Notes under the pieces: model-generated
Databases searched by the model: none
The model's input: only the letters and a program-made list of their open reading frames with translations
Told to the model about the DNA's origin: nothing
Position numbers and translations under genes: made by a program
Assembly: GCF_000427905.1 (NCBI RefSeq)
Contig: NZ_ATYX01000006.1
Span: 248,001 to 312,000 of the forward strand
Reading direction: 5' to 3'
Source: Thermocrispum agreste DSM 44070
GTDB lineage: Bacteria; Actinomycetota; Actinomycetes; Mycobacteriales; Pseudonocardiaceae
Length of the DNA stretch: 64,000 nucleotides
Part shown: positions 1 to 64,000 of the stretch, one piece after another
How positions within the stretch are numbered: position 1 is the stretch's first letter
Layout of the letters: each line of letters begins with the position of its first letter

Positions 1-264
1 GTGCGCAAAGAAATTACTTACCGATGCTAACAATCGATGCGCCTGCGGAGGCGGCCACGCGAGGTGTGGGATTGGCCACGGGCGCCGCGACCGCCGGCAC
101 GCACGCCACGGGGCCGAGGCTCAGTCATCGGGCATGACGGCGGCCACTTCGCTTGCCGAAAGCAGCGATCGCGGTCGTCACAATGGAAACCGCGATCGCC
201 GAAGCGATCGCGGTGTGGGGGCGCCGTGGCCGCGGCGCCGGGTAGGCCCCGCGGCCACGGCCGA
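1..264. other. intergenic region downstream of iolD
   Basis: Apart from the terminator hairpins at 189-260, I see no gene here on either strand. The open frames lack a ribosome binding site or recognisable protein. The first 40 bases are AT-richer than their surroundings and may belong to a promoter or terminator of a gene outside the window. Confidence 0.5.
189..260 (-). terminator. tandem-hairpin terminator of the iol operon
   Basis: Read on the minus strand after the iolD stop, a 12-bp perfect stem (arms 249-260 and 224-235, 13-nt loop) is followed by an 11-bp perfect stem (arms 204-214 and 189-199) closed by a TTCG tetraloop. TTTCC follows the second arm. A GC-rich stem with a UUCG loop and a short T run is what an actinobacterial intrinsic terminator looks like. 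A further copy of the arm at 165-175 could form a competing stem with 189-199. Confidence 0.7.
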
Positions 265-2154
265 TCACCGGGCGAGATACCGCAGTTGCCGGGATTTGGC
301 GGCCTCGAAGTCGGCCCTGGCCGCCTGGACCGCCGAGCGGGACGACGTCTCGGGGACGCCGACTTCCCACCAGGCACCCGACTCGGTCCACGTCGTGGGA
401 TGGGTCCGCAGCACCACCACCGCGGGCCGCCGCTCGCTGATGGCCAGCTTCCTGGCCTCCGCGTAGGCGTCGGCGAACTCGCCGGGCTCGTCCACCGACA
501 GCACCGAGCAGCCGAGCGACGCCGCGTGTGCGGCGAAATCGGTCTGCGGGGGAGTGTCGTGCGACGTGCGGCAGTCGGAGTACATGTTGTTGAACGCCGC
601 GTTCCCCTGACCGCGCTGCAACCGGTCGATGACGGCGTAACCGCCGTTGTCGCACACCACCGCGACGAACGGATGGCCGGCGAACGCCGCGGAGTACAGC
701 TCGGAGTTCAGCATCAGGTACGAGCCGTCCCCGACCAGCGCGGTCACCAGGCCGCCGCGCTCCAGCCGGTCCATGCGGGCGATGGCGGCACCCCACGCGC
801 CGCACAGCTCGTAGCCCATGCAGGAGAAGCCGTACTCGACGTCCATGGTCGGCTCGGTGGCGTCCGGCACGGTGCGCCAGCCACCGATCAGCTCCCCGGG
901 CAGCCCGCCGGAAGCGGTCAGCACGTAGTCGTCCGGGCCGCTTGCCTCGTTCACCTCGCCGACCACCTGGGCGTAGGTGGCCACGCCGTCGACCGGGTTG
1001 CGCAGCTTGTCGACGTGCGCGTCCCACTTGGCCCGCTCCTCGGCGGCCCGGCCGGTCCAGGCCTCGGGCGCGCGCCAGTCGCCGAGCGCCGCGGTCAGCT
1101 CGGTCAGCGTCTCGGCGGCGTCGCCCACCACGGCCACCGCGCCGTGCTTGACCGCGTCGAACCGCGCCACGTTGATCGACACCATGCGCATCTCGGGCGC
1201 GAACACGGTCCACGACGCCGTGGTGAAGTCCTGCAGCCGGGTACCGACGGCCAGCACCACGTCCGCCTCCGCGGCCAGCGTGTTGGCCGACGACGACCCG
1301 GTGATGCCGATCGGGCCCGCGTGGTTCGGGTGATCGTGCGGCACCAGCGTGCGTCCCGCGGTGGTCTCCGCCAGCGGGATGCCGTGCTTGGTGGCGAACT
1401 CGGCGGCCTGCTTGCCCGCCAGCGAGTAGCGCACGCCGCCGCCGAGGATCATCAGCGGCCGCTCGGCCCGGCGCAGCACCTCGGCCGCCTCGGCCACCTC
1501 GCGGGTGTCCGGCCGCGGCCGCGGGATGCGGTGCACCACCGGCTCGAACAGCGACTCCGGGAAGTCGAACGCCTCGGCCTGCACGTCCTGCGGCAGCGCG
1601 ATCGTCACCGGGCCCGCCGTCTCCGGGTCGGTCAGCGTCCTGGCCACCTGCGGCAGCGTCGCGATGAGCTGCTCCGGCCGGGTGATCCGGTCGAAGTAGC
1701 GGGACACCGCGCGGAACGCGTCGTTGACCGTCACGGTCGGCTCGCCGAAGTGCTCCACCTGCTGCAGCACCGGGTCCGGCGCCCGCCCGACGAACGTGTC
1801 GCCGGGCAGCAGCAGCAGCGGCAGCCGGTTGGCGTGCGCGACACCGGCGGCGGTGACCATGTTCAGCGCGCCGGGGCCGATCGACGACGTGGCCACGGCG
1901 ACCTGCCGCCGCTGCGTCGCCCTGGCGAACCCGGCGGCGGCCAGCGCCATGCCGCCTTCGTGGTGCCCGCGCCACACCGGCAGCTGGTCCTTGTACTCTT
2001 CCAGCGCCGCTCCCAGCCCCAGCACGTTGCCGTGGCCGAAGATCGCGAACACGCCGCCGAACAGCGGCCCAGTCGAGTTGTCCGGCAGCTCGACCTGCTG
2101 GGCCACCAGCCAGCGGACGAGCGCCTGCGAGGTTGTCAGCTTCAGCGTGGTCAT
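265..2154 (-). CDS. iolD: 3D-(3,5/4)-trihydroxycyclohexane-1,2-dione hydrolase IolD
   Basis: This thiamine-diphosphate enzyme of 629 residues opens the ring of trihydroxycyclohexanedione to 5-deoxy-glucuronate, the third step of cytoplasmic myo-inositol breakdown. The N-terminal domain has the catalytic Glu of ThDP enzymes (HHE, residue 66). The C-terminal domain has the ThDP/Mg motif starting GDGSYLMLNSE at residue 475. Length fits IolD. It is the last gene of the operon; its ATG overlaps the iolB stop by four bases (ATGA), so the two are translationally coupled. Tandem hairpins follow its stop. Acetolactate synthases share the fold, but the iolB/iolC neighbours and the overall sequence make IolD the clear choice. 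Confidence 0.93.
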   Translation of the reverse strand: MTTLKLTTSQALVRWLVAQQVELPDNSTGPLFGGVFAIFGHGNVLGLGAALEEYKDQLPVWRGHHEGGMALAAAGFARATQRRQVAVATSSIGPGALNMVTAAGVAHANRLPLLLLPGDTFVGRAPDPVLQQVEHFGEPTVTVNDAFRAVSRYFDRITRPEQLIATLPQVARTLTDPETAGPVTIALPQDVQAEAFDFPESLFEPVVHRIPRPRPDTREVAEAAEVLRRAERPLMILGGGVRYSLAGKQAAEFATKHGIPLAETTAGRTLVPHDHPNHAGPIGITGSSSANTLAAEADVVLAVGTRLQDFTTASWTVFAPEMRMVSINVARFDAVKHGAVAVVGDAAETLTELTAALGDWRAPEAWTGRAAEERAKWDAHVDKLRNPVDGVATYAQVVGEVNEASGPDDYVLTASGGLPGELIGGWRTVPDATEPTMDVEYGFSCMGYELCGAWGAAIARMDRLERGGLVTALVGDGSYLMLNSELYSAAFAGHPFVAVVCDNGGYAVIDRLQRGQGNAAFNNMYSDCRTSHDTPPQTDFAAHAASLGCSVLSVDEPGEFADAYAEARKLAISERRPAVVVLRTHPTTWTESGAWWEVGVPETSSRSAVQAARADFEAAKSRQLRYLAR

Positions 2155-3053
2155 CGCACCAGTCCTCGGGCGTCGGTCATCGGACAGCGTGGATCGGGCT
2201 TCTGGTCACCCCACGAATCGCGGACCCAGGCATGGGCCGGGTCGTCGCAGAAGGCCATCGAACGTTCCTCCGCCGGCCCGGCCAGCACGTTCAGGTAGTA
2301 CATGGTGTAGCCGGGTGCGGCGATGCACGGACCGTGGTAGCCGCGCGGGATCAGGAACACGTCACCGTCCCGCACCGTGACGGACGCGTTGATCGCCCCG
2401 TCGTGGGTGTAGGTGCGGTGCATGCCGAACCCTTCCCTGCTCGGCTTGCGCCCGTCCCGGCCGGCGATGCGGAAGTAGTAGATCTCCTCGTTGACGACTT
2501 CGCACTCGGTCGCCTCGTCGTGCTTGTGCGGCGGGTACGACGACCAGTTGCCGTCCGGGGTGAGTAGTTCGCAGGCGTTCAGCTTGTCGGCGTGGTCCCA
2601 CACCCCGGGCACGCCGAAGTTGTTCACCTGGCGCGTGGCGTTGCCCGCCCCGCGCACTTCCACCGGAACGTCCTCGGCCGGGCCGTAGCGCGGCTCCAGC
2701 CGCCGCTCGCACCGCGCCATGGGCAGCGCGACCTCGGTCGGCTCGCTCTGCTCCGCCGGGGCGCGCAGCGCCACTTCGGCGTCCCGCGGGACGTAGGCGA
2801 AGTCGGTCACCTTGGTGAACACCGACTCCCGGCCCTCCAGCGTGAACGTCTCCCCGTCGACCGACACGGTGCAGCCGCCGGACAGCGGCAGCACGAACGC
2901 CTCGTACCCGCCGGTCCGGACGACCCGCTCCACCCCTGGTTGCAGCCGCAGCACGCGCAGACCCGTGTAGGTCCACCCCGCCGACTCCGGGGTGAGCCGG
3001 ACCGGGTCGTCGCCGTCGGCCAGACTGCCGTGCGGGCGCAACAGATCAGACAT
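2151..3053 (-). CDS. iolB: 5-deoxy-glucuronate isomerase IolB
   Basis: This cupin of about 300 residues converts 5-deoxy-glucuronate to 2-deoxy-5-keto-gluconate in inositol catabolism. The KduI/IolB signature is visible: SYPPHKHDE carries the metal-binding histidines and acid, then EEIYYFRI, and near the C-terminus GYHGPC and YYLNVLAGP. I place the start at the ATG at 3053 (MSDLLRPHGS). Upstream in-frame starts would add an arginine-rich stretch lying inside the preceding gene. It overlaps the 3' end of the Cgl0159-type gene by 8 bases and iolD by 4, consistent with one polycistronic message. Confidence 0.92.
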   Translation of the reverse strand: MSDLLRPHGSLADGDDPVRLTPESAGWTYTGLRVLRLQPGVERVVRTGGYEAFVLPLSGGCTVSVDGETFTLEGRESVFTKVTDFAYVPRDAEVALRAPAEQSEPTEVALPMARCERRLEPRYGPAEDVPVEVRGAGNATRQVNNFGVPGVWDHADKLNACELLTPDGNWSSYPPHKHDEATECEVVNEEIYYFRIAGRDGRKPSREGFGMHRTYTHDGAINASVTVRDGDVFLIPRGYHGPCIAAPGYTMYYLNVLAGPAEERSMAFCDDPAHAWVRDSWGDQKPDPRCPMTDARGLVR

Positions 3054-3975
3054 CTTCGTCAGCCTCCACCGACTGCAACGTCTTCGCGGCAGCAGCCACG
3101 GCGGCCGCGACATCTCCATCGGGCGGGTACAGCAGGGCACGGCCGACCACCAGGCCGCGCACCACCGGGTGGCGCAGCGCCTTGCCCCACGACGCCAGGT
3201 CCTGCGCCGGGTCCTTCGACGGCACCCCGCCGAGCACCAGCACCGGCAGGGTGGTCGCGTCCAGCGGCTCCGGCGAGGCGGGAGCGGGCAGTTTCAGCCA
3301 CGTGTAGGCCGAGGTGGTGCCCAGCGCCGACGCCACGGTGATGGCCCGCGCCAGCGATGCCGGGTCCTTCAGCAGCTCCAGCCTGCCGGGGCCGGATGCG
3401 CCGTCGGCAGGCGGAACACGCCGGTAGGGGAGCGGTTCCACCATCGCCATCAGGCCGTTGGCGGCCAGCGCGGTGACGGCCTTCGCGGAGGCCTCCAGCG
3501 TGGGGATCGTCCCCGGGTCGTCGTCCACCAGCCGCAGCAGCAGCTTGCCGCCGTCCAGCCGGAGCCGGGCGATCGACTCGGCGTCGTAGCCGGTGAACCG
3601 GTCGTCGATCTCCCAGGTGGCGCCCGCCAGGCCGCCCCGGTTCATCGAGCCGATGACGACCTTGTCGTGCAGCGCGTCCAGCAACAGCAGTTCTTCCACC
3701 ACGTCCGGCGAGGCCAGCACGCCGTCCACGTCGGGGTTCTCCAGAGCGGTCAGCAGCCGCTCCAGCAGCGAACGGCGGTTGGCCATCGCGGTGGGGTCAC
3801 CGCCGACCGCCAGCGCGCCACGCGCCGGATGGTCGGCGGCGACCAGGAACAACGTGTGCTGCCCGGGCCGCAGCAACGGCCGACGCCGCCTGGTGGCGTA
3901 GGCGTGGGCGATCGCCGCGGGGTCGGTCGCCCGCACCCGCAGCAGCTCGGCCCACTGAGCATCGGTCAGTCGCAC
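3046..3975 (-). CDS. Cgl0159-type (beta/alpha)8 protein, putative aldolase of inositol catabolism
   Basis: The 309-residue protein resembles the Cgl0159 family, TIM-barrel proteins that sit directly after iolC in corynebacterial and other actinobacterial inositol clusters. It has the same position here, overlapping the iolC 3' end by 10 bases. Visible barrel landmarks include LFLVAADHPARG near the N-terminus, DKVVIGSMNRGG, a lysine in TWLKLP that could be a Schiff-base residue, and PVLVLGGVPSKDP. No separate iolJ is present, so cleavage of 6-phospho-5-dehydro-2-deoxygluconate is a reasonable inferred role, not shown by sequence. The start is a GTG at 3975; an upstream start would lie far inside iolC. 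Confidence 0.78.
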   Translation of the reverse strand: MRLTDAQWAELLRVRATDPAAIAHAYATRRRRPLLRPGQHTLFLVAADHPARGALAVGGDPTAMANRRSLLERLLTALENPDVDGVLASPDVVEELLLLDALHDKVVIGSMNRGGLAGATWEIDDRFTGYDAESIARLRLDGGKLLLRLVDDDPGTIPTLEASAKAVTALAANGLMAMVEPLPYRRVPPADGASGPGRLELLKDPASLARAITVASALGTTSAYTWLKLPAPASPEPLDATTLPVLVLGGVPSKDPAQDLASWGKALRHPVVRGLVVGRALLYPPDGDVAAAVAAAAKTLQSVEADEDV

Positions 3976-4901
3976 AACAACTCCTCGATCTCGGCGATGG
4001 TCGGCATCGCGTCGGCGCACGCGAGCCTGGCGGCCACCAGCGCACCCGCCGCGTTGGCGTACCGGCCGATCCGCTCCGGCTCCCACCCGGACAGCAGGCC
4101 GTGCACCAGCGCGCCGCCGAACGCGTCACCGGCGCCGAGGCCGCACACCACCTCGACCCGCTGCGGCGGCACCGTCCACGAGCCGTCCTGGGTGTACAGC
4201 CGGACGCCGTCGCCGCCGAGCTTGATGATCGCCAGCTCCACGCCCTGGTCGAACATCCGCTTGGCCGCCTCGTCCGGATCCGCCGTCCCGGTGGCCACCT
4301 CGACCTCGGTCCGGTTGCCCACCGCCACGGTGACGTGCTGCAGCATCCAGCCGATCTCCCGGCGGGCGGTGTCGACGTCCGGCCAGAACATCGGCCGGTA
4401 GTCGAGGTCGAGCACGGTGTGCTGCCGCCGCCGGCGCCGTTGCAGCAGCTCGCGCTGCGTGCTCCTGGCCGGCTCGGCGCTCACCCCGGTGCCGGTCACC
4501 CACAGCAACGGGACCTGCTCGACCACCTCCCACGGCACGTCGTCGGTGGTCAGCGTCAGGTCCGGGGCGGTAGGCAGCCGGTAGAACAGCAGCGGGGGAT
4601 CCTCCGGCGGGTCGAGCGCGCAGAACACCACCGGGGTCTGCAGGTCGGGCGCGGTGCCCACGTAGTCCGGCGACACCCCGAAGGACCGCAGCGCCTTGCG
4701 GACGTAGTCGCCGAACGGGTCCGGGCCGACCTTGGTGAGGACGGCGGCGCTGCGGCCCAGCCGGGCCGCAGCGACCGCCACGTTCGTCGCCGTACCTCCC
4801 AGGGACTTGGCGAACGTCTGCACGTCCGCCAAGCCCACCCGGCTCTGCTCCGGGTAGAGGTCGACGCCGACCCTGCCAACTGTCAGCACTTCGACGGTCA
4901 C
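3966..4901 (-). CDS. iolC: 5-dehydro-2-deoxygluconokinase IolC
   Basis: A PfkB-family sugar kinase of 311 residues that phosphorylates 2-deoxy-5-keto-gluconate before aldol cleavage. The N-terminal PfkB motif is visible ([16 protein letters not shown]), and the C-terminal motif [13 protein letters not shown] at residues 256-268 holds the catalytic base Asp259. Length and context between the ABC ATPase and the Cgl0159-type gene fit IolC of actinobacterial inositol clusters. The start is GTG at 4901 within a GTGA overlap with the upstream ATPase stop. Ribokinase or fructokinase activity cannot be excluded by motif alone, but the cluster makes IolC most likely. Confidence 0.9.
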
Positions 4902-5674
4902 GAGGCTTTGACTCCGCGTAGTTCGTGTTCCAGTGCCTCCAGCTCGGCACCACCGGCCATCTGCTGGGTCAGCTCGGCCAGGGTGATCTCCGACTTGGTG
5001 TAGTTGCCGAGCGGCGCGCCGCGCTTGAGCAACAGGAACCGGTCGCCGACCGGGTACGCATGGTGCGGATTGTGGGTGATCAGCACCACGCCCAGCCCGC
5101 GGTCACGGGCCTGGGCGACGAACCTCAGCACGACACCGGTCTGCTTGACGCCCAGCGCCGCGGTCGGCTCGTCGAGAATGAGCACCTTGGCGCCGAAGTG
5201 CACCGCGCGGGCGATCGCCACGCACTGCCGCTCACCACCGGAGAGCGTGCCCACCGGCTGCTCCACGTCGCGCAGGTCGATGCCCATCTCGGCGAGCGCG
5301 CGCTTGGTGGTCTGCTGGGCCTTGCGCCGGTCGAGCACGAAGCCGTACTTCCTGGGCTCGGCACCCAGGAAGAAGTTGCGCCACACGCTCATCAGGGGCA
5401 CCACCGCCAGGTCCTGGTACACGGTGGCGATTCCCATGTCCAGCGCTTCCCGCGGCGAGTTGAACTTCACCGGCTTGCCCTCGAAGAGGAACTCGCCCCG
5501 GTCGTGCTGGTGCACGCCGGCGAAGATCTTGATCAGCGTGGACTTGCCGGCGCCGTTGTCACCCAGCACGCAGGTGACCTCACCCGCCCTGACCTCGGTG
5601 GAGACGTCCCGCAGCGCGATGACGTTGCCGTAGGTCTTGCCGACGTTGCGAACCTCGATCAATGGGGTGCTCAT
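4898..5674 (-). CDS. sugar (inositol) ABC transporter ATP-binding protein, single NBD
   Basis: A 258-residue ATPase with Walker [10 protein letters not shown] (38-46), signature LSGGERQ (144-150) and Walker B LILDEP (165-170), followed by THN as the switch histidine. It would energise uptake together with the adjacent permease and binding protein. Most importers of this class (RbsA, XylG, MglA) use a double-NBD protein of about 500 residues. This one has a single NBD, like the FrcA type, so it probably works as a homodimer. The ATG at 5674 overlaps the permease stop by four bases and its own stop overlaps the iolC start. Inositol as substrate is inferred from the cluster. Confidence 0.88.
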
Positions 5675-6759
5675 CGTCTGACCCTTTCCGCGCGCCGCCG
5701 CAACGAGTTGTTCACCAGCACCGCGGCCAGCAGCAGCACACCCAGGAAGAGCATGAACCAGTCGCTGTCCCACTGGGCGTAGATGATTCCCTGCCGGGCC
5801 ATGCCGAAGATCAGCGCGCCGATCGCGGCACCGACCGCGGAACCGAAACCACCGGTCAGCAGGCAGCCGCCGACCACCGCGGCGATGATGAACTGCAGCT
5901 CCAACCCGATGCCCTGGTTGGCCTGGACGCTGGCGAACCGCAGGATGTTGATCGATCCGACCAGCCACCCGGCGAACGCCGTGGTCATGAACAACAGGAT
6001 CTTGGTGCGGACCAGCGGCACACCGACGGCGCGTGCGCTGGTGGGCGCACCGCCGACCGCGAAGATCCAGTTGCCGAACCGGGTACGGACCAGCACGAAG
6101 GCGGCAAGCGCGGTGAGCAGGATCCACCACACCACCGAGATCCGGAACGGCTGCCCGAAGATGTCGATGGTGGAGGCGAAGAACAGGCCCGCCGACTCGT
6201 AGCCTTCGGTGGCACGCATGCCGGACACCTGCACGGTGCCGGTGGCCAGCCTGGTGACACCCAGGTTCAGGCCCTGCAGCGCCAGGAACGTACCCAGCGT
6301 CACGATGAAGCTGGGCAGCCCGGTGCGCATGACCAGCCAGCCGTTGAACGCTCCCACGCCCAAGGCGAAGATCAGCGACACCAGCAGGGCCAGCCACACG
6401 TTGAGACCGGCCTGAGTGGCCAGCAGCGCCGTGACCAGCGCGGTGGAGGCGGTCATCACCCCCGCCGACAGGTCGAACTCGCCGCCGATCATCAGCAGGG
6501 CGACGGCGATGGCCATGATGCCCAGTGTCGAGGCGTCGTCGAGCCACGTCGCCACGCCGCCGAGGGTGAGGAACTGCTCGGTGATCACCGAGAAGAACAC
6601 GAACACCACCAGCGCGCCGAGCGCCGCCCCGATCTCGGGGCGCACGATCAGCCGCTGGGCCAGCCCGACCTGGGCCAGCCGTTCGTCTTGCGTCGACGAT
6701 CGGACGGTGCCTTTGTCGGCTTCCTGGCCCGACCCCGACGTCGAGGTTGTTACGGACAT
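5671..6759 (-). CDS. sugar (inositol) ABC transporter permease
   Basis: A 362-residue polytopic membrane protein of the ribose/xylose permease family (BPD_transp_2). After a hydrophilic N-terminal segment of about 40 residues come roughly eight to ten hydrophobic helices. The family hallmark GGEFDLSAG follows the second helix and the coupling region contains [12 protein letters not shown]. It forms the membrane channel for the sugar bound by the downstream-encoded partner lipoprotein. Its start lies 8 bases after the binding-protein stop and its stop overlaps the ATPase start (ATGA). Substrate assignment to inositol rests on context. Confidence 0.9.
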
Positions 6760-6767
6760 GCTCCTCC

Positions 6768-7772
6768 CTACCGCGTGCCGCGCTCGGCGTACTTGGCGAC
6801 GTCGTCGATGTTCGACTCGTCGACGAAGCCGGGGCCGGTGAGCACCGGCTGCCCGCCACCGAGCGTGTTGGCGTTCTCCACGTAAAGCTTGAGCATCACG
6901 ATCGGCAGGTAACCCTGCTGATACTGCTGCTGGTCCACGGCGAACTCGATCTCACCGGACTTGATCTTCTCCACCACGTCGGCGTTCAGGTCGAACGTGG
7001 CGATCGTGGGGGAGGAGCTGGCGCCCTTGGCCGCCGCGGTGGCGTTCACCGCCACCTGCGGGTTGAGCGTCAGCACCGCGTCGACCGACTTGTCGGCCTG
7101 CAGCGCGCCGCGGATACGCGACTCGATGTCGGTGGGGTTGTTGATGTCCACCTGCAGGTTCTTGACCTCACCGCCGAACCCGCGCTTGGCGCCGTCGCAC
7201 CGCTGGTTCAAGCCGATGTTGCCCGCTTCGTGGATCACGCACAGCAGCTTCTTCTTGCCGTCTTCCTTCAGCCGCTTGCCGGCTTCCTCGCCTGCGATGT
7301 CCTCCTCTTGTCCGACGTGGGCGATGGCGCCGAACTCCCTGCTCTTGGCCGAGCCGGAGTTGATGGTGATGACCGGGATGCCTGCCTTGACCGCGTTCTC
7401 GATCGCACCCTTGAGCGCGTCCGGGTTGGCCATCGACACCACGATGCCGTCGACCTTCTGCGTCACGGCGTTGTCGATCAACCTGGCTTGGGCACCCGCG
7501 TCGCCGTCCGAGGTGTACTCGACCCCGACGCCGAGGTCCTCACCGGCTTGCTCTGCGCCGTTCTTGACCACGTTCCAGAACGCGTCACCCGGGGTGCCGT
7601 GGGTGATGACCGCGAAGTTCAGGTCACCGTCGCCGCCACCACCGCCGCCGGTGTCGTTGGTGCCGCCGCTGGACCCGCTCGGTGGCGTGCACGCCACCAG
7701 CAGCGCTGCACTCGCTGCGACAGCAAGTCCGGAGAACAGCCGCCGACGGCGGGATGAGTGCTTCGACCTCAT
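6768..7772 (-). CDS. sugar (inositol)-binding lipoprotein of ABC transporter
   Basis: A 334-residue periplasmic-binding-protein type I (RbsB-like) solute receptor. The N-terminus is a lipoprotein signal: arginine-rich n-region, hydrophobic core and lipobox LVAC with the lipidated Cys at residue 28, then a Gly/Ser/Thr-rich linker. The mature part follows the family pattern ([25 protein letters not shown]). I start at the ATG at 7772 because GGAGG lies six bases upstream. A TTG two codons earlier would touch that Shine-Dalgarno sequence. The protein would be anchored outside the membrane and deliver ligand to the adjacent permease. Confidence 0.9.
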
Positions 7773-7793
7773 TGTCAACCTCCACGGTGTAAG

Positions 7794-8696
7794 TCATCGG
7801 TGGGACGTACCGATGATCGACTTGAGGTAGCGCATGGACCGTTCCGTGTCCACCTTCGGGCGGTCGACGTCGCCCGTTTCGTCCTCGGGCAATGCGGTGT
7901 CCTGCTCCAGGACGTACCAGCCCCGGTAGTCCGCCGAGCACAGCACGCGGATCATCTCCGCGATGTCGACGTCACCGTCGCCCAAGGGCGCGTACAAGCC
8001 TTGCGAAATCGCCGCGGTGTAGGTCAGTTCGCCTGCCCGCACCCGCTCGGCCACGGCGGCGCGCACGTCCTTCAGGTGCACGTGACCGACGCGGTCGGCG
8101 TGCTGCTGCACCAGCCGGACCGGGTCGGTGCCGCCGATCATCAGGTGACCGGAGTCCACGCACAGTGGCAGCGACGAGTCGCGCAGGAACCGTTCCACCT
8201 CGGGTTCGGTCTCCACGTAGGTGCCCACGTGCGGGTGCAGCACCGTGCGCAGGCCGTAGCCCGCGGCCACCTCGGCGACGGCGTCCGCGGACCGGATCAA
8301 CGTGTTCCACTGCTCGTCGGTCAGTTCGGGTCGCTCGTCGTAGCCGGTCAGCCCGGTGGCGGCGGCCAGCACGAGCACTTCCGCGCCACCGGCGGACAGT
8401 TGCTTGGCGGAGCGCTCGGCCGCCGCAACCGCCTCGTCGACCGACACGTGCAGCGGGGTCGCCAGGAAGCCGCCGACCAGGGACAGGCCGAACTGGCGCA
8501 GCAGCGCCGACGGGTCGTCCGGCAGGTACCCCGGCGGGCCGAGTTCGGTCGCCGACAGGCCAAGTTCGGCCATCTCGCCGAGCACCTTCGGCGGCTCGAG
8601 CACCCGGCCCCAGCCGGGCACCTCGCACACGCCCCAGGAGATGGGCGCCGCGGCCAGGCGGATCGACGCAGCCGGATCCGCGAACGTCTGGGTCAT
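7794..8696 (-). CDS. TIM-barrel sugar isomerase/epimerase, probable inosose dehydratase (IolE-like)
   Basis: A 300-residue xylose-isomerase-like TIM barrel. N-terminal IRLAAAPISWGVCEVPGW resembles the APIGW start of IolE and relatives. Candidate metal ligands lie in VLHPHVGTYVE, LCVDSGHL, VGHVHLKDV and YVLEQD. IolE dehydrates scyllo-inosose to the trihydroxycyclohexanedione that IolD uses, and no other IolE candidate exists in the operon. IolI-type inosose isomerases share the fold, so the exact reaction is less certain than the family. The ATG at 8696 sits in a TGATG overlap with the upstream dehydrogenase stop. An earlier in-frame start would run into that gene. Confidence 0.72.
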   Translation of the reverse strand: MTQTFADPAASIRLAAAPISWGVCEVPGWGRVLEPPKVLGEMAELGLSATELGPPGYLPDDPSALLRQFGLSLVGGFLATPLHVSVDEAVAAAERSAKQLSAGGAEVLVLAAATGLTGYDERPELTDEQWNTLIRSADAVAEVAAGYGLRTVLHPHVGTYVETEPEVERFLRDSSLPLCVDSGHLMIGGTDPVRLVQQHADRVGHVHLKDVRAAVAERVRAGELTYTAAISQGLYAPLGDGDVDIAEMIRVLCSADYRGWYVLEQDTALPEDETGDVDRPKVDTERSMRYLKSIIGTSHR

Positions 8697-9697
8697 CACT
8701 GCGCCTCCAGTCGGACCGGCCTGCCGTTGCGCATCGACTCCTCGCACGCTTCGGCCAGCCGCAAGCTGTTCAAGCTCTCGCGTGCAGGCGACGGATTCTC
8801 CGCCCGGCCGGCGATGACGTCCGCGAACACGCGCAGCTCGTTCAGGTAGGCGTTCTTGTACCGCTGCATGAACGAGTCCCAGGGCTGCTTCGGTTCGATC
8901 GGGTCCGGCTCGACCCGCACCAGCGGGGCGTGCTCGTCCCAGCCGACCGCCAGCGTCTGCTTGCTGGCGTAGACCTCCAGCCGGCAGTCGTAGCCGACCG
9001 GCTGGTGGCGGCCCGCGGTCAGCTGCGCGTGCGCCCCGGAGGCGAAGCGCAACGTGACCACGGCGTTGTCCACGTCACCGGCGTCGGCGAATGCCTGGTC
9101 GACCAGCACCGACCCGGACGCCCACACCTCCACGACCGGCTCGCCGATCAGCCACGGAACCATGTCCAGGTCGTGGATCAGGCAGTCCTTGAACAGCCCG
9201 CCCGAGGTCGGGATGTACTCCTTCGGCGGCGGGACGTGGTCGATGATCGCGGCCCGGACCAGGTAGACCGAGCCCGCTTCGCCGGACCGCAGCCTGCGGC
9301 GAACCGCGACCGTGGCCGGGTCGAAGCGGCGCTGGAACCCCACCACGACCTCCACGCCGGACGCGTCGATCTCCTTGACCAGGTCCGTCATGGTGGGCAT
9401 GTCCGGCCCCAGCGGTTTCTCGCACAGCACCGGCGTCTTGGCCTGCACCGCACGTCGCACCAGATCGGCATGGGTGTCCGTGGGCGTCGCGATCACCACG
9501 CCGTCCGCGGCCAGCAGCTCGTCGAACGACGCCACCGCGGTGACGTGCTCCGGCAACGAATCGGCAACCGCCTCGGCGCGTTCTGGCACGGGGTCGAACA
9601 GCAGGATCTTGTCCGGCGCTTCTCGCCCGTCCAGCTCGGCGAGATGCGTGGCGTGCATCTCGCCGATGCGGCCGACTCCGGCGACTCCAATGTCCAT
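8696..9697 (-). CDS. iolG: inositol 2-dehydrogenase-like Gfo/Idh/MocA oxidoreductase (IolG-like)
   Basis: A 333-residue NAD-dependent oxidoreductase that would oxidise myo-inositol to scyllo-inosose, the entry step. The N-terminal Rossmann motif GVGRIG is at residues 7-12, followed by LCEKPLG with Lys94. GGLFKDCLIHDLD supplies Asp171 and His175. This Lys/Asp/His triad matches the spacing of the Bacillus IolG catalytic residues. It is the first gene of the operon, with a GAGGA ribosome site upstream of the ATG at 9697, the regulator on the other side and the operator between. The Gfo/Idh/MocA family has many substrates; a related inositol stereoisomer is possible. Confidence 0.82.
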   Translation of the reverse strand: MDIGVAGVGRIGEMHATHLAELDGREAPDKILLFDPVPERAEAVADSLPEHVTAVASFDELLAADGVVIATPTDTHADLVRRAVQAKTPVLCEKPLGPDMPTMTDLVKEIDASGVEVVVGFQRRFDPATVAVRRRLRSGEAGSVYLVRAAIIDHVPPPKEYIPTSGGLFKDCLIHDLDMVPWLIGEPVVEVWASGSVLVDQAFADAGDVDNAVVTLRFASGAHAQLTAGRHQPVGYDCRLEVYASKQTLAVGWDEHAPLVRVEPDPIEPKQPWDSFMQRYKNAYLNELRVFADVIAGRAENPSPARESLNSLRLAEACEESMRNGRPVRLEAQ

Positions 9698-9736
9698 GTG
9701 TCCTCGCAAAACCTTTCGGGTGACTTCCGGAGTCCG

Positions 9737-9752
9737 ATTAGAGCGCTCTAAT
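9737..9752. promoter_or_regulatory. LacI-type operator, perfect 16-bp palindrome
   Basis: ATTAGAGCGCTCTAAT is its own reverse complement and has the central CG step typical of LacI-family operators. It lies in the 153-bp gap between iolG and the LacI-family gene, about 10-25 bases downstream of the predicted iol transcription start, where bound repressor would block elongation or clearance. Confidence 0.8.
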
Positions 9753-9767
9753 AGTGATGGGGCTCTC

Positions 9768-9796
9768 ATGTTGTAGCGTTTCGCGCGGAGTGTCAA
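9768..9796 (-). promoter_or_regulatory. putative iol operon promoter
   Basis: On the minus strand a perfect -35 hexamer TTGACA (9791-9796) is followed after 17 bases by CAACAT (9768-9773), a weak -10. Transcription would start near 9760, just before the palindromic operator. A TACAAC hexamer with a 15-base spacer is an alternative -10. Confidence 0.5.
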
Positions 9797-9809
9797 CCCT
9801 GGTGTCAAC
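9790..9809. repeat. direct repeat GTGTCAAC x2, 12-bp period
   Basis: GTGTCAAC occurs at 9790-9797 and again at 9802-9809, separated by CCTG. One copy contains the proposed iol -35 element on the minus strand. The repeat could be a second regulator or RNA polymerase contact site; no function is shown. Confidence 0.6.
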
Positions 9810-9850
9810 GCGGCGACACCCGGCGGTAACAAAGCGGATGGAGGTGCGCG

Positions 9851-10864
9851 GTGGCAAGCCGGCCGACGATGGAGGACGTGGCTGCGCGGGCGGGGGTGTC
9901 GCGCGCGTTGGTGTCCCTGGTCATGCGGGGGGCGCCGAACGTCAGCCAAGCCCGCCGGGACGCGGTCTTCAAGGCCGCTCGAGAGCTCGGCTACTCGCCG
10001 CACGTGATGGCCCGGTCGCTGGCGTCCCGCACGTCGACGGTGCTCGGCGTCATGGTGTCCGACCTGCACAACCCGTTCTTCGCGGAAGTGGTGGACGGGC
10101 TGGAGGCGGTCACCCGCAAGGCGGGCTTCGAGCTGATCATCAACACCGGCAGGCGCACGCCAGCCGGCGAGCGGCAGGCGGTGCGCAGCCTGCTGTCGTT
10201 CCGTCCGGCGGGAATGGTGCTGCTCGGGCCCGCGGTGGAGACCGCGGAGATCAAGGCGGCGGCCGAGCAGGTCCCGGTGGTGCTGGTGGCCAGGTCGACT
10301 CGCCTGCGCTCGGCCGACACGGTCAACGACGACGGCAGGGCGGGCTCCGAGCTGGCCGTGGATCACCTGGTCGGCCTGGGCCATCGCCGGATCGTGCACT
10401 TCGACGGCGGGCGCGGATCCCAGTCGGCGCTGCGCCGCCGCGGGTACGTCGACGGCATGAAGAAGCACGGCCTCCAGCCGTCGGTCATCCGCAGCGAGTA
10501 CACCGACGTGGCCGGCGCCAAAGCCGTGCGAACGCTGCTCGAGCAGGACGAACCGTTGCCGACGGCGATCGTCGCGGCGAACGACGTGAACGCCATCGGG
10601 GCGATCTCCGCCCTGGAGGAGGCCGGGCTGCGGGTTCCGGACGACGTGTCCGTGATCGGCTACGACAACACGTCGCTGTCCACGCTGGCGCACGTCGGCC
10701 TCAGCACCGTCGACCAGCCTCGAGAAGTGATGGGCAGGCTGGCCGCGCAGGCCGTTCTGGAGCGGGTCCGCGACGGCAGGACCGAACCGGTGCGGCATCT
10801 GCTGCACCCGAAGGTGATCCAGCGGGAGACGACCGCGCCCCCGCCGTCCGATTCGGCGCGCTGA
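9851..10864 (+). CDS. LacI-family transcriptional regulator, probable repressor of the iol operon
   Basis: A 337-residue repressor. Residues 6-28 form the LacI helix-turn-helix (MEDVAARAGVSRALVSLVMR) and the hinge helix follows near GYSPHVMARSLASR. A periplasmic-binding-like ligand domain then has DVSVIGYDNTSLS near residue 275. The GTG start at 9851 has GGAGG upstream. It is divergent from the nine-gene inositol operon with a palindromic LacI operator in between, so repression relieved by inositol or an early intermediate is the likely logic. Autoregulation is possible because the same gap serves both directions. Confidence 0.88.
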   Translation: MASRPTMEDVAARAGVSRALVSLVMRGAPNVSQARRDAVFKAARELGYSPHVMARSLASRTSTVLGVMVSDLHNPFFAEVVDGLEAVTRKAGFELIINTGRRTPAGERQAVRSLLSFRPAGMVLLGPAVETAEIKAAAEQVPVVLVARSTRLRSADTVNDDGRAGSELAVDHLVGLGHRRIVHFDGGRGSQSALRRRGYVDGMKKHGLQPSVIRSEYTDVAGAKAVRTLLEQDEPLPTAIVAANDVNAIGAISALEEAGLRVPDDVSVIGYDNTSLSTLAHVGLSTVDQPREVMGRLAAQAVLERVRDGRTEPVRHLLHPKVIQRETTAPPPSDSAR

Positions 10865-10893
10865 GCGCCGGTCGCCCGCTTCCGCTCCCTCCA

Positions 10894-10913
10894 CCGGCCG
10901 ATGCGGCGGCCGG
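10894..10913 (+). terminator. possible terminator after the LacI-family gene
   Basis: CCGGCCG (10894-10900) pairs with CGGCCGG (10907-10913) over a 6-nt loop, 30 bases after the regulator stop. There is no T tract. Confidence 0.4.
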
Positions 10914-11346
10914 GGAACGGCGCGGCGCATCGCTGCGGGAACCGCGTGGTCGGCCGGTACGCGCCGTGCGCGGCATCCTCGATGCCCGGTACGGCGGGAA
11001 GCAGCAGGTCACCACGATCGGTCGGCATCGCGCCGGAGATCCCGGCGAACGCCACCAGATCGGGTGTGCCGTTCGGAGCGAACGCTGGTACGCGTAGTGA
11101 TCAACGTGCCGCGCGGTGTTGTCACGGTGCTCCAACTGGGCGACGAACTTTGACCGAAGAGTCGTCCGTGCCGGTCGAACGGGCAACCCGGAACGCGCGT
11201 GGAGCAGGCCACCGGGCGGATCTCCGGCCGACGGGTCGCATCGTGCTTCCGGGTCCTTCCGGGGCGGGTTGCGCCAAGCGACGGTGCGCCTTCAGGTCCA
11301 TCCGGCCCATTTGTGCCGCCAATGCGGCCGTCGGCCCGACTGACGC

Positions 11347-11372
11347 GTTTGCGCTAACCCGATCGGGGGCAA
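11347..11372 (+). promoter_or_regulatory. tentative sigma B/F-like promoter for the DUF6131 gene
   Basis: GTTT, a 16-base spacer, then GGGCAA is a partial match to the GTTT-N14-17-GGGTAT form of general-stress sigma factors in actinomycetes. It ends 57 bases before the ATG at 11430. The -10 has two mismatches, so this is weak. Confidence 0.25.
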
Positions 11373-11429
11373 CCGCCGGTGTCCCGCGACCGGTGGGGCG
11401 AGCAACGCGGAATCGACGAGGAGCAACTG

Positions 11430-11585
11430 ATGATCATCTTGGGCTTGATCCTGCTGGTGCTGGGGTTGGTGCTGGACGTCGGCGTGCTGTGGACCATCGG
11501 CGTGGTGCTCCTGGTGGTGGGCGCGGTGCTGTTCCTGCTCGGCTCGCTCAACCGGCCGGTGCTCGGCAGGCGGCACTACTTCTGA
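11430..11585 (+). CDS. DUF6131-type small membrane protein
   Basis: A 51-residue, almost entirely hydrophobic protein: MIILGLILLVLGLVLDVGVL, a short polar turn, a second hydrophobic stretch, then a tail ending RRHYF. This two-helix hairpin with an Arg-rich aromatic end matches the small DUF6131 proteins of actinomycetes, whose function is unknown. GAGGAG lies ahead of the ATG at 11430. A longer in-frame start at 11379 would add a charged segment not seen in the family as I recall it. It stands alone or with the next gene, 103 bases downstream. Confidence 0.75.
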   Translation: MIILGLILLVLGLVLDVGVLWTIGVVLLVVGAVLFLLGSLNRPVLGRRHYF

Positions 11586-11688
11586 CCGGGTCCGCTTCCG
11601 GTGCCGCTTCGGCGCGGGCCGGAGGCGCCGTCGGGCGGCGCGATTCGCCGCGCTGCCAGCCGGGTACTCGCGGACGAGGTGAGGACGG

Positions 11689-12048
11689 ATGACCGAGGCA
11701 TCGGACGAGCAGGCGCCGTTGTCGCCGAGCGAGCAGCTCGACCAGGACGACCTTCAGGCCGACCCGCTGGAAGGGGGCGCCGAACTGCCGGAAGGCTGGG
11801 CAGGCGCGGACCGCTACGGCATGACCCAGGCCGAGCAGGCCGAAGGCGAGCCGCTGGACGAGCGGTTGCGACAGGAGCGACCCGACATCGGGCCGGACGA
11901 CATCGCCGACGCGGGCCGTCTCGGCGACGACGAGGTCCTTCAGGGCCGTGTCGAGGAGCTGCCGCGGGTGCGTGACGTGCCTGCGGACAACGCCGACCGG
12001 GCGGGCGGTCCGGAGGACGACCCGATTCGCGGTTCGGACGACCACTGA
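11689..12048 (+). CDS. acidic DUF5709-like protein
   Basis: A 119-residue, strongly acidic, low-complexity protein without membrane segments. The core DRYGMTQAEQAEGEPLDERL followed by RQERPD resembles the central motif of the actinobacterial DUF5709 family (GTTAEEQREGESLDERL type). The start ATG at 11689 follows GAGGA. Its role is unknown. High Asp/Glu/Gly content suggests an intrinsically disordered protein. It lies 103 bases after the DUF6131 gene and may be co-transcribed with it. Confidence 0.7.
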   Translation: MTEASDEQAPLSPSEQLDQDDLQADPLEGGAELPEGWAGADRYGMTQAEQAEGEPLDERLRQERPDIGPDDIADAGRLGDDEVLQGRVEELPRVRDVPADNADRAGGPEDDPIRGSDDH

Positions 12049-12352
12049 GGTTCGGGCGGTGACCGAGTCTGGCCGGCGAAAGCCTGCCGGCGCGGCACGC
12101 CAGGTGGACGGGGTTTCCGGGCGAATTCCCGGCAAGGTCGGGTGCCGCCGCGCGGCAGTACTCCGGTGCGGTCCCTCCGCGCTTCTCGTCGTCGGTGACG
12201 CACATCACGAAGTCGCCGCGGCGTTCTCTTGGTTCGCGGCCTTTGCCACGCGTACCCGGTTCGGCATCGGGCCGACGTCCGGTGCACAAGGTGCAGTCCG
12301 TCTCGTTCGGGGCTTCGTCCGAGCCACCGCGAGCCGCTACGGTGGCGGGGTC
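12049..12352. other. 304-bp gap, promoter region only
   Basis: No supported gene is visible here. A TACGGT hexamer at 12338-12343, nine bases before the next ATG, could be the -10 of a nearly leaderless message for the membrane protein that follows. Confidence 0.4.
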
Positions 12353-13051
12353 ATGACCGCGACGCCGAGATACCCCATGGCGCCGGACAGGCCCGTGGCA
12401 TCCGCCTCACCCGGCCGAGTACGCACCGCGCGGGTGCTCTTCGTGCTCGGCCTGGTGATCGTGGCCGCGCTGTCCAGCTTGGTGTGGTGGTCGATCCGCA
12501 GCGACCCGGACGAGACGCGCTTCTCCTCCGCCGACCGGCCCTCCTCTTCCGGCGGCGCTGCCGACGACAGCGGCGGCGGCCCCGGCCGCCCGCCGGTCCT
12601 GCGCGCGGGCCGGTTCACCTACCGGGCACTGGCGCCGCTGGACGTCCGGCAGCGCTGCGACGACGTCTCCTACGGCAAGGTGCGCGAGTGGTTCGCCGAG
12701 CGTCCCTGCCGCGAAGTGATCCGTGGGCTGTTCGACGTCCGCGCGGACGGCGCCAGGGCGGCGGTCGCGGTGTCGGTGGTGACGATGCCGAGCCGGTCGC
12801 AGGCGCGCGCACTGAAGAAGCTGACCGACACCGACGGCACCGGCAACGTCTCCGATCTGATCAGGGACGGCACCGTCTCGCGGCCAGGGCTGCCCCAGGT
12901 GGCCGGCGGCAAGTACGCGTCGAAGACCAGCGGGCCCAGGCTGACGATCGTGGAGGCTGCCTTCTTCGGCGACACCCGCAATGCCGCACTACTGGACCAG
13001 ATCACCACTCAGGCGTTGCGGCTCGAACCGAAGATGCGCGCCCGGCGATGA
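12353..13051 (+). CDS. hypothetical single-pass membrane protein
   Basis: I do not recognise the family. The 232-residue protein has a short cytoplasmic N-terminus, one hydrophobic helix at about residues 27-47, a Ser/Gly/Asp-rich linker (residues 50-78), and an exported domain. That domain holds two cysteines (RCDDVSY and RPCREV) that could form a disulfide. The remaining part has alternating strand/helix character with YASKTSGPRLTIVEAAFF. This layout is common for actinobacterial surface proteins of unknown role. It converges on the DUF4439 lipoprotein gene 87 bases away. The upstream TACGGT suggests its own promoter. Confidence 0.72.
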   Translation: MTATPRYPMAPDRPVASASPGRVRTARVLFVLGLVIVAALSSLVWWSIRSDPDETRFSSADRPSSSGGAADDSGGGPGRPPVLRAGRFTYRALAPLDVRQRCDDVSYGKVREWFAERPCREVIRGLFDVRADGARAAVAVSVVTMPSRSQARALKKLTDTDGTGNVSDLIRDGTVSRPGLPQVAGGKYASKTSGPRLTIVEAAFFGDTRNAALLDQITTQALRLEPKMRARR

Positions 13052-13138
13052 CCGGGCCGGGTCGCTCCGTTGTCGTCGCAGGCCTGGCCGTGGCGATGCC
13101 GGCCCTCCGGCTTCGGTGGTGAACCTTCCGCCGGACGA

Positions 13139-14068
13139 TCAGGACCTGGCTCCTGGCATGGCGAGTGCCGCCGGCCGCATCCCCGCCTCCAGCCGCCATC
13201 GGGTCAGGCGGGCGGCGGATGCCTGCATCGCGGCCACCGCCAGCGAGCGCACCTGGGCAACGTCGCAGTGTTCGATCACCACACGCCAGGCAGCCACGGC
13301 ATCCGTTTCCGCCGCGACGACCGCCGCGCGAGCCGACTTGTCGTCCTTCACTGGCTTGGGTGTGGCGTACGCGGTCTCCGCCAGCACAGGCGTGGCTCCC
13401 GCAGAGATCAACGCTGCTTGCGCCGCGTCTCGCCGCTGCCGGTGTTCGACGGTGGCCGCGCGGAGGCCTTTGTCGTAGCTGCCCGGCAGGAACGCGGTGA
13501 CCAGCCCGAAGACCCACAGCGTCGCGTGCTCGGCGGCGAGCGCGTCCTGCAGCGTCTGGACGGCCGCCTCGTCGAGCTGGTCGCCCGGGTCCGGGGCCGC
13601 GAACCGCGGTGCGGGTGGCGATCCCAAGCTGCCGTCGAGCGCGAGCCCGGCACTGCAGCCAGCGGCGACCGAGGCCAGCAGGCCGGCCCGCGGCCTGCTC
13701 TCCCGCGGGATGAGCCCCACCGCCTGTTCGGCGGCCGAGCGCAGCCGCTTGCCGAGCGCTTTCGGCGACGTCGCAGGCGGACGGTCACCGGCCGGGGCGG
13801 GCGGCCGGTTGGCCCGGTCGACCTCCCGCTGGACCGCATCGGCCTGTGCGGCGCGCAGCTCGGCGATCTGCTCGGCCAGCTTGCCGCCCATCTCGCGTGC
13901 GGCCTCCGCGTCGGCGCGCGCCGCGGCGGCCACGGGCGCCAGCGGGTCGGGTGAGTCGTCGTATCCACCCGAGCACGCCGACACCGCGGACAGGGCGAAC
14001 GGCATGGTCAGCAGGGCTGTACCACTCCACCGGAGCACATCACGACGACCCACCTGCACACCCAGCAT
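13139..14068 (-). CDS. Tat/lipoprotein-type protein with C-terminal DUF4439 ferritin-like domain
   Basis: A 309-residue exported protein. The N-terminus has a twin-arginine-like GRRDVLRW followed by a hydrophobic core and SAC lipobox (Cys near residue 32), so it is likely a Tat-exported lipoprotein. A helical, Ala-rich middle (residues 45-120) precedes a C-terminal helical bundle with EHATLWVFGLVTAFLPG and EHRQRRDAAQAALISAGA, the DUF4439 ferritin-like pattern. Function is unknown. I use the ATG at 14068 because it gives the complete export signal. The gene is divergent from rimP with 71 bases between them, and TAAGGT 14 bases upstream could be its -10. Confidence 0.8.
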   Translation of the reverse strand: MLGVQVGRRDVLRWSGTALLTMPFALSAVSACSGGYDDSPDPLAPVAAAARADAEAAREMGGKLAEQIAELRAAQADAVQREVDRANRPPAPAGDRPPATSPKALGKRLRSAAEQAVGLIPRESRPRAGLLASVAAGCSAGLALDGSLGSPPAPRFAAPDPGDQLDEAAVQTLQDALAAEHATLWVFGLVTAFLPGSYDKGLRAATVEHRQRRDAAQAALISAGATPVLAETAYATPKPVKDDKSARAAVVAAETDAVAAWRVVIEHCDVAQVRSLAVAAMQASAARLTRWRLEAGMRPAALAMPGARS

Positions 14069-14081
14069 CCTGCCAGGTGCG

Positions 14082-14088
14082 TACCTTA
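14082..14088. promoter_or_regulatory. overlapping divergent -10 elements (rimP / DUF4439 gene)
   Basis: The bases TACCTTA contain TACCTT read rightward and TAAGGT read leftward, shifted by one base. Both match TANNNT, so one melting region could serve rimP and the DUF4439 gene. Confidence 0.35.
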
Positions 14089-14139
14089 AGCTGGACCGAC
14101 ACCCACAACCGCCAGCCCAGCCGAATAGGGGAGATGCCC

Positions 14140-14763
14140 ATGACCAACGATCTCGCCAAGCGGTTGGAGCCCATCGTGGTCGACGTGGTCGACGGGCTCG
14201 GGTTCGACCTGGACTCGCTGGAGGTCCAGCAAGCGGGCCGGAAGAAGCTGGTGAAGGTCGTGGTCGACGCCGACGACGGGATCGGTCTCGACGAAATCGC
14301 CGATACCAGCCGTGCACTGTCCCGCAAACTCGACGAGCACGATCACCTGATCGCGGGCGCCTACACCCTCGAGGTCACCTCACCGGGCCTGAACCGGCCG
14401 CTGACGCAGCGCCGCCACTGGCGCCGGGCCCGCTACCGGTTGGTGAAGATCACACCGGCCGAGGGGGAGCCGTTCGTCGGCCGGGTGGGGTATGCGGGCG
14501 AGAAGTCGGTGCGGGTCCTGGTCGGCAAGCAGTTCGTCGACGTCGCCTACGCCGACGTCGCCACCGCGGTGGTGGAGGTGGAGTTCAAGCAGCCGCCGGC
14601 CGACGAACTGCGGATGATCGAGGAGGACGAGGCGGAACAGGCCGCCCTGCACGGCGCCGATTCGCCTGACCCCGGCTCCGGGCGGCACACTGGGAGGAAA
14701 GCAGCAGGCACCGGCAAGCCTGCCTCCCGGTGCTCGGCGACCAAGGAGGATGACGCCCGATGA
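14140..14763 (+). CDS. rimP: ribosome maturation factor RimP
   Basis: RimP helps assemble the 30S subunit in the cytoplasm. The 207-residue protein has the typical N-terminal alpha/beta domain ([36 protein letters not shown]) and [12 protein letters not shown], followed by the Sm-like C-terminal domain. A poorly conserved tail of about 40 residues, rich in charge and Gly, extends past the usual end. I choose the ATG at 14140, since GGGGAG lies six bases upstream; an ATG two codons earlier is too close to it. The stop overlaps the nusA start (ATGA), as expected for the rimP-nusA-infB operon. Confidence 0.93.
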
Positions 14764-15806
14764 ACGTGGACATTGCCGCGCTGCGGGCGATCGAGCGGGA
14801 CAAGGACATCCCGTTCGAGACGGTGCTGGAGGCCATCGAGTCGGCTCTGCTGACCGCGTACAAGCACACCGAGGGGCACCAGCCGCACGCCAAGATCGAC
14901 ATCGACCGCAAGACCGGGTACGTGCGGGTGATCGCGTACCGGCTGAACGAGCGCGGCGAGCCGGTCGAGGAGTGGGACGACACTCCGGAGGGATTCGGCA
15001 GGATCGCCGCGACCACCGCGCGCCAGGTCATCGTGCAGCGGCTGCGAGACGCCGAGCACGAGAAGACCTACGGCGAGTTCGCCGCCAAAGAAGGCCAGGT
15101 CATCGCCGGTGTCGTCCAGCGAGACGCGCGGGCCAACGCGCGCGGCATGGTCGTGGTCGCGTTCGGGGAGACCGAGGGCGTCATCCCGGCCGCCGAACAG
15201 GTGCCGGGGGAGCGGTACGAGCACGGCACCCGGTTGCGGGCCTACGTGTGCGGCGTGGCGCGCACGGTGCGCGGGCCGCAGATCACGCTGTCGCGCACCC
15301 ACCCGAACCTGGTGCGCAAGCTGTTCGAGCTCGAGGTGCCGGAGATCGCCGACGGAACCGTGGAGATCACGTCGGTGGCCAGGGAGGCGGGCCACCGCAC
15401 CAAGATCGCCGTGCGGTCGACGGTGCCCGGGGTGAACGCCAAGGGTGCGTGCATCGGCCCGGTCGGCGCCCGGGTGCGGAACGTGATGAGCGAGCTGGGC
15501 GGGGAGAAGATCGACATCATCGATCACTCCGACGACCCGGCCACGTTCGTCGGGAACGCGCTGTCGCCTGCGAAGGTGGTCTCGGTCCAGGTGGTCGACG
15601 AGCGCACGAGGACGGCGCGGGTGATCGTGCCGGACTTCCAGCTGTCGCTGGCCATCGGCAAGGAAGGGCAGAACGCTCGGCTGGCCGCGCGGCTGACCGG
15701 ATGGCGGATCGACATCCGCAGCGATGCGGAGACCGCCGGGCAGCCGGAGCCCGCGCCCGCGGGCCCGCAAGCGGCCTCGGCGGCGGGCGGCACACCGGAG
15801 CAGTAA
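14760..15806 (+). CDS. nusA: transcription termination/antitermination factor NusA
   Basis: NusA binds RNA polymerase and nascent RNA to control pausing and termination. The 348 residues hold the N-terminal polymerase-binding domain (1-120), an S1 domain ([21 protein letters not shown]), and two KH domains with [15 protein letters not shown] and the distal [19 protein letters not shown]. As in other actinobacteria, the acidic C-terminal repeats of the enterobacterial protein are absent, and the end is an Ala/Pro-rich tail. It is translationally coupled to rimP by an ATGA overlap. Confidence 0.95.
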
Positions 15807-15836
15807 CCACCTTCGGTACGGAGTGGACCGGAACGA

Positions 15837-15842
15837 TAGACT
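15837..15842 (+). promoter_or_regulatory. -10 element for a leaderless ylxR transcript
   Basis: TAGACT lies five bases before the ylxR GTG, so transcription would start at or next to the start codon. No Shine-Dalgarno is visible. Confidence 0.45.
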
Positions 15843-15847
15843 CGACT

Positions 15848-16246
15848 GTGGCGCAACACCAGCTGACGACCTCCTCGCACGGTGCATCCGGTCACCAACC
15901 GGTTCGCACGTGTGTGGGATGTCGGAAGCGGGGGTTGCGTAGCGAGCTGGTGCGAGTTGTCGCGCTGCGTGGGCGCGCCGTCGTCGATCACCGTCGGCGG
16001 TTGCCTGGCCGGGGTGCCTGGCTGCACCCCGATCAGCGGTGCCTGACGCAGGCGATCCGGCGGAAGGCTCTGCCCAGGGCGTTACGGGTCTCTGGGCAGC
16101 TGGACACCGGCGAGCTGGAAGACAGCTTCGCGAGCGGACTTGTCTCCGGCACGCAGGACGAGGAGGGGTACGGCAGGCCCGTGCCACGCCGAGGTAACGA
16201 AAGCAGGTCGACCCGTCATGAGTCAGCCGTGAAGCTGAAGCCATGA
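15848..16246 (+). CDS. ylxR: YlxR family (DUF448) RNA-binding protein
   Basis: A 132-residue member of the YlxR family, small proteins between nusA and infB that are thought to bind RNA and affect RNase P or transcription. The signature is clear: [19 protein letters not shown], then [27 protein letters not shown]. About 20 residues before and 40 after this core are unconserved, making it longer than the usual 90-100 residues. The GTG at 15848 has no ribosome site but a TAGACT hexamer five bases before it, so a leaderless message is likely. Confidence 0.88.
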
Positions 16247-16309
16247 ACGCGCGACAGTAAGGACGAGGTCAGCGGGTAGCGCCGCCGGCCTCTGCAGATG
16301 AGGAGAGCA

Positions 16310-19048
16310 GTGGCAGGCAGAGCCCGCGTACACGAGCTCGCGAAAGAGCTCGGCGTAACGAGCAAGGAAGTACTCGCCAAGCTGAAGGAACAAGGCGAGT
16401 TTGTGAAGTCGGCATCGTCGACGGTCGAGGCGCCGGTCGCCCGGCGGTTGCGCGATGCGTTCGGCGGGGGCAAGAAGGCCGACGAGAAGAAGGACGACAA
16501 GAAGGGCGCGTCCGCCAAGTCGTCGGCGGGACAGGCCAAGTCGGGGGCGGCCACGTCCGATGCGGCGCCCAAGCCTGTGCCGCCCAAGCCCGGCGGCACC
16601 ACCGAGCAGCCCGCTGCCCAGCCGCAGCAGGCCAAGCCGCCGGTGCCCAAGCCCGGCGACATCAAGCCGGGACCGAAGCCGGGTCCGGCCCCCACGCCGA
16701 GCGTCATCCCGCCACGCCCCCAGGGCCCCAAGCCGGGCCCGAAGCCGGGGCCGCGGCCGCCGCGGGTCGGCAACAACCCGTTCGGCGTCGGCGCCGGTTC
16801 CGCGCCGCGTCCCGCGCCGCCTCGGCCGGGTCCCGGTGGTGAGCGGCCGCGTCCGGGACAGCGTCCGGCGGCCGGTGGCAGGCCCAGCCCCGGCAACATG
16901 CCGCCCAGGCCGAACCCGGGCATGATGCCGCCGCGCCCGCAGCGTCCCGCGGCGGGTACCGGTGGCCGCGGGGGCCCCGGGGGTCCCGGTGGCCGTGGCC
17001 GTGGCGGGCCGGGTGGCCCGCGCGGCGGTGGCGGCGGCGGTTTCCGCGGCGGTGGTGGCGGTGGCTTCCGCTCCGGCCCCTCGGCGCCTCCCGGCGGTGG
17101 TTTCCGCGGTCGGGGGCGTGGCGGCGCGGCAGGCGCGTTCGGCAGGCCCGGCGGCCCGAGCCGCAAGGGGCGCAAGTCGAAGCGCCAGAAGCGCCAGGAG
17201 TACATGGAGAACATGCAGGCGCCGACCGTCGGCGGCGTGCGCCTGCCGAAGGGCAACGGCGAGACCATCCGGCTGCCCAGGGGCGCTTCGCTGACCGACT
17301 TCGCCGAGAAGATCGACGCGAACCCGGCCTCGCTGGTGCAGGTGCTGTTCCACCTCGGCGAGATGGTGACCGCGACCCAGTCGGTCTCCGACGACATCCT
17401 CGAGCTGCTCGGCTCGGAGATGAACTACAAGGTCCAGGTCGTCTCGCCGGAGGAAGAGGACCGCGAGCTGCTGGAGTCGTTCGACATCACCTACGGCGAG
17501 GACATCGGCGACGAGGAGGACCTCGAGTACCGGCCGCCGGTGGTGACCGTGATGGGCCACGTCGACCACGGGAAGACGCGCCTGCTGGACACCATCCGCA
17601 AGACGTCGGTGCGGGAGCACGAGGCCGGTGGCATCACCCAGCACATCGGCGCCTACCAGGTGTCCACCGAGCTGGACGGCGAGCAGCGGCTGATCACCTT
17701 CATCGACACCCCGGGTCACGAGGCGTTCACCGCCATGCGTGCCCGTGGTGCCAGCGCGACCGACATCGCGGTGATCGTGGTGGCGGCCGACGACGGCGTG
17801 ATGCCGCAGACGGTCGAGGCGATCAACCACGCCCAGGCGGCCAAGGCGCCGATCGTGGTGGCGGTCAACAAGATCGACAAGCCGGACGCCAACCCGGCCA
17901 AGGTGCGCCAGCAGCTGACCGAGTACGGACTGGTGGCCGAGGAGTACGGCGGCGACACGATGTTCGTCGACATCTCGGCCAAGCAGGGCACCAACATCGA
18001 CCAGCTGCTGGAGGCGATCCTGCTGACCGCGGACGCCACGCTGGACCTGCGGGCCAACCCGAACATGCCCGCGCAGGGGGTGGCCATCGAGGCGCACCTG
18101 GACCGCGGCCGTGGCCCGGTGGCCACCGTGCTGGTGCAGCGCGGCACGCTGCGGGTCGGCGACTCGATCGTGGCGGGCGAGGCCTACGGGCGTGTCCGGC
18201 GCATGGTCGACGAGCACAACGAGGACGTCACCGAGGCGCTGCCGTCGCGGCCGGTGCAGGTCATCGGCTTCACGTCGGTGCCGGGCGCGGGTGACACGTT
18301 CCTGGTGGTGGACGAGGACCGCACGGCTCGCCAGATCGCCGAGCGGCGCCAGGCCAGGGCGAGGGCGGCGCAGAACGCGCAGAAGCGCAAGCGCATCAGC
18401 CTGGAGGACCTGGACTCGGCGCTGAAGGAGACCAAGCAGCTGAACCTGATCATCAAGGGCGACAACGCCGGTACCGTCGAGGCACTGGAAGACGCCCTGA
18501 TGAAGCTGGACGTCGGCGACGAGGTGGAGCTGCGGGTCATCCACCGCGGCGTCGGTGCGATCACCGAGGGCGACATCAACCTGGCGATCGCCGACAACGT
18601 CATCGTGCTCGGCTTCAACGTCCGTGCCGAGGGGAAGGCGACCGAGATCGCCACCCGGGAAGGCGTGGACGTGCGCTACTACACGGTGATCTACCAGGCG
18701 ATCGAGGAGATCGAGAACGCGCTCAAGGGCATGCTCAAGCCCGAGTTCGAGGAAGTCGAACTGGGCCGGGCCGAGGTCCGCGAGGTGTTCAAGTCGTCCA
18801 AGGTCGGCACCATCGCCGGTTGCCTGGTCACCTCGGGCCTGATCCGTCGCAACGCCAAGGCGCGGCTGCTGCGGGACAACGTGGTGGTCGCCGACGACCT
18901 GCAGATCGCCTCGCTGCGCCGGTTCAAGGACGACGCCACCGAAGTCCGCGAGGGCTTCGAGTGCGGTCTCACCTTGGGCAAGTTCAGCGACATCAAGGTG
19001 GGCGACGTCGTGGAGACCTACGAGCAGCGGGAAAAGCCCCGTGAGTAG
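16310..19048 (+). CDS. infB: translation initiation factor IF-2
   Basis: The initiator-tRNA-delivering GTPase, 912 residues. The N-terminus ([16 protein letters not shown]) is the typical actinobacterial IF2N domain. A long low-complexity linker spans residues 47-290, first Lys/Ala/Pro-rich, then almost pure Gly/Arg/Pro/Phe. A second IF2N domain precedes the G domain, with G1 GHVDHGKT at 416-423, DTPGHEAF (G3) and NKIDKP (G4). The start is the GTG at 16310, since GAGGAG lies five bases upstream and the protein then begins as its relatives do. An ATG four codons earlier overlaps that ribosome site. The DUF503 gene follows after five bases. Confidence 0.95.
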
Positions 19049-19053
19049 GTGAG

Positions 19054-19347
19054 GTGTACGTCGGTGTCCTGGAGCTGGACATCGTCCTGGGCGATGTCCG
19101 CTCCTTGAAGGAGAAGCGGTCCGTGGTCCGGCCGGTGATCGCCGAGCTGCGCAAGCGGTTCGACGTGGCGGTCGCCGAGGCCGGCCACCTGGACCTGTAT
19201 CGCCGCACGTTGATCGGCGTCGCCGCGCTGTCGGTGGACGCCGGTCACGTCGGCGAGGTCCTCGACGCCTGCGAACGGCAGGTCGCGGGGCGCCCGGAGC
19301 TGGAGCTGGTGTCGGCCCGCCGACGTTGGCTCGGTCCCGGGGACTAG
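19054..19347 (+). CDS. DUF503 protein (YlxP-like)
   Basis: A 97-residue ferredoxin-fold-like protein of the DUF503 family: MYVGVLELDIVLGDVRSLKEKR then VVRPVIAELRKRFDVAVAEAGH match the family start closely. It commonly lies between infB and rbfA; its Bacillus relative is called YlxP. No molecular function is established to my knowledge, though the location suggests a link to ribosome maturation. The GTG at 19054 follows the infB stop by five bases with GAGG overlapping the gap, so it is in the infB operon. Confidence 0.85.
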   Translation: MYVGVLELDIVLGDVRSLKEKRSVVRPVIAELRKRFDVAVAEAGHLDLYRRTLIGVAALSVDAGHVGEVLDACERQVAGRPELELVSARRRWLGPGD

Positions 19348-19374
19348 GCACAGCGAGTCAAGGAGGGGTGCGCG

Positions 19375-19839
19375 GTGGTGGATCACGCCCGGGCGCGCAG
19401 GCTGGCCAAGCGGATCGGGCAGATCGTGGCCTCGGCCATCGAGCACGAGATCAAGGATCCGCGGCTGAAGAACGTCACGATCACCGAGACCCGGTTGACC
19501 GGCGACCTGCGCGACGCGACGGTGTACTACACGGTGCTGGGTGAGACCGTGGACGCCGAGCCGGACATGGCCGCGGCCGCGGCCGCGCTGGAGTCCGCCC
19601 GCGGGTTGCTGCGCAGCAAGGTCGGTGCGGGGACCGGGGTGCGGTTCACGCCGACGCTGACGTTCGTCCCCGACCATGTGCCGGAGTCCGCGCGGCACAT
19701 CGACGAGCTGCTGGCCAAGGCGCGCGCAGCGGACGCCGAGCTGGCGCGGCGGGCCACCAACGCCAAGCCTGCGGGCGACCCGGATCCGTATCGCAAGCCG
19801 ATCGACGCCGACGAGACGGACGAGGCCGACGCACGGTAG
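19375..19839 (+). CDS. rbfA: ribosome-binding factor A
   Basis: RbfA binds the 30S subunit during late maturation of 16S rRNA. The 154 residues show the KH-like fold: [21 protein letters not shown], then [45 protein letters not shown] follows, and the C-terminal 40 residues are charged and unconserved. The GTG at 19375 has AGGAGG eight bases upstream; a second GTG follows directly. A GC-rich hairpin begins at the stop codon, ending the operon. Confidence 0.92.
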
Positions 19840-19863
19840 GCCGGGCTGCCTGGCCCGGCAGCC
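19840..19863 (+). terminator. hairpin at the end of the rimP-rbfA operon
   Basis: GCCGGGC (19840-19846) pairs with GCCCGGC (19853-19859). Alternatively GGCTGCC (19844-19850) pairs with GGCAGCC (19857-19863). It starts one base after the rbfA stop and has no T tract. Confidence 0.5.
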
Positions 19864-20209
19864 TGCCCCGTTGGAGCCGCGGCACCGCCCGCTGGGGGCC
19901 TTCGGGCTGTCCGGCTCGCTGTCACGACGCCAGGTGGTCCGTGCCCCGCTGTGGATTGCGGTGGTGCGTCATGATCCCGGTCGTGGCCCACGAAGGTGGT
20001 CCATGCCTGCCGCGGACCTCGGTGTCTCGTACTCGAGGCCCGCAAGGGCGCTGACGTTCGTGCGGCCAGCGGGACCCGCGGCGCCAGGTCGGCTGCGCCG
20101 GCCCTTGCCTGTCGTCTCGCCTTCCGGGCCGGCCCCGCTCCAGCCGAGTGCCGGGGCATGCCACGAACCGGCACAGCCCGCAGACGTCCCGCTACGGAGC
20201 CGCTCGCGG
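19864..20209. other. gap between convergent rbfA and methyltransferase genes
   Basis: About 350 bases without a supported gene. Open frames on both strands are arginine/proline-rich and lack ribosome sites. I see no repeat or RNA motif of note. Confidence 0.45.
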
Positions 20210-21268
20210 CTAGGGTTTCGTCGCCACCACCAGGTCACGCACGATCGCGTTGTCCACTCGGTGGGCGAACTGCTCGTAGTGCGCGCCCTCACGCGGCTTC
20301 AGCCCGGCCCGGGTCAGCAGGTCCAGCAGCTCACCGCGGGGCAGCGTCAGGTCGTTGAAGGAGATCCCGATCGCTCCGCCCGGCTTGAGCGCCGTGACCC
20401 AGACGGGCACGGCAGCCGACAGCAGGTCCCGCGGGCTGCGCTGCAGCTCGCCGGCCTGCCTGCTGCCGTGCTGCACGCCGTACGGCGCGTCGGTGACGAT
20501 CGCGTCGAACGCGTTGCGCCCGAAGATCTTGGCGGTGTGCAGCGTGTCGGTCGCGCGGAACGACAGCGTCCGGGTCCTGCCCGCCTTGAACTCCTCCTTG
20601 GTGGGCGCGTAGGTGATGTCCAGCCGCCGCCCCAACCGGCGCCGCTGCCACCGCAGCGGGCCGGACTCCGCGGTGTGCTTGAACTTCTTGGTGCGCAGCC
20701 ACGTCTTGATGAACCGCTCGTACGCCTCGAAGTCACGGTCGGCCAGCTCCACCCCTGCCGCGTCGAAGCCGTACATCATCGCCTGGTTGAGCGTGGTGCC
20801 CCGGCCGCACAGCGGGTCCAGGACGCGCAACGGGCGGCGCAGCATGGCCAGCGGCTCGGCCATGGCCAGGCACGTCACGTTGAGCAGCAGCCGGGTGAAC
20901 TGCTCGTTGGTCTTGCCCGCGTACTTCTGGATGGTCAGCAGGTCGGAGTCGAACCGGTCGAGCGGCCGGATCGGCACCGGGCGCAGCAGGTCCTCGTCCA
21001 CCCGCTGGAACAGCGCGTACAGCGACGAGGCGTTGGACAGCAAGGCCAGCCGGTCGCCGGTCAGCTCGGGCGCGGTGAACCGCACGTAGTGCAGCCCGGC
21101 GAGCTCCACTTCGTCGGTGTCCGCGATCCCGCCCACGGCTTCGCCGAAGACCGCGAGCTCGGCGCGCATCAACCGTGGCGCGTCGTCGGCGTAGACGCGG
21201 TTCGCCGATGGCAGCTGCAAGATCAAGTACTCGGACACGGTCGACTCAGCAGACGGGTCGGTGGACAT
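20210..21268 (-). CDS. TRM11/THUMP-like SAM-dependent methyltransferase
   Basis: A 352-residue Rossmann-fold methyltransferase. The SAM site is LDPLCGRGTTLNQAMMYGFDAAGVEL, and the target-amine motif is DAPYGVQHG, a DPPY-type variant for N-methylation of a base. The N-terminal 150 residues (YLILQLPSANRVYAD, LHYVRFTAPE) resemble the region preceding the catalytic domain of TRM11-like tRNA guanosine methyltransferases; a clear THUMP domain is not visible by eye. Its place beside rbfA and nrnA favours an RNA substrate. I use the ATG at 21268, but no strong ribosome site precedes it. It is divergent from nrnA. Confidence 0.78.
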   Translation of the reverse strand: MSTDPSAESTVSEYLILQLPSANRVYADDAPRLMRAELAVFGEAVGGIADTDEVELAGLHYVRFTAPELTGDRLALLSNASSLYALFQRVDEDLLRPVPIRPLDRFDSDLLTIQKYAGKTNEQFTRLLLNVTCLAMAEPLAMLRRPLRVLDPLCGRGTTLNQAMMYGFDAAGVELADRDFEAYERFIKTWLRTKKFKHTAESGPLRWQRRRLGRRLDITYAPTKEEFKAGRTRTLSFRATDTLHTAKIFGRNAFDAIVTDAPYGVQHGSRQAGELQRSPRDLLSAAVPVWVTALKPGGAIGISFNDLTLPRGELLDLLTRAGLKPREGAHYEQFAHRVDNAIVRDLVVATKP

Positions 21269-21355
21269 GGGTTGCCGGCGATGATCAGACGATGCGGGTG
21301 AGTCCGACGGCACTGTTCGATGGTAGTGCCCGCGCTGATCGTCGGGGCGACCACG

Positions 21356-21361
21356 TAGCTT
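21356..21361 (+). promoter_or_regulatory. -10 element for a leaderless nrnA transcript
   Basis: TAGCTT is followed by six bases and the nrnA GTG, placing the predicted transcription start at the start codon. Confidence 0.5.
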
Positions 21362-21367
21362 GCTCGT

Positions 21368-22444
21368 GTGAACCTCAGTCACTCCAGCAACAGTGAAGGG
21401 GAGCCACCGGAGGCGGAATCGGCCGCACACGACCGGAGTGTTGCCGCGGCCGCGCGGGTGCTGGCGGAGCAAGTGCCGTCGGGCGAGGTGACTCTGCTCG
21501 GCCACATCGACCCGGATGCCGATGCGTTGGGCACGGCGCTGGCGCTCGGCCATGCGCTGCATGATGCCGGGGTGTCGGTGCGGGTCAGCTTCGCGGAGCC
21601 GGACGACGTGCCGGAGACGTTGCGCGGGCTGGATGTCGCCGGGTTGCTGGTCCGGCCGGACGATCTGCCGCCGACCGATCGTGTGCTGGTCGCGGTCGAC
21701 ACCCCGAGCATCGCCAGGCTCGGCTGGCTGGGCGCCCGGGTGGAGCGCACCGCCTCCTCGGGAGGAGCCGTCGTGGTGATCGACCACCACGCTTCCAATA
21801 TGTTCTACGGCACGCACAACGTGGTGGACCCCGGTGCCGAGGCGAGCGCGGTCGTCGCGCTGCGCGTGCTCGACGCCATGAATCTTCCGCTGACCGAGCC
21901 GGTGGCGCGCGGCTTGTACGCGGGCTTGCTGACCGACACGTCGTCGTTCCGGCGGGCGACGCCGCAGACCCACCGCATCGCGGCGCGGCTGGTCGCGGCC
22001 GGGGCCGACCCGGACGAACAGGGCCGTGTCCTGCTGGACGACCGCCCGTTCGCATGGCTGCCGATGCTGTCCCGGGTACTGGCTGGCGCCCGGCTGGAGG
22101 CCGCGGCGGCACGCGGCCTCGGCGTCGTGCATGCGGTCGTAGACCTGGATGTGGCACGCGATGTGCGTGTGGAGGAGGTGGAAAGCGTCATCGACGTTCT
22201 CCGGTCGACGTCGGAGGCCGAGGTCGCGTTCGTCCTCAAGGAGCGGCGGCCGCATGCCGGTGTGCGGCAGTGGTCGGTGTCGCTGCGAGCGAAGCGTGCG
22301 GTGAACGTCGCGGCCGTGGCGCGCACGCTCGGCGGGGGAGGCCATCACCTGGCCGCGGGCTGCCGGCTGGAGGGTGAGCCGGAGCAATGCATCGAGACGC
22401 TGCTGGCCGCGCTGTCCGACGCTCCGCTGTTGGAGAGCCGGTGA
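21368..22444 (+). CDS. nrnA: bifunctional oligoribonuclease/PAP phosphatase NrnA
   Basis: A 358-residue DHH/DHHA1 phosphoesterase that degrades short RNA oligonucleotides and 3'-phosphoadenosine-5'-phosphate, and in mycobacteria also cyclic-dinucleotide products. Metal ligands are visible in GHIDPDADALG (from residue 45) and in VVVIDHHASN (DHH at 139-141), with GLLTDTSSFR between domains. The DHHA1 end carries GGGGHHLAAGCR. The gene sits after the rbfA region, as in mycobacteria. The GTG at 21368 lacks a ribosome site but has TAGCTT six bases upstream. Its stop overlaps the MATE start (GTGA). Confidence 0.9.
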   Translation: MNLSHSSNSEGEPPEAESAAHDRSVAAAARVLAEQVPSGEVTLLGHIDPDADALGTALALGHALHDAGVSVRVSFAEPDDVPETLRGLDVAGLLVRPDDLPPTDRVLVAVDTPSIARLGWLGARVERTASSGGAVVVIDHHASNMFYGTHNVVDPGAEASAVVALRVLDAMNLPLTEPVARGLYAGLLTDTSSFRRATPQTHRIAARLVAAGADPDEQGRVLLDDRPFAWLPMLSRVLAGARLEAAAARGLGVVHAVVDLDVARDVRVEEVESVIDVLRSTSEAEVAFVLKERRPHAGVRQWSVSLRAKRAVNVAAVARTLGGGGHHLAAGCRLEGEPEQCIETLLAALSDAPLLESR

Positions 22445-23730
22445 GCGCGCGCGAAGTCTTCCGGCTCGCCGTCCCCGCCTTTGGCGTCCTGACCGCCGAG
22501 CCGCTTTACGTGCTGGTCGACACCGCGGTGGTGGGGCACCTGGGCGCGCTCCCGCTGGCCGGACTGGCGGTCGGCGGAGTGGTGCTGGCCCAGGTGTCCG
22601 CACAGCTGACGTTCCTGTCGTACGGGACGACGGCCCGGACCGCGCGGCTGCACGGTGCCGGCCGCCGGGCCGACGCGGTGGCCGAAGGCGTCCAGGCGAC
22701 GTGGCTGGCGCTTGCCGTCGGCGCCGTGGTTCTCGTCCTGGGCCAGCTGCTCGCCGAACCCATCGCGCACGCGCTGGCCGGTGACGACGACATCGCCCGC
22801 AACGCGGTGTCCTGGCTGCGCATCGCGCTGTTCGGCGCTCCGCTGATCTTGGTGACCATGGCGGGCAACGGCTGGATGCGCGGCGTGCAGGACGCCAAAC
22901 GCCCCCTGTACTACGTGCTCGCGGGCAACGGGATCTCCGCCGTGCTCTGCCCGGTGCTGGTGTACGGCGTGGGCTGGGGCCTGGAGGGCTCGGCGGTGGC
23001 GAACGTGATCGCCCAGATCATCAGTGCCGGGTTGTTCCTGCGCGCGCTGATCAGGGAACGCGTGCCGCTTCGGCCGCAGCCGAAGGTCATGCGAGCGCAG
23101 CTGGTGCTCGGCCGTGACCTGGTGCTGCGCAGCTTGTCGTTCCAGGCGTGCTTCCTGTCGGCCGCGGCGGTCGCGGCGCGAGCGTCCGCCGAAGCAGTGG
23201 GTGCGCACCAGATCGTCCTGCAGCTGTGGACGTTCCTGGGGCTGGTGCTCGACTCGCTGGCCATCGCCGCCCAGTCGCTCGTCGGGGCCGCGCTCGGTGC
23301 GCACGCCGCCGACCGGGCGCGCCAGCTGTCCAGGCAGATCACCGGCTACGGCCTGGTGTTCGGGTGCGTCCTGCTGGTGGTGTTCGCGTCCGTGCACGGC
23401 GTCCTGCCGAAGGTGTTCACATCCGACGCCGGGGTGCTGGCCGAGGTGCCAGGGGCATGGTGGTTCTTCGTGCTGCTGCAACCGGTCGCCGGGGTGGTGT
23501 TCGCGCTGGACGGGGTACTGCTCGGCGCCGGTGACGCGAAGTTCCTGCGGAACGCCACGCTGGGCAGCGCGCTGCTCGGGTTCCTGCCACTGATCTGGCT
23601 GTCGCTGCGCTTCGGCTGGGGGCTGGCAGGCATCTGGACCGGGCTGGCGGCGTTCATGCTGCTGCGGCTGATCGCGGTGACGGCGCGCTGGCGGTCCGGG
23701 CGTTGGGCGGTCGTCGGCGCCGAGCGCTGA
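22441..23730 (+). CDS. MATE family efflux transporter, DinF type
   Basis: A 429-residue membrane protein with about 12 hydrophobic helices, two MATE halves. It begins VSAREVFRLAVPAFGVLTAEPLY and has VDTAVVGHLGALPLAGLAVG, typical of DinF/NorM sodium- or proton-driven multidrug exporters. The second half begins around LVLRSLSFQACFLSAAAVAAR. The GTG at 22441 overlaps the nrnA stop by four bases. The nrnA-dinF pair is conserved in mycobacteria. Substrate unknown. It converges on the GMC oxidase gene across a short hairpin. Confidence 0.9.
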   Translation: MSAREVFRLAVPAFGVLTAEPLYVLVDTAVVGHLGALPLAGLAVGGVVLAQVSAQLTFLSYGTTARTARLHGAGRRADAVAEGVQATWLALAVGAVVLVLGQLLAEPIAHALAGDDDIARNAVSWLRIALFGAPLILVTMAGNGWMRGVQDAKRPLYYVLAGNGISAVLCPVLVYGVGWGLEGSAVANVIAQIISAGLFLRALIRERVPLRPQPKVMRAQLVLGRDLVLRSLSFQACFLSAAAVAARASAEAVGAHQIVLQLWTFLGLVLDSLAIAAQSLVGAALGAHAADRARQLSRQITGYGLVFGCVLLVVFASVHGVLPKVFTSDAGVLAEVPGAWWFFVLLQPVAGVVFALDGVLLGAGDAKFLRNATLGSALLGFLPLIWLSLRFGWGLAGIWTGLAAFMLLRLIAVTARWRSGRWAVVGAER

Positions 23731-23733
23731 ACG

Positions 23734-23755
23734 GGCCCGGCGCCGCGACCGGGCC
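23734..23755. terminator. bidirectional terminator between convergent genes
   Basis: GGCCCGG (23734-23740) and CCGGGCC (23749-23755) form a 7-bp stem over an 8-nt loop in the 27-base gap between the MATE and GMC oxidase stops. Confidence 0.5.
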
Positions 23756-23757
23756 GC

Positions 23758-25428
23758 TCACGCCTTCTGCAGCGGCAGCCGCAAGGCGCCCGGGGCTTCC
23801 TCCGGCACCACCGGGTTCTTCGGGGCCACCGGCTCGATCTTCCGGTACCCGGCACCCAGGGGCGGCCGAGGATCCTGCTCGCCCTTGTTCGGCCAGAACG
23901 CCATCGCCCGCTCGGCCTGCGCGGTGATGGTCAGCGACGGATTGACCCCGAGGTTGGCGGAGATCGCCGACCCGTCCACCACGTGCAAGCCGGGATGGCC
24001 GAAGACGCGCTGGTAGGGGTCGACCACGCCTTCCTCCGGGGTGGCGCCGATCGGGCAGCCGCCGATGTAGTGCGCCGTCGCCGGGATGTTGACCACGTCG
24101 GTGAACAACCCCTGCGGATCACCGTCCACCTTCTCCGCGAAGCGCCGGGCGATGTCGTGGGCCAGCGGGATCCACGTCGGGTTCGGCTCGCCAGTGCCCT
24201 GCCGGGTGCGCAGCCGCCCGCGCTTGAGGTAGGCCTGCAGCGAGTTGTCCAGCGACTGCATGAACAGCAGGATCACCGACCGCTCGGACGCCCGCCGGGC
24301 GTTCAGGCTGCGCAGGAACGCGCCCGGTTTGCGGACGATCGCGAGCAGGAACCGCAGGAACCGGAACGCCCCGCCGTCGACCATCGGCACGGTCATCGGG
24401 AACAGCGCATTCTGCCCCTTGCCGTAGTGGCACACCTCCAGGTGCGTGTTCGGTTCCGGGTGGATCGACGAGGTGATCGCGATGCCCTCGGCGAAGTCGT
24501 GCCGCTTACGGGACGCCACGTTGATGATCGCCTCGGAGTTGCTGCGCGTCAGGTGCCCCAGCCGCGGGGAGAGGTTGGGCAGCATGCCGTTGCTCTTCAT
24601 CTGCAGCAGCAGCTGCTGGGTGCCGAGCGCGGCGGCGGCGAACACCACCTGCTCGGCGGTGAACACCCGCTTGCCCTTGCGCAGCTTGCCGTTGGATCTT
24701 CTGGTGTGTACCTCGTATCCCCCGCCGGGCAGCGGCCGGACCGCGGTCGCGGTGGTGAGCGGATGGACCACCGCCCCATTGGCCTCGGCGAGGTAGAGGT
24801 AGTTCCGGGTGAGGGTGTTCTTGGCGTTGTGCGGGCAGCCGGTCAGGCACCGCGCGCAGTGGATGCACCCGGCGCGGCGCGGGCCTGCCCCGCCGAAATA
24901 GGGGTCGTCGACCTCCACGCCGGGCTTGTCCTCGTTGAAGAACACACCGACGTCGGTGGGGTGGAACGTGTCGCCCACGCCGATGTCCTCGGCCACTTCG
25001 CGCACGACCTCGTCGGCGGGGGTCAGCTTCGGGTTGGTGGTCACCCCCAGCATGCGCTTGGCCTGGTCGTAGTACGGCTTGAGCTCGGCGCGCCAGTCGG
25101 TGATGTGCGCCCACTGCTTGTCCCGGAAGAACGGTTCCAGCGGCTCGTAGAGTGTGTTGCCGTAGATCAGCGAGCCGCCGCCGACGCCCGCGCCGCTGAA
25201 CACCAGGCACTTGCCCAGAATGCTGATGCGCTGCGGGCCGAACAGGCCCAGCTTCGGCGCCCAGATCGACTTGCGCAGGTTCCAGTTCGACTTCGGCAGG
25301 TCCTCCGGTTCCCAGCGCTTGCCCGCCTCGAGCACGCCGACCCGGTAGCCCTTCTCGGTCAGCCGCAACGCCGCCACGCTGCCGCCGAAGCCTGAGCCGA
25401 TGACCAGCACGTCGTAGTCGAACGTCAT
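23758..25428 (-). CDS. GMC family oxidoreductase, ChoD (cholesterol oxidase)-like
   Basis: A 556-residue flavoprotein close in pattern to mycobacterial ChoD: it starts MTFDYDVLVIGSGFGGSVAALRLTEKGYRVGVLEAG in two runs, with the FAD motif GSGFGGS at residues 11-17. GAGVGGGSLIYGNTLY is the GMC flavin loop. Near residue 188 comes a cysteine cluster, CIHCARCLTGC, also seen in ChoD. The C-terminus has HYIGGCPIG and DGSAISANLGVNPSLTITAQAERA, with the GMC active-site His and Asn. It likely oxidises a hydroxyl, on a sterol or other alicyclic alcohol, to a ketone. No export signal is seen. The ATG overlaps the stop of the Baeyer-Villiger gene by four bases, so the pair is co-expressed. Confidence 0.85.
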   Translation of the reverse strand: MTFDYDVLVIGSGFGGSVAALRLTEKGYRVGVLEAGKRWEPEDLPKSNWNLRKSIWAPKLGLFGPQRISILGKCLVFSGAGVGGGSLIYGNTLYEPLEPFFRDKQWAHITDWRAELKPYYDQAKRMLGVTTNPKLTPADEVVREVAEDIGVGDTFHPTDVGVFFNEDKPGVEVDDPYFGGAGPRRAGCIHCARCLTGCPHNAKNTLTRNYLYLAEANGAVVHPLTTATAVRPLPGGGYEVHTRRSNGKLRKGKRVFTAEQVVFAAAALGTQQLLLQMKSNGMLPNLSPRLGHLTRSNSEAIINVASRKRHDFAEGIAITSSIHPEPNTHLEVCHYGKGQNALFPMTVPMVDGGAFRFLRFLLAIVRKPGAFLRSLNARRASERSVILLFMQSLDNSLQAYLKRGRLRTRQGTGEPNPTWIPLAHDIARRFAEKVDGDPQGLFTDVVNIPATAHYIGGCPIGATPEEGVVDPYQRVFGHPGLHVVDGSAISANLGVNPSLTITAQAERAMAFWPNKGEQDPRPPLGAGYRKIEPVAPKNPVVPEEAPGALRLPLQKA

Positions 25429-26960
25429 ACCGTCACCCCTTCTGTGGATCGAGTGGGCAGCAACGTGCGGTAGTCCTCGGGATGCCAGCGGCGAGCGGTC
25501 AGCCGGTAGGCGCTCACCGTGCCCGGCCAGTTGTTGGTGACACGCCCGGAGGCGTTGCGGTACCAGCTGGAACACAGCGTCCACACCGAGCGGTCCAGCC
25601 TGCGCTGCAGCGCGCGGTTGTACTCGTCGCAGACGTCCTCGCGCACGTCGAAGGCGACGCCCGGCTGCCTGGCCACCTCCCGGATCGCCTGGGCGATGTA
25701 GCGGGCCTGGGTCTCCAGCATGTAGATGATCGAGCCGCAGCCGAGGTTGGTGTTCGGGCCGTACATCAGGAACATGTTCGGAAAGCCGGGCACGGTCATG
25801 CCCTTGTACGCGAAGGCGCCGTCGCGCCAGACCTCGGCGAGATCACGGCCTGCCACGCCCCGCACGGACATCGGGCCGAGGAACTCCGACGCGCGGAACC
25901 CGGTGCCGTAGATGATCACGTCCGCTTCGTGCAGCCGGCCGTCGGACGTGCGCACGCCGTTCGGCTCCACCCGCTCGATCCGGGTGGTGACCAGGTCGAC
26001 GTTCGGCTTGCTGAACGTGGGCAGGTAGTCGTTGGAGAACAGGCCGCGTTTGCAGCCCACCGCGTAGTCCGGGGTGAGCTTGGCCCGCAGATGCGGATCC
26101 GGGACCTCCTTGCGCAGCTTGTGCAGCGAAATCTGGCTGATCAGCGGGCGCATCCACGGTGCGTCCACCAGGCCGAGGGAGATCACCTCGCACAGCAGCC
26201 AGAATCCGAACCGTTCGGCCAGCCGGATCGGCGGCACCCGCTTGAACAGCTTGTGGTGCCACCGCCGGTACTGCACCTCCGGCCGGGGCAGGATCCACGG
26301 CGCCGAACGCTGGAACACCGTCAGGTGCGCGACCTTCGGCTGGATGGCGGGCACGAACTGGACCGCGCTCGCACCCGTGCCCACCACGGCCACGCGCTTG
26401 CCGGTCAGGTCGGCGTCGTGGTTCCACTGCGCGGAGTGGAACCAGGTACCGGCGAAGTCGGTCAGGCCGGGGATGTCCGGCAGTTTCGGCCGGGACAGCT
26501 GGCCGGTGGCGGGCACGAAAACGTTCGCCACGACCGTCCGGTCGCCGGCCTCGATTCGCCAGGTGCCACTGGACTCGTCGAACGAGGCGCTGGTGACCTC
26601 GCAGCCGAAGCGGATTTTCGGCCACAGCCGGTACTTGTCCACCAGGCGCCGCATGTACTGCTGGATTTCCGCCTGCGGGGAGAACCGGGACGACCATTCC
26701 GGGTTCGGCTCGTACGACAGCGAGTAGTAGGGGGAGGGGATGTCGCAGGCCGCCCCCGGGTAGGTGTTCTCGCGCCACACGCCACCGACGTCGTCGCCCT
26801 TCTCCAGCAGCAGGAAGTCGGTGAATCCGTGCCGCTGCAGTTCCAGCGCCATCGCCAATCCTCCGAACCCGGTGCCCACGATGGCCACCGTGGTGCGTTC
26901 GTGGTGGCCCGGGCCGGTACGCGGATCGGGTGTTGTGCTCGTCACCCCGGGTGTGGTCAT
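25425..26960 (-). CDS. flavin-binding (Baeyer-Villiger type) monooxygenase
   Basis: A 511-residue class B flavoprotein monooxygenase that uses NADPH and oxygen to convert ketones to esters or lactones. It has the FAD motif GTGFGG (29-34), the second nucleotide motif GTGASAVQF (from 194), and between them FAGTWFHSAQWN (169-180), which fits the FxGxxxHxxxW(P/D) fingerprint except for Asn at the last position. No signal peptide is seen. The ATG at 26960 is preceded by TACCGT and six bases, so the transcript appears leaderless. The first 20 residues are low in order. Its oxidase partner downstream could supply the ketone. Confidence 0.87.
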   Translation of the reverse strand: MTTPGVTSTTPDPRTGPGHHERTTVAIVGTGFGGLAMALELQRHGFTDFLLLEKGDDVGGVWRENTYPGAACDIPSPYYSLSYEPNPEWSSRFSPQAEIQQYMRRLVDKYRLWPKIRFGCEVTSASFDESSGTWRIEAGDRTVVANVFVPATGQLSRPKLPDIPGLTDFAGTWFHSAQWNHDADLTGKRVAVVGTGASAVQFVPAIQPKVAHLTVFQRSAPWILPRPEVQYRRWHHKLFKRVPPIRLAERFGFWLLCEVISLGLVDAPWMRPLISQISLHKLRKEVPDPHLRAKLTPDYAVGCKRGLFSNDYLPTFSKPNVDLVTTRIERVEPNGVRTSDGRLHEADVIIYGTGFRASEFLGPMSVRGVAGRDLAEVWRDGAFAYKGMTVPGFPNMFLMYGPNTNLGCGSIIYMLETQARYIAQAIREVARQPGVAFDVREDVCDEYNRALQRRLDRSVWTLCSSWYRNASGRVTNNWPGTVSAYRLTARRWHPEDYRTLLPTRSTEGVTV

Positions 26961-27008
26961 GGCAGCACGGTATGTCGCCGCCCGGCGAACCGATCCATAA
27001 TTCCGGCC
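26961..27008. promoter_or_regulatory. compact divergent promoter, monooxygenase operon / AraC gene
   Basis: The 48-base gap holds TACCGT on the minus strand (26967-26972), six bases from the monooxygenase ATG. CATAAT on the plus strand (26996-27001) is seven bases from the regulator ATG. Each -35 would overlap the opposite promoter or gene, and both transcripts would be leaderless. Confidence 0.5.
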
Positions 27009-28103
27009 ATGGTCACTCAGCCGGATGCCGGCCTGACGCCCGGTGTCGCGACCAGGCCTGCCGTGACCGCGTGGACCTTCCCGCGCGGGGCGGCGAGCGT
27101 CGCGCTGATGGCGCGGTTCGCCGCCGAGCACGGCGTGCCGATGGAGGACGTGCTGCACGGCAGCGGCATCACCCCTGCCGCGGCGACCGACCCGGGCACC
27201 CAGATCGACGCCCACCAGGAGCTGGCCGTGGTGCGCAACCTGGTGCGCCGGCTCGGCCACCGGCAGGCGCTGGGCATCGAGGTGGGCAGGCGGTACCGGC
27301 TGAGCACGTTCGGCATCTTCGGATTCGCCTGCCTGAGCAGCCAGACCCTGCGCGACGTGATCAGCTTCGCGCTGCGCTACTGGGACTTGAGCTTCGCCTT
27401 CGCCATCCCGGTCGTGGAGATCACCGACGGGCGGCTGCGCCTGGAGCTGCGTGACGACGACGTGCCGGAGGACGTCCGGCGCTTCGCCGTGGAACGGGAC
27501 ATCGCGGCCATCTTCACGGTGCTGCGCGAACTGCTGACCGAACCGGTCGGCCTGCTCAGTCAGCGCTTCCGGTTCCCGGCGCCACCGGAGGGGGAGCTGG
27601 CGGCGTATCGCGACGTGCTCGGGGTGCGGCCGGAGTTCGGCGCCAGGGACAACGTCGGCTACCTGGACGGCGCGCTGCTGGACCGTCCGCTGCCGAAGGC
27701 AGACCCACGGACCGTCGCCGAGTGCGAGGCGGTGTGCCGCGAGCTGGTCGCGCGCAAGCGTGCCCGCACCGGGTTGTCCCAGCAGGTGCGGGCCCGTCTG
27801 CTGCGGCTCGGCGCGCTCGAGGCGGGAATCGACGCGGGCATGGAAGCGGTGGCCCGCGACCTGCACATCAGCGTGCGTACCCTGCGCCGGCGCCTCGCCG
27901 AGGACGGCACCAGCTATCGTGAGCTACGCGACGAGGTCCGTGAGGCATTGGCCGAGGAGCTGCTGGCCACCGGGGCGCTGTCGGTCTCCGACGTGGCGAT
28001 CCGGCTGGGATACGCCGAAGCGACCAGCTTCATCGCCGCGTTCCGCCGCTGGAAGGGCATGACTCCGGCGGCCTACGCTCGGAGGTTGCGTGCTTCGGGG
28101 TAA
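27009..28103 (+). CDS. AraC-family regulator with arabinose-binding-like N-terminal domain
   Basis: A 364-residue regulator. The N-terminal 200 residues fit the AraC sensor type found in OruR/PchR-like proteins (FAAEHGVPMEDVLHGSGI, RLSTFGIFGFACLSSQTLRD). The C-terminal 100 residues are the AraC/XylS DNA-binding domain: two helix-turn-helix units, MEAVARDLHISVRTLRRRL and VSDVAIRLGYAEATSFIAAF, then RRWKGMTPAAYARR. It is divergent from the monooxygenase-oxidase operon, its likely target. Related regulators often activate adjacent monooxygenase or dehydrogenase genes. The ATG at 27009 is preceded by CATAAT at seven bases. Confidence 0.88.
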   Translation: MVTQPDAGLTPGVATRPAVTAWTFPRGAASVALMARFAAEHGVPMEDVLHGSGITPAAATDPGTQIDAHQELAVVRNLVRRLGHRQALGIEVGRRYRLSTFGIFGFACLSSQTLRDVISFALRYWDLSFAFAIPVVEITDGRLRLELRDDDVPEDVRRFAVERDIAAIFTVLRELLTEPVGLLSQRFRFPAPPEGELAAYRDVLGVRPEFGARDNVGYLDGALLDRPLPKADPRTVAECEAVCRELVARKRARTGLSQQVRARLLRLGALEAGIDAGMEAVARDLHISVRTLRRRLAEDGTSYRELRDEVREALAEELLATGALSVSDVAIRLGYAEATSFIAAFRRWKGMTPAAYARRLRASG

Positions 28104-28225
28104 CGGAGGAGGCTTTTCGGCCGGATCGGCCGCTCGCGGGCATTGACCAGGCGGGTGCGATCGCATAGCTTTTCGGTCTCGAAAGGGTAACGCTGGGGGA
28201 TCGTGGCAAACACTGGTGAGAGGTC

Positions 28226-28948
28226 ATGAACTGGCTCGTGCCGCTGGTCATGGTGATGGCGCTGGCGCCCATCGCCGCATGCGTGTGGTGGTGGCAGCGC
28301 AGTAGGCAGGAAGAACGGCGCAAGGCGGCGGCGCGCGCCAAGATGACCAGCTACCTGCAGGCCTGCGAGGCCAGCAGGGCCGACCTGAGGCCGGTCGAGG
28401 CCGGCAAGGCCGGCCGGAAGACGGTCAAGGTCGGCAAGGCCGACCGGAAGGTTGCCGAGGCAGGCAAGCCCGGCCGGAAGCAGGTTGCCGCCCGCAAGCC
28501 CGCTACGTCCGGGGCTACCCGCAAGCCCGCCATGTCCGGGAAGGTTTCCGCTCCTGCCACTGTCGGCACCGGCGAGAGGGCCAGCGGGCCGTCGCGTCGG
28601 CGCGAGCCCTCCCCGGCCGCGCGCCGGCCGCAGCGCCGGGAACTGCCCGCCCGGCCCGTCCGCGAACCGGCCCGCCACGAGTTTCCCGCCCGTCACGACC
28701 GCCCGCCGGTGCGCGAGCCCGTGCGGCCTGCCCGGCAGATGGCGGCGCGCTCGCTGCGCCCGGTGGGCAGCGAGCTGGCCACGGTGGAGCTGCCGCGGGA
28801 GCAGCTCGACGAGGCGATCACCCGGCGCGTGGACGACGTCACCCGGCGCATCAAGCCCCGGCGCGACGAGGATCCGTCGCTGACGATGATCACGCACGGC
28901 GCGCAGGCGCGGTTCCGTGCCGTGAGCTCGATGACGGGGCTGCGGTAG
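28226..28948 (+). CDS. hypothetical membrane-anchored protein with Lys/Arg-rich repeats
   Basis: I do not recognise this family. The 240 residues begin with one hydrophobic helix (MNWLVPLVMVMALAPIAACV, then WWW), followed by a basic stretch. Residues 55-105 hold degenerate repeats of about 10-11 residues around AGKAGRK, VGKADRK, AGKPGRK and ARKPATSG, resembling a histone H1-like tail. Residues 110-180 are Arg/Pro-rich. The last 60 residues (ELATVELPREQLDEAITRRV) look like a folded helix and end in VSSMTGLR. It may bind nucleic acid or cell-wall polymer at the membrane, which is a guess from composition. It precedes truB and ends at a hairpin. Confidence 0.65.
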   Translation: MNWLVPLVMVMALAPIAACVWWWQRSRQEERRKAAARAKMTSYLQACEASRADLRPVEAGKAGRKTVKVGKADRKVAEAGKPGRKQVAARKPATSGATRKPAMSGKVSAPATVGTGERASGPSRRREPSPAARRPQRRELPARPVREPARHEFPARHDRPPVREPVRPARQMAARSLRPVGSELATVELPREQLDEAITRRVDDVTRRIKPRRDEDPSLTMITHGAQARFRAVSSMTGLR

Positions 28949-28959
28949 GCGGCTGCCGC

Positions 28960-28981
28960 GCCACGGGCAGGCGCCCGTGGC
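28960..28981 (+). terminator. hairpin between the repeat-protein gene and truB
   Basis: GCCACGGGC (28960-28968) pairs perfectly with GCCCGTGGC (28973-28981) over an AGGC loop. It starts 12 bases after the upstream stop, and the truB -10 element begins at the next base. Confidence 0.6.
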
Positions 28982-28987
28982 TAGAGT
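28982..28987 (+). promoter_or_regulatory. -10 element for a leaderless truB transcript
   Basis: TAGAGT lies seven bases before the truB ATG and directly abuts the preceding hairpin arm. Confidence 0.45.
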
Positions 28988-28994
28988 CGGCGTC

Positions 28995-29882
28995 ATGGAC
29001 CCCGGCCTGGTGATCGTCGACAAACCCGCCGGCATGACGTCGCACGACGTCGTGGCCAGGATGCGGCGCATTTTCGGCACCCGGAAAGTCGGGCACGCCG
29101 GGACGCTGGACCCGATGGCGACCGGCGTGCTGGTCGTCGGCATCGAGCGGGCGACCAAGCTGCTCGGCCATTTGTCGCTGGACCGCAAGACCTACCGCGC
29201 GACCATCGCGCTCGGGGCGGCCACGACCACCGAGGACGCCGAGGGGGAGATCGTCTCGGCCGCGGATCCCGCCGCGGTGCGCAAGATCACCGACGAGCAG
29301 ATCGGCGCAGGCATCGCCGCCCTGACCGGCGAGATCATGCAGGTCCCGTCGGCGGTCAGCGCGGTCAAGGTGGACGGCAAGCGCGCCTACGCCCGGGTAC
29401 GTGCGGGCGAACAGGTCGAGCTGCCTGCCCGCCCGGTCACCGTGCACCGGTTCGACCTGCTCCGTACCCGCCGCCCCGGCTCGCGCACCGGACTGGAGCT
29501 CGATGTCGAGGTCGACTGCTCAGCGGGCACCTACGTGCGTGCGCTGGCCCGCGACCTCGGTGCCGCGCTCGGCGTGGGCGGTCATCTGACCGCGCTGCGG
29601 CGCACCAAGGCCGGGCCGTTCGGGCTGGCGGCCGCGCGCACCCTGGAAGAGCTCGAGGAGCACCCGACGCTGTCGTTGTCGCTGGACGCGGCGGTTCGCG
29701 CGGCGTTCCCGATCCGGCAGGCCGGCGCCGCAGCGGCCAAGGCCGTCCGCTACGGCCAGCGGATCCCGGCCGCCGGAGTCGAGGGCACCTACGGCATCGT
29801 CGACCAGCAGGGGCGTGCGCTGGCGCTGGCCGTGGATCGGGGCAGGCACGCCAAGTACCTGGTGGTGCTGGCTCCGGCATAG
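28995..29882 (+). CDS. truB: tRNA pseudouridine(55) synthase TruB
   Basis: TruB makes pseudouridine 55 in the T-loop of tRNAs. The 295 residues begin with LVIVDKPAGMTSHDVVARMRR, and GHAGTLDPMATGVL carries the catalytic Asp39. KTYRATIALGAAT and the C-terminal small domain also match actinobacterial TruB. I start at the ATG at 28995; an upstream in-frame start would lie in the hairpin/promoter region. ribF follows 51 bases later, the usual neighbour. Confidence 0.93.
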   Translation: MDPGLVIVDKPAGMTSHDVVARMRRIFGTRKVGHAGTLDPMATGVLVVGIERATKLLGHLSLDRKTYRATIALGAATTTEDAEGEIVSAADPAAVRKITDEQIGAGIAALTGEIMQVPSAVSAVKVDGKRAYARVRAGEQVELPARPVTVHRFDLLRTRRPGSRTGLELDVEVDCSAGTYVRALARDLGAALGVGGHLTALRRTKAGPFGLAAARTLEELEEHPTLSLSLDAAVRAAFPIRQAGAAAAKAVRYGQRIPAAGVEGTYGIVDQQGRALALAVDRGRHAKYLVVLAPA

Positions 29883-29921
29883 GCAGGCGGGGAGCGCCGG
29901 ACCGCTCGTGCGGTCGTCGGC

Positions 29922-29927
29922 TAACCT
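29922..29927 (+). promoter_or_regulatory. -10 element for a leaderless ribF transcript
   Basis: TAACCT is followed by six bases and the ribF GTG. No ribosome site is present. Confidence 0.45.
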
Positions 29928-29933
29928 GCACTC

Positions 29934-30905
29934 GTGCTGCGTTGGCGAGGACTGGACGATCTGCCAGGCAACTGGGGCCGCTGCGTGGTCACCATCGGCG
30001 TGTTCGACGGCGTGCACCGCGGCCACCAGGAACTGATCCGGCGCACGGTCGACGTGGCGCACAAGCGCGGGTTGCCGTCGGTGGTGCTGACGTTCGACCC
30101 GCATCCGTCCGAGGTCCTGCGGCCGGGCAGCCATCCGGCCCAGCTGACCACCCTGCGCCGCAAGGCGGAGTTGATGGAGCAGCTGGGCGTGGACGTGTTC
30201 TGCGTCCTGCCGTTCACGCTCGAGCTGTCCCGCATGCCCGCCGCCGACTTCGTGCACGAGGTGCTGGTGGACCGGCTGCACGTCGCCGTCGTGCTGGTGG
30301 GGGAGAACTTCCGGTTCGGCGCCAAGGCGGCAGGTGACGTGGATCTGCTCCGTCAGCTCGGCAAACGCTTCGGTTACGTGGTGCAGAGCGCCGAGCTGCA
30401 GGGGGCATCGCTGGGCGAGTCCGACGGCAAGGACGTCACCGGGGAGATCACGTTCTCGTCGACCTACGTGCGTTCCTGCATCGACGCCGGCGACGTCGAA
30501 GCCGCGGCGGTGGCGCTGGGCCGCCCGCACCGGATCGACGGCATCGTCGTACGTGGCGACGGCCGCGGCCGGGAGCTGGGGTATCCGACCGCGAACCTGT
30601 CGACGCCGCGGTACGCCGCGGTGCCCGCGGACGGCGTGTACTCGTGCTGGTTCACCACCACGTCGCGGCCGGACAGGGTGCTGCCCGCGGCCGTGTCCGT
30701 GGGAAGCAACCCGACGTTCTCCGGGAGGGAACGCCGGGTCGAGGCCTACGTGCTGGACGTCGACGAGGACTTCTACGGACAACACGTGTCGCTCGACTTC
30801 GTCGCCCGGCTGCGGGACATGGAACGCTTCGACACGATCGACGCGTTGCGGGCGCAGATGGCTGCCGACGTCGAGCGGACTCGCGATGTGCTCCGTCGCG
30901 CCTGA
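29934..30905 (+). CDS. ribF: bifunctional riboflavin kinase/FAD synthetase RibF
   Basis: RibF phosphorylates riboflavin to FMN and adenylylates it to FAD. The 323 residues comprise an N-terminal nucleotidyltransferase domain (VTIGVFDGVHRGHQELI from about residue 19, with the HxGH-like RGH) and a C-terminal kinase domain with GRGRELGYPTANL and VSVGSNPTF. The middle carries GENFRFGAKAAGDVDLL. The GTG at 29934 lacks a Shine-Dalgarno, but TAACCT six bases upstream suggests a leaderless message. The order truB-ribF-(HTH)-rpsO-pnp is common in actinobacteria. Confidence 0.93.
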   Translation: MLRWRGLDDLPGNWGRCVVTIGVFDGVHRGHQELIRRTVDVAHKRGLPSVVLTFDPHPSEVLRPGSHPAQLTTLRRKAELMEQLGVDVFCVLPFTLELSRMPAADFVHEVLVDRLHVAVVLVGENFRFGAKAAGDVDLLRQLGKRFGYVVQSAELQGASLGESDGKDVTGEITFSSTYVRSCIDAGDVEAAAVALGRPHRIDGIVVRGDGRGRELGYPTANLSTPRYAAVPADGVYSCWFTTTSRPDRVLPAAVSVGSNPTFSGRERRVEAYVLDVDEDFYGQHVSLDFVARLRDMERFDTIDALRAQMAADVERTRDVLRRA

Positions 30906-31023
30906 CGGCATGGGGGGTGACCTGGCCGCACACGCCGCACGGCCGCCGCGGATGCGGCAAGATGCAACACGGTGGCCGCGATCCGGTGCCTGCAGCCGCG
31001 AACGAGGGGAGCGGACAGGGGTA

Positions 31024-31521
31024 ATGGACGAACAGAAGATCATCCAGCGCAACGTCGAGTGGCAGCGCAAGTGGTACGGCGAGCCGCTGGGGGACCGGTT
31101 GCGCAGGCTGGTCGTCGCCTTCGACGTGTCACAGGCGTATCTGGCCGAGGTGCTGGGGATCAGCGCACCGATGCTGAGCCAGGTGATGAGCGGCCGCCGG
31201 GCCAAGATCGGCAATCCGGCGGTGCTGGCCAGAATGATCATGCTGGAGCGGAAGGTGCTCACCCCGGGTGTCGCCTCCGGGGATCGGAAGGCGATCGAGG
31301 AAGCGATGCGCGACGTGCGCGACTCCAACCCGACGGTGGGCAGGGACAACCTGCCGGTCTACGCCGGTGAGGTGGACGACACGTCGCTGCTGGCCGCGAT
31401 CCGGGACGTGGCCGAGGACGAGAACCTGGTCAAGGCCGCCGAGCTGCTGGAGAAGGACTTCCCGGCCATCGCCGATCTGCTGCGCCGCGCCGGACAGTAC
31501 GACGGTGGCCAGGCGGCGTGA
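31024..31521 (+). CDS. helix-turn-helix DNA-binding protein of unknown role
   Basis: A 165-residue protein with an N-terminal HTH: LGDRLRRLVVAFDVSQAYLAEVLGISAPMLSQVMSGRRAKIGNP in sequence (residues 21-64) has the Xre-like pattern. The C-terminal half is helical and acidic (EEAMRDVRDSNPTVGRDN, AAIRDVAEDENLVKAAELLE). I cannot assign a function. It has AGGGG-type ribosome sites upstream of the ATG at 31024 and overlaps thpR by four bases (GTGA), so the two are co-translated. Its position in a ribosome/RNA-processing block suggests a housekeeping regulator rather than a phage relic. Confidence 0.8.
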   Translation: MDEQKIIQRNVEWQRKWYGEPLGDRLRRLVVAFDVSQAYLAEVLGISAPMLSQVMSGRRAKIGNPAVLARMIMLERKVLTPGVASGDRKAIEEAMRDVRDSNPTVGRDNLPVYAGEVDDTSLLAAIRDVAEDENLVKAAELLEKDFPAIADLLRRAGQYDGGQAA

Positions 31522-32075
31522 GGCTGTTCGCCGCCGTGGTGCCGCCGCCGCGGGTGGCGGAGCATCTTGCCGCGGCGCTCGACCGCTACCGGTCGGGCGA
31601 CACGTCCCTGCGATGGACGCGTGTCGAGTCGTGGCATCTCACCCTGGCGTTCTACGGGTCCTGCACCGAGGCGCAAGCCGAGGAACGCGGCGCGTGGCTG
31701 CGTGAGCGGCTGCGGGGGCACGGCCCGGTGCGGCTGCGGCTCGCCGGTGCCGGCCGGTTCCGCGGAGTGCTGTGGGCAGGTGTCGACGGCGATGCGGACG
31801 CCTTGCACGCCATCGCCCGGGCAGCCGGAGCCGAGGACGAACGCGTGGTGAAGGAGGCGCGGCGCTGGCATCCGCACTTGACGCTGGCGCGTTGGCGCGC
31901 ATCCCGGTTGCCGCGTGTGGTGAGCCGGGTGGTGGACGGATTGGCGGACTATCGCGGCCCGGAATGGGTGGCCGAGGAGGTCGTCCTGCTGAACAGCGAA
32001 CTGCACCCGGCCGGGGCCCGGTACACCGCACAGGCGCGCTGTCCGCTGACCAGTTCCCGCCCGCCGATCGACTGA
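31518..32075 (+). CDS. thpR: RNA 2',3'-cyclic phosphodiesterase ThpR (2H family)
   Basis: A 185-residue 2H phosphoesterase, formerly called 2'-5' RNA ligase. Both HxTx motifs are visible: WHLTLAFYG (His40, Thr42) and HPHLTLARW (His120, Thr122). MRLFAAVVPP at the N-terminus and ELHPAGARYTAQARCPL at the C-terminus are family-typical. It likely hydrolyses 2',3'-cyclic phosphates on RNA ends; the in vivo substrate is unknown. The GTG at 31518 overlaps the HTH gene stop. Confidence 0.88.
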   Translation: MRLFAAVVPPPRVAEHLAAALDRYRSGDTSLRWTRVESWHLTLAFYGSCTEAQAEERGAWLRERLRGHGPVRLRLAGAGRFRGVLWAGVDGDADALHAIARAAGAEDERVVKEARRWHPHLTLARWRASRLPRVVSRVVDGLADYRGPEWVAEEVVLLNSELHPAGARYTAQARCPLTSSRPPID

Positions 32076-32113
32076 TCGACGCCGCTCGGCTGTTCTCGGC
32101 GGCGATCGGCAGA

Positions 32114-32902
32114 ATGGATGCTGTGACGTGGATCGAACTGGAAGGCGCGGTGAACGCGCGAGACGTCGGCGGCTTGCCCACCACGGACGGCCGGAAGGTG
32201 GCGTATCGCCGGCTCTTGCGCTCGGACAACCTGCAGGACCTGACCGAGAACGACATCAAGGTGCTGGTCGGTACGCACGGTCTGCGGACGGTGGTGGACC
32301 TGCGCACCGACTTCGAGCGCGCCTCGGAAGGGCCGGGTCCGCTGCGTGCCGACGGCCGCGTACGCCACGCGGACCTGTCCGTGCTGCTGGAAGCGGGCGA
32401 CAACACCGACGTCGCCGCCGAGGCGCTGGCCGCGCGACGCCGGGAACGCAATCGCGCGCGCTACCCCGCGAACTTCATGACCGGGCTCTACCTGGGCTAC
32501 CTGGAGGACCGGGCGGAGAACGTGGTGCAGGCGGTGCGGGAGATCGCCTATACCGACGGGGCCGCCCTGGTGCACTGCGCCGCGGGCAAGGACCGCACGG
32601 GCACGGTCGTGGCGCTGACCCTGTCCGCGGTGGGCGTGGAGCCCGAGGCGGTGGTGCAGGACTACGCCCGGACCGCCGAGCGCATCGAGCTGGTGCTGGA
32701 CCGGCTGCGTACCACCCCGACGTACGCGCACGACATCGACCGGCTGCCGGTGGATGCGCACACGCCGCGCGGCGAGACCATGGAAGCGTTCCTCGACCAT
32801 CTCGACCGGCACTACGGCGGCGCCGCCGGCTGGCTCGCCCGGCACGGCTTCGGCGACGGCGAGCTGGAGCGGCTGTACCGGAGGCTGGTCGACGGGGCGT
32901 GA
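32114..32902 (+). CDS. tyrosine-protein phosphatase (PTP, Y_phosphatase3 type)
   Basis: A 262-residue cysteine phosphatase. The active-site loop HCAAGKDRTG gives Cys155 and Arg161 (CX5R). The N-terminal NARDVGGLPTTDGRKVAYRRLLRSDNL, in sequence from residue 14, is the hallmark of PtpB-like/IphP enzymes, which act on phosphotyrosine or phosphoinositides. Mycobacterial PtpB is a secreted relative, but no signal peptide is present here. The ATG at 32114 is used. A GTG at 32123 is a serious alternative because CAGAAT lies seven bases before it, overlapping the ATG. A receptor Ser/Thr kinase is encoded 13 kb away, not evidently linked. Confidence 0.87.
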   Translation: MDAVTWIELEGAVNARDVGGLPTTDGRKVAYRRLLRSDNLQDLTENDIKVLVGTHGLRTVVDLRTDFERASEGPGPLRADGRVRHADLSVLLEAGDNTDVAAEALAARRRERNRARYPANFMTGLYLGYLEDRAENVVQAVREIAYTDGAALVHCAAGKDRTGTVVALTLSAVGVEPEAVVQDYARTAERIELVLDRLRTTPTYAHDIDRLPVDAHTPRGETMEAFLDHLDRHYGGAAGWLARHGFGDGELERLYRRLVDGA

Positions 32903-33007
32903 TCGGAGAGCGGCGGGTGAGCCGTGACGGAAACCGCCCGAGCGGCCGGTGACCGGAAACACGAGGACAATTCGGGGCTACCCAGCGTGGTCGGCAGCGG
33001 TGCCTGA

Positions 33008-33013
33008 TACGCT
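33008..33013 (+). promoter_or_regulatory. probable -10 of the rpsO promoter
   Basis: TACGCT within TGATACGCT has an extended-type TGN context and would start a transcript near 33020, giving rpsO a leader of about 90 bases. Confidence 0.35.
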
Positions 33014-33112
33014 GATGGCTGGTTTGGCTGCGGTCCGTGGTGGCTGAACCGGCGGGCACTGCGCCCGCTGACAGCAGATTCAGGCACGGTACGTCATCAG
33101 AGGAGAAGACGC

Positions 33113-33382
33113 GTGGCGCTGACCACCGAGGAGAAGAAGACCATCCTGGCCGAGTACGGCCTGCACGAGAAGGACACCGGCTCCCCGGAGGCACAGGTGG
33201 CGCTGCTGACCAAGCGCATCACCGACCTCACGGAGCACCTGAAGGAGCACAAGCACGACCACCACTCACGGCGCGGCCTGCTGCTGCTGGTCGGCCGCCG
33301 CCGTCGGCTGCTTGACTACCTCAAGAGAGTTGACATCGAGCGCTACCGGACGTTGATCCAACGTCTCGGCCTGCGCCGATGA
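33113..33382 (+). CDS. rpsO: 30S ribosomal protein S15
   Basis: S15 binds the central domain of 16S rRNA early in 30S assembly. The 89 residues match the family throughout: [40 protein letters not shown] and [13 protein letters not shown]. Length is standard. The GTG at 33113 follows an AGGAGAAG ribosome site. It is followed by a strong hairpin and then pnp, the arrangement conserved across bacteria. Confidence 0.97.
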
Positions 33383-33386
33383 GACA

Positions 33387-33426
33387 CTGAAGGGGAGCGC
33401 CGGAGGAGCCCGGAGCTCCCCTTCAG
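33387..33426 (+). promoter_or_regulatory. rpsO-pnp intergenic hairpin
   Basis: CTGAAGGGGAGC (33387-33398) pairs perfectly over 12 bp with GCTCCCCTTCAG (33415-33426), with a 16-nt purine-rich loop. It lacks a T tract. In streptomycetes and E. coli, a hairpin in this position is cut by RNase III and controls pnp expression, so a processing or attenuation site is more likely than a simple terminator. Confidence 0.65.
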
Positions 33427-33645
33427 CACACAACAAGGGAGAAGCGCACAGCGTTCGAGGACTCGTCGGTCGCCGGTCCTCGGTAGTGGTTGCCGGGAGA
33501 CGCCCGGGAACTTCGATCGAAGACCGGCCTTGTCGGAAGGGGTCACTCGAGCGCGCGGACCGCCGTGGGAGGTGGACGGCGCGGACCCCGGCGGCGGCAT
33601 TCCCACCCGGGCTCCGCCGTGAACATCGACAAGGAGACAAACCCC

Positions 33646-35922
33646 ATGAGCGAATCCGTCGTACACGAGACGGAAGCCGTCATCGACAACGGCTCTTTCG
33701 GAACCCGCCGCGTGCGGTTCGAGACCGGCCGGCTGGCCAAGCAGGCGGGCGGTTCCGTCGTCGCCTACCTGGACGACGAGACCATGGTGCTGTCGGCGAC
33801 GACGGCATCCAAGCAACCCAAGGAACACTTCGACTTCTTCCCGCTCACCGTCGACGTCGAGGAGCGGATGTACTCGGTCGGCCGCATCCCCGGCGCGTTC
33901 TTCCGCCGCGAGGGCAGGCCGTCCACCGACGCGATCCTGACCTGCCGGCTGATCGACCGGCCGCTGCGCCCGTCGTTCGCCGACGGGCTGCGCAACGAGA
34001 TCCAGATCATCGTCACGGTGACCAGCCTGCACCCGGACGACCCGTACGACGTGCTGGCCATCAACGCCGCGTCGGCGTCCACCCAGATCGCAGGCCTGCC
34101 GTTCTCCGGCCCGATCGGCGGCGTCCGGGTCGCGCTGATCGACAACCAGTGGGTGGCCTTCCCGACCTGGAGCCAGCTGGAGCGGGCGACGTTCAACATG
34201 GTCGTCGCCGGCCGCATCGTCGGTGACGGGCCGGAGGACGTCGCGATCATGATGGTCGAGGCCGAGGCCACCGACAACACGCTGGACCTGATCGCCGAAG
34301 GCGCCACCGCGCCGACCGAGCAGGTGGTGGCGCAGGGCCTGGACGCGGCCAAGCCGTTCATCCGGGTGCTGTGCGAGGCGCAGCAGGCGCTCGCCGCCGT
34401 GGCCGCCAAGCCGACCAGCGAGTTCCCGCTGTACCCGGCCTACCAGGACGACGTCTACCAGGCGGTGGAGGAGCTGGCCGCCGAGGATCTGGCCAGGGCG
34501 CTGACCATCGCGGGCAAGCAGGAGCGCGACAACACCATCGACGAGATCAAGGCCGCGGTGCTGGAGAAGATCGGCGTCGGTGAGGGCGAGCGCTTCGAGG
34601 GCCGCGACAAGGAGGTCGGCGCGGCGTTCCGCGCGGTGACCAAGAAGCTGGTCCGGGAGCGCATCCTGCGGGACAAGGTGCGCATCGACGGCCGCGGCCC
34701 GACCGACATCCGGTCGCTGTCGGCCGAGGTCGGCGTGGTGCCGCGGGCGCACGGCTCGGCGCTGTTCGAGCGCGGCGAGACCCAGATCCTGGGCATCACC
34801 ACGCTGAACATGCTCAGCCTGGAGCAGCAGATCGACTCGCTGTCCCCGGAGACCACCAAGCGGTACCTGCACCACTACAACTTCCCGCCGTTCTCCACCG
34901 GAGAGACCGGCCGGGTCGGTGCGCCGAAGCGGCGCGAGATCGGGCACGGCATGCTGGCCGAGCGCGCGCTGGTGCCGGTGTTGCCGAAGCGGGACGAGTT
35001 CCCGTACGCCATCCGGCAGGTGTCGGAGGCGCTGGGCTCCAACGGCTCGACCTCGATGGGGTCGGTGTGCGCGTCCACCATGGGCCTGCTCAACGCGGGC
35101 GTCCCGCTGAAGGCCCCGGTCGCCGGTATCGCCATGGGCCTGGTCTCCGGCGAGGTGGACGGCAGGACCGAGTACGTCGCGCTGACCGACATCCTGGGTG
35201 CCGAGGACGCGTTCGGCGACATGGACTTCAAGGTCGCGGGCACCAGGGACTTCATCACCGCGCTGCAGCTGGACACCAAGCTGGACGGCCTGCCGTCGGA
35301 CGTGCTGGCCGCGGCGCTGAAGCAGGCCAGGGACGCGCGGTTGACCATCCTGGACGTGATGGCCGAGGCGATCGACGGCCCGGACGAGATGTCCCCGTAC
35401 GCGCCGCGCATCACCACGATGAAGATCCCGGTGGACAAGATCGGCGAGGTCATCGGCCCGAAGGGCAAGATGATCAACTCGATCACCGAGGAGACCGGCG
35501 CGGAGATCACCATCGAGGACGACGGCACCATCTACGTCGGCGCCAACGACGGTGCCGCCGCCCAGGCGGCGATCGACAAGATCAACGCGATCGCCAACCC
35601 GCAGCTGCCCAAGGTGGGCGAGCGGTACCTGGGCACGGTGGTCAAGACGGCCGCGTTCGGTGCGTTCGTGTCGCTGCTGCCGGGCAAGGACGGCCTGCTG
35701 CACATCTCCAAGCTGGGCAACGGCAAGCGCATCGACAAGGTCGAGGACGTGCTGAACGTCGGCGACAAGATCCGCGTGGAGATCGCCGACATCGACCAGC
35801 GCGGCAAGATCAGCCTGGAGATCGTCCGGGACGACAAGGACGACGCCAAGGACGCCGGTGCGGGCAACGCCAAGAAGGACGCGCCGGCGGGCAGGAGCAG
35901 GAGCAGAAGCCGCAGCCGGTGA
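33646..35922 (+). CDS. pnp: polyribonucleotide nucleotidyltransferase (PNPase)
   Basis: The phosphorolytic 3'-5' exoribonuclease, also the polyadenylating enzyme in many actinobacteria (GpsI). The 758 residues contain two RNase PH domains ([39 protein letters not shown]), then a KH domain with [16 protein letters not shown] and a C-terminal S1 domain ([27 protein letters not shown]). It ends in an Arg/Ser tail. The ATG at 33646 follows AAGGAG and begins [19 protein letters not shown], as expected. A 263-base leader with a hairpin separates it from rpsO, and a strong hairpin ends it. Confidence 0.96.
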
Positions 35923-35939
35923 TCGTGAGACCGACGTCG

Positions 35940-35969
35940 GAGCGGCCGCGCCGGTTGGCGCGGCCGCTC
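35940..35969 (+). terminator. terminator after pnp
   Basis: GAGCGGCCGCGCC (35940-35952) pairs perfectly with GGCGCGGCCGCTC (35957-35969) over a GGTT loop, 17 bases past the pnp stop. It has no T run, as is usual in high-GC actinobacteria. Confidence 0.7.
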
Positions 35970-36007
35970 TGGCGCGTTCGGACAAGCCGTGATGAGCTGA
36001 GGACGTG

Positions 36008-38534
<2,527 letters not shown>

Positions 38535-38650
38535 GTGGGCCGGAAGGCACCTGGTCGCAGTGCCGGATGTGGTGGGTCCCCACAAGGTCGCCACGAATGT
38601 GGCTCTCGTCGCCATCGCGCTACGACAGGCGACAGGGCACGGTGACGTGC

Positions 38651-39994
38651 ATGCCGCACCTCATGTCTCGTCGCATTTGGGTACTGTCGGCCGCGGTCGT
38701 CCTTGGCATCGCGCTGCCGCCAGTGGAAGCCGTCGCGCATTCCGCTGAGCCGGTCGTGTCCGGGCACTGCGCCCGGATCGGGCAACTCCGCGTTCCCGGC
38801 GCGGCACACCAGAAGGTGTCCTGCCTGGCGGGTCTCACCACCGTCTCGACGGAGAAGTCCGGGCACACCAACCCCGAGGACTACGTGGGCCTGACGGCCG
38901 CGGACATGCCGCGCCCGGCCGGTGTTCCCGGCATCCAGATCGACGGCTACTTCCCGGACGATTCGCGGTCGAACACCAACCACGGCTGGAACCACGACGC
39001 CCAGTTCGTGCTGCGCCTGCCGGACAGGTGGAACGGCGGACTGGTCGTCTCCGGCACCCCGGGCAATCGCAGGCAGTACGCCAACGACCGGGCGATCGCC
39101 GACCAGGTGCTGGCCATGGGATACGCGTTCGCGGCCACCGACAAGGGCAACACCGGCGTGGCCTTTTATCACGGGCAGCGCTACCCGGGCGAAGCCATCG
39201 CCGAGTGGCACCAACGATTGACCGAGCTCACCGTCGCGGCCAAGCACGTGGTCCGGCAGCGTTACGGCAGGCCGCCGTCCACCACGCTCGCCGCGGGCAT
39301 CTCCAACGGTGGCTACCTGGTCCGCTGGCAGCTGGAGAACCGGCCGTCACTGTACGACGGCGGTGTGGACTGGGAAGGCACGCTGTGGACCACGAACGGC
39401 CCGAACCTGTTCACCTTCCTGCCGGTCGCGTTGCGGAACTACCCCGCCTACGCCGAGGGTGGCGAAGAGGCGGAGGCCGCGCGGCAGAGGATGCTCGACG
39501 CCGGATTCGCCCCCGGCTCGGAGTTCCTGTGGGACTACCACTACCGGGTCTACTGGGACCTGACCCAGCGTATCTACCGTGAAGCCCTCGACCCGTCGTA
39601 CGACGGTCCGCTGGACGCCGGTGTGCCGTTCTGCCGCAGCGGCACGCCCGCGTGCGACGCCGACTACGACTACGCCAGCCGGCCGCAGGCGCAACGGGCC
39701 GTGCGCCGGATTGCCTTGACCGGGCGCATCGGCAAACCGCTGATCACCCTGCACGGCACCCTGGACACGCTGTTGCCGATCGGCGTGGACTCGGACGTGT
39801 ACGCGGACATGGTGCGCAAGGCCGGCCGGGGTGCGCTGCACACCTACTGGCGTGTCGAGGGCGGCAACCACACCGACGGGTTGGTCGACGAGTATCCCGG
39901 CAGGCTCACCGCCATCGGGCCGTACTTCGTCGAGGCCGTCCGATCGCTCACCGGGCGGCAGGGGACCGTGGTCAGTGCCCGAACCACCCGATGA
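38651..39994 (+). CDS. secreted alpha/beta hydrolase, tannase/hydroxybutyrate-oligomer hydrolase-like
   Basis: A 447-residue exported esterase. The signal peptide (residues 1-31) has Arg-Arg, a hydrophobic core and a likely cleavage after AVAHS or nearby. The catalytic serine is in GISNGGY (Ser218). The acid and histidine are probably in HGTLDTLLP and EGGNHTDG near the C-terminus. Four or more cysteines fit an extracellular protein. The overall pattern recalls tannase/feruloyl esterase and 3-hydroxybutyrate oligomer hydrolases; the substrate is not decidable by eye. The start at 38651 is uncertain by a few codons (GTG 38645, ATG 38663). Its 3' end overlaps the convergent membrane-protein gene by 23 bases. 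Confidence 0.75.
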   Translation: MPHLMSRRIWVLSAAVVLGIALPPVEAVAHSAEPVVSGHCARIGQLRVPGAAHQKVSCLAGLTTVSTEKSGHTNPEDYVGLTAADMPRPAGVPGIQIDGYFPDDSRSNTNHGWNHDAQFVLRLPDRWNGGLVVSGTPGNRRQYANDRAIADQVLAMGYAFAATDKGNTGVAFYHGQRYPGEAIAEWHQRLTELTVAAKHVVRQRYGRPPSTTLAAGISNGGYLVRWQLENRPSLYDGGVDWEGTLWTTNGPNLFTFLPVALRNYPAYAEGGEEAEAARQRMLDAGFAPGSEFLWDYHYRVYWDLTQRIYREALDPSYDGPLDAGVPFCRSGTPACDADYDYASRPQAQRAVRRIALTGRIGKPLITLHGTLDTLLPIGVDSDVYADMVRKAGRGALHTYWRVEGGNHTDGLVDEYPGRLTAIGPYFVEAVRSLTGRQGTVVSARTTR

Positions 39995-40487
39995 ACGCCG
40001 CGGGCGCGGATGCCAGCAGCGCGAAACGGACGAACCGGCCGGCAAGGCCCATGCCGATGAACAGCGACATGCGCATCTTGGCCAACCCGCTCAGCACCAC
40101 CAGCGCCATGTACGGCGGCATGCCCATGACCGAGCTGACGCCGTAGGTGCCGATCATCCACCGGCGGTGCTTGTGGCATCGGTCGCGGACCGCGTCCAGG
40201 GCGTCGTGCAGGCGCTTGGTCCGTAGCCGCCACCGTTCCCGCCGCGCGGACGGCGGCCGTTCCTTCTGGTCGCGATGCAGGAATGCGGGCAGGTGGATGG
40301 ACCCGCGCGCGGCCAGGAAGTACGGCACCTTGCCGAGCACCTGGCCGACGGCCACCACCGCGGCCAGCGCGGCCCAATGCAGGCCGGGCTGGCTGGAGGC
40401 GACCGTCACCACGAACACTTCGATGCTCACCAGTGGCAGCAATGCCGAGCTGACGGCGATGCCGAAGCTCAGCAGCAGCCAGGTCAC
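39972..40487 (-). CDS. VTT/DedA-like (SNARE-associated type) small membrane protein
   Basis: A 171-residue membrane protein. GQVLGKVPYFLAARG and SSVMGMPPYMALVVLSGL then KMRMSLFIGMGLAGRFVRF follow the pattern of VTT-domain (YqaA/DedA-like) proteins, which are linked to lipid scrambling and transport. A basic cytoplasmic loop of about 45 residues separates the two hydrophobic halves. It is shorter than typical DedA proteins of about 200 residues. The GTG at 40487 is a best guess; the upstream GA-rich stretch could be its ribosome site. Convergent with the esterase gene, sharing 23 bases of 3' end. Confidence 0.72.
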   Translation of the reverse strand: MTWLLLSFGIAVSSALLPLVSIEVFVVTVASSQPGLHWAALAAVVAVGQVLGKVPYFLAARGSIHLPAFLHRDQKERPPSARRERWRLRTKRLHDALDAVRDRCHKHRRWMIGTYGVSSVMGMPPYMALVVLSGLAKMRMSLFIGMGLAGRFVRFALLASAPAAFIGWFGH

Positions 40488-40617
40488 CGGCGAGCACCCC
40501 CCTCGGACAGAAAAAGTGAAGATCACGCACACGGTACCTGGTGCGATCCGGCCGTTGGTGCGAGTTGGGCAAGGCCGGGCCCAGGCCCCTGATGGTCGCA
40601 CCGGAGCCCGCCCGGCG

Positions 40618-41178
40618 TTACTCGACCAGCTGCAGGTCCAGCCCGCCGGTGACGCACAGTTGCCGGACATGCCGTCGCCCGGTGTCCAGCGTGCGCACCA
40701 GGCGGGTGGCTTCCCAGCCCACCGTCCGGTAGAAGTTCAGTGTCGCGGAGTCGGACTCGTTGACCCAGGCGACCGCGCGGTGGGCACCGCGGGAACGCAA
40801 CGCCCGCGCCGCAGCGGCCAGCAGCCGTCCACCGTGCCCGCGCCGCCCCCAGCGCGGCTCGACCAGCAGCGTGGCGATCAGCCCGGTGTGCGCGGCGTCC
40901 GGGGGCACGGTGCCGTCCGGGCCTTCGATCTCCTCCCGAGGCGCGGGGCCGGACACGCAGAAGCCGACGGTGTAGTCGCCCTCGGTGGCCACGAACACGT
41001 CGGTGTCCGGGTAGGCGATGGCCTCCGTCCACCGCTGCTGGGCCTCCTGCCCGGTCAGCGCGGCCAGCGACGCTTCGTCGAGCAGTTCGCCGAACGCGGT
41101 TTGCCACGTGATGTGCTGGATCCGGGCGATTTCCGCGGCGTCGGCTGTGCGAGCCAGGCGAACGTCAGCTACGGCCAT
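40618..41178 (-). CDS. GNAT family N-acetyltransferase
   Basis: A 186-residue acetyltransferase. ADAAEIARIQHITWQTAFGE starts the domain. The acetyl-CoA loop is seen at LLVEPRWGRRGHGGRLLAAAARALRSRGAHRA in parts, with the R/QxxGxG/A-like RRGHGG. NFYRTVGWE is the typical motif near the C-terminus. The substrate is unknown; proteins of this kind act on small amines or protein N-termini. The ATG at 41178 is preceded by TAGGTT and seven bases, so the message is probably leaderless. It is divergent from ycaQ with 58 bases between. Confidence 0.83.
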   Translation of the reverse strand: MAVADVRLARTADAAEIARIQHITWQTAFGELLDEASLAALTGQEAQQRWTEAIAYPDTDVFVATEGDYTVGFCVSGPAPREEIEGPDGTVPPDAAHTGLIATLLVEPRWGRRGHGGRLLAAAARALRSRGAHRAVAWVNESDSATLNFYRTVGWEATRLVRTLDTGRRHVRQLCVTGGLDLQLVE

Positions 41179-41185
41179 GCTTGCG

Positions 41186-41191
41186 AACCTA
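41186..41191 (-). promoter_or_regulatory. -10 element for the leaderless GNAT gene
   Basis: On the minus strand TAGGTT is followed by seven bases and the ATG at 41178. Confidence 0.45.
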
Positions 41192-41236
41192 CCTGGCGGA
41201 CCGGTCGCTGTCGGCCGGGCATGGCAGCATGCGCGC

Positions 41237-42463
41237 ATGCGGTCGATCTCCGACGCCGTCGCACGGCGGATGGCTCTCGCTGCCCAGGGTTTCACCGACC
41301 CTCGTCCGGCCGGGCAGGCAGGCAGGCGGCACCTGCTCCGCACACTGCGGCGTACCAAGCTGTTGCAGCTGGATTCGGTCAATGTGGCGGTGCGGGCGCA
41401 CTACATGCCGCTGTTCTCCCGGCTCGGGCCGTACCCGGCCGAGCTGGTGGACACCGCCGCTTGGTCGCACAGCGCGCGGAAGCCGCGTTTGCTGGCCGAG
41501 TACTGGGCGCACGAGGCGTGCCTGCTGCCGCTGGCCGATTGGCCGTTGCTGCGCTGGCGGATGCGCCACTACGAATCGCTGCGCGGCCGGTACTGGAAAG
41601 TGGCGCATGCCCAGCCGGGGCTGATCTCCGACGTGCTCGCCGTGGTCAAGGAACAGGGGCCGATCAGCGCAGGCGGGGTGGAGAAGGCGCTCGGTCTGCA
41701 GAGTGCGGCCAAGGGCGGCTGGTGGAACCGGTCGGCCGCCAAGGTCGCCTGCGAATACCTGTTCGCGGTCGGCGAGCTGACCACCGGCACCCGCAGGGGA
41801 TTCGAGCGGCACTACGACCTGCCGGAGCGGGTGCTGCCGCCGGAGGTGCTGAACGCGCCGGAGATCCCGCACACCGACGCGATCCGTGAGTTGATCGCCC
41901 GTGCCGCCGAGGCGCTGGGCGTGGCCACCGAGACCGATCTACGGGACTACTACCGAATCAAGCCCGCGCCTGCCCGGCGGGCGATCGGGGAGCTGGTGGA
42001 GGACGGGCGGCTCGAGCCCGTCCGGGTGCGCGGCTGGCGGCAGACCGCGTACCTGCATCCGGAGGCGCGAGCGCCCAGAAAGGTCACCGGCCGGGCGCTG
42101 CTGTGCCCGTTCGACCCGCTGATCTGGGAGCGTTCCCGGACCCACCGGCTGTTCGGCTTCCACTACCGCATCGAGATCTACGTGCCTGCGCCCAAGCGCG
42201 TCTACGGCTACTACGTGTTCCCGTTCCTGCTCGACGGCGAACTGGTCGCCAGGGTGGACCTGAAGGCGGACCGGGCCGCGGGCGTGCTGCGGGCCCAGGG
42301 TGTCTTCGCCGAGCCGGGAGTGCCGCAGGCCAGGGTCGCCCACGAGCTGGCCGGGGAGCTGTGGTCCATGGCCGGATGGCTCGGCCTGGCAGGCGTCGTG
42401 GTCGGCGAGCGCGGCGACCTGGCGGCTGCCCTGCGCGCGGCCGTGGCCGCGAGCGTGGAATAG
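41237..42463 (+). CDS. ycaQ: YcaQ-type DNA glycosylase (HTH_42 winged-helix family)
   Basis: A 408-residue relative of E. coli YcaQ, which unhooks alkylated bases and interstrand crosslinks. Similarity runs along the length: SDAVARRMALAAQGF, LLQLDSVNVAVRAHYMPLFS, LLAEYWAHEACLLP, LRDYYRIK, LCPFDPLIWERSRTHRLFGF and YTPAPKR-like VPAPKRVYGYYVFP. The Q-L-D at residues 44-46 fits the QxD catalytic motif of the YcaQ branch rather than the QxQ of AlkZ. A bacterium able to meet or make DNA-alkylating natural products would benefit, but no such cluster is in the window. Start ATG at 41237. Confidence 0.88.
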   Translation: MRSISDAVARRMALAAQGFTDPRPAGQAGRRHLLRTLRRTKLLQLDSVNVAVRAHYMPLFSRLGPYPAELVDTAAWSHSARKPRLLAEYWAHEACLLPLADWPLLRWRMRHYESLRGRYWKVAHAQPGLISDVLAVVKEQGPISAGGVEKALGLQSAAKGGWWNRSAAKVACEYLFAVGELTTGTRRGFERHYDLPERVLPPEVLNAPEIPHTDAIRELIARAAEALGVATETDLRDYYRIKPAPARRAIGELVEDGRLEPVRVRGWRQTAYLHPEARAPRKVTGRALLCPFDPLIWERSRTHRLFGFHYRIEIYVPAPKRVYGYYVFPFLLDGELVARVDLKADRAAGVLRAQGVFAEPGVPQARVAHELAGELWSMAGWLGLAGVVVGERGDLAAALRAAVAASVE

Positions 42464-42557
42464 CCGGGGCCGCCGGGCCGCGCCGGCGGGCGAACCCGCA
42501 CGCGTCGTACCCGGGGCGAGAGACCGAACGCGCCGCCGACGCGGCCACCATGGCGGT

Positions 42558-43427
42558 CTACTTGCGCGGCCCGGCCACCGTCACCGAGCCGTGCCCGCTG
42601 CGTGCGTTGATCCGCAACGGGGCGGTCTGCTCGGGTGGGTCGTGCTGCACGTCCAGCTCGGAGCTCACCCGGCCGCTGCCGGAGGACAGGTGGATCTCGG
42701 CCAGCACTCCGTCGGCGAGCTCCAGGCGGACGTCACCCGAGCCGGTCTTCGCGGTGAGCGCGCCCGCCGCTGCGCCGGAGACGGTGAGGTCGCCGCTTCC
42801 GCTGCGCAGGGTGAGTTTCCCGGACGCATCGTCGAGTTCGCCCACGTGAACCGAACCGGAGCCGGTGACGATCGACGAGGTGCCGCTCACGGCGCCCACG
42901 GTCGCCGTTCCCGACGCGGTGCGGATGTTCGCCGACCCGCTGACCCGGTCCACCGAGATGTCCCCCGAGGAGGTGGTGACCACCGCGCTCGCGGCGGTCC
43001 CGGTCACCGTGACCGAGGCCGACGAGGTACGGATGTCCAGCTCGGATCCGGCTGGTGCGCGCACCGTCACGGCCAGCGGCTGGTGCCGCATGGGCAGCGT
43101 CTTCGGCGACTGCACGATCAGCCGGTCGCCCACCAGCTCCACCCTGGTCTGGTCCACCGCGGCGGTCGCGGTGCCCATCACGTCGGCGGTGATGTGCTCA
43201 CCGAACTGTTCGTTCACCCAGGTCAGTGCGCTGGCCATCATCTGCGCCCACGGCATGCCCTCCTCCGGGGCGTGCCGCACGTCGACCTGCACCCCGTCCT
43301 CGCCGCCGGTGCTGCCGCTGTCGGCAAGTTCCACGTCGACGCTGCCTGCGGAGAGCTGTACTTCGATCCGGACCGGCCCTTCGGTGGTGAAGGCGGTCGT
43401 CCGGATGGCGTCTTCCGGAGCGGTCAT
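42558..43427 (-). CDS. DUF4097 beta-strand repeat protein
   Basis: A 289-residue cytoplasmic-looking protein with no signal peptide. From residue 130 on it repeats short strand units of the type SGS-x-VxV (SSGDISVDRVSG, ASGTATVGAVSG, GSGSVHVGEL, GSGDLTVSG, GSGDVRLEL), the DUF4097 pattern, which should fold as a beta solenoid. The N-terminal 110 residues are different (RIEVQLSAGSVDVEL) and contain a helical stretch with WAQMMASALTWV. Function is unknown. The ATG overlaps the stop of the ribbon-helix-helix gene (ATGA), so the two form a coupled pair. Confidence 0.82.
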   Translation of the reverse strand: MTAPEDAIRTTAFTTEGPVRIEVQLSAGSVDVELADSGSTGGEDGVQVDVRHAPEEGMPWAQMMASALTWVNEQFGEHITADVMGTATAAVDQTRVELVGDRLIVQSPKTLPMRHQPLAVTVRAPAGSELDIRTSSASVTVTGTAASAVVTTSSGDISVDRVSGSANIRTASGTATVGAVSGTSSIVTGSGSVHVGELDDASGKLTLRSGSGDLTVSGAAAGALTAKTGSGDVRLELADGVLAEIHLSSGSGRVSSELDVQHDPPEQTAPLRINARSGHGSVTVAGPRK

Positions 43428-43948
43428 GACTGCACCCACCCGTGCATCTCGTTGCCTTCGTCGTCGCGATCGTCTCGTCGCTGGCCGCCCCACGGGCCGG
43501 TCCAGCCGTGCTTGCCCTGCAGTGCGCCCTGCAGGGCCTGCTGGACGAACGTGTTGAGCGAGACACCTTGCTCGGCCGCCGCCTGCTCGGCCTTGCTCTT
43601 CAGCTCCTCGAACAGGCGCAACGTCATCCGGGTGATGTTCTCGCTGCCGCCGGACGGCGGCGGTGGCGGCGGTGGCGCCTGCTGAGCGTCGTCCTGCTCG
43701 CGGGATGCCCTGGTGTCCACGACCACCCGGACGTCCCGCCCGGCGAGACGCACGTCGACCACGGTGTCGTCCAGCTGGGCGGTGATCTCGTCGGCCAGGT
43801 CGGACAACGCGTTCATGATGGCGAGCCGGGCCGCGGGCTCGAGCGCCGCCGACAGGACCGCGGCGGCCCGTTTCGTGTTCTCGTCGCCGGCGGAGGCCGC
43901 GGCATTGAGGTCCTCGCGCAGGCTGGTCAAGTACGGTGACAGATCCAT
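43424..43948 (-). CDS. ribbon-helix-helix (HicB/CopG-like) regulator
   Basis: A 174-residue protein. The N-terminal 110 residues are helical and then beta (DLSPYLTSLREDLNAAASAG, VDVRLAGRDVRVVV), ending in a Pro-rich linker of eight prolines. The C-terminal segment NITRMTLRLFEELKSKAEQAAAEQGVSLNTFVQQAL, in parts, is a ribbon-helix-helix fold: a short strand for DNA contact and two helices, as in HicB/Arc/CopG. Such proteins with a downstream DUF4097 gene recur in actinobacteria and are often labelled antitoxins, although no HicA toxin is present. Repeated TGACATCA elements lie 22-61 bases upstream, a likely autoregulatory operator. Start ATG at 43948. Confidence 0.8.
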   Translation of the reverse strand: MDLSPYLTSLREDLNAAASAGDENTKRAAAVLSAALEPAARLAIMNALSDLADEITAQLDDTVVDVRLAGRDVRVVVDTRASREQDDAQQAPPPPPPPSGGSENITRMTLRLFEELKSKAEQAAAEQGVSLNTFVQQALQGALQGKHGWTGPWGGQRRDDRDDEGNEMHGWVQS

Positions 43949-43969
43949 GGTGTCATGGTGCCACCATTC

Positions 43970-44009
43970 TGACATCACTTCAACGTCAGATGACATCATG
44001 GGTGATGTC
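43970..44009. promoter_or_regulatory. repeated operator TGACATCA upstream of the RHH gene
   Basis: TGACATCA occurs at 43970-43977 and 43991-43998, 21 bases apart (two helical turns). The second copy also forms a perfect inverted repeat: GACATCA (43992-43998), TGGG, TGATGTC (44003-44009). Three half-sites on a regular spacing upstream of an RHH gene suggest cooperative autoregulation; the same region lies 113 bases upstream of thyX. Confidence 0.6.
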
Positions 44010-44121
44010 GCGGATCGGTGTCCGCGGCGATGTGGCTTCCGGCCCGCGGGTCCGCACGAGATCGGCGGTGCCGGCGGTTAGGCTTCGGCAAGAGGAGTCA
44101 GCGGTTGCCGGTTAGGGGTGC

Positions 44122-44880
44122 GTGCAGGTGGCAGAGACGGTCTCGCCGAAGGTTCAGCTCATCGCCAAGACGGAGTTCTTCCCGCCGGAGGACGTCCCGT
44201 GGTCGACCGACGCCGACGGGGGAGAGGCGCTGGCCGAGTTCGCCGGCCGCGCCTGCTACCAGTCGTGGCACAAGCCGAACCCGAAGACGGCCACCAACGC
44301 CGGTTACCTCCGGCACATCATCGAGGTCGGTCACCTGTCGGTGCTCGAGCACGGCACGGTCAGCTTCTACATCACCGGCATCTCCCGGTCGCTGACGCAC
44401 GAGCTGATCCGGCACCGGCACTTCTCCTACTCGCAGCTGTCCCAGCGGTACGTCCCGGAGCGGGACGCGGCGTTCGTCGAGCCGGACGTCATCGCCAACG
44501 ACCCCGAGCTGCACGAGAAGTTCCTCAAGGCCGTGCAGGCCAGCCAGGATGCCTACAACGAGCTGCTGGCCGGCCTGGAGGACAAGTTCGCCGACGCGCC
44601 CAGCAAGACGCTGCGGCGCAAGCAGGCCAGGCAGGCGGCACGCGCGGTGCTGCCGAACGCGACCGAGACGCGCATCGTGGTGACCGGCAACTACCGGGCG
44701 TGGCGGCACTTCATCGCCATGCGCGCCACCGAGCACGCCGACGTCGAGATCCGGGCGCTGGCCGTGGAGTGCCTGCGCCAGCTGCAGAAGGCCGCGCCCA
44801 ACGTGTTCGCCGACTTCACCATCTCCACGCTGCCCGACGGCACCGAGGTGGCCTCCAGCCCGCTGGTCACCGAGGGCTGA
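44122..44880 (+). CDS. thyX: flavin-dependent thymidylate synthase ThyX
   Basis: ThyX methylates dUMP with FAD and methylene-tetrahydrofolate. The 252 residues include the ThyX motif [13 protein letters not shown] at 97-109, and the FAD/nucleotide region [27 protein letters not shown], in parts, near residue 190. The thyX-dapA-rnj order is the mycobacterial one, here with two genes inserted. The start GTG at 44122 is one of two nearby GTGs (44122 and 44128). A TAGGCT hexamer at about 44079 may serve as -10. Confidence 0.95.
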
Positions 44881-44881
44881 C

Positions 44882-45283
44882 GTGCGGCGGCTCACCCTGG
44901 ACGTGCGGCCGGGCGAGTACACCGTCGCCCGGCTGTCACCGGAGGCCGAGCCACCCGTGGACCTGCTGAGTGCCGGCGATGCCCTGGTGTCGATCACCCG
45001 TACCGGTACCGAGCTGTCGGTGGTGTGCCCGAGCGGGCTGTGGTCGCGCGAGGACGGGCGCGCCGAGCACGGCTGGAGGTTGCTGTCGGTGCGCGGGCCG
45101 CTGGAGTTCACCCTCACCGGCATCCTGGCCGTGCTGTCCAGCGAGCTGGCCGCGGCGGGGGTCGGCCTGTTCGCGCTGTCCACCTACGACACCGATCACC
45201 TGCTGGTGAAGCAGACGGATCTGGAACGTGCCGTGCAGGCGTTGCGTGCTTCCGGTCACGAGGTGCACACCGAATTCGGCTGA
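44882..45283 (+). CDS. ACT domain-containing protein
   Basis: A 133-residue protein made of two ACT-like halves. The second, with RGPLEFTLTGILAVLSSELAAAGVGLFALSTYDTDHLLVK in parts and ERAVQALRASGHEV, is the ACT_7/CASTOR type that binds amino acids. The first half is a degenerate ACT-like beta/alpha unit. It likely senses a small ligand, and no catalytic domain is attached. It begins with GTG one base after the thyX stop and so is in its operon. An amino-acid sensor beside thyX and dapA is suggestive but unproven. Confidence 0.78.
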   Translation: MRRLTLDVRPGEYTVARLSPEAEPPVDLLSAGDALVSITRTGTELSVVCPSGLWSREDGRAEHGWRLLSVRGPLEFTLTGILAVLSSELAAAGVGLFALSTYDTDHLLVKQTDLERAVQALRASGHEVHTEFG

Positions 45284-45387
45284 GCGCCGTCCCGAGCCGT
45301 GCGGCCGGATGTCGAAGTGGACAATCCGGGCGTGCGGCCGATCGGCACACGATATGGTGCACCCAGAATCGTGCAACGAGGAGGATC

Positions 45388-49676
<4,289 letters not shown>

Positions 49677-49680
49677 GCTT

Positions 49681-49709
49681 CCGCCGGCCCGGCGGCAGCC
49701 TGCCGGCGG
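49681..49709. terminator. hairpin between convergent rnj and EamA genes
   Basis: CCGCCGG (49681-49687) pairs with CCGGCGG (49703-49709) over 15 nt, four bases after the rnj stop. Other GC-rich pairings are possible in the same stretch. Confidence 0.45.
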
Positions 49710-49740
49710 CCTGCTGTGGCGGGCCCGCGGTCCGAGCCGG

Positions 49741-50784
49741 CTACCGGCCGGGCAGGCCGTCCGGTTCCCGGCAATGATCGGGATCCGGCAGCGGTTCGGC
49801 CGGTGTGCCCGGCTGCGTCTTGCCGGGGGAGTTGAGCTGCACGATGGTGGCCCCTGCCAGCACCGCGACCGCACCCACCAGCTGCACGAGGGTGAGCGCT
49901 TCGTCGATCAGCACCCAGGCGAGCGCGGTGGCCGCCAGCGGTTCGACCAGCCCGAGCGCGCTGGCCACCGCGGCGGGCAGGTGACGCAGGGCGAACAGCC
50001 CGGTCAGATAGGCCAGCACGGTGGAGACCACGGCCACCGCGACGAGCAGCAGCCACGCCGGTGGCGTCCACGGGCCGAACGGCACCGTCATGGTCAGCTT
50101 CTCGGCGGGCCAGGTCCACGGCGGCGCGGCAGCGCAGACGGTGAGCGCGCCGAAGGTCAGCCCCCACGTCACCATGCCGAGCGGGTGCTGCGCGGTCATG
50201 CCCCGCTCGCCGAGCAGGAAGTACGCCGAGGCGCACACCGCCGCGAGCAGGCCCGCTCCCATGCCGAGCAGGTCGAGCCGGAGGCCCTGCCAGACCTGGG
50301 CGACGAGCGCGAGCCCGAGCATGGCCAGCGCGACGCCGCCGTAGAGCGCGCGTGGCATGTGCACGCGGCGGACGAACCGCACCCACAGCGCCACCAGCAC
50401 CGGCGAGGTGAACTCCAGCAAGATCGCCACCCCCACCGGGATGCGGGAGGCTGCGACGAAGTACATCAGTTGCGCGCCCGCCACCCCCAGCAGGCCGAAT
50501 CCGACGAGCAGCGGCCAGTCACCCCGCCGGACCTTGAGCAGCGACGGCCGGACCAGGGCGACTCCGGCGAGGAGGATGGCCGCCGCCAGGCCGATGCGTG
50601 CCGCCGCCACCTGCTGCGGGGTCATGCCGGCGAGCATCACGGGCTTGGCGAGCACACCGGAACTGCTGAACGACACCGCGGACAGCAACACGAACAGCAA
50701 GCCGCGTCCCGGGTGCGGGGTGAACGGACGGGCACCGGCGCCTGCGGGCCGGACGACATGCTGCTCGGCGGACGGAGCTGCCAT
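49741..50784 (-). CDS. EamA/RhaT family (DMT) transporter
   Basis: A 347-residue membrane protein of the drug/metabolite transporter superfamily. It has about ten hydrophobic helices forming two EamA repeats: the first starts LLFVLLSAVSFSSSGVLAKPV, the second LLDLLGMGAGLLAAVCASAYFLLGER-like in parts. The motif VEPLAATALAWVLIDEAL near the end is family-typical. These are usually exporters of amino acids or metabolites. It is divergent from an AsnC/Lrp-type regulator, a pairing common for amino-acid exporters. The ATG at 50784 has AAGGAGGTC upstream. Confidence 0.87.
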   Translation of the reverse strand: MAAPSAEQHVVRPAGAGARPFTPHPGRGLLFVLLSAVSFSSSGVLAKPVMLAGMTPQQVAAARIGLAAAILLAGVALVRPSLLKVRRGDWPLLVGFGLLGVAGAQLMYFVAASRIPVGVAILLEFTSPVLVALWVRFVRRVHMPRALYGGVALAMLGLALVAQVWQGLRLDLLGMGAGLLAAVCASAYFLLGERGMTAQHPLGMVTWGLTFGALTVCAAAPPWTWPAEKLTMTVPFGPWTPPAWLLLVAVAVVSTVLAYLTGLFALRHLPAAVASALGLVEPLAATALAWVLIDEALTLVQLVGAVAVLAGATIVQLNSPGKTQPGTPAEPLPDPDHCREPDGLPGR

Positions 50785-50879
50785 GCCCGGTTTGACCTCC
50801 TTGCGCGCGATTTGTCGGTATCGCGTTCGAGCTTAGGGCAACGCCGTGCGTCCCCGATTGAAAGATGTGTGCTGCGAGC

Positions 50880-50892
50880 GCAAAATTATTGC
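50880..50892. promoter_or_regulatory. putative AsnC/Lrp binding site
   Basis: GCAAAATTATTGC has GCAA/TTGC inverted ends around an AT-only centre and touches the regulator ATG at 50893. It is the most AT-rich spot in the 108-base gap and fits the loose palindromes bound by Lrp-type proteins. Confidence 0.4.
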
Positions 50893-51381
50893 ATGCCCGG
50901 GAAGCCGTTGGCGCTGGACGACATCGATCACCGGCTGCTGGCCGAACTGCAGGCCGATGCCGACCGGACGTTGCGCGATCTCGGCGAGCTGGTCGGGCTG
51001 TCGCCCAGTGCCGTGCTGCGCCGGGTGGAGGGCTACAAGGCGGGCGGGCTGCTGGAACGGAAGGTCGCCGTGCTGGACACCAGCCAGGTGCCCGACCTGG
51101 TGCTCGCCGTGTGCCTGGTGACGGTCGAGCGCCAGACCCCCGAACACCGCCGCGCGTTCTGCGATCTGCTCAAGCGCACGCCCCAGGTGCAGCAGGTGTA
51201 CGACGTCTCCGGGGTGTGGGACTACGTGGTGATCCTGGCGGCGCACGGCCTGCCGGAGGTGCGTGAGCTGGCCGAGCGGCTGTTCGAAGCCGACGAGAAC
51301 GTCCGCAAGCTGACCACGCTGTTCGTGCTGGACCCGGTCAAGACCGGGTGCGCGGTGCCCACCCGGCCGATGGAAGCGTGA
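50893..51381 (+). CDS. Lrp/AsnC family transcriptional regulator
   Basis: A 162-residue feast/famine regulator. Residues 8-55 form the AsnC helix-turn-helix (LDDIDHRLLAELQADADRTL, DLGELVGLSPSAVLRRV). The C-terminal RAM domain (VQQVYDVSGVWDYVVILAAHGLPEV in parts) senses an amino acid and mediates oligomer formation. It is divergent from the EamA exporter, its likely target. No ribosome site precedes the ATG, and the operator-like AT-rich element touches it, so autoregulation is likely. Confidence 0.9.
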   Translation: MPGKPLALDDIDHRLLAELQADADRTLRDLGELVGLSPSAVLRRVEGYKAGGLLERKVAVLDTSQVPDLVLAVCLVTVERQTPEHRRAFCDLLKRTPQVQQVYDVSGVWDYVVILAAHGLPEVRELAERLFEADENVRKLTTLFVLDPVKTGCAVPTRPMEA

Positions 51382-51416
51382 CCCGTTCGATCGACTGTCC
51401 CGCGGCGGCCAGGCGG

Positions 51417-51422
51417 TAGCCT
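51417..51422 (+). promoter_or_regulatory. -10 element for a leaderless moxR transcript
   Basis: TAGCCT is followed by six bases and the GTG at 51429. Confidence 0.45.
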
Positions 51423-51428
51423 CGAGGT

Positions 51429-52334
51429 GTGACCGACGCCGCTCACCCAGCCGATGTTGCCGACCTGACCAGCCCCCAGGCGGTGGCCGAGCGCCTGGCG
51501 ACCACCGGCTACCTGGCCGACGACGGCGTGGCGACGGCTGCTTTCCTGGCCATTCGCATGCGCCGCCCGCTGCTGTGCGAGGGCGAGCCGGGCGCCGGGA
51601 AGACGTCGCTGGCGGTGGCGCTGGCGCAAGCGCTTGGCCTGCCGCTGGTGCGACTGCAGTGCCACGAAGGCATCGACGCGGCACAGGCGCTGTACGAATG
51701 GGATTTTCCGCGCCAGTTGTTGCATCTGCGCGCCCTGGAGGCCGCTTCCGACGGTGCGCTCGACGCGGAGGAAGCCGAGCGTTCGCTGTACACGCCGAGG
51801 TTCCTGCTCGCCCGCCCGTTGCTGCGTGCCCTGCAGGAGCGCTGCGTGCTGCTGGTGGACGAGATCGACCGGGCCGACGACGAGTTCGAGGCTTTCCTGC
51901 TGCAGCTGCTCGACGAGAGCGCGGTGAGCATCCCCGAGCTCGGCGAAGTCCGTGCCGAGCAGCCCCCGATCGTGGTGCTGACCTCCAACCGCACCCGCGA
52001 GCTGCACGACGCGCTGAAACGCCGCTGCCTGTACCACTGGCTCGGGCACCCGAGCGTGGAGCGCGAGGTCGCCATCCTGCGCAGCAGGCTGCCGGGCATC
52101 TCGGAACGGCTGGCCGAGCAGGTGGCCACGGCGGTACGGCGGCTGCGCGACCTGGAGCTGCTCAAGCCGCCCGGGGTGGCCGAGTCGCTGGACTGGGCGC
52201 GGGCGTTGCTGTGCCTGGACGGGGAAACGCTGGACGCCGAGACCGCCGACCGCACGCTGGGCGCGGTGCTGAAGTTCCGGGAGGACATCGAGCGGGCCCG
52301 CGCGGCCGGTCTGGCCGAGCTGCTGGCGGAGTGA
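51429..52334 (+). CDS. MoxR-type AAA+ ATPase (CoxD-like)
   Basis: A 301-residue AAA+ ATPase with Walker A GEPGAGKTS (52-60), Walker B LLVDEIDR (141-148) and a sensor region PPIVVLTSNRTREL. In carboxydotrophs the CoxD homologue helps build the Mo-Cu cluster of CO dehydrogenase; in other clusters MoxR proteins act as chaperones with a VWA partner. Here it precedes a VWA gene, xdhC and the coxSLMG set, so a role in maturing that Mo-hydroxylase is likely. The GTG at 51429 is probably the 5' end of the message. Confidence 0.88.
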   Translation: MTDAAHPADVADLTSPQAVAERLATTGYLADDGVATAAFLAIRMRRPLLCEGEPGAGKTSLAVALAQALGLPLVRLQCHEGIDAAQALYEWDFPRQLLHLRALEAASDGALDAEEAERSLYTPRFLLARPLLRALQERCVLLVDEIDRADDEFEAFLLQLLDESAVSIPELGEVRAEQPPIVVLTSNRTRELHDALKRRCLYHWLGHPSVEREVAILRSRLPGISERLAEQVATAVRRLRDLELLKPPGVAESLDWARALLCLDGETLDAETADRTLGAVLKFREDIERARAAGLAELLAE

Positions 52335-52336
52335 TC

Positions 52337-53485
52337 ATGACGACCGTCGGCACGCCGAGCACCCGGTCCGGCCGGCCGGACGTCCTGTCCGGATTGGTCG
52401 CCTTCACCAGGGCACTGTCGGCCGCCGGGCTGCCGGTGAGCATGGACCGGGTCACCGCCTACCTGGAAGCGGTGCGGTCGGTCGATCTCGCCCAGCCGGA
52501 CGCGCTGTACTGGGCAGGCAGGCTCACGCTGTGCGGCGACCCGGACGACATCGCGCTGTACGACGGTGTCTTCCGCCAGTGGTTTCTGCACCAGCAGCCG
52601 GAGCGGCCCGGCGGGGTCCGGCCCAGGCAACCGACCATCGCGAGCCTGACCCCGCAACCGGCCGGGGACGGCGGCGACGAAGGCTCGCCGGGCGACCTGC
52701 ACCGGGTCGGGGCCAGTGAGGCCGAGCGGTTGCGACATCGCGACCTCGGCGAGCTGACCGCCGAGGAACGGGCTCACCTGCGTGAGCTGATCGCGCTGCT
52801 GCGGCCTCGGCCGCCGTTGCGCCGCGCCATCCGGCAACGACCGGCGCGCCGCGGGGGACTGGACACGCGGCGGACCGTGCGGGCCATGCTGGCGGCTGGC
52901 GGTGAGCCGACGGTGCTGTTGCACCGGTCGCGCAGTGTCAAACCGCGCCGGGTGGTCCTGCTCGTGGACGTCTCCGGATCGATGGAGCCGTACGCCGACG
53001 CGCTCATCAGGTTCGCCCATGCGCTGTGCTGCCGGATTCCCGGCGGGGTGGAGGTGTTCACCATCGGCACCCGGCTCACCCGCATCACCCGCCAGCTGCG
53101 GCTGCGCGACCCCGAGCACGCCCTGGCTGCCGCGGCGAAGGCCGTCCCGGACTTCGCGGGCGGGACCCGGCTGGGCGAGACGCTGCAGGCGTTCCTCGAC
53201 CGCTGGGGGCAGCGCGGCACGGCGCGGTCGGCGATCGTGGTGGTCTTCTCCGACGGCTGGGAGCGCGGCGATCCCGGCCTGCTGGGCGAACAAGTCGCCA
53301 GGCTGAAAAGGCTCGCATTCGCCGTATTCTGGGTGAATCCCCATGCGGGGAAAGACGGCTACGTACCGGTGCAATCCGGCATCGCGGCCGCATTGCCGCA
53401 CGTGGACAAGCTTCTGGCCGGGCACAGCCTGGCCACGTTGGAACGACTGATGCAGGTGATGCGCGATGCGCGACGTTTTGGATGA
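52337..53485 (+). CDS. VWA domain protein (CoxE-like)
   Basis: A 382-residue protein. The N-terminal half is helical (FTRALSAAGLPVSMDRV, ALYWAGRLTLCGDPDDIALYD) and Arg-rich in the middle. The C-terminal von Willebrand A domain has the MIDAS motif DVSGS at 211-215, with the distal Thr and Asp in GGTRLG and FSDGWERGD. It is the usual partner of the MoxR ATPase in the cox cluster and presumably assists cofactor insertion. The ATG at 52337 is preferred, as GGAG lies upstream; a GTG two codons earlier overlaps the moxR stop. Its 3' end overlaps xdhC by 20 bases. Confidence 0.87.
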   Translation: MTTVGTPSTRSGRPDVLSGLVAFTRALSAAGLPVSMDRVTAYLEAVRSVDLAQPDALYWAGRLTLCGDPDDIALYDGVFRQWFLHQQPERPGGVRPRQPTIASLTPQPAGDGGDEGSPGDLHRVGASEAERLRHRDLGELTAEERAHLRELIALLRPRPPLRRAIRQRPARRGGLDTRRTVRAMLAAGGEPTVLLHRSRSVKPRRVVLLVDVSGSMEPYADALIRFAHALCCRIPGGVEVFTIGTRLTRITRQLRLRDPEHALAAAAKAVPDFAGGTRLGETLQAFLDRWGQRGTARSAIVVVFSDGWERGDPGLLGEQVARLKRLAFAVFWVNPHAGKDGYVPVQSGIAAALPHVDKLLAGHSLATLERLMQVMRDARRFG

Positions 53486-54590
53486 TCTCTTCCAGCGCTG
53501 GCAGCGAGGTGAGAAGGTCGGGGTCGGCACGGTCGTGGCGACGTTCTCGTCCGCACCTCGCCCGCCGGGCGCGGCGATGCTGGTCGCCGAGGACGGCACC
53601 GTGGCGGGCAGCGTCTCGGGCGGCTGCGTGGAAGGAGCCGTCTACGACCTGGCCCAGCAGGTGATCACCGACGGCACGCCGGTGCTGCAGCGGTACGGGG
53701 TTTCCGACGACGACGCGTTCGCGGTCGGCCTGACCTGCGGCGGCATCATCGACGTCTACGTCGACCGGTACTCCAGGGAGGACTTCCCGGAGCTGGGCGA
53801 GGTCGTCGAGTCGGTGCGGGCACAGCATCCGGTCGCCATCGCCACCGTCATCGAGCACCCGGATCCGCAGCGGGTGGGTGCCCGGCGGGTGATCTGGCCC
53901 GATCGCGCGGTCGGCGACCTGGGCAGCGACCGGGTCAACGACGCGGTCACCGACGACGCACGCGGCCTGCTCGCCGCCGGGCGCAGCGACACGCTGCACT
54001 ACGGCCCGGACGGGCAGCGGCGGGGCGAAGGCCTGTCGGTGTTCGTCAACGCGTTCGAGCCGCCGCCGCGGCTGTTGGTGTTCGGTGCGATCGACTTCGC
54101 GCGGGCGATGGTGCAGGTGGGCGCGCTGCTCGGCTATCGGGTGACGGTGTGCGACGCGCGCCCGGTGTTCGCCACCAAGGCGCGCTTCCCGGACGCGGAC
54201 GAAGTGATCGTCGAGTGGCCGCACCGGTACCTGCAGGCCGAGGTGGACGCCGGGCGGGTGGACGAGCGCACCGCGGTCACCGTGCTGACCCACGATCCCA
54301 AGTTCGACGTGCCGGTGCTGCAGGTGGCACTGCGCGCCAAGCTCGGCTACGTCGGTGCGATGGGGTCGCGGCGCACCCACGAGGACCGCCTGCAGCGGCT
54401 GCGCGAGGCCGGGATGACCGACGACGAGCTGAGCAATCTGGCATCACCGATCGGGCTGAATCTCGGTGCCCGCACCCCGGAGGAGACCGCGGTCTCGATC
54501 GCCGCGGAGATCATCGCTTTGCGCTGGGGAGGCGACGGCCGGCGGCTCACCGAGGTGTCCGGGCCCATCCACGGCGACGCGCTGCGGTAA
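53466..54590 (+). CDS. XdhC family molybdenum-cofactor maturation protein (CoxF-like)
   Basis: A 374-residue XdhC/CoxI-family protein that binds and sulfurates the molybdenum cytosine-dinucleotide cofactor before insertion into Mo-hydroxylases. The N-terminal domain has GSVSGGCVEGAVYDLAQ, whose Cys is conserved in the family, and LTCGGIIDVYVD. The C-terminal Rossmann part shows LLVFGAIDFARAM and LTHDPKFDVPVLQ, then YVGAMGSRRTHEDRLQRL. The gene starts inside the end of the VWA gene and closes the moxR-VWA-xdhC group. A 139-base gap separates it from coxS-like. Confidence 0.9.
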   Translation: MRDVLDDLFQRWQRGEKVGVGTVVATFSSAPRPPGAAMLVAEDGTVAGSVSGGCVEGAVYDLAQQVITDGTPVLQRYGVSDDDAFAVGLTCGGIIDVYVDRYSREDFPELGEVVESVRAQHPVAIATVIEHPDPQRVGARRVIWPDRAVGDLGSDRVNDAVTDDARGLLAAGRSDTLHYGPDGQRRGEGLSVFVNAFEPPPRLLVFGAIDFARAMVQVGALLGYRVTVCDARPVFATKARFPDADEVIVEWPHRYLQAEVDAGRVDERTAVTVLTHDPKFDVPVLQVALRAKLGYVGAMGSRRTHEDRLQRLREAGMTDDELSNLASPIGLNLGARTPEETAVSIAAEIIALRWGGDGRRLTEVSGPIHGDALR

Positions 54591-54729
54591 CCGAAATGTG
54601 ACCTTGCGGTGAACCCGCTGAGCGGCCATCCTCAGTTGTGTGACGGCGATCACCGGGCACGGGTGAACCGTCGTCGGCTCCCGACGATCGAGTCCCGCCG
54701 GGTGCATCCACGACCGAGCTGGAGGCCCC

Positions 54730-55266
54730 ATGCGCATCACCACCACAGTCGACGGAACCTCCTACACCGACGATGTCGAACCACGCATGCTGCTCGTGCA
54801 GTACCTGCGCGAGAAGCTGGGCAAGGTCGGCACCGTCGTCGGCTGCGACACCAGCAACTGCGGCGCCTGCACGGTGCACATGGACGGGCAGAGCGTGAAG
54901 TCCTGCTCCGTGCTGGCGGTCCAGGCCGACGGCCGCGAGATCACCACGATCGAAGGCCTGTCCGCGGACGGGCAGCTGCATCCGGTGCAGCAGGCGTTCC
55001 ACGACAGCCACGCGTTGCAGTGCGGCTTCTGCACGCCCGGAATGATCATGCAGGCGGTCGACCTGCTGAAGGAGAACCCGGACCCGGACGAGGAGGAGAT
55101 CCGCGCCGGGCTGGAGGGCAACCTGTGCCGGTGCACCGGTTACCAGAACATCGTCCGGGCGGTCCGGGCGGCGGCCGACAAGATGCAGCCGTCCGCGGCG
55201 CCGGAAGCCGAGACGTCGCGTGAACCGGTCGGCGCGAGCATGCCTTCGGAGGTGGCGCAGTCATGA
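54730..55266 (+). CDS. [2Fe-2S] small subunit of Mo-hydroxylase (CoxS-like)
   Basis: A 178-residue iron-sulfur subunit that passes electrons from the Mo site to FAD. It has a plant-ferredoxin-like cluster with cysteines 39, 44, 47 and 59 ([10 protein letters not shown]...C) and a second all-helical cluster with cysteines 98, 101, 133 and 135 (CGFC, CRC). A tail of about 30 residues follows the family end. GGAGG precedes the ATG at 54730. It starts the coxSLMG operon and overlaps coxL-like by four bases. Confidence 0.92.
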
Positions 55267-57698
55267 CCGCTGTTGCCGAACCGGAGGTGGGTCGCGCCCG
55301 CCTGCGCAAGGAAGACGCGCGGCTGATCACCGGGCGGACCAGGTGGACGGACAACCTGTCCCTGCCGGGCATGCTGCACCTGGCGTTCTTGCGCAGCCCG
55401 GTGGCCCACGCCAGGATCAGCAAGATCGACACCAGCGCGGCCAAGCAGAAGCCCGGCGTGATCGCCGTGGTGACCGGTGCCGACGTGGCCGAGGAACAGG
55501 GCAGCCTGCCGTGCGCCTGGCCGATCACCGAGGACATCAAGATCCCCAACGCGCCCTCACTGGCGGTCGACGAGGTGAACTTCGCCGGCGAGGCGGTGGC
55601 CGCGGTGGTCGCGCGGTCGGCGGCGGAAGCGGTCGACGCGCTGGAGGCCATCGACGTGGAGTACGACGAGCTGCCCGTCGTGCTGGACATGAACGAGGCG
55701 CTCGCCGAGGGTGCCGACCTGGTGCACCCGGAGCTGGGCACCAACAAGTGCGCCACCTGGGTGTTCGACTCGGCGGAAGCGGGCAGCGGCGGCGCGATCG
55801 ACGACGCGATCGCCCAGGCGGACGTGGTGCTGGAGCGCACGTTCCGGCAGCAGCGGCTGATCCCGTCGTTCATGGAGCCGCGGTCGGTGCTGGTCGACCC
55901 GACCGGTGAGCAGATCACGGTGTGGTCGGCCACCCAGATCCCGCACATCCTGAAGTGGATGATTTCCGCGGTCACCGGGGTGCCGGAGACCAAGGTGCGG
56001 GTCATCGCGCCGGACGTCGGCGGCGGATTCGGCGGCAAGCTGCAGGTGACGCCGGAGGAGATCATCACGTTCCTCATGGCGCGCAGGCTGGGACGTCCGG
56101 TGAAGTGGACCGAGACGCGCTCGGAGTCGATGCAGTCGGCCCACCACGGCCGCGACCAGATCCAGAAGATCACCCTGGCGGCGGCGTCCGACGGCACGCT
56201 CAAGGGCCTGAAGGTCGAGCTGCTCGCGGACATGGGCGCCTACCTGCGGCTGGTCACGCCCGGTGTGCCGATCCTCGGGGCGTTCATGTTCAACGCCATC
56301 TACAAGATGGACGCCTACCGGTTCGAGTGCACCAACGTGTTCACCAACAAGACCCCGACCGACGCCTACCGGGGTGCCGGGCGTCCCGAGGCCACGTTCG
56401 CCATCGAGCGGATGATGGACGAGCTGGCCGCCGAACTCGGCCGCGATCCGATCGACCTGCGCAGGCAGAACTGGATCAAGCACGAGGAGTTCCCGTTCAC
56501 CACGGTGGCGGGCCTGACCTACGACTCGGGCAACTACGAGGCGGCCACCGCCAAGGCGCTGGAGCTGTTCGGCTACGACGCGCTGCGCCAGGAGCAGCGG
56601 GAGCGGCGCGAGCGTGGCGACACCGTCCAGCTGGGCATCGGGGTGTCCACCTACACGGAGATGTGCGGCCTGGCGCCGTCGCGAGTGCTCGGTGCGCTGC
56701 GGTACGCCGCAGGCGGGTGGGAGCACGCGTCGATCCGGATGCTGCCCACCGGCAAGGTCGAGGTGATCACCGGGACGTCGCCGCACGGCCAGGGGCACGA
56801 GACGGCGTGGAGCCAGATCGTGGCCGACCGGCTCGGGGTGCCGTTCGAGGACGTGGAGGTCCTGCACGGGGACACCGCGGCGTCGCACAAGGGCATGGAC
56901 TCCTACGGCTCCCGTTCGCTGGCGGTCGGCGGCACCGCGCTGGTCATGGCCGCGGACCGGGTGATCGAGAAGGCCAAGAAGCTGGCCGCGCACATGCTGG
57001 AGTGCAGCGAGGACGACATCGAGTTCTCCGGCGGCAAGCTCACGGTGCGCGGCACCGACAAGGCCACCGACATCCAGTCGGTCGCGCTGCACGCGCACGT
57101 GGCGCACGACCTGCCGGAGGGCATGGAGGCGAGCCTGGACTCCGAGGCGACGTTCGACCCGGAGAACTTCTCCTACCCGCACGGCACGCATCTGTGTGCG
57201 GTGGAGGTCGACACCGAGACGGGGCAGGTGAAGATCCGGTCCTACGTCTGCGTCGACGACGTCGGCACCGTGGTCAACCCGCTGATCGTGGAGGGCCAGG
57301 TGCACGGCGGCGTGGCGCAGGGCATCGCGCAGGCGCTGTTCGAGGACGCGGTGCACGACGAGTCCGGCACGTTGACCACCGGCACGTTCGCCGACTACCT
57401 GCTGCCGTCGGCGGCGGACCTGCCGTCGTTCGTCACCGACCGTACCGAGACACCGGCGACCACCAACCCGCTGGGTGCCAAGGGCGTCGGGGAAGCGGGC
57501 ACCATCGCCGCCACGCCCGCGGTGGTGAACGCCATCGTCGACGCGGTGCGCCACCTGGGCGTCGACGACATCGAGATGCCCTGCACCCCGATGCGGGTGT
57601 GGCGGGCCGTGCACAGCGGAACCCGTGCCGAAGGCGGCCCCGGCGGCGAAGCAGGCGGCGGCCTCGGTTCGATCGATGCGTCTGGAGGTGCCCAGTGA
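55263..57698 (+). CDS. form II CO-dehydrogenase-like molybdenum hydroxylase large subunit
   Basis: An 811-residue xanthine-oxidase-family catalytic subunit that binds the Mo cytosine-dinucleotide cofactor. [10 protein letters not shown] and [15 protein letters not shown] are cofactor-binding segments; KGVGEAGT provides the catalytic Glu744. The decisive loop reads AYRGAGR at residues 368-374. That is the form II sequence; true (form I) CO dehydrogenases have AYxCSFR with the Cu-binding Cys. So CO oxidation should not be assumed, and an aromatic, purine or other small substrate is equally possible. The ATG lies in an ATGA overlap with coxS-like. A Gly-rich tail of about 30 residues is unconserved. 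Confidence 0.92.
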
Positions 57699-58546
57699 TC
57701 CCCGCGGCATTCGACTACGTGGTTCCGGCCACGGTGGACGACGCGGTCCGCGAGCTGCACGACGCGGGCGACGAAGCCAAGGTGCTGGCGGGCGGGCAGA
57801 GCCTGCTGCCGGTACTGCGCATGCGGCTGGCCGCACCGTCGAAGATCGTCGACATCGGCCGGATCACGGAACTCCGTGGTGTCCGGGACGCCGGCGACCA
57901 CATCGTCATCGGCGCCACCACGCCGCACCACGAAGTGCAGCACAACCAGCTGGTCCGCGAGCACGCGCTGCTGCTGGCGCTGGCCACCGAGACGGTGGCC
58001 GACCCGCAGGTGCGTCACCTCGGCACCTTCGGCGGCGCGCTGGCGCACGCCGACCCGGCCGGTGACCTGCTCGCCCCGGCGCTGGCGCTGGACTGCACGT
58101 TCGTGGTGGCGGGCATGGACGGCAGGCACGAGGTACCGGCGAGCGAGTTCTTCGTCGACTACTTCACCACCGCGCTGCGGCCCGGAGAGCTGCTGCTCGA
58201 GGTCCGGGTGCCGAAGTACACCGGCTGGCGGGCGCACTACGAGAAGTTCAACCGCGTCGCCCAGGCGTGGTCGATCTGCGGTGTGGCCGCCGCGGTGCGG
58301 GTGGACAACGGCACCATCGCCGAGGCACGGGTCGGGCTGACCAACATGTCGTCGGTCCCGGTCCGGGCCCGGGGCGTGGAGGAGGCGCTGGTCGGCCAGC
58401 AGGCCAGCCCGGAGGTGATCAAGGCCGCGGCCGCCCGGGCCGTGGACGGCACCCTGCCGACCGCGGACGGCAACGCGGACGCCGAGTACCGGGAGCACCT
58501 GGCGAAGGTCCTGACCGAACGTGCGGTGACCGCGGCATGCAGCTGA
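57695..58546 (+). CDS. FAD-binding medium subunit of Mo-hydroxylase (CoxM-like)
   Basis: A 283-residue flavoprotein subunit of the CutM/CoxM type. It has the FAD-pyrophosphate motifs AGGQSLLPVLRMRL (from about residue 31) and TFGGALAHADPAGD (from about 110), and the C-terminal domain typical of CO dehydrogenase flavoproteins. It transfers electrons from the iron-sulfur subunit to an acceptor. The GTG at 57695 overlaps the large-subunit stop (GTGA), and its stop overlaps the CoxG-like gene by 10 bases, indicating tight coupling. Confidence 0.92.
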   Translation: MIPAAFDYVVPATVDDAVRELHDAGDEAKVLAGGQSLLPVLRMRLAAPSKIVDIGRITELRGVRDAGDHIVIGATTPHHEVQHNQLVREHALLLALATETVADPQVRHLGTFGGALAHADPAGDLLAPALALDCTFVVAGMDGRHEVPASEFFVDYFTTALRPGELLLEVRVPKYTGWRAHYEKFNRVAQAWSICGVAAAVRVDNGTIAEARVGLTNMSSVPVRARGVEEALVGQQASPEVIKAAAARAVDGTLPTADGNADAEYREHLAKVLTERAVTAACS

Positions 58547-59268
58547 ACCACGAGTTCACCGTCGACGCCCCGCTGGACGAGGTGTGGCAGGCCCTGCTCG
58601 ACCCGCACCGGGTGGCGCCGTGCATGCCCGGCGCCACCCTGGACGAGGTGAACGGCGACGAGTTCGCCGCGACCGTCCAGGTCAAGCTGGGCCCGGTCAA
58701 CCTCAAGTACAAGGGCAAGGGCGCCTACGTCGACAAGGACGAGCAGGCCAAGCGGCTGGTGATCAAGGCCTCCGGCAAGGACGTGCGGGGTGCCGGGACG
58801 GCGTCCGGGTCGGCCACCGTGACGCTGACCGACGCAGGCGGTGCCACGCACGGCGAGGTGGTCAGCGAGCTCAAGGTCACCGGCCGTCCTGCCCAGTTCG
58901 GGCGGGGGCTGATCGCCGAGGTCGGCGGACGGCTGCTCGGCGAGTTCGCCAAGAACCTGGGCCAGGAGCTGTCCGGGAACTCCGGGCACGCCGGCGGCCA
59001 GGACGGTGACACGGCCTCCGCGACGCAGGCGGCCGGGCAGCGGACGCCGGAAAGCGGCACGGCCGCCAGCGGTCAGGCGCAAGCGCCGTCGGCGGACGAG
59101 CCGAGTGCCGGATCGTCCGGGCGGTCCCAGCCGTCGCAGGCCGAGCCGGAGGCCATCAACCTGCTGCAGGTCGCGGGCGGGCCGATGCTCAAGCGGCTCG
59201 CCCCGGTCCTGGCGGTGCTGGCCGTCGTGCTCGGGCTGGTGGTGCTCAGGCGGTCGCGGCGGACGTGA
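58537..59268 (+). CDS. CoxG-like SRPBCC protein with C-terminal membrane anchor
   Basis: A 243-residue protein. Residues 1-150 are the SRPBCC/CoxG domain (MQLNHEFTVDAPLDEVWQALLD, PCMPGATLDEV, YKGKGAYVDKDEQAKRLV). Residues 150-208 are a Ser/Gly/Gln/Ala-rich linker. Residues 215-237 form one hydrophobic helix followed by RRSRRT. CoxG tethers CO dehydrogenase to the membrane in carboxydotrophs, and the linker plus tail anchor fits that role, probably recruiting the enzyme to the quinone pool. It ends the operon at a strong hairpin. Confidence 0.88.
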   Translation: MQLNHEFTVDAPLDEVWQALLDPHRVAPCMPGATLDEVNGDEFAATVQVKLGPVNLKYKGKGAYVDKDEQAKRLVIKASGKDVRGAGTASGSATVTLTDAGGATHGEVVSELKVTGRPAQFGRGLIAEVGGRLLGEFAKNLGQELSGNSGHAGGQDGDTASATQAAGQRTPESGTAASGQAQAPSADEPSAGSSGRSQPSQAEPEAINLLQVAGGPMLKRLAPVLAVLAVVLGLVVLRRSRRT

Positions 59269-59292
59269 CGGCACACTCCTGACGATGACGCG

Positions 59293-59331
59293 CGGCGGCT
59301 CGGCTGGTCGAGGTCACCGGCCGAGCCGCCG
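59293..59331. terminator. bidirectional terminator after the cox cluster
   Basis: CGGCGGCTCGGC (59293-59304) pairs perfectly with GCCGAGCCGCCG (59320-59331) over 15 nt, between the convergent CoxG-like and acyltransferase genes. Confidence 0.65.
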
Positions 59332-59372
59332 TCGCGCGGGCCGTCGGGTCGCGGCTGCCGGCCGGCGACCGC

Positions 59373-60212
59373 TCAGCGCGCGAAGTCCGGCTTCCAGGGG
59401 CTGACGCTGTCGGTCGGACGCGTGGGATCGTGGAACCGCGGCCGCACCGGCTCGTCCGCCCGCAACGGGATCAGGTTCTGCGTGATGGCGCGCATGATGC
59501 GCTCGTGCGCCTTGCGTCCGGAACCCGGTTTGGCCGGGTCCAGGTCGCCGAGGTCGATCGGCTCGCCGAAGTGCACCTTGAACGTCGGGCGGCGGAACGG
59601 CGAGGTGATGCCGGAGCGCAGCAGCGGCACGACGTCCGCCACGCCGCTGACGGTCTCGGTGCCCCAGTAGACCGCCTCGTGCGCGCCCCACTGGCTGATC
59701 GGCACCACCGGAACACCGGCGGAGAGCGCCAGCCTGGCCGCCCCGGTCTTGCCGCGTTCCGGCCACAGGCCCGGGTCGTGGCTGATCCGGCCCTCGGGGT
59801 AGACGAGCAGCGGCACGTCGGACTCGCGCAGCTGCTTGGCGGCGATTGCGAACTGCTCGATGGCGCTCATGCTGTCCTTGCGGTCGACGCGCAGATGGCC
59901 GGTCGCGCGTAGCACCGGGCCGAGAACCGGGGCGTCCAGCAGGCCGCCTGCCAGCATGAACCTCGGCGCGATCCCGATCCGCCGGCATGCGGCCATGAGC
60001 ACGATCGCGTCGAAGACGCCGATGTGGTTGGCGGCCAGCAACAGCGACCGGCCGCGCAGCTGGGCCGGGACGTTCCCGGTGACCTGGAGCCTTCCCATCA
60101 GCCCCACCGCGGGGATGGACGCGGTGAGCAGGCTCTGCCACAGGTGCGGAGTGTCCTGGTACGCCCACGACCTGCGTCCGCGTCCGATGCCGACTCTGCG
60201 AGTACCCACCAT
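59373..60212 (-). CDS. lysophospholipid (1-acyl-glycerol-3-phosphate) acyltransferase, PlsC family
   Basis: A 279-residue acyltransferase of membrane phospholipid synthesis. The NHxxxxD motif NHIGVFD is at residues 62-68, and the glycerophosphate-binding YPEGRIS at 138-144. The region VPVVPISQWGAHEAVYWG completes the PlsC pattern. A hydrophobic segment near residues 28-45 may contact the membrane. The ATG at 60212 is used; a GTG six codons earlier is possible. The upstream gap to ftsK is 115 bases and the genes are divergent. Confidence 0.85.
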   Translation of the reverse strand: MVGTRRVGIGRGRRSWAYQDTPHLWQSLLTASIPAVGLMGRLQVTGNVPAQLRGRSLLLAANHIGVFDAIVLMAACRRIGIAPRFMLAGGLLDAPVLGPVLRATGHLRVDRKDSMSAIEQFAIAAKQLRESDVPLLVYPEGRISHDPGLWPERGKTGAARLALSAGVPVVPISQWGAHEAVYWGTETVSGVADVVPLLRSGITSPFRRPTFKVHFGEPIDLGDLDPAKPGSGRKAHERIMRAITQNLIPLRADEPVRPRFHDPTRPTDSVSPWKPDFAR

Positions 60213-60314
60213 GGGCGCAAAGCATGACACGGGGCATCCGCGAGGTCGACGCGCGGTCTGAGAAAACTGCGGCCTGGTACGCGAGTGGCGCCTGGGGCTG
60301 AAGTGCCGTTCGGG

Positions 60315-60320
60315 CTACGG
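60315..60320 (+). promoter_or_regulatory. -10 element for a leaderless ftsK transcript
   Basis: TACGGT is followed by six bases and the ftsK ATG at 60328. No ribosome site separates them. Confidence 0.5.
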
Positions 60321-60327
60321 TGGGGGT

Positions 60328-62763
60328 ATGGCCACGCCGACCAAAGGCCGCAGGACCGGGCGGAACACGGCGGCACGCACACGGAGTGCCGGCCGCAGAC
60401 CCGCCGCGCGCTCGTCGTCCGGCCGCCGGGCACCGGCCCGCAAGCAGTCGTCCGGTGCGTTCGGCGCGCTCGTCAGGGGCACCTGGATGGTCATCGCGCG
60501 CACCGTGGGCGCGGCCGCGCGCGCGGTCGGGCGGAGCCGCGACCTGGATCCCGAGCACCGCCGTGACGGGCTGGCGCTCGGTCTGATCGCGATCGCCCTG
60601 GTCGCCGCGGTCGGCGTGTGGGCGCGGGCCGCCGGGCCGGTCGGCACGTGGGTGGAGTACGGCTTCCGCACCGTCGTCGGCGCAGGCGCGGTGCTCGTCC
60701 CGCTGGCGCTGATCGTCACCGGGATCGCGCTGATGCGCAGCGAGCCGCGGCCGGAGACCCGCCCCCGGATGGTCATCGGCACGCTCATGATGGCGCTGGC
60801 GCTGCTCGGGCTGCTGCACATCTTCACCGGCCGCCCGCAGCAGATGGAGGACGTGCAGTACGCGGGCGGGTGGCTGGGCTGGTTCTCCGGCGACCTGCTG
60901 GCCAGGGGCGTCACGTCGTGGGTGGCCGTGCCGCTGCTGATGATCGCGGGCATCTGGGGCCTGCTGGTGTTCACCGGCACGTCGGTGCGGCAGATCCCCG
61001 AGCGGTTGCGCACCTGGGGAATGACCGAGGAAGAGCGGCAGTTCGCCGAACGGCAGCGGGCCGAGCAGGCCGCCGGCGAGCGCGACGGGGAGGCGGTCGC
61101 GCAGGGCGACGTGCGGCTGCGCAGGCCTGCGCGCCGGCGGCAAGCCGCCCAGGCGGAGGCCGGCGCCGACGACGAGCAGCCCGATGTCCAGCAGGCACCG
61201 GCGCGGGCCGCGCGCCGGCAACCGCGCGAGCGCAAGCCCGCCAAGCAGGAACCGCTGCTGTCGGTCATCCGCACGGTCGAGGGCGACTACCAGCTGCCGC
61301 CGCCCACGCTGCTGCGGGTCGGGGACCCGCCGAAGGCACGCAGCAGGGCCAACGACGCGATGATCGAGGCGATCTCCGGGGTGCTGGAGCAGTTCGCGGT
61401 GGACGCCCAGGTCACCGGGTTCACCAGGGGACCGACGGTGACCCGCTACGAGGTGGAGCTCGGTCCTGGCGTGAAGGTGGAGAAGATCACCGCGCTGACC
61501 AAGAACATTGCGTACGCGGCGGCCACCGAGAACGTGCGGTTGCTCGCGCCGATCCCGGGCAAGTCCGCGGTGGGCATCGAGGTGCCCAACGCCGACCGCG
61601 AGCTGGTACGGCTGGGCGACGTGCTCCGGTCGCCGATCGCCGCCAAGGACCCGCACCCGATGGTGATGGGGCTGGGCAAGGACATCGAAGGCCACATGGT
61701 GACGGCCAACCTGACCAAGATGCCGCACCTGCTGGTGGCCGGCTCCACCGGCTCGGGCAAGTCCAGCTTCGTCAACTCGCTGCTGGTCTCGCTGCTGACC
61801 AGGGCCACACCGGACGAGGTGCGAATGATCCTGATCGACCCGAAGATGGTCGAGCTGACCCCGTACGAGGGCATCCCGCACCTGATCACGCCGATCATCA
61901 CCCAGCCAAAGAAGGCCGCGGCCGCGCTGGCCTGGCTGGTGGAGGAGATGGAGCAGCGCTACCAAGACATGCAGGCGTCCCGGGTCCGGCACATCGACGA
62001 CTTCAACCGGAAGGTGAAGGCGGGCGAGATCACCGCGCCGCCGGGCAGCGAGCGCGAGTACCGGCCGTACCCGTACATCCTGGCCATTGTCGACGAGTTG
62101 GCGGACCTGATGATGACGGCGCCGCGCGACGTCGAGGACGCGATCGTGCGGATCACCCAGAAGGCGCGGGCCGCGGGCATCCACCTGGTGCTGGCCACCC
62201 AGCGGCCGTCGGTCGACGTGGTCACCGGGCTGATCAAGACGAACGTGCCGTCCCGGCTGGCGTTCGCCACGTCGTCGCTGACCGACTCGCGGGTCATCCT
62301 CGACCAGCCCGGCGCCGAGAAGCTGATCGGCATGGGCGACGCGCTGTACCTGCCCATGGGCGCCAGCAAACCGATCCGGCTGCAGGGCGCCTACGTCGAC
62401 GACGACGAGATCGCCGCGGTCGTCAACTTCACCAAGGAGCAGGCCGAGCCGAACTACACCGAGGGGGTCACCCAGGCCAAGGCGGCGGAGAAGCGCGAGG
62501 TGGACGCCGACATCGGCGACGACCTCGACCTGCTGCTGCAGGCGGCCGAGCTGGTCATCACCTCGCAGTTCGGGTCGACGTCGATGCTGCAGCGCAAACT
62601 GCGGGTCGGCTTCGCCAAGGCGGGCAGGCTGATGGACCTGCTGGAGTCCCGCAACATCGTCGGCCCGTCGGAGGGGTCGAAGGCGCGCGAGGTGCTGGTG
62701 AAGCCGGAGGATCTGCAGCAGGCCCTGGCGTTGATCCGCGGCGACGCCCCGCCGGAGGAATAG
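60328..62763 (+). CDS. ftsK: DNA translocase FtsK
   Basis: A septum-linked motor that pumps chromosomal DNA during division or sporulation (SpoIIIE type). The 811 residues begin with an Arg/Ser-rich tail of 50 residues, then four hydrophobic helices (about 88-215). A charged linker and a RecA-like motor follow, with Walker A GSTGSGKSS (472-480) and Walker B ILAIVDELADLMM. The C-terminal winged-helix gamma domain (ITSQFGSTSMLQRKLRVGFAKAGRLMDLLE in parts) recognises orienting sequences. The ATG at 60328 has TACGGT six bases upstream. Order rnj-ftsK-argA as in mycobacteria, with the cox cluster inserted. Confidence 0.95.
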   Translation: MATPTKGRRTGRNTAARTRSAGRRPAARSSSGRRAPARKQSSGAFGALVRGTWMVIARTVGAAARAVGRSRDLDPEHRRDGLALGLIAIALVAAVGVWARAAGPVGTWVEYGFRTVVGAGAVLVPLALIVTGIALMRSEPRPETRPRMVIGTLMMALALLGLLHIFTGRPQQMEDVQYAGGWLGWFSGDLLARGVTSWVAVPLLMIAGIWGLLVFTGTSVRQIPERLRTWGMTEEERQFAERQRAEQAAGERDGEAVAQGDVRLRRPARRRQAAQAEAGADDEQPDVQQAPARAARRQPRERKPAKQEPLLSVIRTVEGDYQLPPPTLLRVGDPPKARSRANDAMIEAISGVLEQFAVDAQVTGFTRGPTVTRYEVELGPGVKVEKITALTKNIAYAAATENVRLLAPIPGKSAVGIEVPNADRELVRLGDVLRSPIAAKDPHPMVMGLGKDIEGHMVTANLTKMPHLLVAGSTGSGKSSFVNSLLVSLLTRATPDEVRMILIDPKMVELTPYEGIPHLITPIITQPKKAAAALAWLVEEMEQRYQDMQASRVRHIDDFNRKVKAGEITAPPGSEREYRPYPYILAIVDELADLMMTAPRDVEDAIVRITQKARAAGIHLVLATQRPSVDVVTGLIKTNVPSRLAFATSSLTDSRVILDQPGAEKLIGMGDALYLPMGASKPIRLQGAYVDDDEIAAVVNFTKEQAEPNYTEGVTQAKAAEKREVDADIGDDLDLLLQAAELVITSQFGSTSMLQRKLRVGFAKAGRLMDLLESRNIVGPSEGSKAREVLVKPEDLQQALALIRGDAPPEE

Positions 62764-62887
62764 CCGGAGGAATTGTTGGCCTGGCCCCTGCGCAGCGTCG
62801 GAGCAAGGGCAGTGTCGCGCCGTCGCCGGTGGATACGGGCAGTGTGCACGATCGTCGGCGACCGGGCCGACCTAGCGCCGGGTGGGT

Positions 62888-62923
62888 GCCGGTGCCGGTC
62901 GCTTTGCCTCCGCGGGCACCGGC
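62888..62923. terminator. bidirectional terminator between ftsK and argA
   Basis: GCCGGTGCC (62888-62896) pairs perfectly with GGCACCGGC (62915-62923) over 18 nt in the 202-base convergent gap. Confidence 0.5.
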
Positions 62924-62965
62924 AGCTCCGCCACCTCGCCACGACAGCTCCAGCAGCTCGCGCCG

Positions 62966-63523
62966 CTACAGCTCCAGCAGCATGCGGGTGTTGCCCAACG
63001 TGTTGGGCTTGACGTACGGCAGGTCGAGGAACTCGGCCACACCGGGGTCGGGGGAGCGACGCATCTCCTCGTAGACCTCGGGTGAGACCGGCGTTCCCTC
63101 GATCACCTTGAAGCCGTGCTTGCCGAAGAAGCGCGTCTCGAAGGTCAGCACGAAGATCCGCCGCAGCCCGAGCTCCCGTGCCGTCTTGATCAGCTCGGTG
63201 ACCAGCGCGTCCCCGATGCCGCGGCCGCGCGCGGACCGGTGCACCGCGACCGAGCGGATCTCGGCCAAGTCTTCCCACAACACGTGCAGCGCCCCGCAGC
63301 CGAGCAGTCTGCCGTCGGAGGCCTGCTCGGCCACGTGGAACTCCTGGACGTCCTCGTACAACGTGACCAGCTCGCGCTCCAGCAGCACGCGGCCCGCATA
63401 GGAGTCGATCAGCGCCTTGATCTGGGGGACGTCCGCGATGCGGGCCTTGCGCACCACCACGACTTCCGGCTGCTGTTTCGCCGGGGAATCCGAGGATGGA
63501 TTGGCTGGGGAGGAATCCTGCAC
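62966..63523 (-). CDS. argA: amino-acid N-acetyltransferase ArgA (Rv2747-type)
   Basis: A 185-residue GNAT enzyme that acetylates glutamate (or glutamine), the first arginine-biosynthesis step, in actinobacteria. It resembles Rv2747 closely by eye: KALIDSYAGRVLLERELVTLYE, FHVAEQASDGRLLGCGALHVLW, the acetyl-CoA loop RGRGIGDALV, and GVAEFLDLPYVKPNTLGNTRMLLEL in parts at the end. It is a stand-alone acetyltransferase without the amino-acid-kinase domain of classical ArgA. The GTG at 63523 has TAGATT and six bases upstream, with no ribosome site. Its neighbour ftsK is as in mycobacteria. A 14-base direct repeat lies at its 3' end (62944-62957 and 62968-62981). Confidence 0.9.
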   Translation of the reverse strand: MQDSSPANPSSDSPAKQQPEVVVVRKARIADVPQIKALIDSYAGRVLLERELVTLYEDVQEFHVAEQASDGRLLGCGALHVLWEDLAEIRSVAVHRSARGRGIGDALVTELIKTARELGLRRIFVLTFETRFFGKHGFKVIEGTPVSPEVYEEMRRSPDPGVAEFLDLPYVKPNTLGNTRMLLEL

Positions 63524-63557
63524 GCGCCCAATCTAGCGCCCGGCTACCCTGAAGCCT
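63524..63557. promoter_or_regulatory. 34-bp divergent promoter of argA and rimO
   Basis: The gap holds TAGATT on the minus strand (63530-63535), six bases from the argA GTG, and TACCCT on the plus strand (63545-63550), seven bases from the rimO GTG. Only nine bases lie between the two -10 elements, so each -35 must fall in the other gene, and only one polymerase could bind at a time. Confidence 0.5.
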
Positions 63558-64000
63558 GTGTCGAATCCCACCACACCAGCCGACCGCGCCCGGCCGCGCC
63601 GCGTCACGCTCGTGACCCTGGGGTGCGCGCGCAACGAGGTCGACTCCGAGGAGCTGGCCGGGCGGCTGCGTGCCGACGGCTGGGAGCTGTCCGACGACGC
63701 CGAGCAAGCCGACGTGGTGGTGGTGAACACCTGCGGTTTCGTGGAGTCGGCGAAGAAGGACTCGATCGACACGCTGCTGGCCGCCGCGGACACCGGCAAG
63801 AAGGTCGTCGCGGTCGGCTGCATGGCGGAGCGGTACGGGGCCGAGCTGGCCGAGAGCCTGCCGGAGGCGCACGCGGTCCTCGGCTTCGATCACTACCCGC
63901 GGTTGTCCGAACGGCTCGCGGACGTGCTGGCTGGGCGCGCGATTCCCGCGCACACGCCGTCCGACCGGCGGAAGCTGCTGCCGCTGTCGCCGGTGGCGCG
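63558..64000 (+). CDS. rimO: ribosomal protein S12 methylthiotransferase RimO (5' part)
   Basis: The first 147 residues of a MiaB-like radical-SAM enzyme; the frame is open to the window end, so the radical-SAM and TRAM domains lie outside. The N-terminal UPF0004 domain shows [14 protein letters not shown] (Cys23), [16 protein letters not shown] (Cys59) and [10 protein letters not shown] (Cys88), the three ligands of the auxiliary 4Fe-4S cluster. The [10 protein letters not shown] wording is closer to RimO than MiaB. The GTG at 63558 lies seven bases after TACCCT, suggesting a leaderless message. A MiaB assignment is the main alternative. Confidence 0.88.

What the first reader, a model, noticed from the sequence alone, without database searches (positions are those of the whole stretch)
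42558..43948. RHH/DUF4097 pair: a two-gene module of unknown function shaped like a toxin-antitoxin locus
A HicB-like ribbon-helix-helix protein with an extra N-terminal domain is coupled by ATGA to a cytoplasmic beta-solenoid DUF4097 protein. The order and autoregulatory operator resemble a toxin-antitoxin pair, but the partner is not HicA. I know of no described role for the pair, and it seems to recur in actinobacteria.
Basis: partly seen in the sequence, partly recalled or inferred. Interest (0 to 1): 0.6.

Follow-up and report, generated by a model that had tools for sequence, protein, structure and literature searches.

The report
Self-regulating repressor with beta-helix partner
Two side-by-side bacterial genes that look like a toxin-antitoxin pair are more likely a self-controlling DNA-binding repressor and a dedicated beta-helix partner protein that it probably holds by a short tail, a testable idea that applies to many actinobacteria.

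Summary
In detail: a ribbon-helix-helix (RHH) gene (43424-43948, -) overlaps a DUF4097/Toastrack beta-helix gene (42558-43427, -) by ATGA. The pair is not HicAB, and nothing I found makes it a toxin-antitoxin system.

New here: (1) The RHH protein has a conserved N-domain, the RHH, and an extreme C-terminal tail (phi-x-G-[W/Y/F]). Of 248 distinct relatives held, 207 have DUF4097 next door and 205 of these carry the tail or a variant; 41 lack a separate DUF4097 gene and none carries it. The tree needs four changes between the states, three without a fusion. (2) The promoter is buried in phased 8-bp sites TGRYRYCA at -7, -18 and -29/-30, kept in orphans too: local autorepression, probably of a leaderless mRNA. 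(3) In many other actinobacteria the pair heads a DrrA-type ABC-exporter operon; here it stands alone beside thyX.

Best reading: an autorepressor whose activity is set by a Toastrack partner docked on its tail. AlphaFold did not predict the docking, and no signal is known. The RHH-Toastrack-ABC association is in print (one sentence, PMC11237479); my searches found nothing on tail, operator or orphans.

The parts
43424..43948 (-). RHH repressor gene (174 aa), start ATG at 43948
   Evidence: ORF and translation; Pfam HicB PF05534 on residues 108-139 only; orthologues
42558..43427 (-). DUF4097/Toastrack beta-helix gene (289 aa)
   Evidence: translation; PF13349 E 3.5e-11; a relative (in the L090 chain) folds as a beta-helix with pLDDT near 98 over most of it, Foldseek to Toastrack structures
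43424..43427 (-). ATGA overlap of RHH stop and DUF4097 start
   Evidence: sequence; the gap is exactly -4 in 25 of 202 paired loci with a start assigned, so it occurs but is not the rule
43709..43948 (-). codons of the RHH protein's N-domain (residues 1-80), alpha-alpha-beta-beta
   Evidence: alignable in all 19 rows of A1; AF2 model; no PDB match at E<=0.001
43520..43642 (-). codons of the RHH DNA-binding domain (residues 103-143)
   Evidence: PF05534, alignment A1
43427..43453 (-). codons of the conserved C-terminal tail NEMHGWVQS (residues 166-174)
   Evidence: tail or variant in 205 of 207 relatives paired with DUF4097, 0 of 41 unpaired; kept when the DUF4097 start is 30-269 nt away, 82 of 82
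43948..43955 (-). operator site 1, TGACACCA, overlaps the start codon (-7 to +1)
   Evidence: exact site at this position in 152 of 167 paired and 32 of 37 orphan leaders
43959..43966 (-). operator site 2, TGGTGGCA (one mismatch to TGRYRYCA), -18 to -11
   Evidence: exact in 129 of 167 paired and 32 of 37 orphan leaders; window
43970..43977 (-). operator site 3, TGATGTCA, -29 to -22
   Evidence: position -29 or -30 exact in 108 of 167 paired leaders, -30 in 24 of 37 orphans
43991..43998 (-). operator site 4, TGATGTCA, -50 to -43
   Evidence: sequence; a site at -51 is exact in 43 of 167 paired leaders
43978..43983 (-). putative -35 element TTGAAG
   Evidence: TTGN at -35 in 123 of 167 paired and 31 of 37 orphan leaders; the generic promoter scan found no consensus promoter here
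43955..43960 (-). putative -10 element CACCAT (weak; commonest in the family CATAGT)
   Evidence: hexamer at -12..-7 is CATAGT in 81 of 167 paired leaders; the position implies a leaderless mRNA (inference)
44122..44880 (+). divergent neighbour thyX (context, not part of the module)
   Evidence: PF02511; divergent thyX upstream in 77 of 80 named Pseudonocardiaceae loci
41210..42463 (+). convergent neighbour AlkZ-like DNA glycosylase (context)
   Evidence: PF06224; in 51 of 80 named loci

Best explanation
The pair is an autorepressed regulatory module, not a poison-antidote pair. Shown by sequence: the RHH protein sits behind a promoter region whose -35 to start-codon stretch is filled with phased copies of one 8-bp site, and its C-terminus ends in a short tail that, in the loci held, is kept only where a DUF4097 gene follows. 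Inferred: RHH dimers tile the sites and shut off the (leaderless) promoter; the Toastrack protein docks on the tail and thereby tunes DNA binding (as anti-repressor or co-repressor) in response to a signal, most likely drug or envelope stress, because in many other actinobacteria the same two genes head a DrrA-type ABC-exporter operon. In the window's family the exporter genes are absent and the pair controls itself and perhaps few or no other genes.
For: Tail and partner: 205 of 207 paired RHH proteins carry the tail (193 phi-x-G-[WFY]; 12 a variant phi-x-[GE]-x; 2 neither), 0 of 41 unpaired. Six genomes hold both a tail-less orphan and a tailed, paired copy. Tree of core columns without linker and tail: 4 changes of state, 3 without the fusion L269; one origin of the orphans rejected in the 99-row tree, p-AU 0.0009. 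The tail is selected as protein: the aromatic residue varies W/Y/F (178 TGG, 9 TAT/TAC, 4 TTC) and the tail is kept in 82 of 82 loci whose earliest possible DUF4097 start is 30-269 nt away, so it is not a ribosome-binding site. Operator; the double site TGRYRYCA-N3-TGRYRYCA has 14 places in 8 of 10 genomes searched, at the start of an RHH gene in 7 of these genomes; reversed-pattern control 3 places. Exporter: ABC ATPase downstream in 28 of 34 paired loci of a related family (code f8), 6 of 20 class loci, 0 of 36 orphans of f8, and RHH-DUF4097-ATPase-permease in the 4 opened of 41 plasmid records. A natural in-frame RHH-half-Toastrack fusion exists (L269). Published proposal for Toastrack as a hub of signalling complexes: PMC11237479.
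Against: AlphaFold gave no docking: the tail had pLDDT about 41 alone and 38-41 in a single chain with DUF4097 made by reading through the stop. Tail and DUF4097 start are neighbours in DNA, so one deletion can remove both (L209 looks like that); independent events are only 3-4, too few for a sign test (2 pairs, p 0.5 at best). In distant lineages 14 paired proteins lack the aromatic residue. The orphans suggest that the RHH does not need the partner to regulate itself. No ligand, signal or regulated gene besides itself was found; the 0 of 80 exporters in the window's family means that the exporter argument is borrowed from relatives.
Confidence: 0.55

Rival explanations
1. Type II-like toxin-antitoxin pair: DUF4097 is a new toxin and the RHH protein is its antitoxin, neutralising it with the C-terminal tail and autoregulating the operon.
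For: Layout: RHH, flexible linker, conserved C-terminal peptide, overlapping partner gene, tandem operator. Loss of DUF4097 with RHH kept is the safe order for toxin loss.
Against: The orphan RHH is retained in a 36-row clade, joined by L285 and L286, with the operator (exact site at -7 in 32 of 37 orphan leaders), which is unusual for an antitoxin; DUF4097 has a Toastrack fold; syntenic beside thyX in 77 of 80, no phage record matched; the pair is embedded in exporter operons; other DUF4097 domains occur in genomes without a nearby RHH of this family, for example G000:C13. In Listeria an overproduced PadR operon with a DUF4097 gene gave a growth defect that deletion of the other gene, lmo0600, restored (PMC6624303, passage read).
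Confidence: 0.1
2. The RHH protein is only an autorepressor that sets the dose of the DUF4097 protein; the two never touch. The tail serves something else, for example as a C-terminal degradation signal.
For: AF2 shows no docking; the operator is largely confined to its own promoter.
Against: The tail is absent wherever DUF4097 is absent (0 of 41), which a general degradation signal would not predict; variable linker and conserved end fit a docking peptide.
Confidence: 0.25
3. The tail is a by-product of DNA: its codons hold the ribosome-binding site or coupling signal of DUF4097 and so vanish with it.
For: The earliest possible DUF4097 start lies within 25 nt after the RHH stop, or overlaps it, in 113 of 202 loci.
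Against: 82 of 82 loci with a gap of 30-269 nt keep the tail; TGG is replaced by TAC, TAT or TTC, which keeps the aromatic residue but not the G-rich letters.
Confidence: 0.03
4. The RHH protein mainly controls the divergent gene thyX, and DUF4097 is a passenger.
For: thyX is divergent in 77 of 80 Pseudonocardiaceae loci and next to 27 of 36 f8 orphans, with only about 2.5 kb or less held on each side.
Against: The operator lies over the RHH promoter; thyX synteny can be inertia; 33 of 34 paired f8 copies have no thyX beside them; DUF4097 is present in 80 of 80 of the Pseudonocardiaceae loci.
Confidence: 0.07

Closest known systems
RHH-Toastrack-ABC operons of Actinobacteria (Ravi et al. 2024, mSystems, PMC11237479; section 27 and passages read)
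   Same: An RHH factor next to a Toastrack (DUF4097) gene; with an ABC ATPase and permease in the exporter-linked relatives.
   Different: The window's version has no ABC genes (0 of 80 in its family). The main text as far as I read it does not describe the tail, the operator or the orphans; its supplement was not read.
HicAB toxin-antitoxin (HicB, PF05534; NCBI label 'toxin-antitoxin system HicB family antitoxin', seen on the relative in NZ_CP108416)
   Same: RHH sequence resemblance; gene pair with autoregulation.
   Different: No HicA next door; the N-domain is alpha2-beta2 and not matched by a HicB model; the partner is a 289-aa beta-helix.
LiaG / lia and PSP systems (NCBIfam LiaG NF049997)
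   Same: DUF4097 domain; weak LiaG match 34.8 bits.
   Different: Far under the LiaG cut-off of 285 bits; no hydrophobic anchor; neighbours scanned (AlkZ-like, ThyX, ACT) are not PspA, PspC, LiaF or two-component genes.
RHH antitoxins and Arc/MetJ repressors (VapB26, Mnt, ParG)
   Same: Weak profile similarity over the RHH (E 0.13-0.88, not significant); tandem operator sites.
   Different: Extra N-domain; partner of another fold than the known toxins (recalled).

Membership tests
HicAB toxin-antitoxin | HicA toxin gene adjacent | tested here: not met
   Neighbours are DUF4097, AlkZ-like and ThyX by Pfam; the gaps left (about 95 and 173 bases) are too short for a HicA gene
HicAB toxin-antitoxin | HicB N-terminal domain (RNase H-like, recalled) plus DNA-binding domain | tested here: not met
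   Only RHH residues 108-139 match PF05534; N-domain alpha-alpha-beta-beta, no PDB match at E<=0.001
Ribbon-helix-helix (Arc/MetJ) DNA-binding protein | RHH motif | tested here: met
   PF05534 over cut-off; R107, R111, S130, N132 invariant in 19 of 19. The AF2 monomer drew the N-terminal ribbon as helix, so the fold itself was not shown
Ribbon-helix-helix (Arc/MetJ) DNA-binding protein | Binds phased repeated sites near its own promoter | tested here: inconclusive
   Sites present and phased; binding itself not tested
Toastrack (DUF4097, PF13349) | Sequence match over curated cut-off and beta-helix fold | tested here: met
   43.4 bits against 22.9; a relative's model matches 3pet, 4qrk, 4opw
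Type II toxin-antitoxin system | Partner is toxic and neutralised by the RHH protein | not testable with these tools
   needs an expression assay
Type II toxin-antitoxin system | Partner belongs to a known toxin or defence family | tested here: not met
   PADLOC: 0 families for either protein; Pfam names no toxin for the DUF4097 protein
RHH-Toastrack-ABC operon (Ravi et al. 2024) | ABC ATPase and permease downstream | tested here: not met
   Next gene downstream is the convergent AlkZ-like gene; 0 of 80 in the family
LiaG | NCBIfam NF049997 cut-off 285 bits | tested here: not met
   34.8 bits

The most novel reading that the evidence does not exclude
A new two-protein one-operon sensor: a repressor that is switched by a soluble Toastrack beta-helix clamped on its short C-terminal peptide, so that Toastrack domains act as general adaptor receptors for transcription factors, with the RHH, GntR and PadR/HAAS versions being parallel inventions. 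The orphan clade would be the same repressor that has cut loose from its sensor.
Probability: 0.3. Interest if true: 0.75.

Novelty: new variant of a known kind. Interest (0 to 1): 0.5.

Why it matters
The pair is widespread in actinobacteria (207 distinct paired RHH proteins held here), and at least one copy is labelled an antitoxin, which sends readers the wrong way. The tail gives a nine-residue handle that makes the physical link between a transcription factor and a Toastrack domain directly testable, and the orphans are natural controls. If the partner senses drugs or envelope stress, it would explain how some DrrA-type exporters are switched on.

Tried and rejected
Docking by AlphaFold: one job for the RHH alone and one for a read-through RHH-DUF4097 chain; the tail stayed disordered in both, so this support failed. 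Limits: one RHH copy only, shallow alignment of one family, tail tethered to the DUF4097 N-terminus.

Wider regulon: the double site was sought in 10 Pseudonocardiaceae genomes. Of 14 places, 7 are at the thyX-type RHH starts, 1 just before and 1 inside the paralogous RHH gene of G009, and 5 elsewhere (G003, G004, G002 twice, G010), near the level of the reversed-pattern control (3 places), so I claim no other target. The window's genome and its genus mate G001 had none; the window's array has a mismatch.

Fold of the N-domain: Foldseek in PDB gave nothing (131 matches at E<=10, none at E<=0.001).

Mobile elements: no phage record matched; 41 plasmid records, 35 of them Streptomyces.

My first DUF4097 profile was contaminated with RHH rows because the protein file held both proteins; it was rebuilt, and the counts (80 of 80, 19 of 20) were repeated with the clean one. 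The tail rule was sharpened after seeing data: searches used other patterns (one search missed 4 real tails), misread three orphan ends (GWNN, GWNN, GWQNY) as tails, one search counted 14 variant tails and one misread tail (L283) as 'no'; one search is the final rule. Loci in f8 were partly chosen because the profile match stopped before the tail, and many of L248-L271 likewise, so 207 against 41 is not a prevalence. From one search's list I did not fetch G586, G564 and G570.

Literature searches: DUF4097 (13 papers), toastrack with Psp (2), 'beta strand repeat-containing' with HicB and Streptomyces (0), HicB family antitoxin with ABC transporter and Streptomyces (1), DrrA with DUF4097 (1), ribbon-helix-helix with Streptomyces, ABC transporter and autoregul (4), toastrack (4). 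I read passages of three papers (PMC11237479, PMC9866976, PMC6624303) and section 27 of the first; these do not describe the tail or the operator; the other papers were seen as listings only.

Full report
OBSERVATION. The window carries, on the minus strand, an RHH gene (43424-43948, 174 aa) and a DUF4097 gene (42558-43427, 289 aa) that overlap by ATGA. Pfam gives DUF4097/Toastrack for the second and HicB PF05534 for residues 108-139 of the first. PADLOC has nothing for either. Neighbours are a divergent thyX and a convergent AlkZ-like gene. The best named relative is Thermocrispum municipale at 81% identity, so the host is probably close to that genus.

THE RHH PROTEIN HAS THREE PARTS. An alignment of 19 relatives shows an N-domain (1-80), the RHH (about 103-143) and, after a variable G/R-rich linker, a conserved extreme C-terminus: in the window NEMHGWVQS. 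AlphaFold gives the N-domain as helix-helix-strand-strand with moderate confidence and leaves the tail disordered. Foldseek finds no solved relative of the model at E<=0.001.

THE TAIL GOES WITH DUF4097. A search of 251 genomes of a related family, code f8, found matches in 145 and revealed many copies whose match stops before the tail. Of the 71 loci then examined (L152 and L160-L229), 34 had tail and DUF4097, 37 had neither, none was mixed. Over all loci held at the end, 248 distinct RHH proteins, 207 had DUF4097 downstream and 41 did not; 193 of the 207 end in phi-x-G-[WFY]-x(1-4), 12 in a variant with another residue in place of the aromatic, 2 in neither; none of the 41 matches either pattern. 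Sampling was not even: some loci were chosen because the match was short. Three orphans end in GW followed by two or three residues, without the hydrophobic residue two before G. Six genomes hold both kinds side by side: a tail-less orphan and a tailed copy with DUF4097 (L201/L229, L214/L220, L213/L225, L286/L203, L216/L180, L194/L185).

INDEPENDENCE. On a tree of core columns (99 rows) orphans need two changes and one clade is rejected (p-AU 0.0009); with more lineages (149 rows) four changes, three without the fusion. One orphan clade of 36 rows is sister to the window's group; 27 of the 36 orphans among L160-L229 (35 of that clade and L209) are beside thyX within the short stretches held. 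The single orphan L209 has its RHH reading on into an unrelated C-terminus, with no trace of DUF4097 in 5.5 kb, which looks like one deletion removing tail and partner. So co-loss is partly physical linkage. L287 is a third case, on a long branch whose place is unsure. L269 is an in-frame fusion of the RHH to the second half of a DUF4097 domain (profile 132-289), without the tail; its nearest relative L264 has the two genes apart.

PROTEIN, NOT DNA. The tail codons often overlap the place of the DUF4097 ribosome-binding site, so I tested that rival: in 82 of 82 loci whose earliest possible DUF4097 start lies 30-269 nt after the RHH stop the tail is kept, and its tryptophan is replaced only by tyrosine or phenylalanine in the aromatic class.

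OPERATOR. Aligned at the start codon, 204 leaders show TGRYRYCA exactly at -7 (152 of 167 paired, 32 of 37 orphan), -18 (129 and 32) and -30 or -29 (108 paired; 24 orphans at -30), mean 2.84 and 3.14 exact sites against 0.014 in shuffled leaders. TTGN sits at -35 in 123 of 167 and 31 of 37; CATAGT at -12 to -7 in 81 of 167. The distance implies a leaderless mRNA (inference). The window has sites at -50, -29 and -7 exactly and -18 with one mismatch, spaced 11 bp between the last three. A generic sigma-70 scan found no promoter there. The double site is rare in the genomes of the family: 14 places in 10 genomes, 9 of them at or in RHH genes, so regulation looks local.

CONTEXT. In the window's family no ABC gene follows (0 of 80; 77 have 3 kb or more downstream), thyX is divergent in 77 of 80, AlkZ convergent in 51 of 80. 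In f8, 28 of 34 paired copies are followed by a relative of a DrrA-type ABC ATPase (only 1.5-2.5 kb downstream held, so a lower bound) and 0 of 36 orphans; 6 of 20 class loci and 4 of 4 opened plasmid loci (of 41 records) have ATPase and permease. 'DrrA-type' rests on the label of the lunaemycin gene and on recall; the annotation of the plasmid genes says ATP-binding cassette protein. In a phylum sample 51 of 376 genomes matched. Of 40 further loci fetched (36 from that list, plus G046, also in it, and G116, G193 and G014 from earlier searches), 36 had a separate DUF4097 gene; the rest are L269 (fusion), L285, L286 and L287.

PARTNER. The DUF4097 part of the L090 read-through chain folds as a beta-helix with pLDDT near 98 over most of its length and matches 3pet, 4qrk, 3lyc and 4opw; 4qrk and 4opw are the published Toastrack examples. 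In that chain the RHH tail stays at pLDDT about 40: no docking predicted. None of 202 DUF4097 proteins has a hydrophobic segment in its first 60 residues.

COMPARISON WITH PRINT. Ravi et al. 2024 (PMC11237479; passages and section 27 read) define Toastrack, propose it as a platform for sub-membrane signalling complexes and mention an actinobacterial operon with an RHH factor in place of GntR beside Toastrack and ABC genes. The lunaemycin cluster (PMC9866976; table passages read) lists Lun1 (177 aa, unknown) beside Lun2 (DUF4097), and another DUF4097 beside a DrrA-type ATPase and a permease; that Lun1 is this RHH protein is a guess from size and position. I found no paper on the tail, the operator or the orphans in the searches.

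JUDGEMENT. The toxin-antitoxin picture fits the layout but not the distribution: the RHH lives on without its partner, with the same operator. The best reading is an autorepressor with a Toastrack partner held by a C-terminal peptide. Shown: gene pair, operator sites, tail-partner association. Inferred: repression, docking, signal. It is a variant of a published association with new, testable anatomy.

Noticed in passing
L269 (G602:C127:18500-23900): In-frame fusion of this RHH protein to the second half of a DUF4097 domain, tail and first half missing; its nearest relative (L264) has the two genes apart.
   Followed up: partly
L209 (G262:C1:557100-562600): RHH gene that lost tail and DUF4097 and reads on into an unrelated C-terminus, followed by what looks (by recall, no search) like a flavoprotein dehydrogenase gene.
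   Followed up: partly
L287 (G014:C3:465300-470800): Orphan RHH with the same N-domain and a long glycine/arginine-rich C-terminal extension in place of linker and tail.
   Followed up: no
L256, L257, L259-L268, L270, L271: Distant actinobacterial lineages have C-terminal ends without the aromatic residue (RRMTGSIET, RVQETFEL, RHRTTIEL), yet DUF4097 is next door: the tail's chemistry changes by lineage.
   Followed up: partly
leaders of L003-L229: Operator letters differ between groups (TGACGTCA, TGGTGTCA, TGGTGCCA), which may track residues of the RHH strand; not tested.
   Followed up: no
G000:C13:109012-109308 (L001): A second DUF4097 domain in the window's genome, with no RHH gene of this family in the 3.3 kb held around it.
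   Followed up: partly
L201/L229, L214/L220, L213/L225, L286/L203, L216/L180, L194/L185: Six f8 genomes hold both an orphan copy and a paired copy, so an orphan could act in trans on the paired operon.
   Followed up: partly
L244-L247: On linear Streptomyces plasmids the four-gene operon lies among genes of secondary-metabolism type (AMP-binding protein, methyltransferase, ketosynthase, P450) by their annotation.
   Followed up: no
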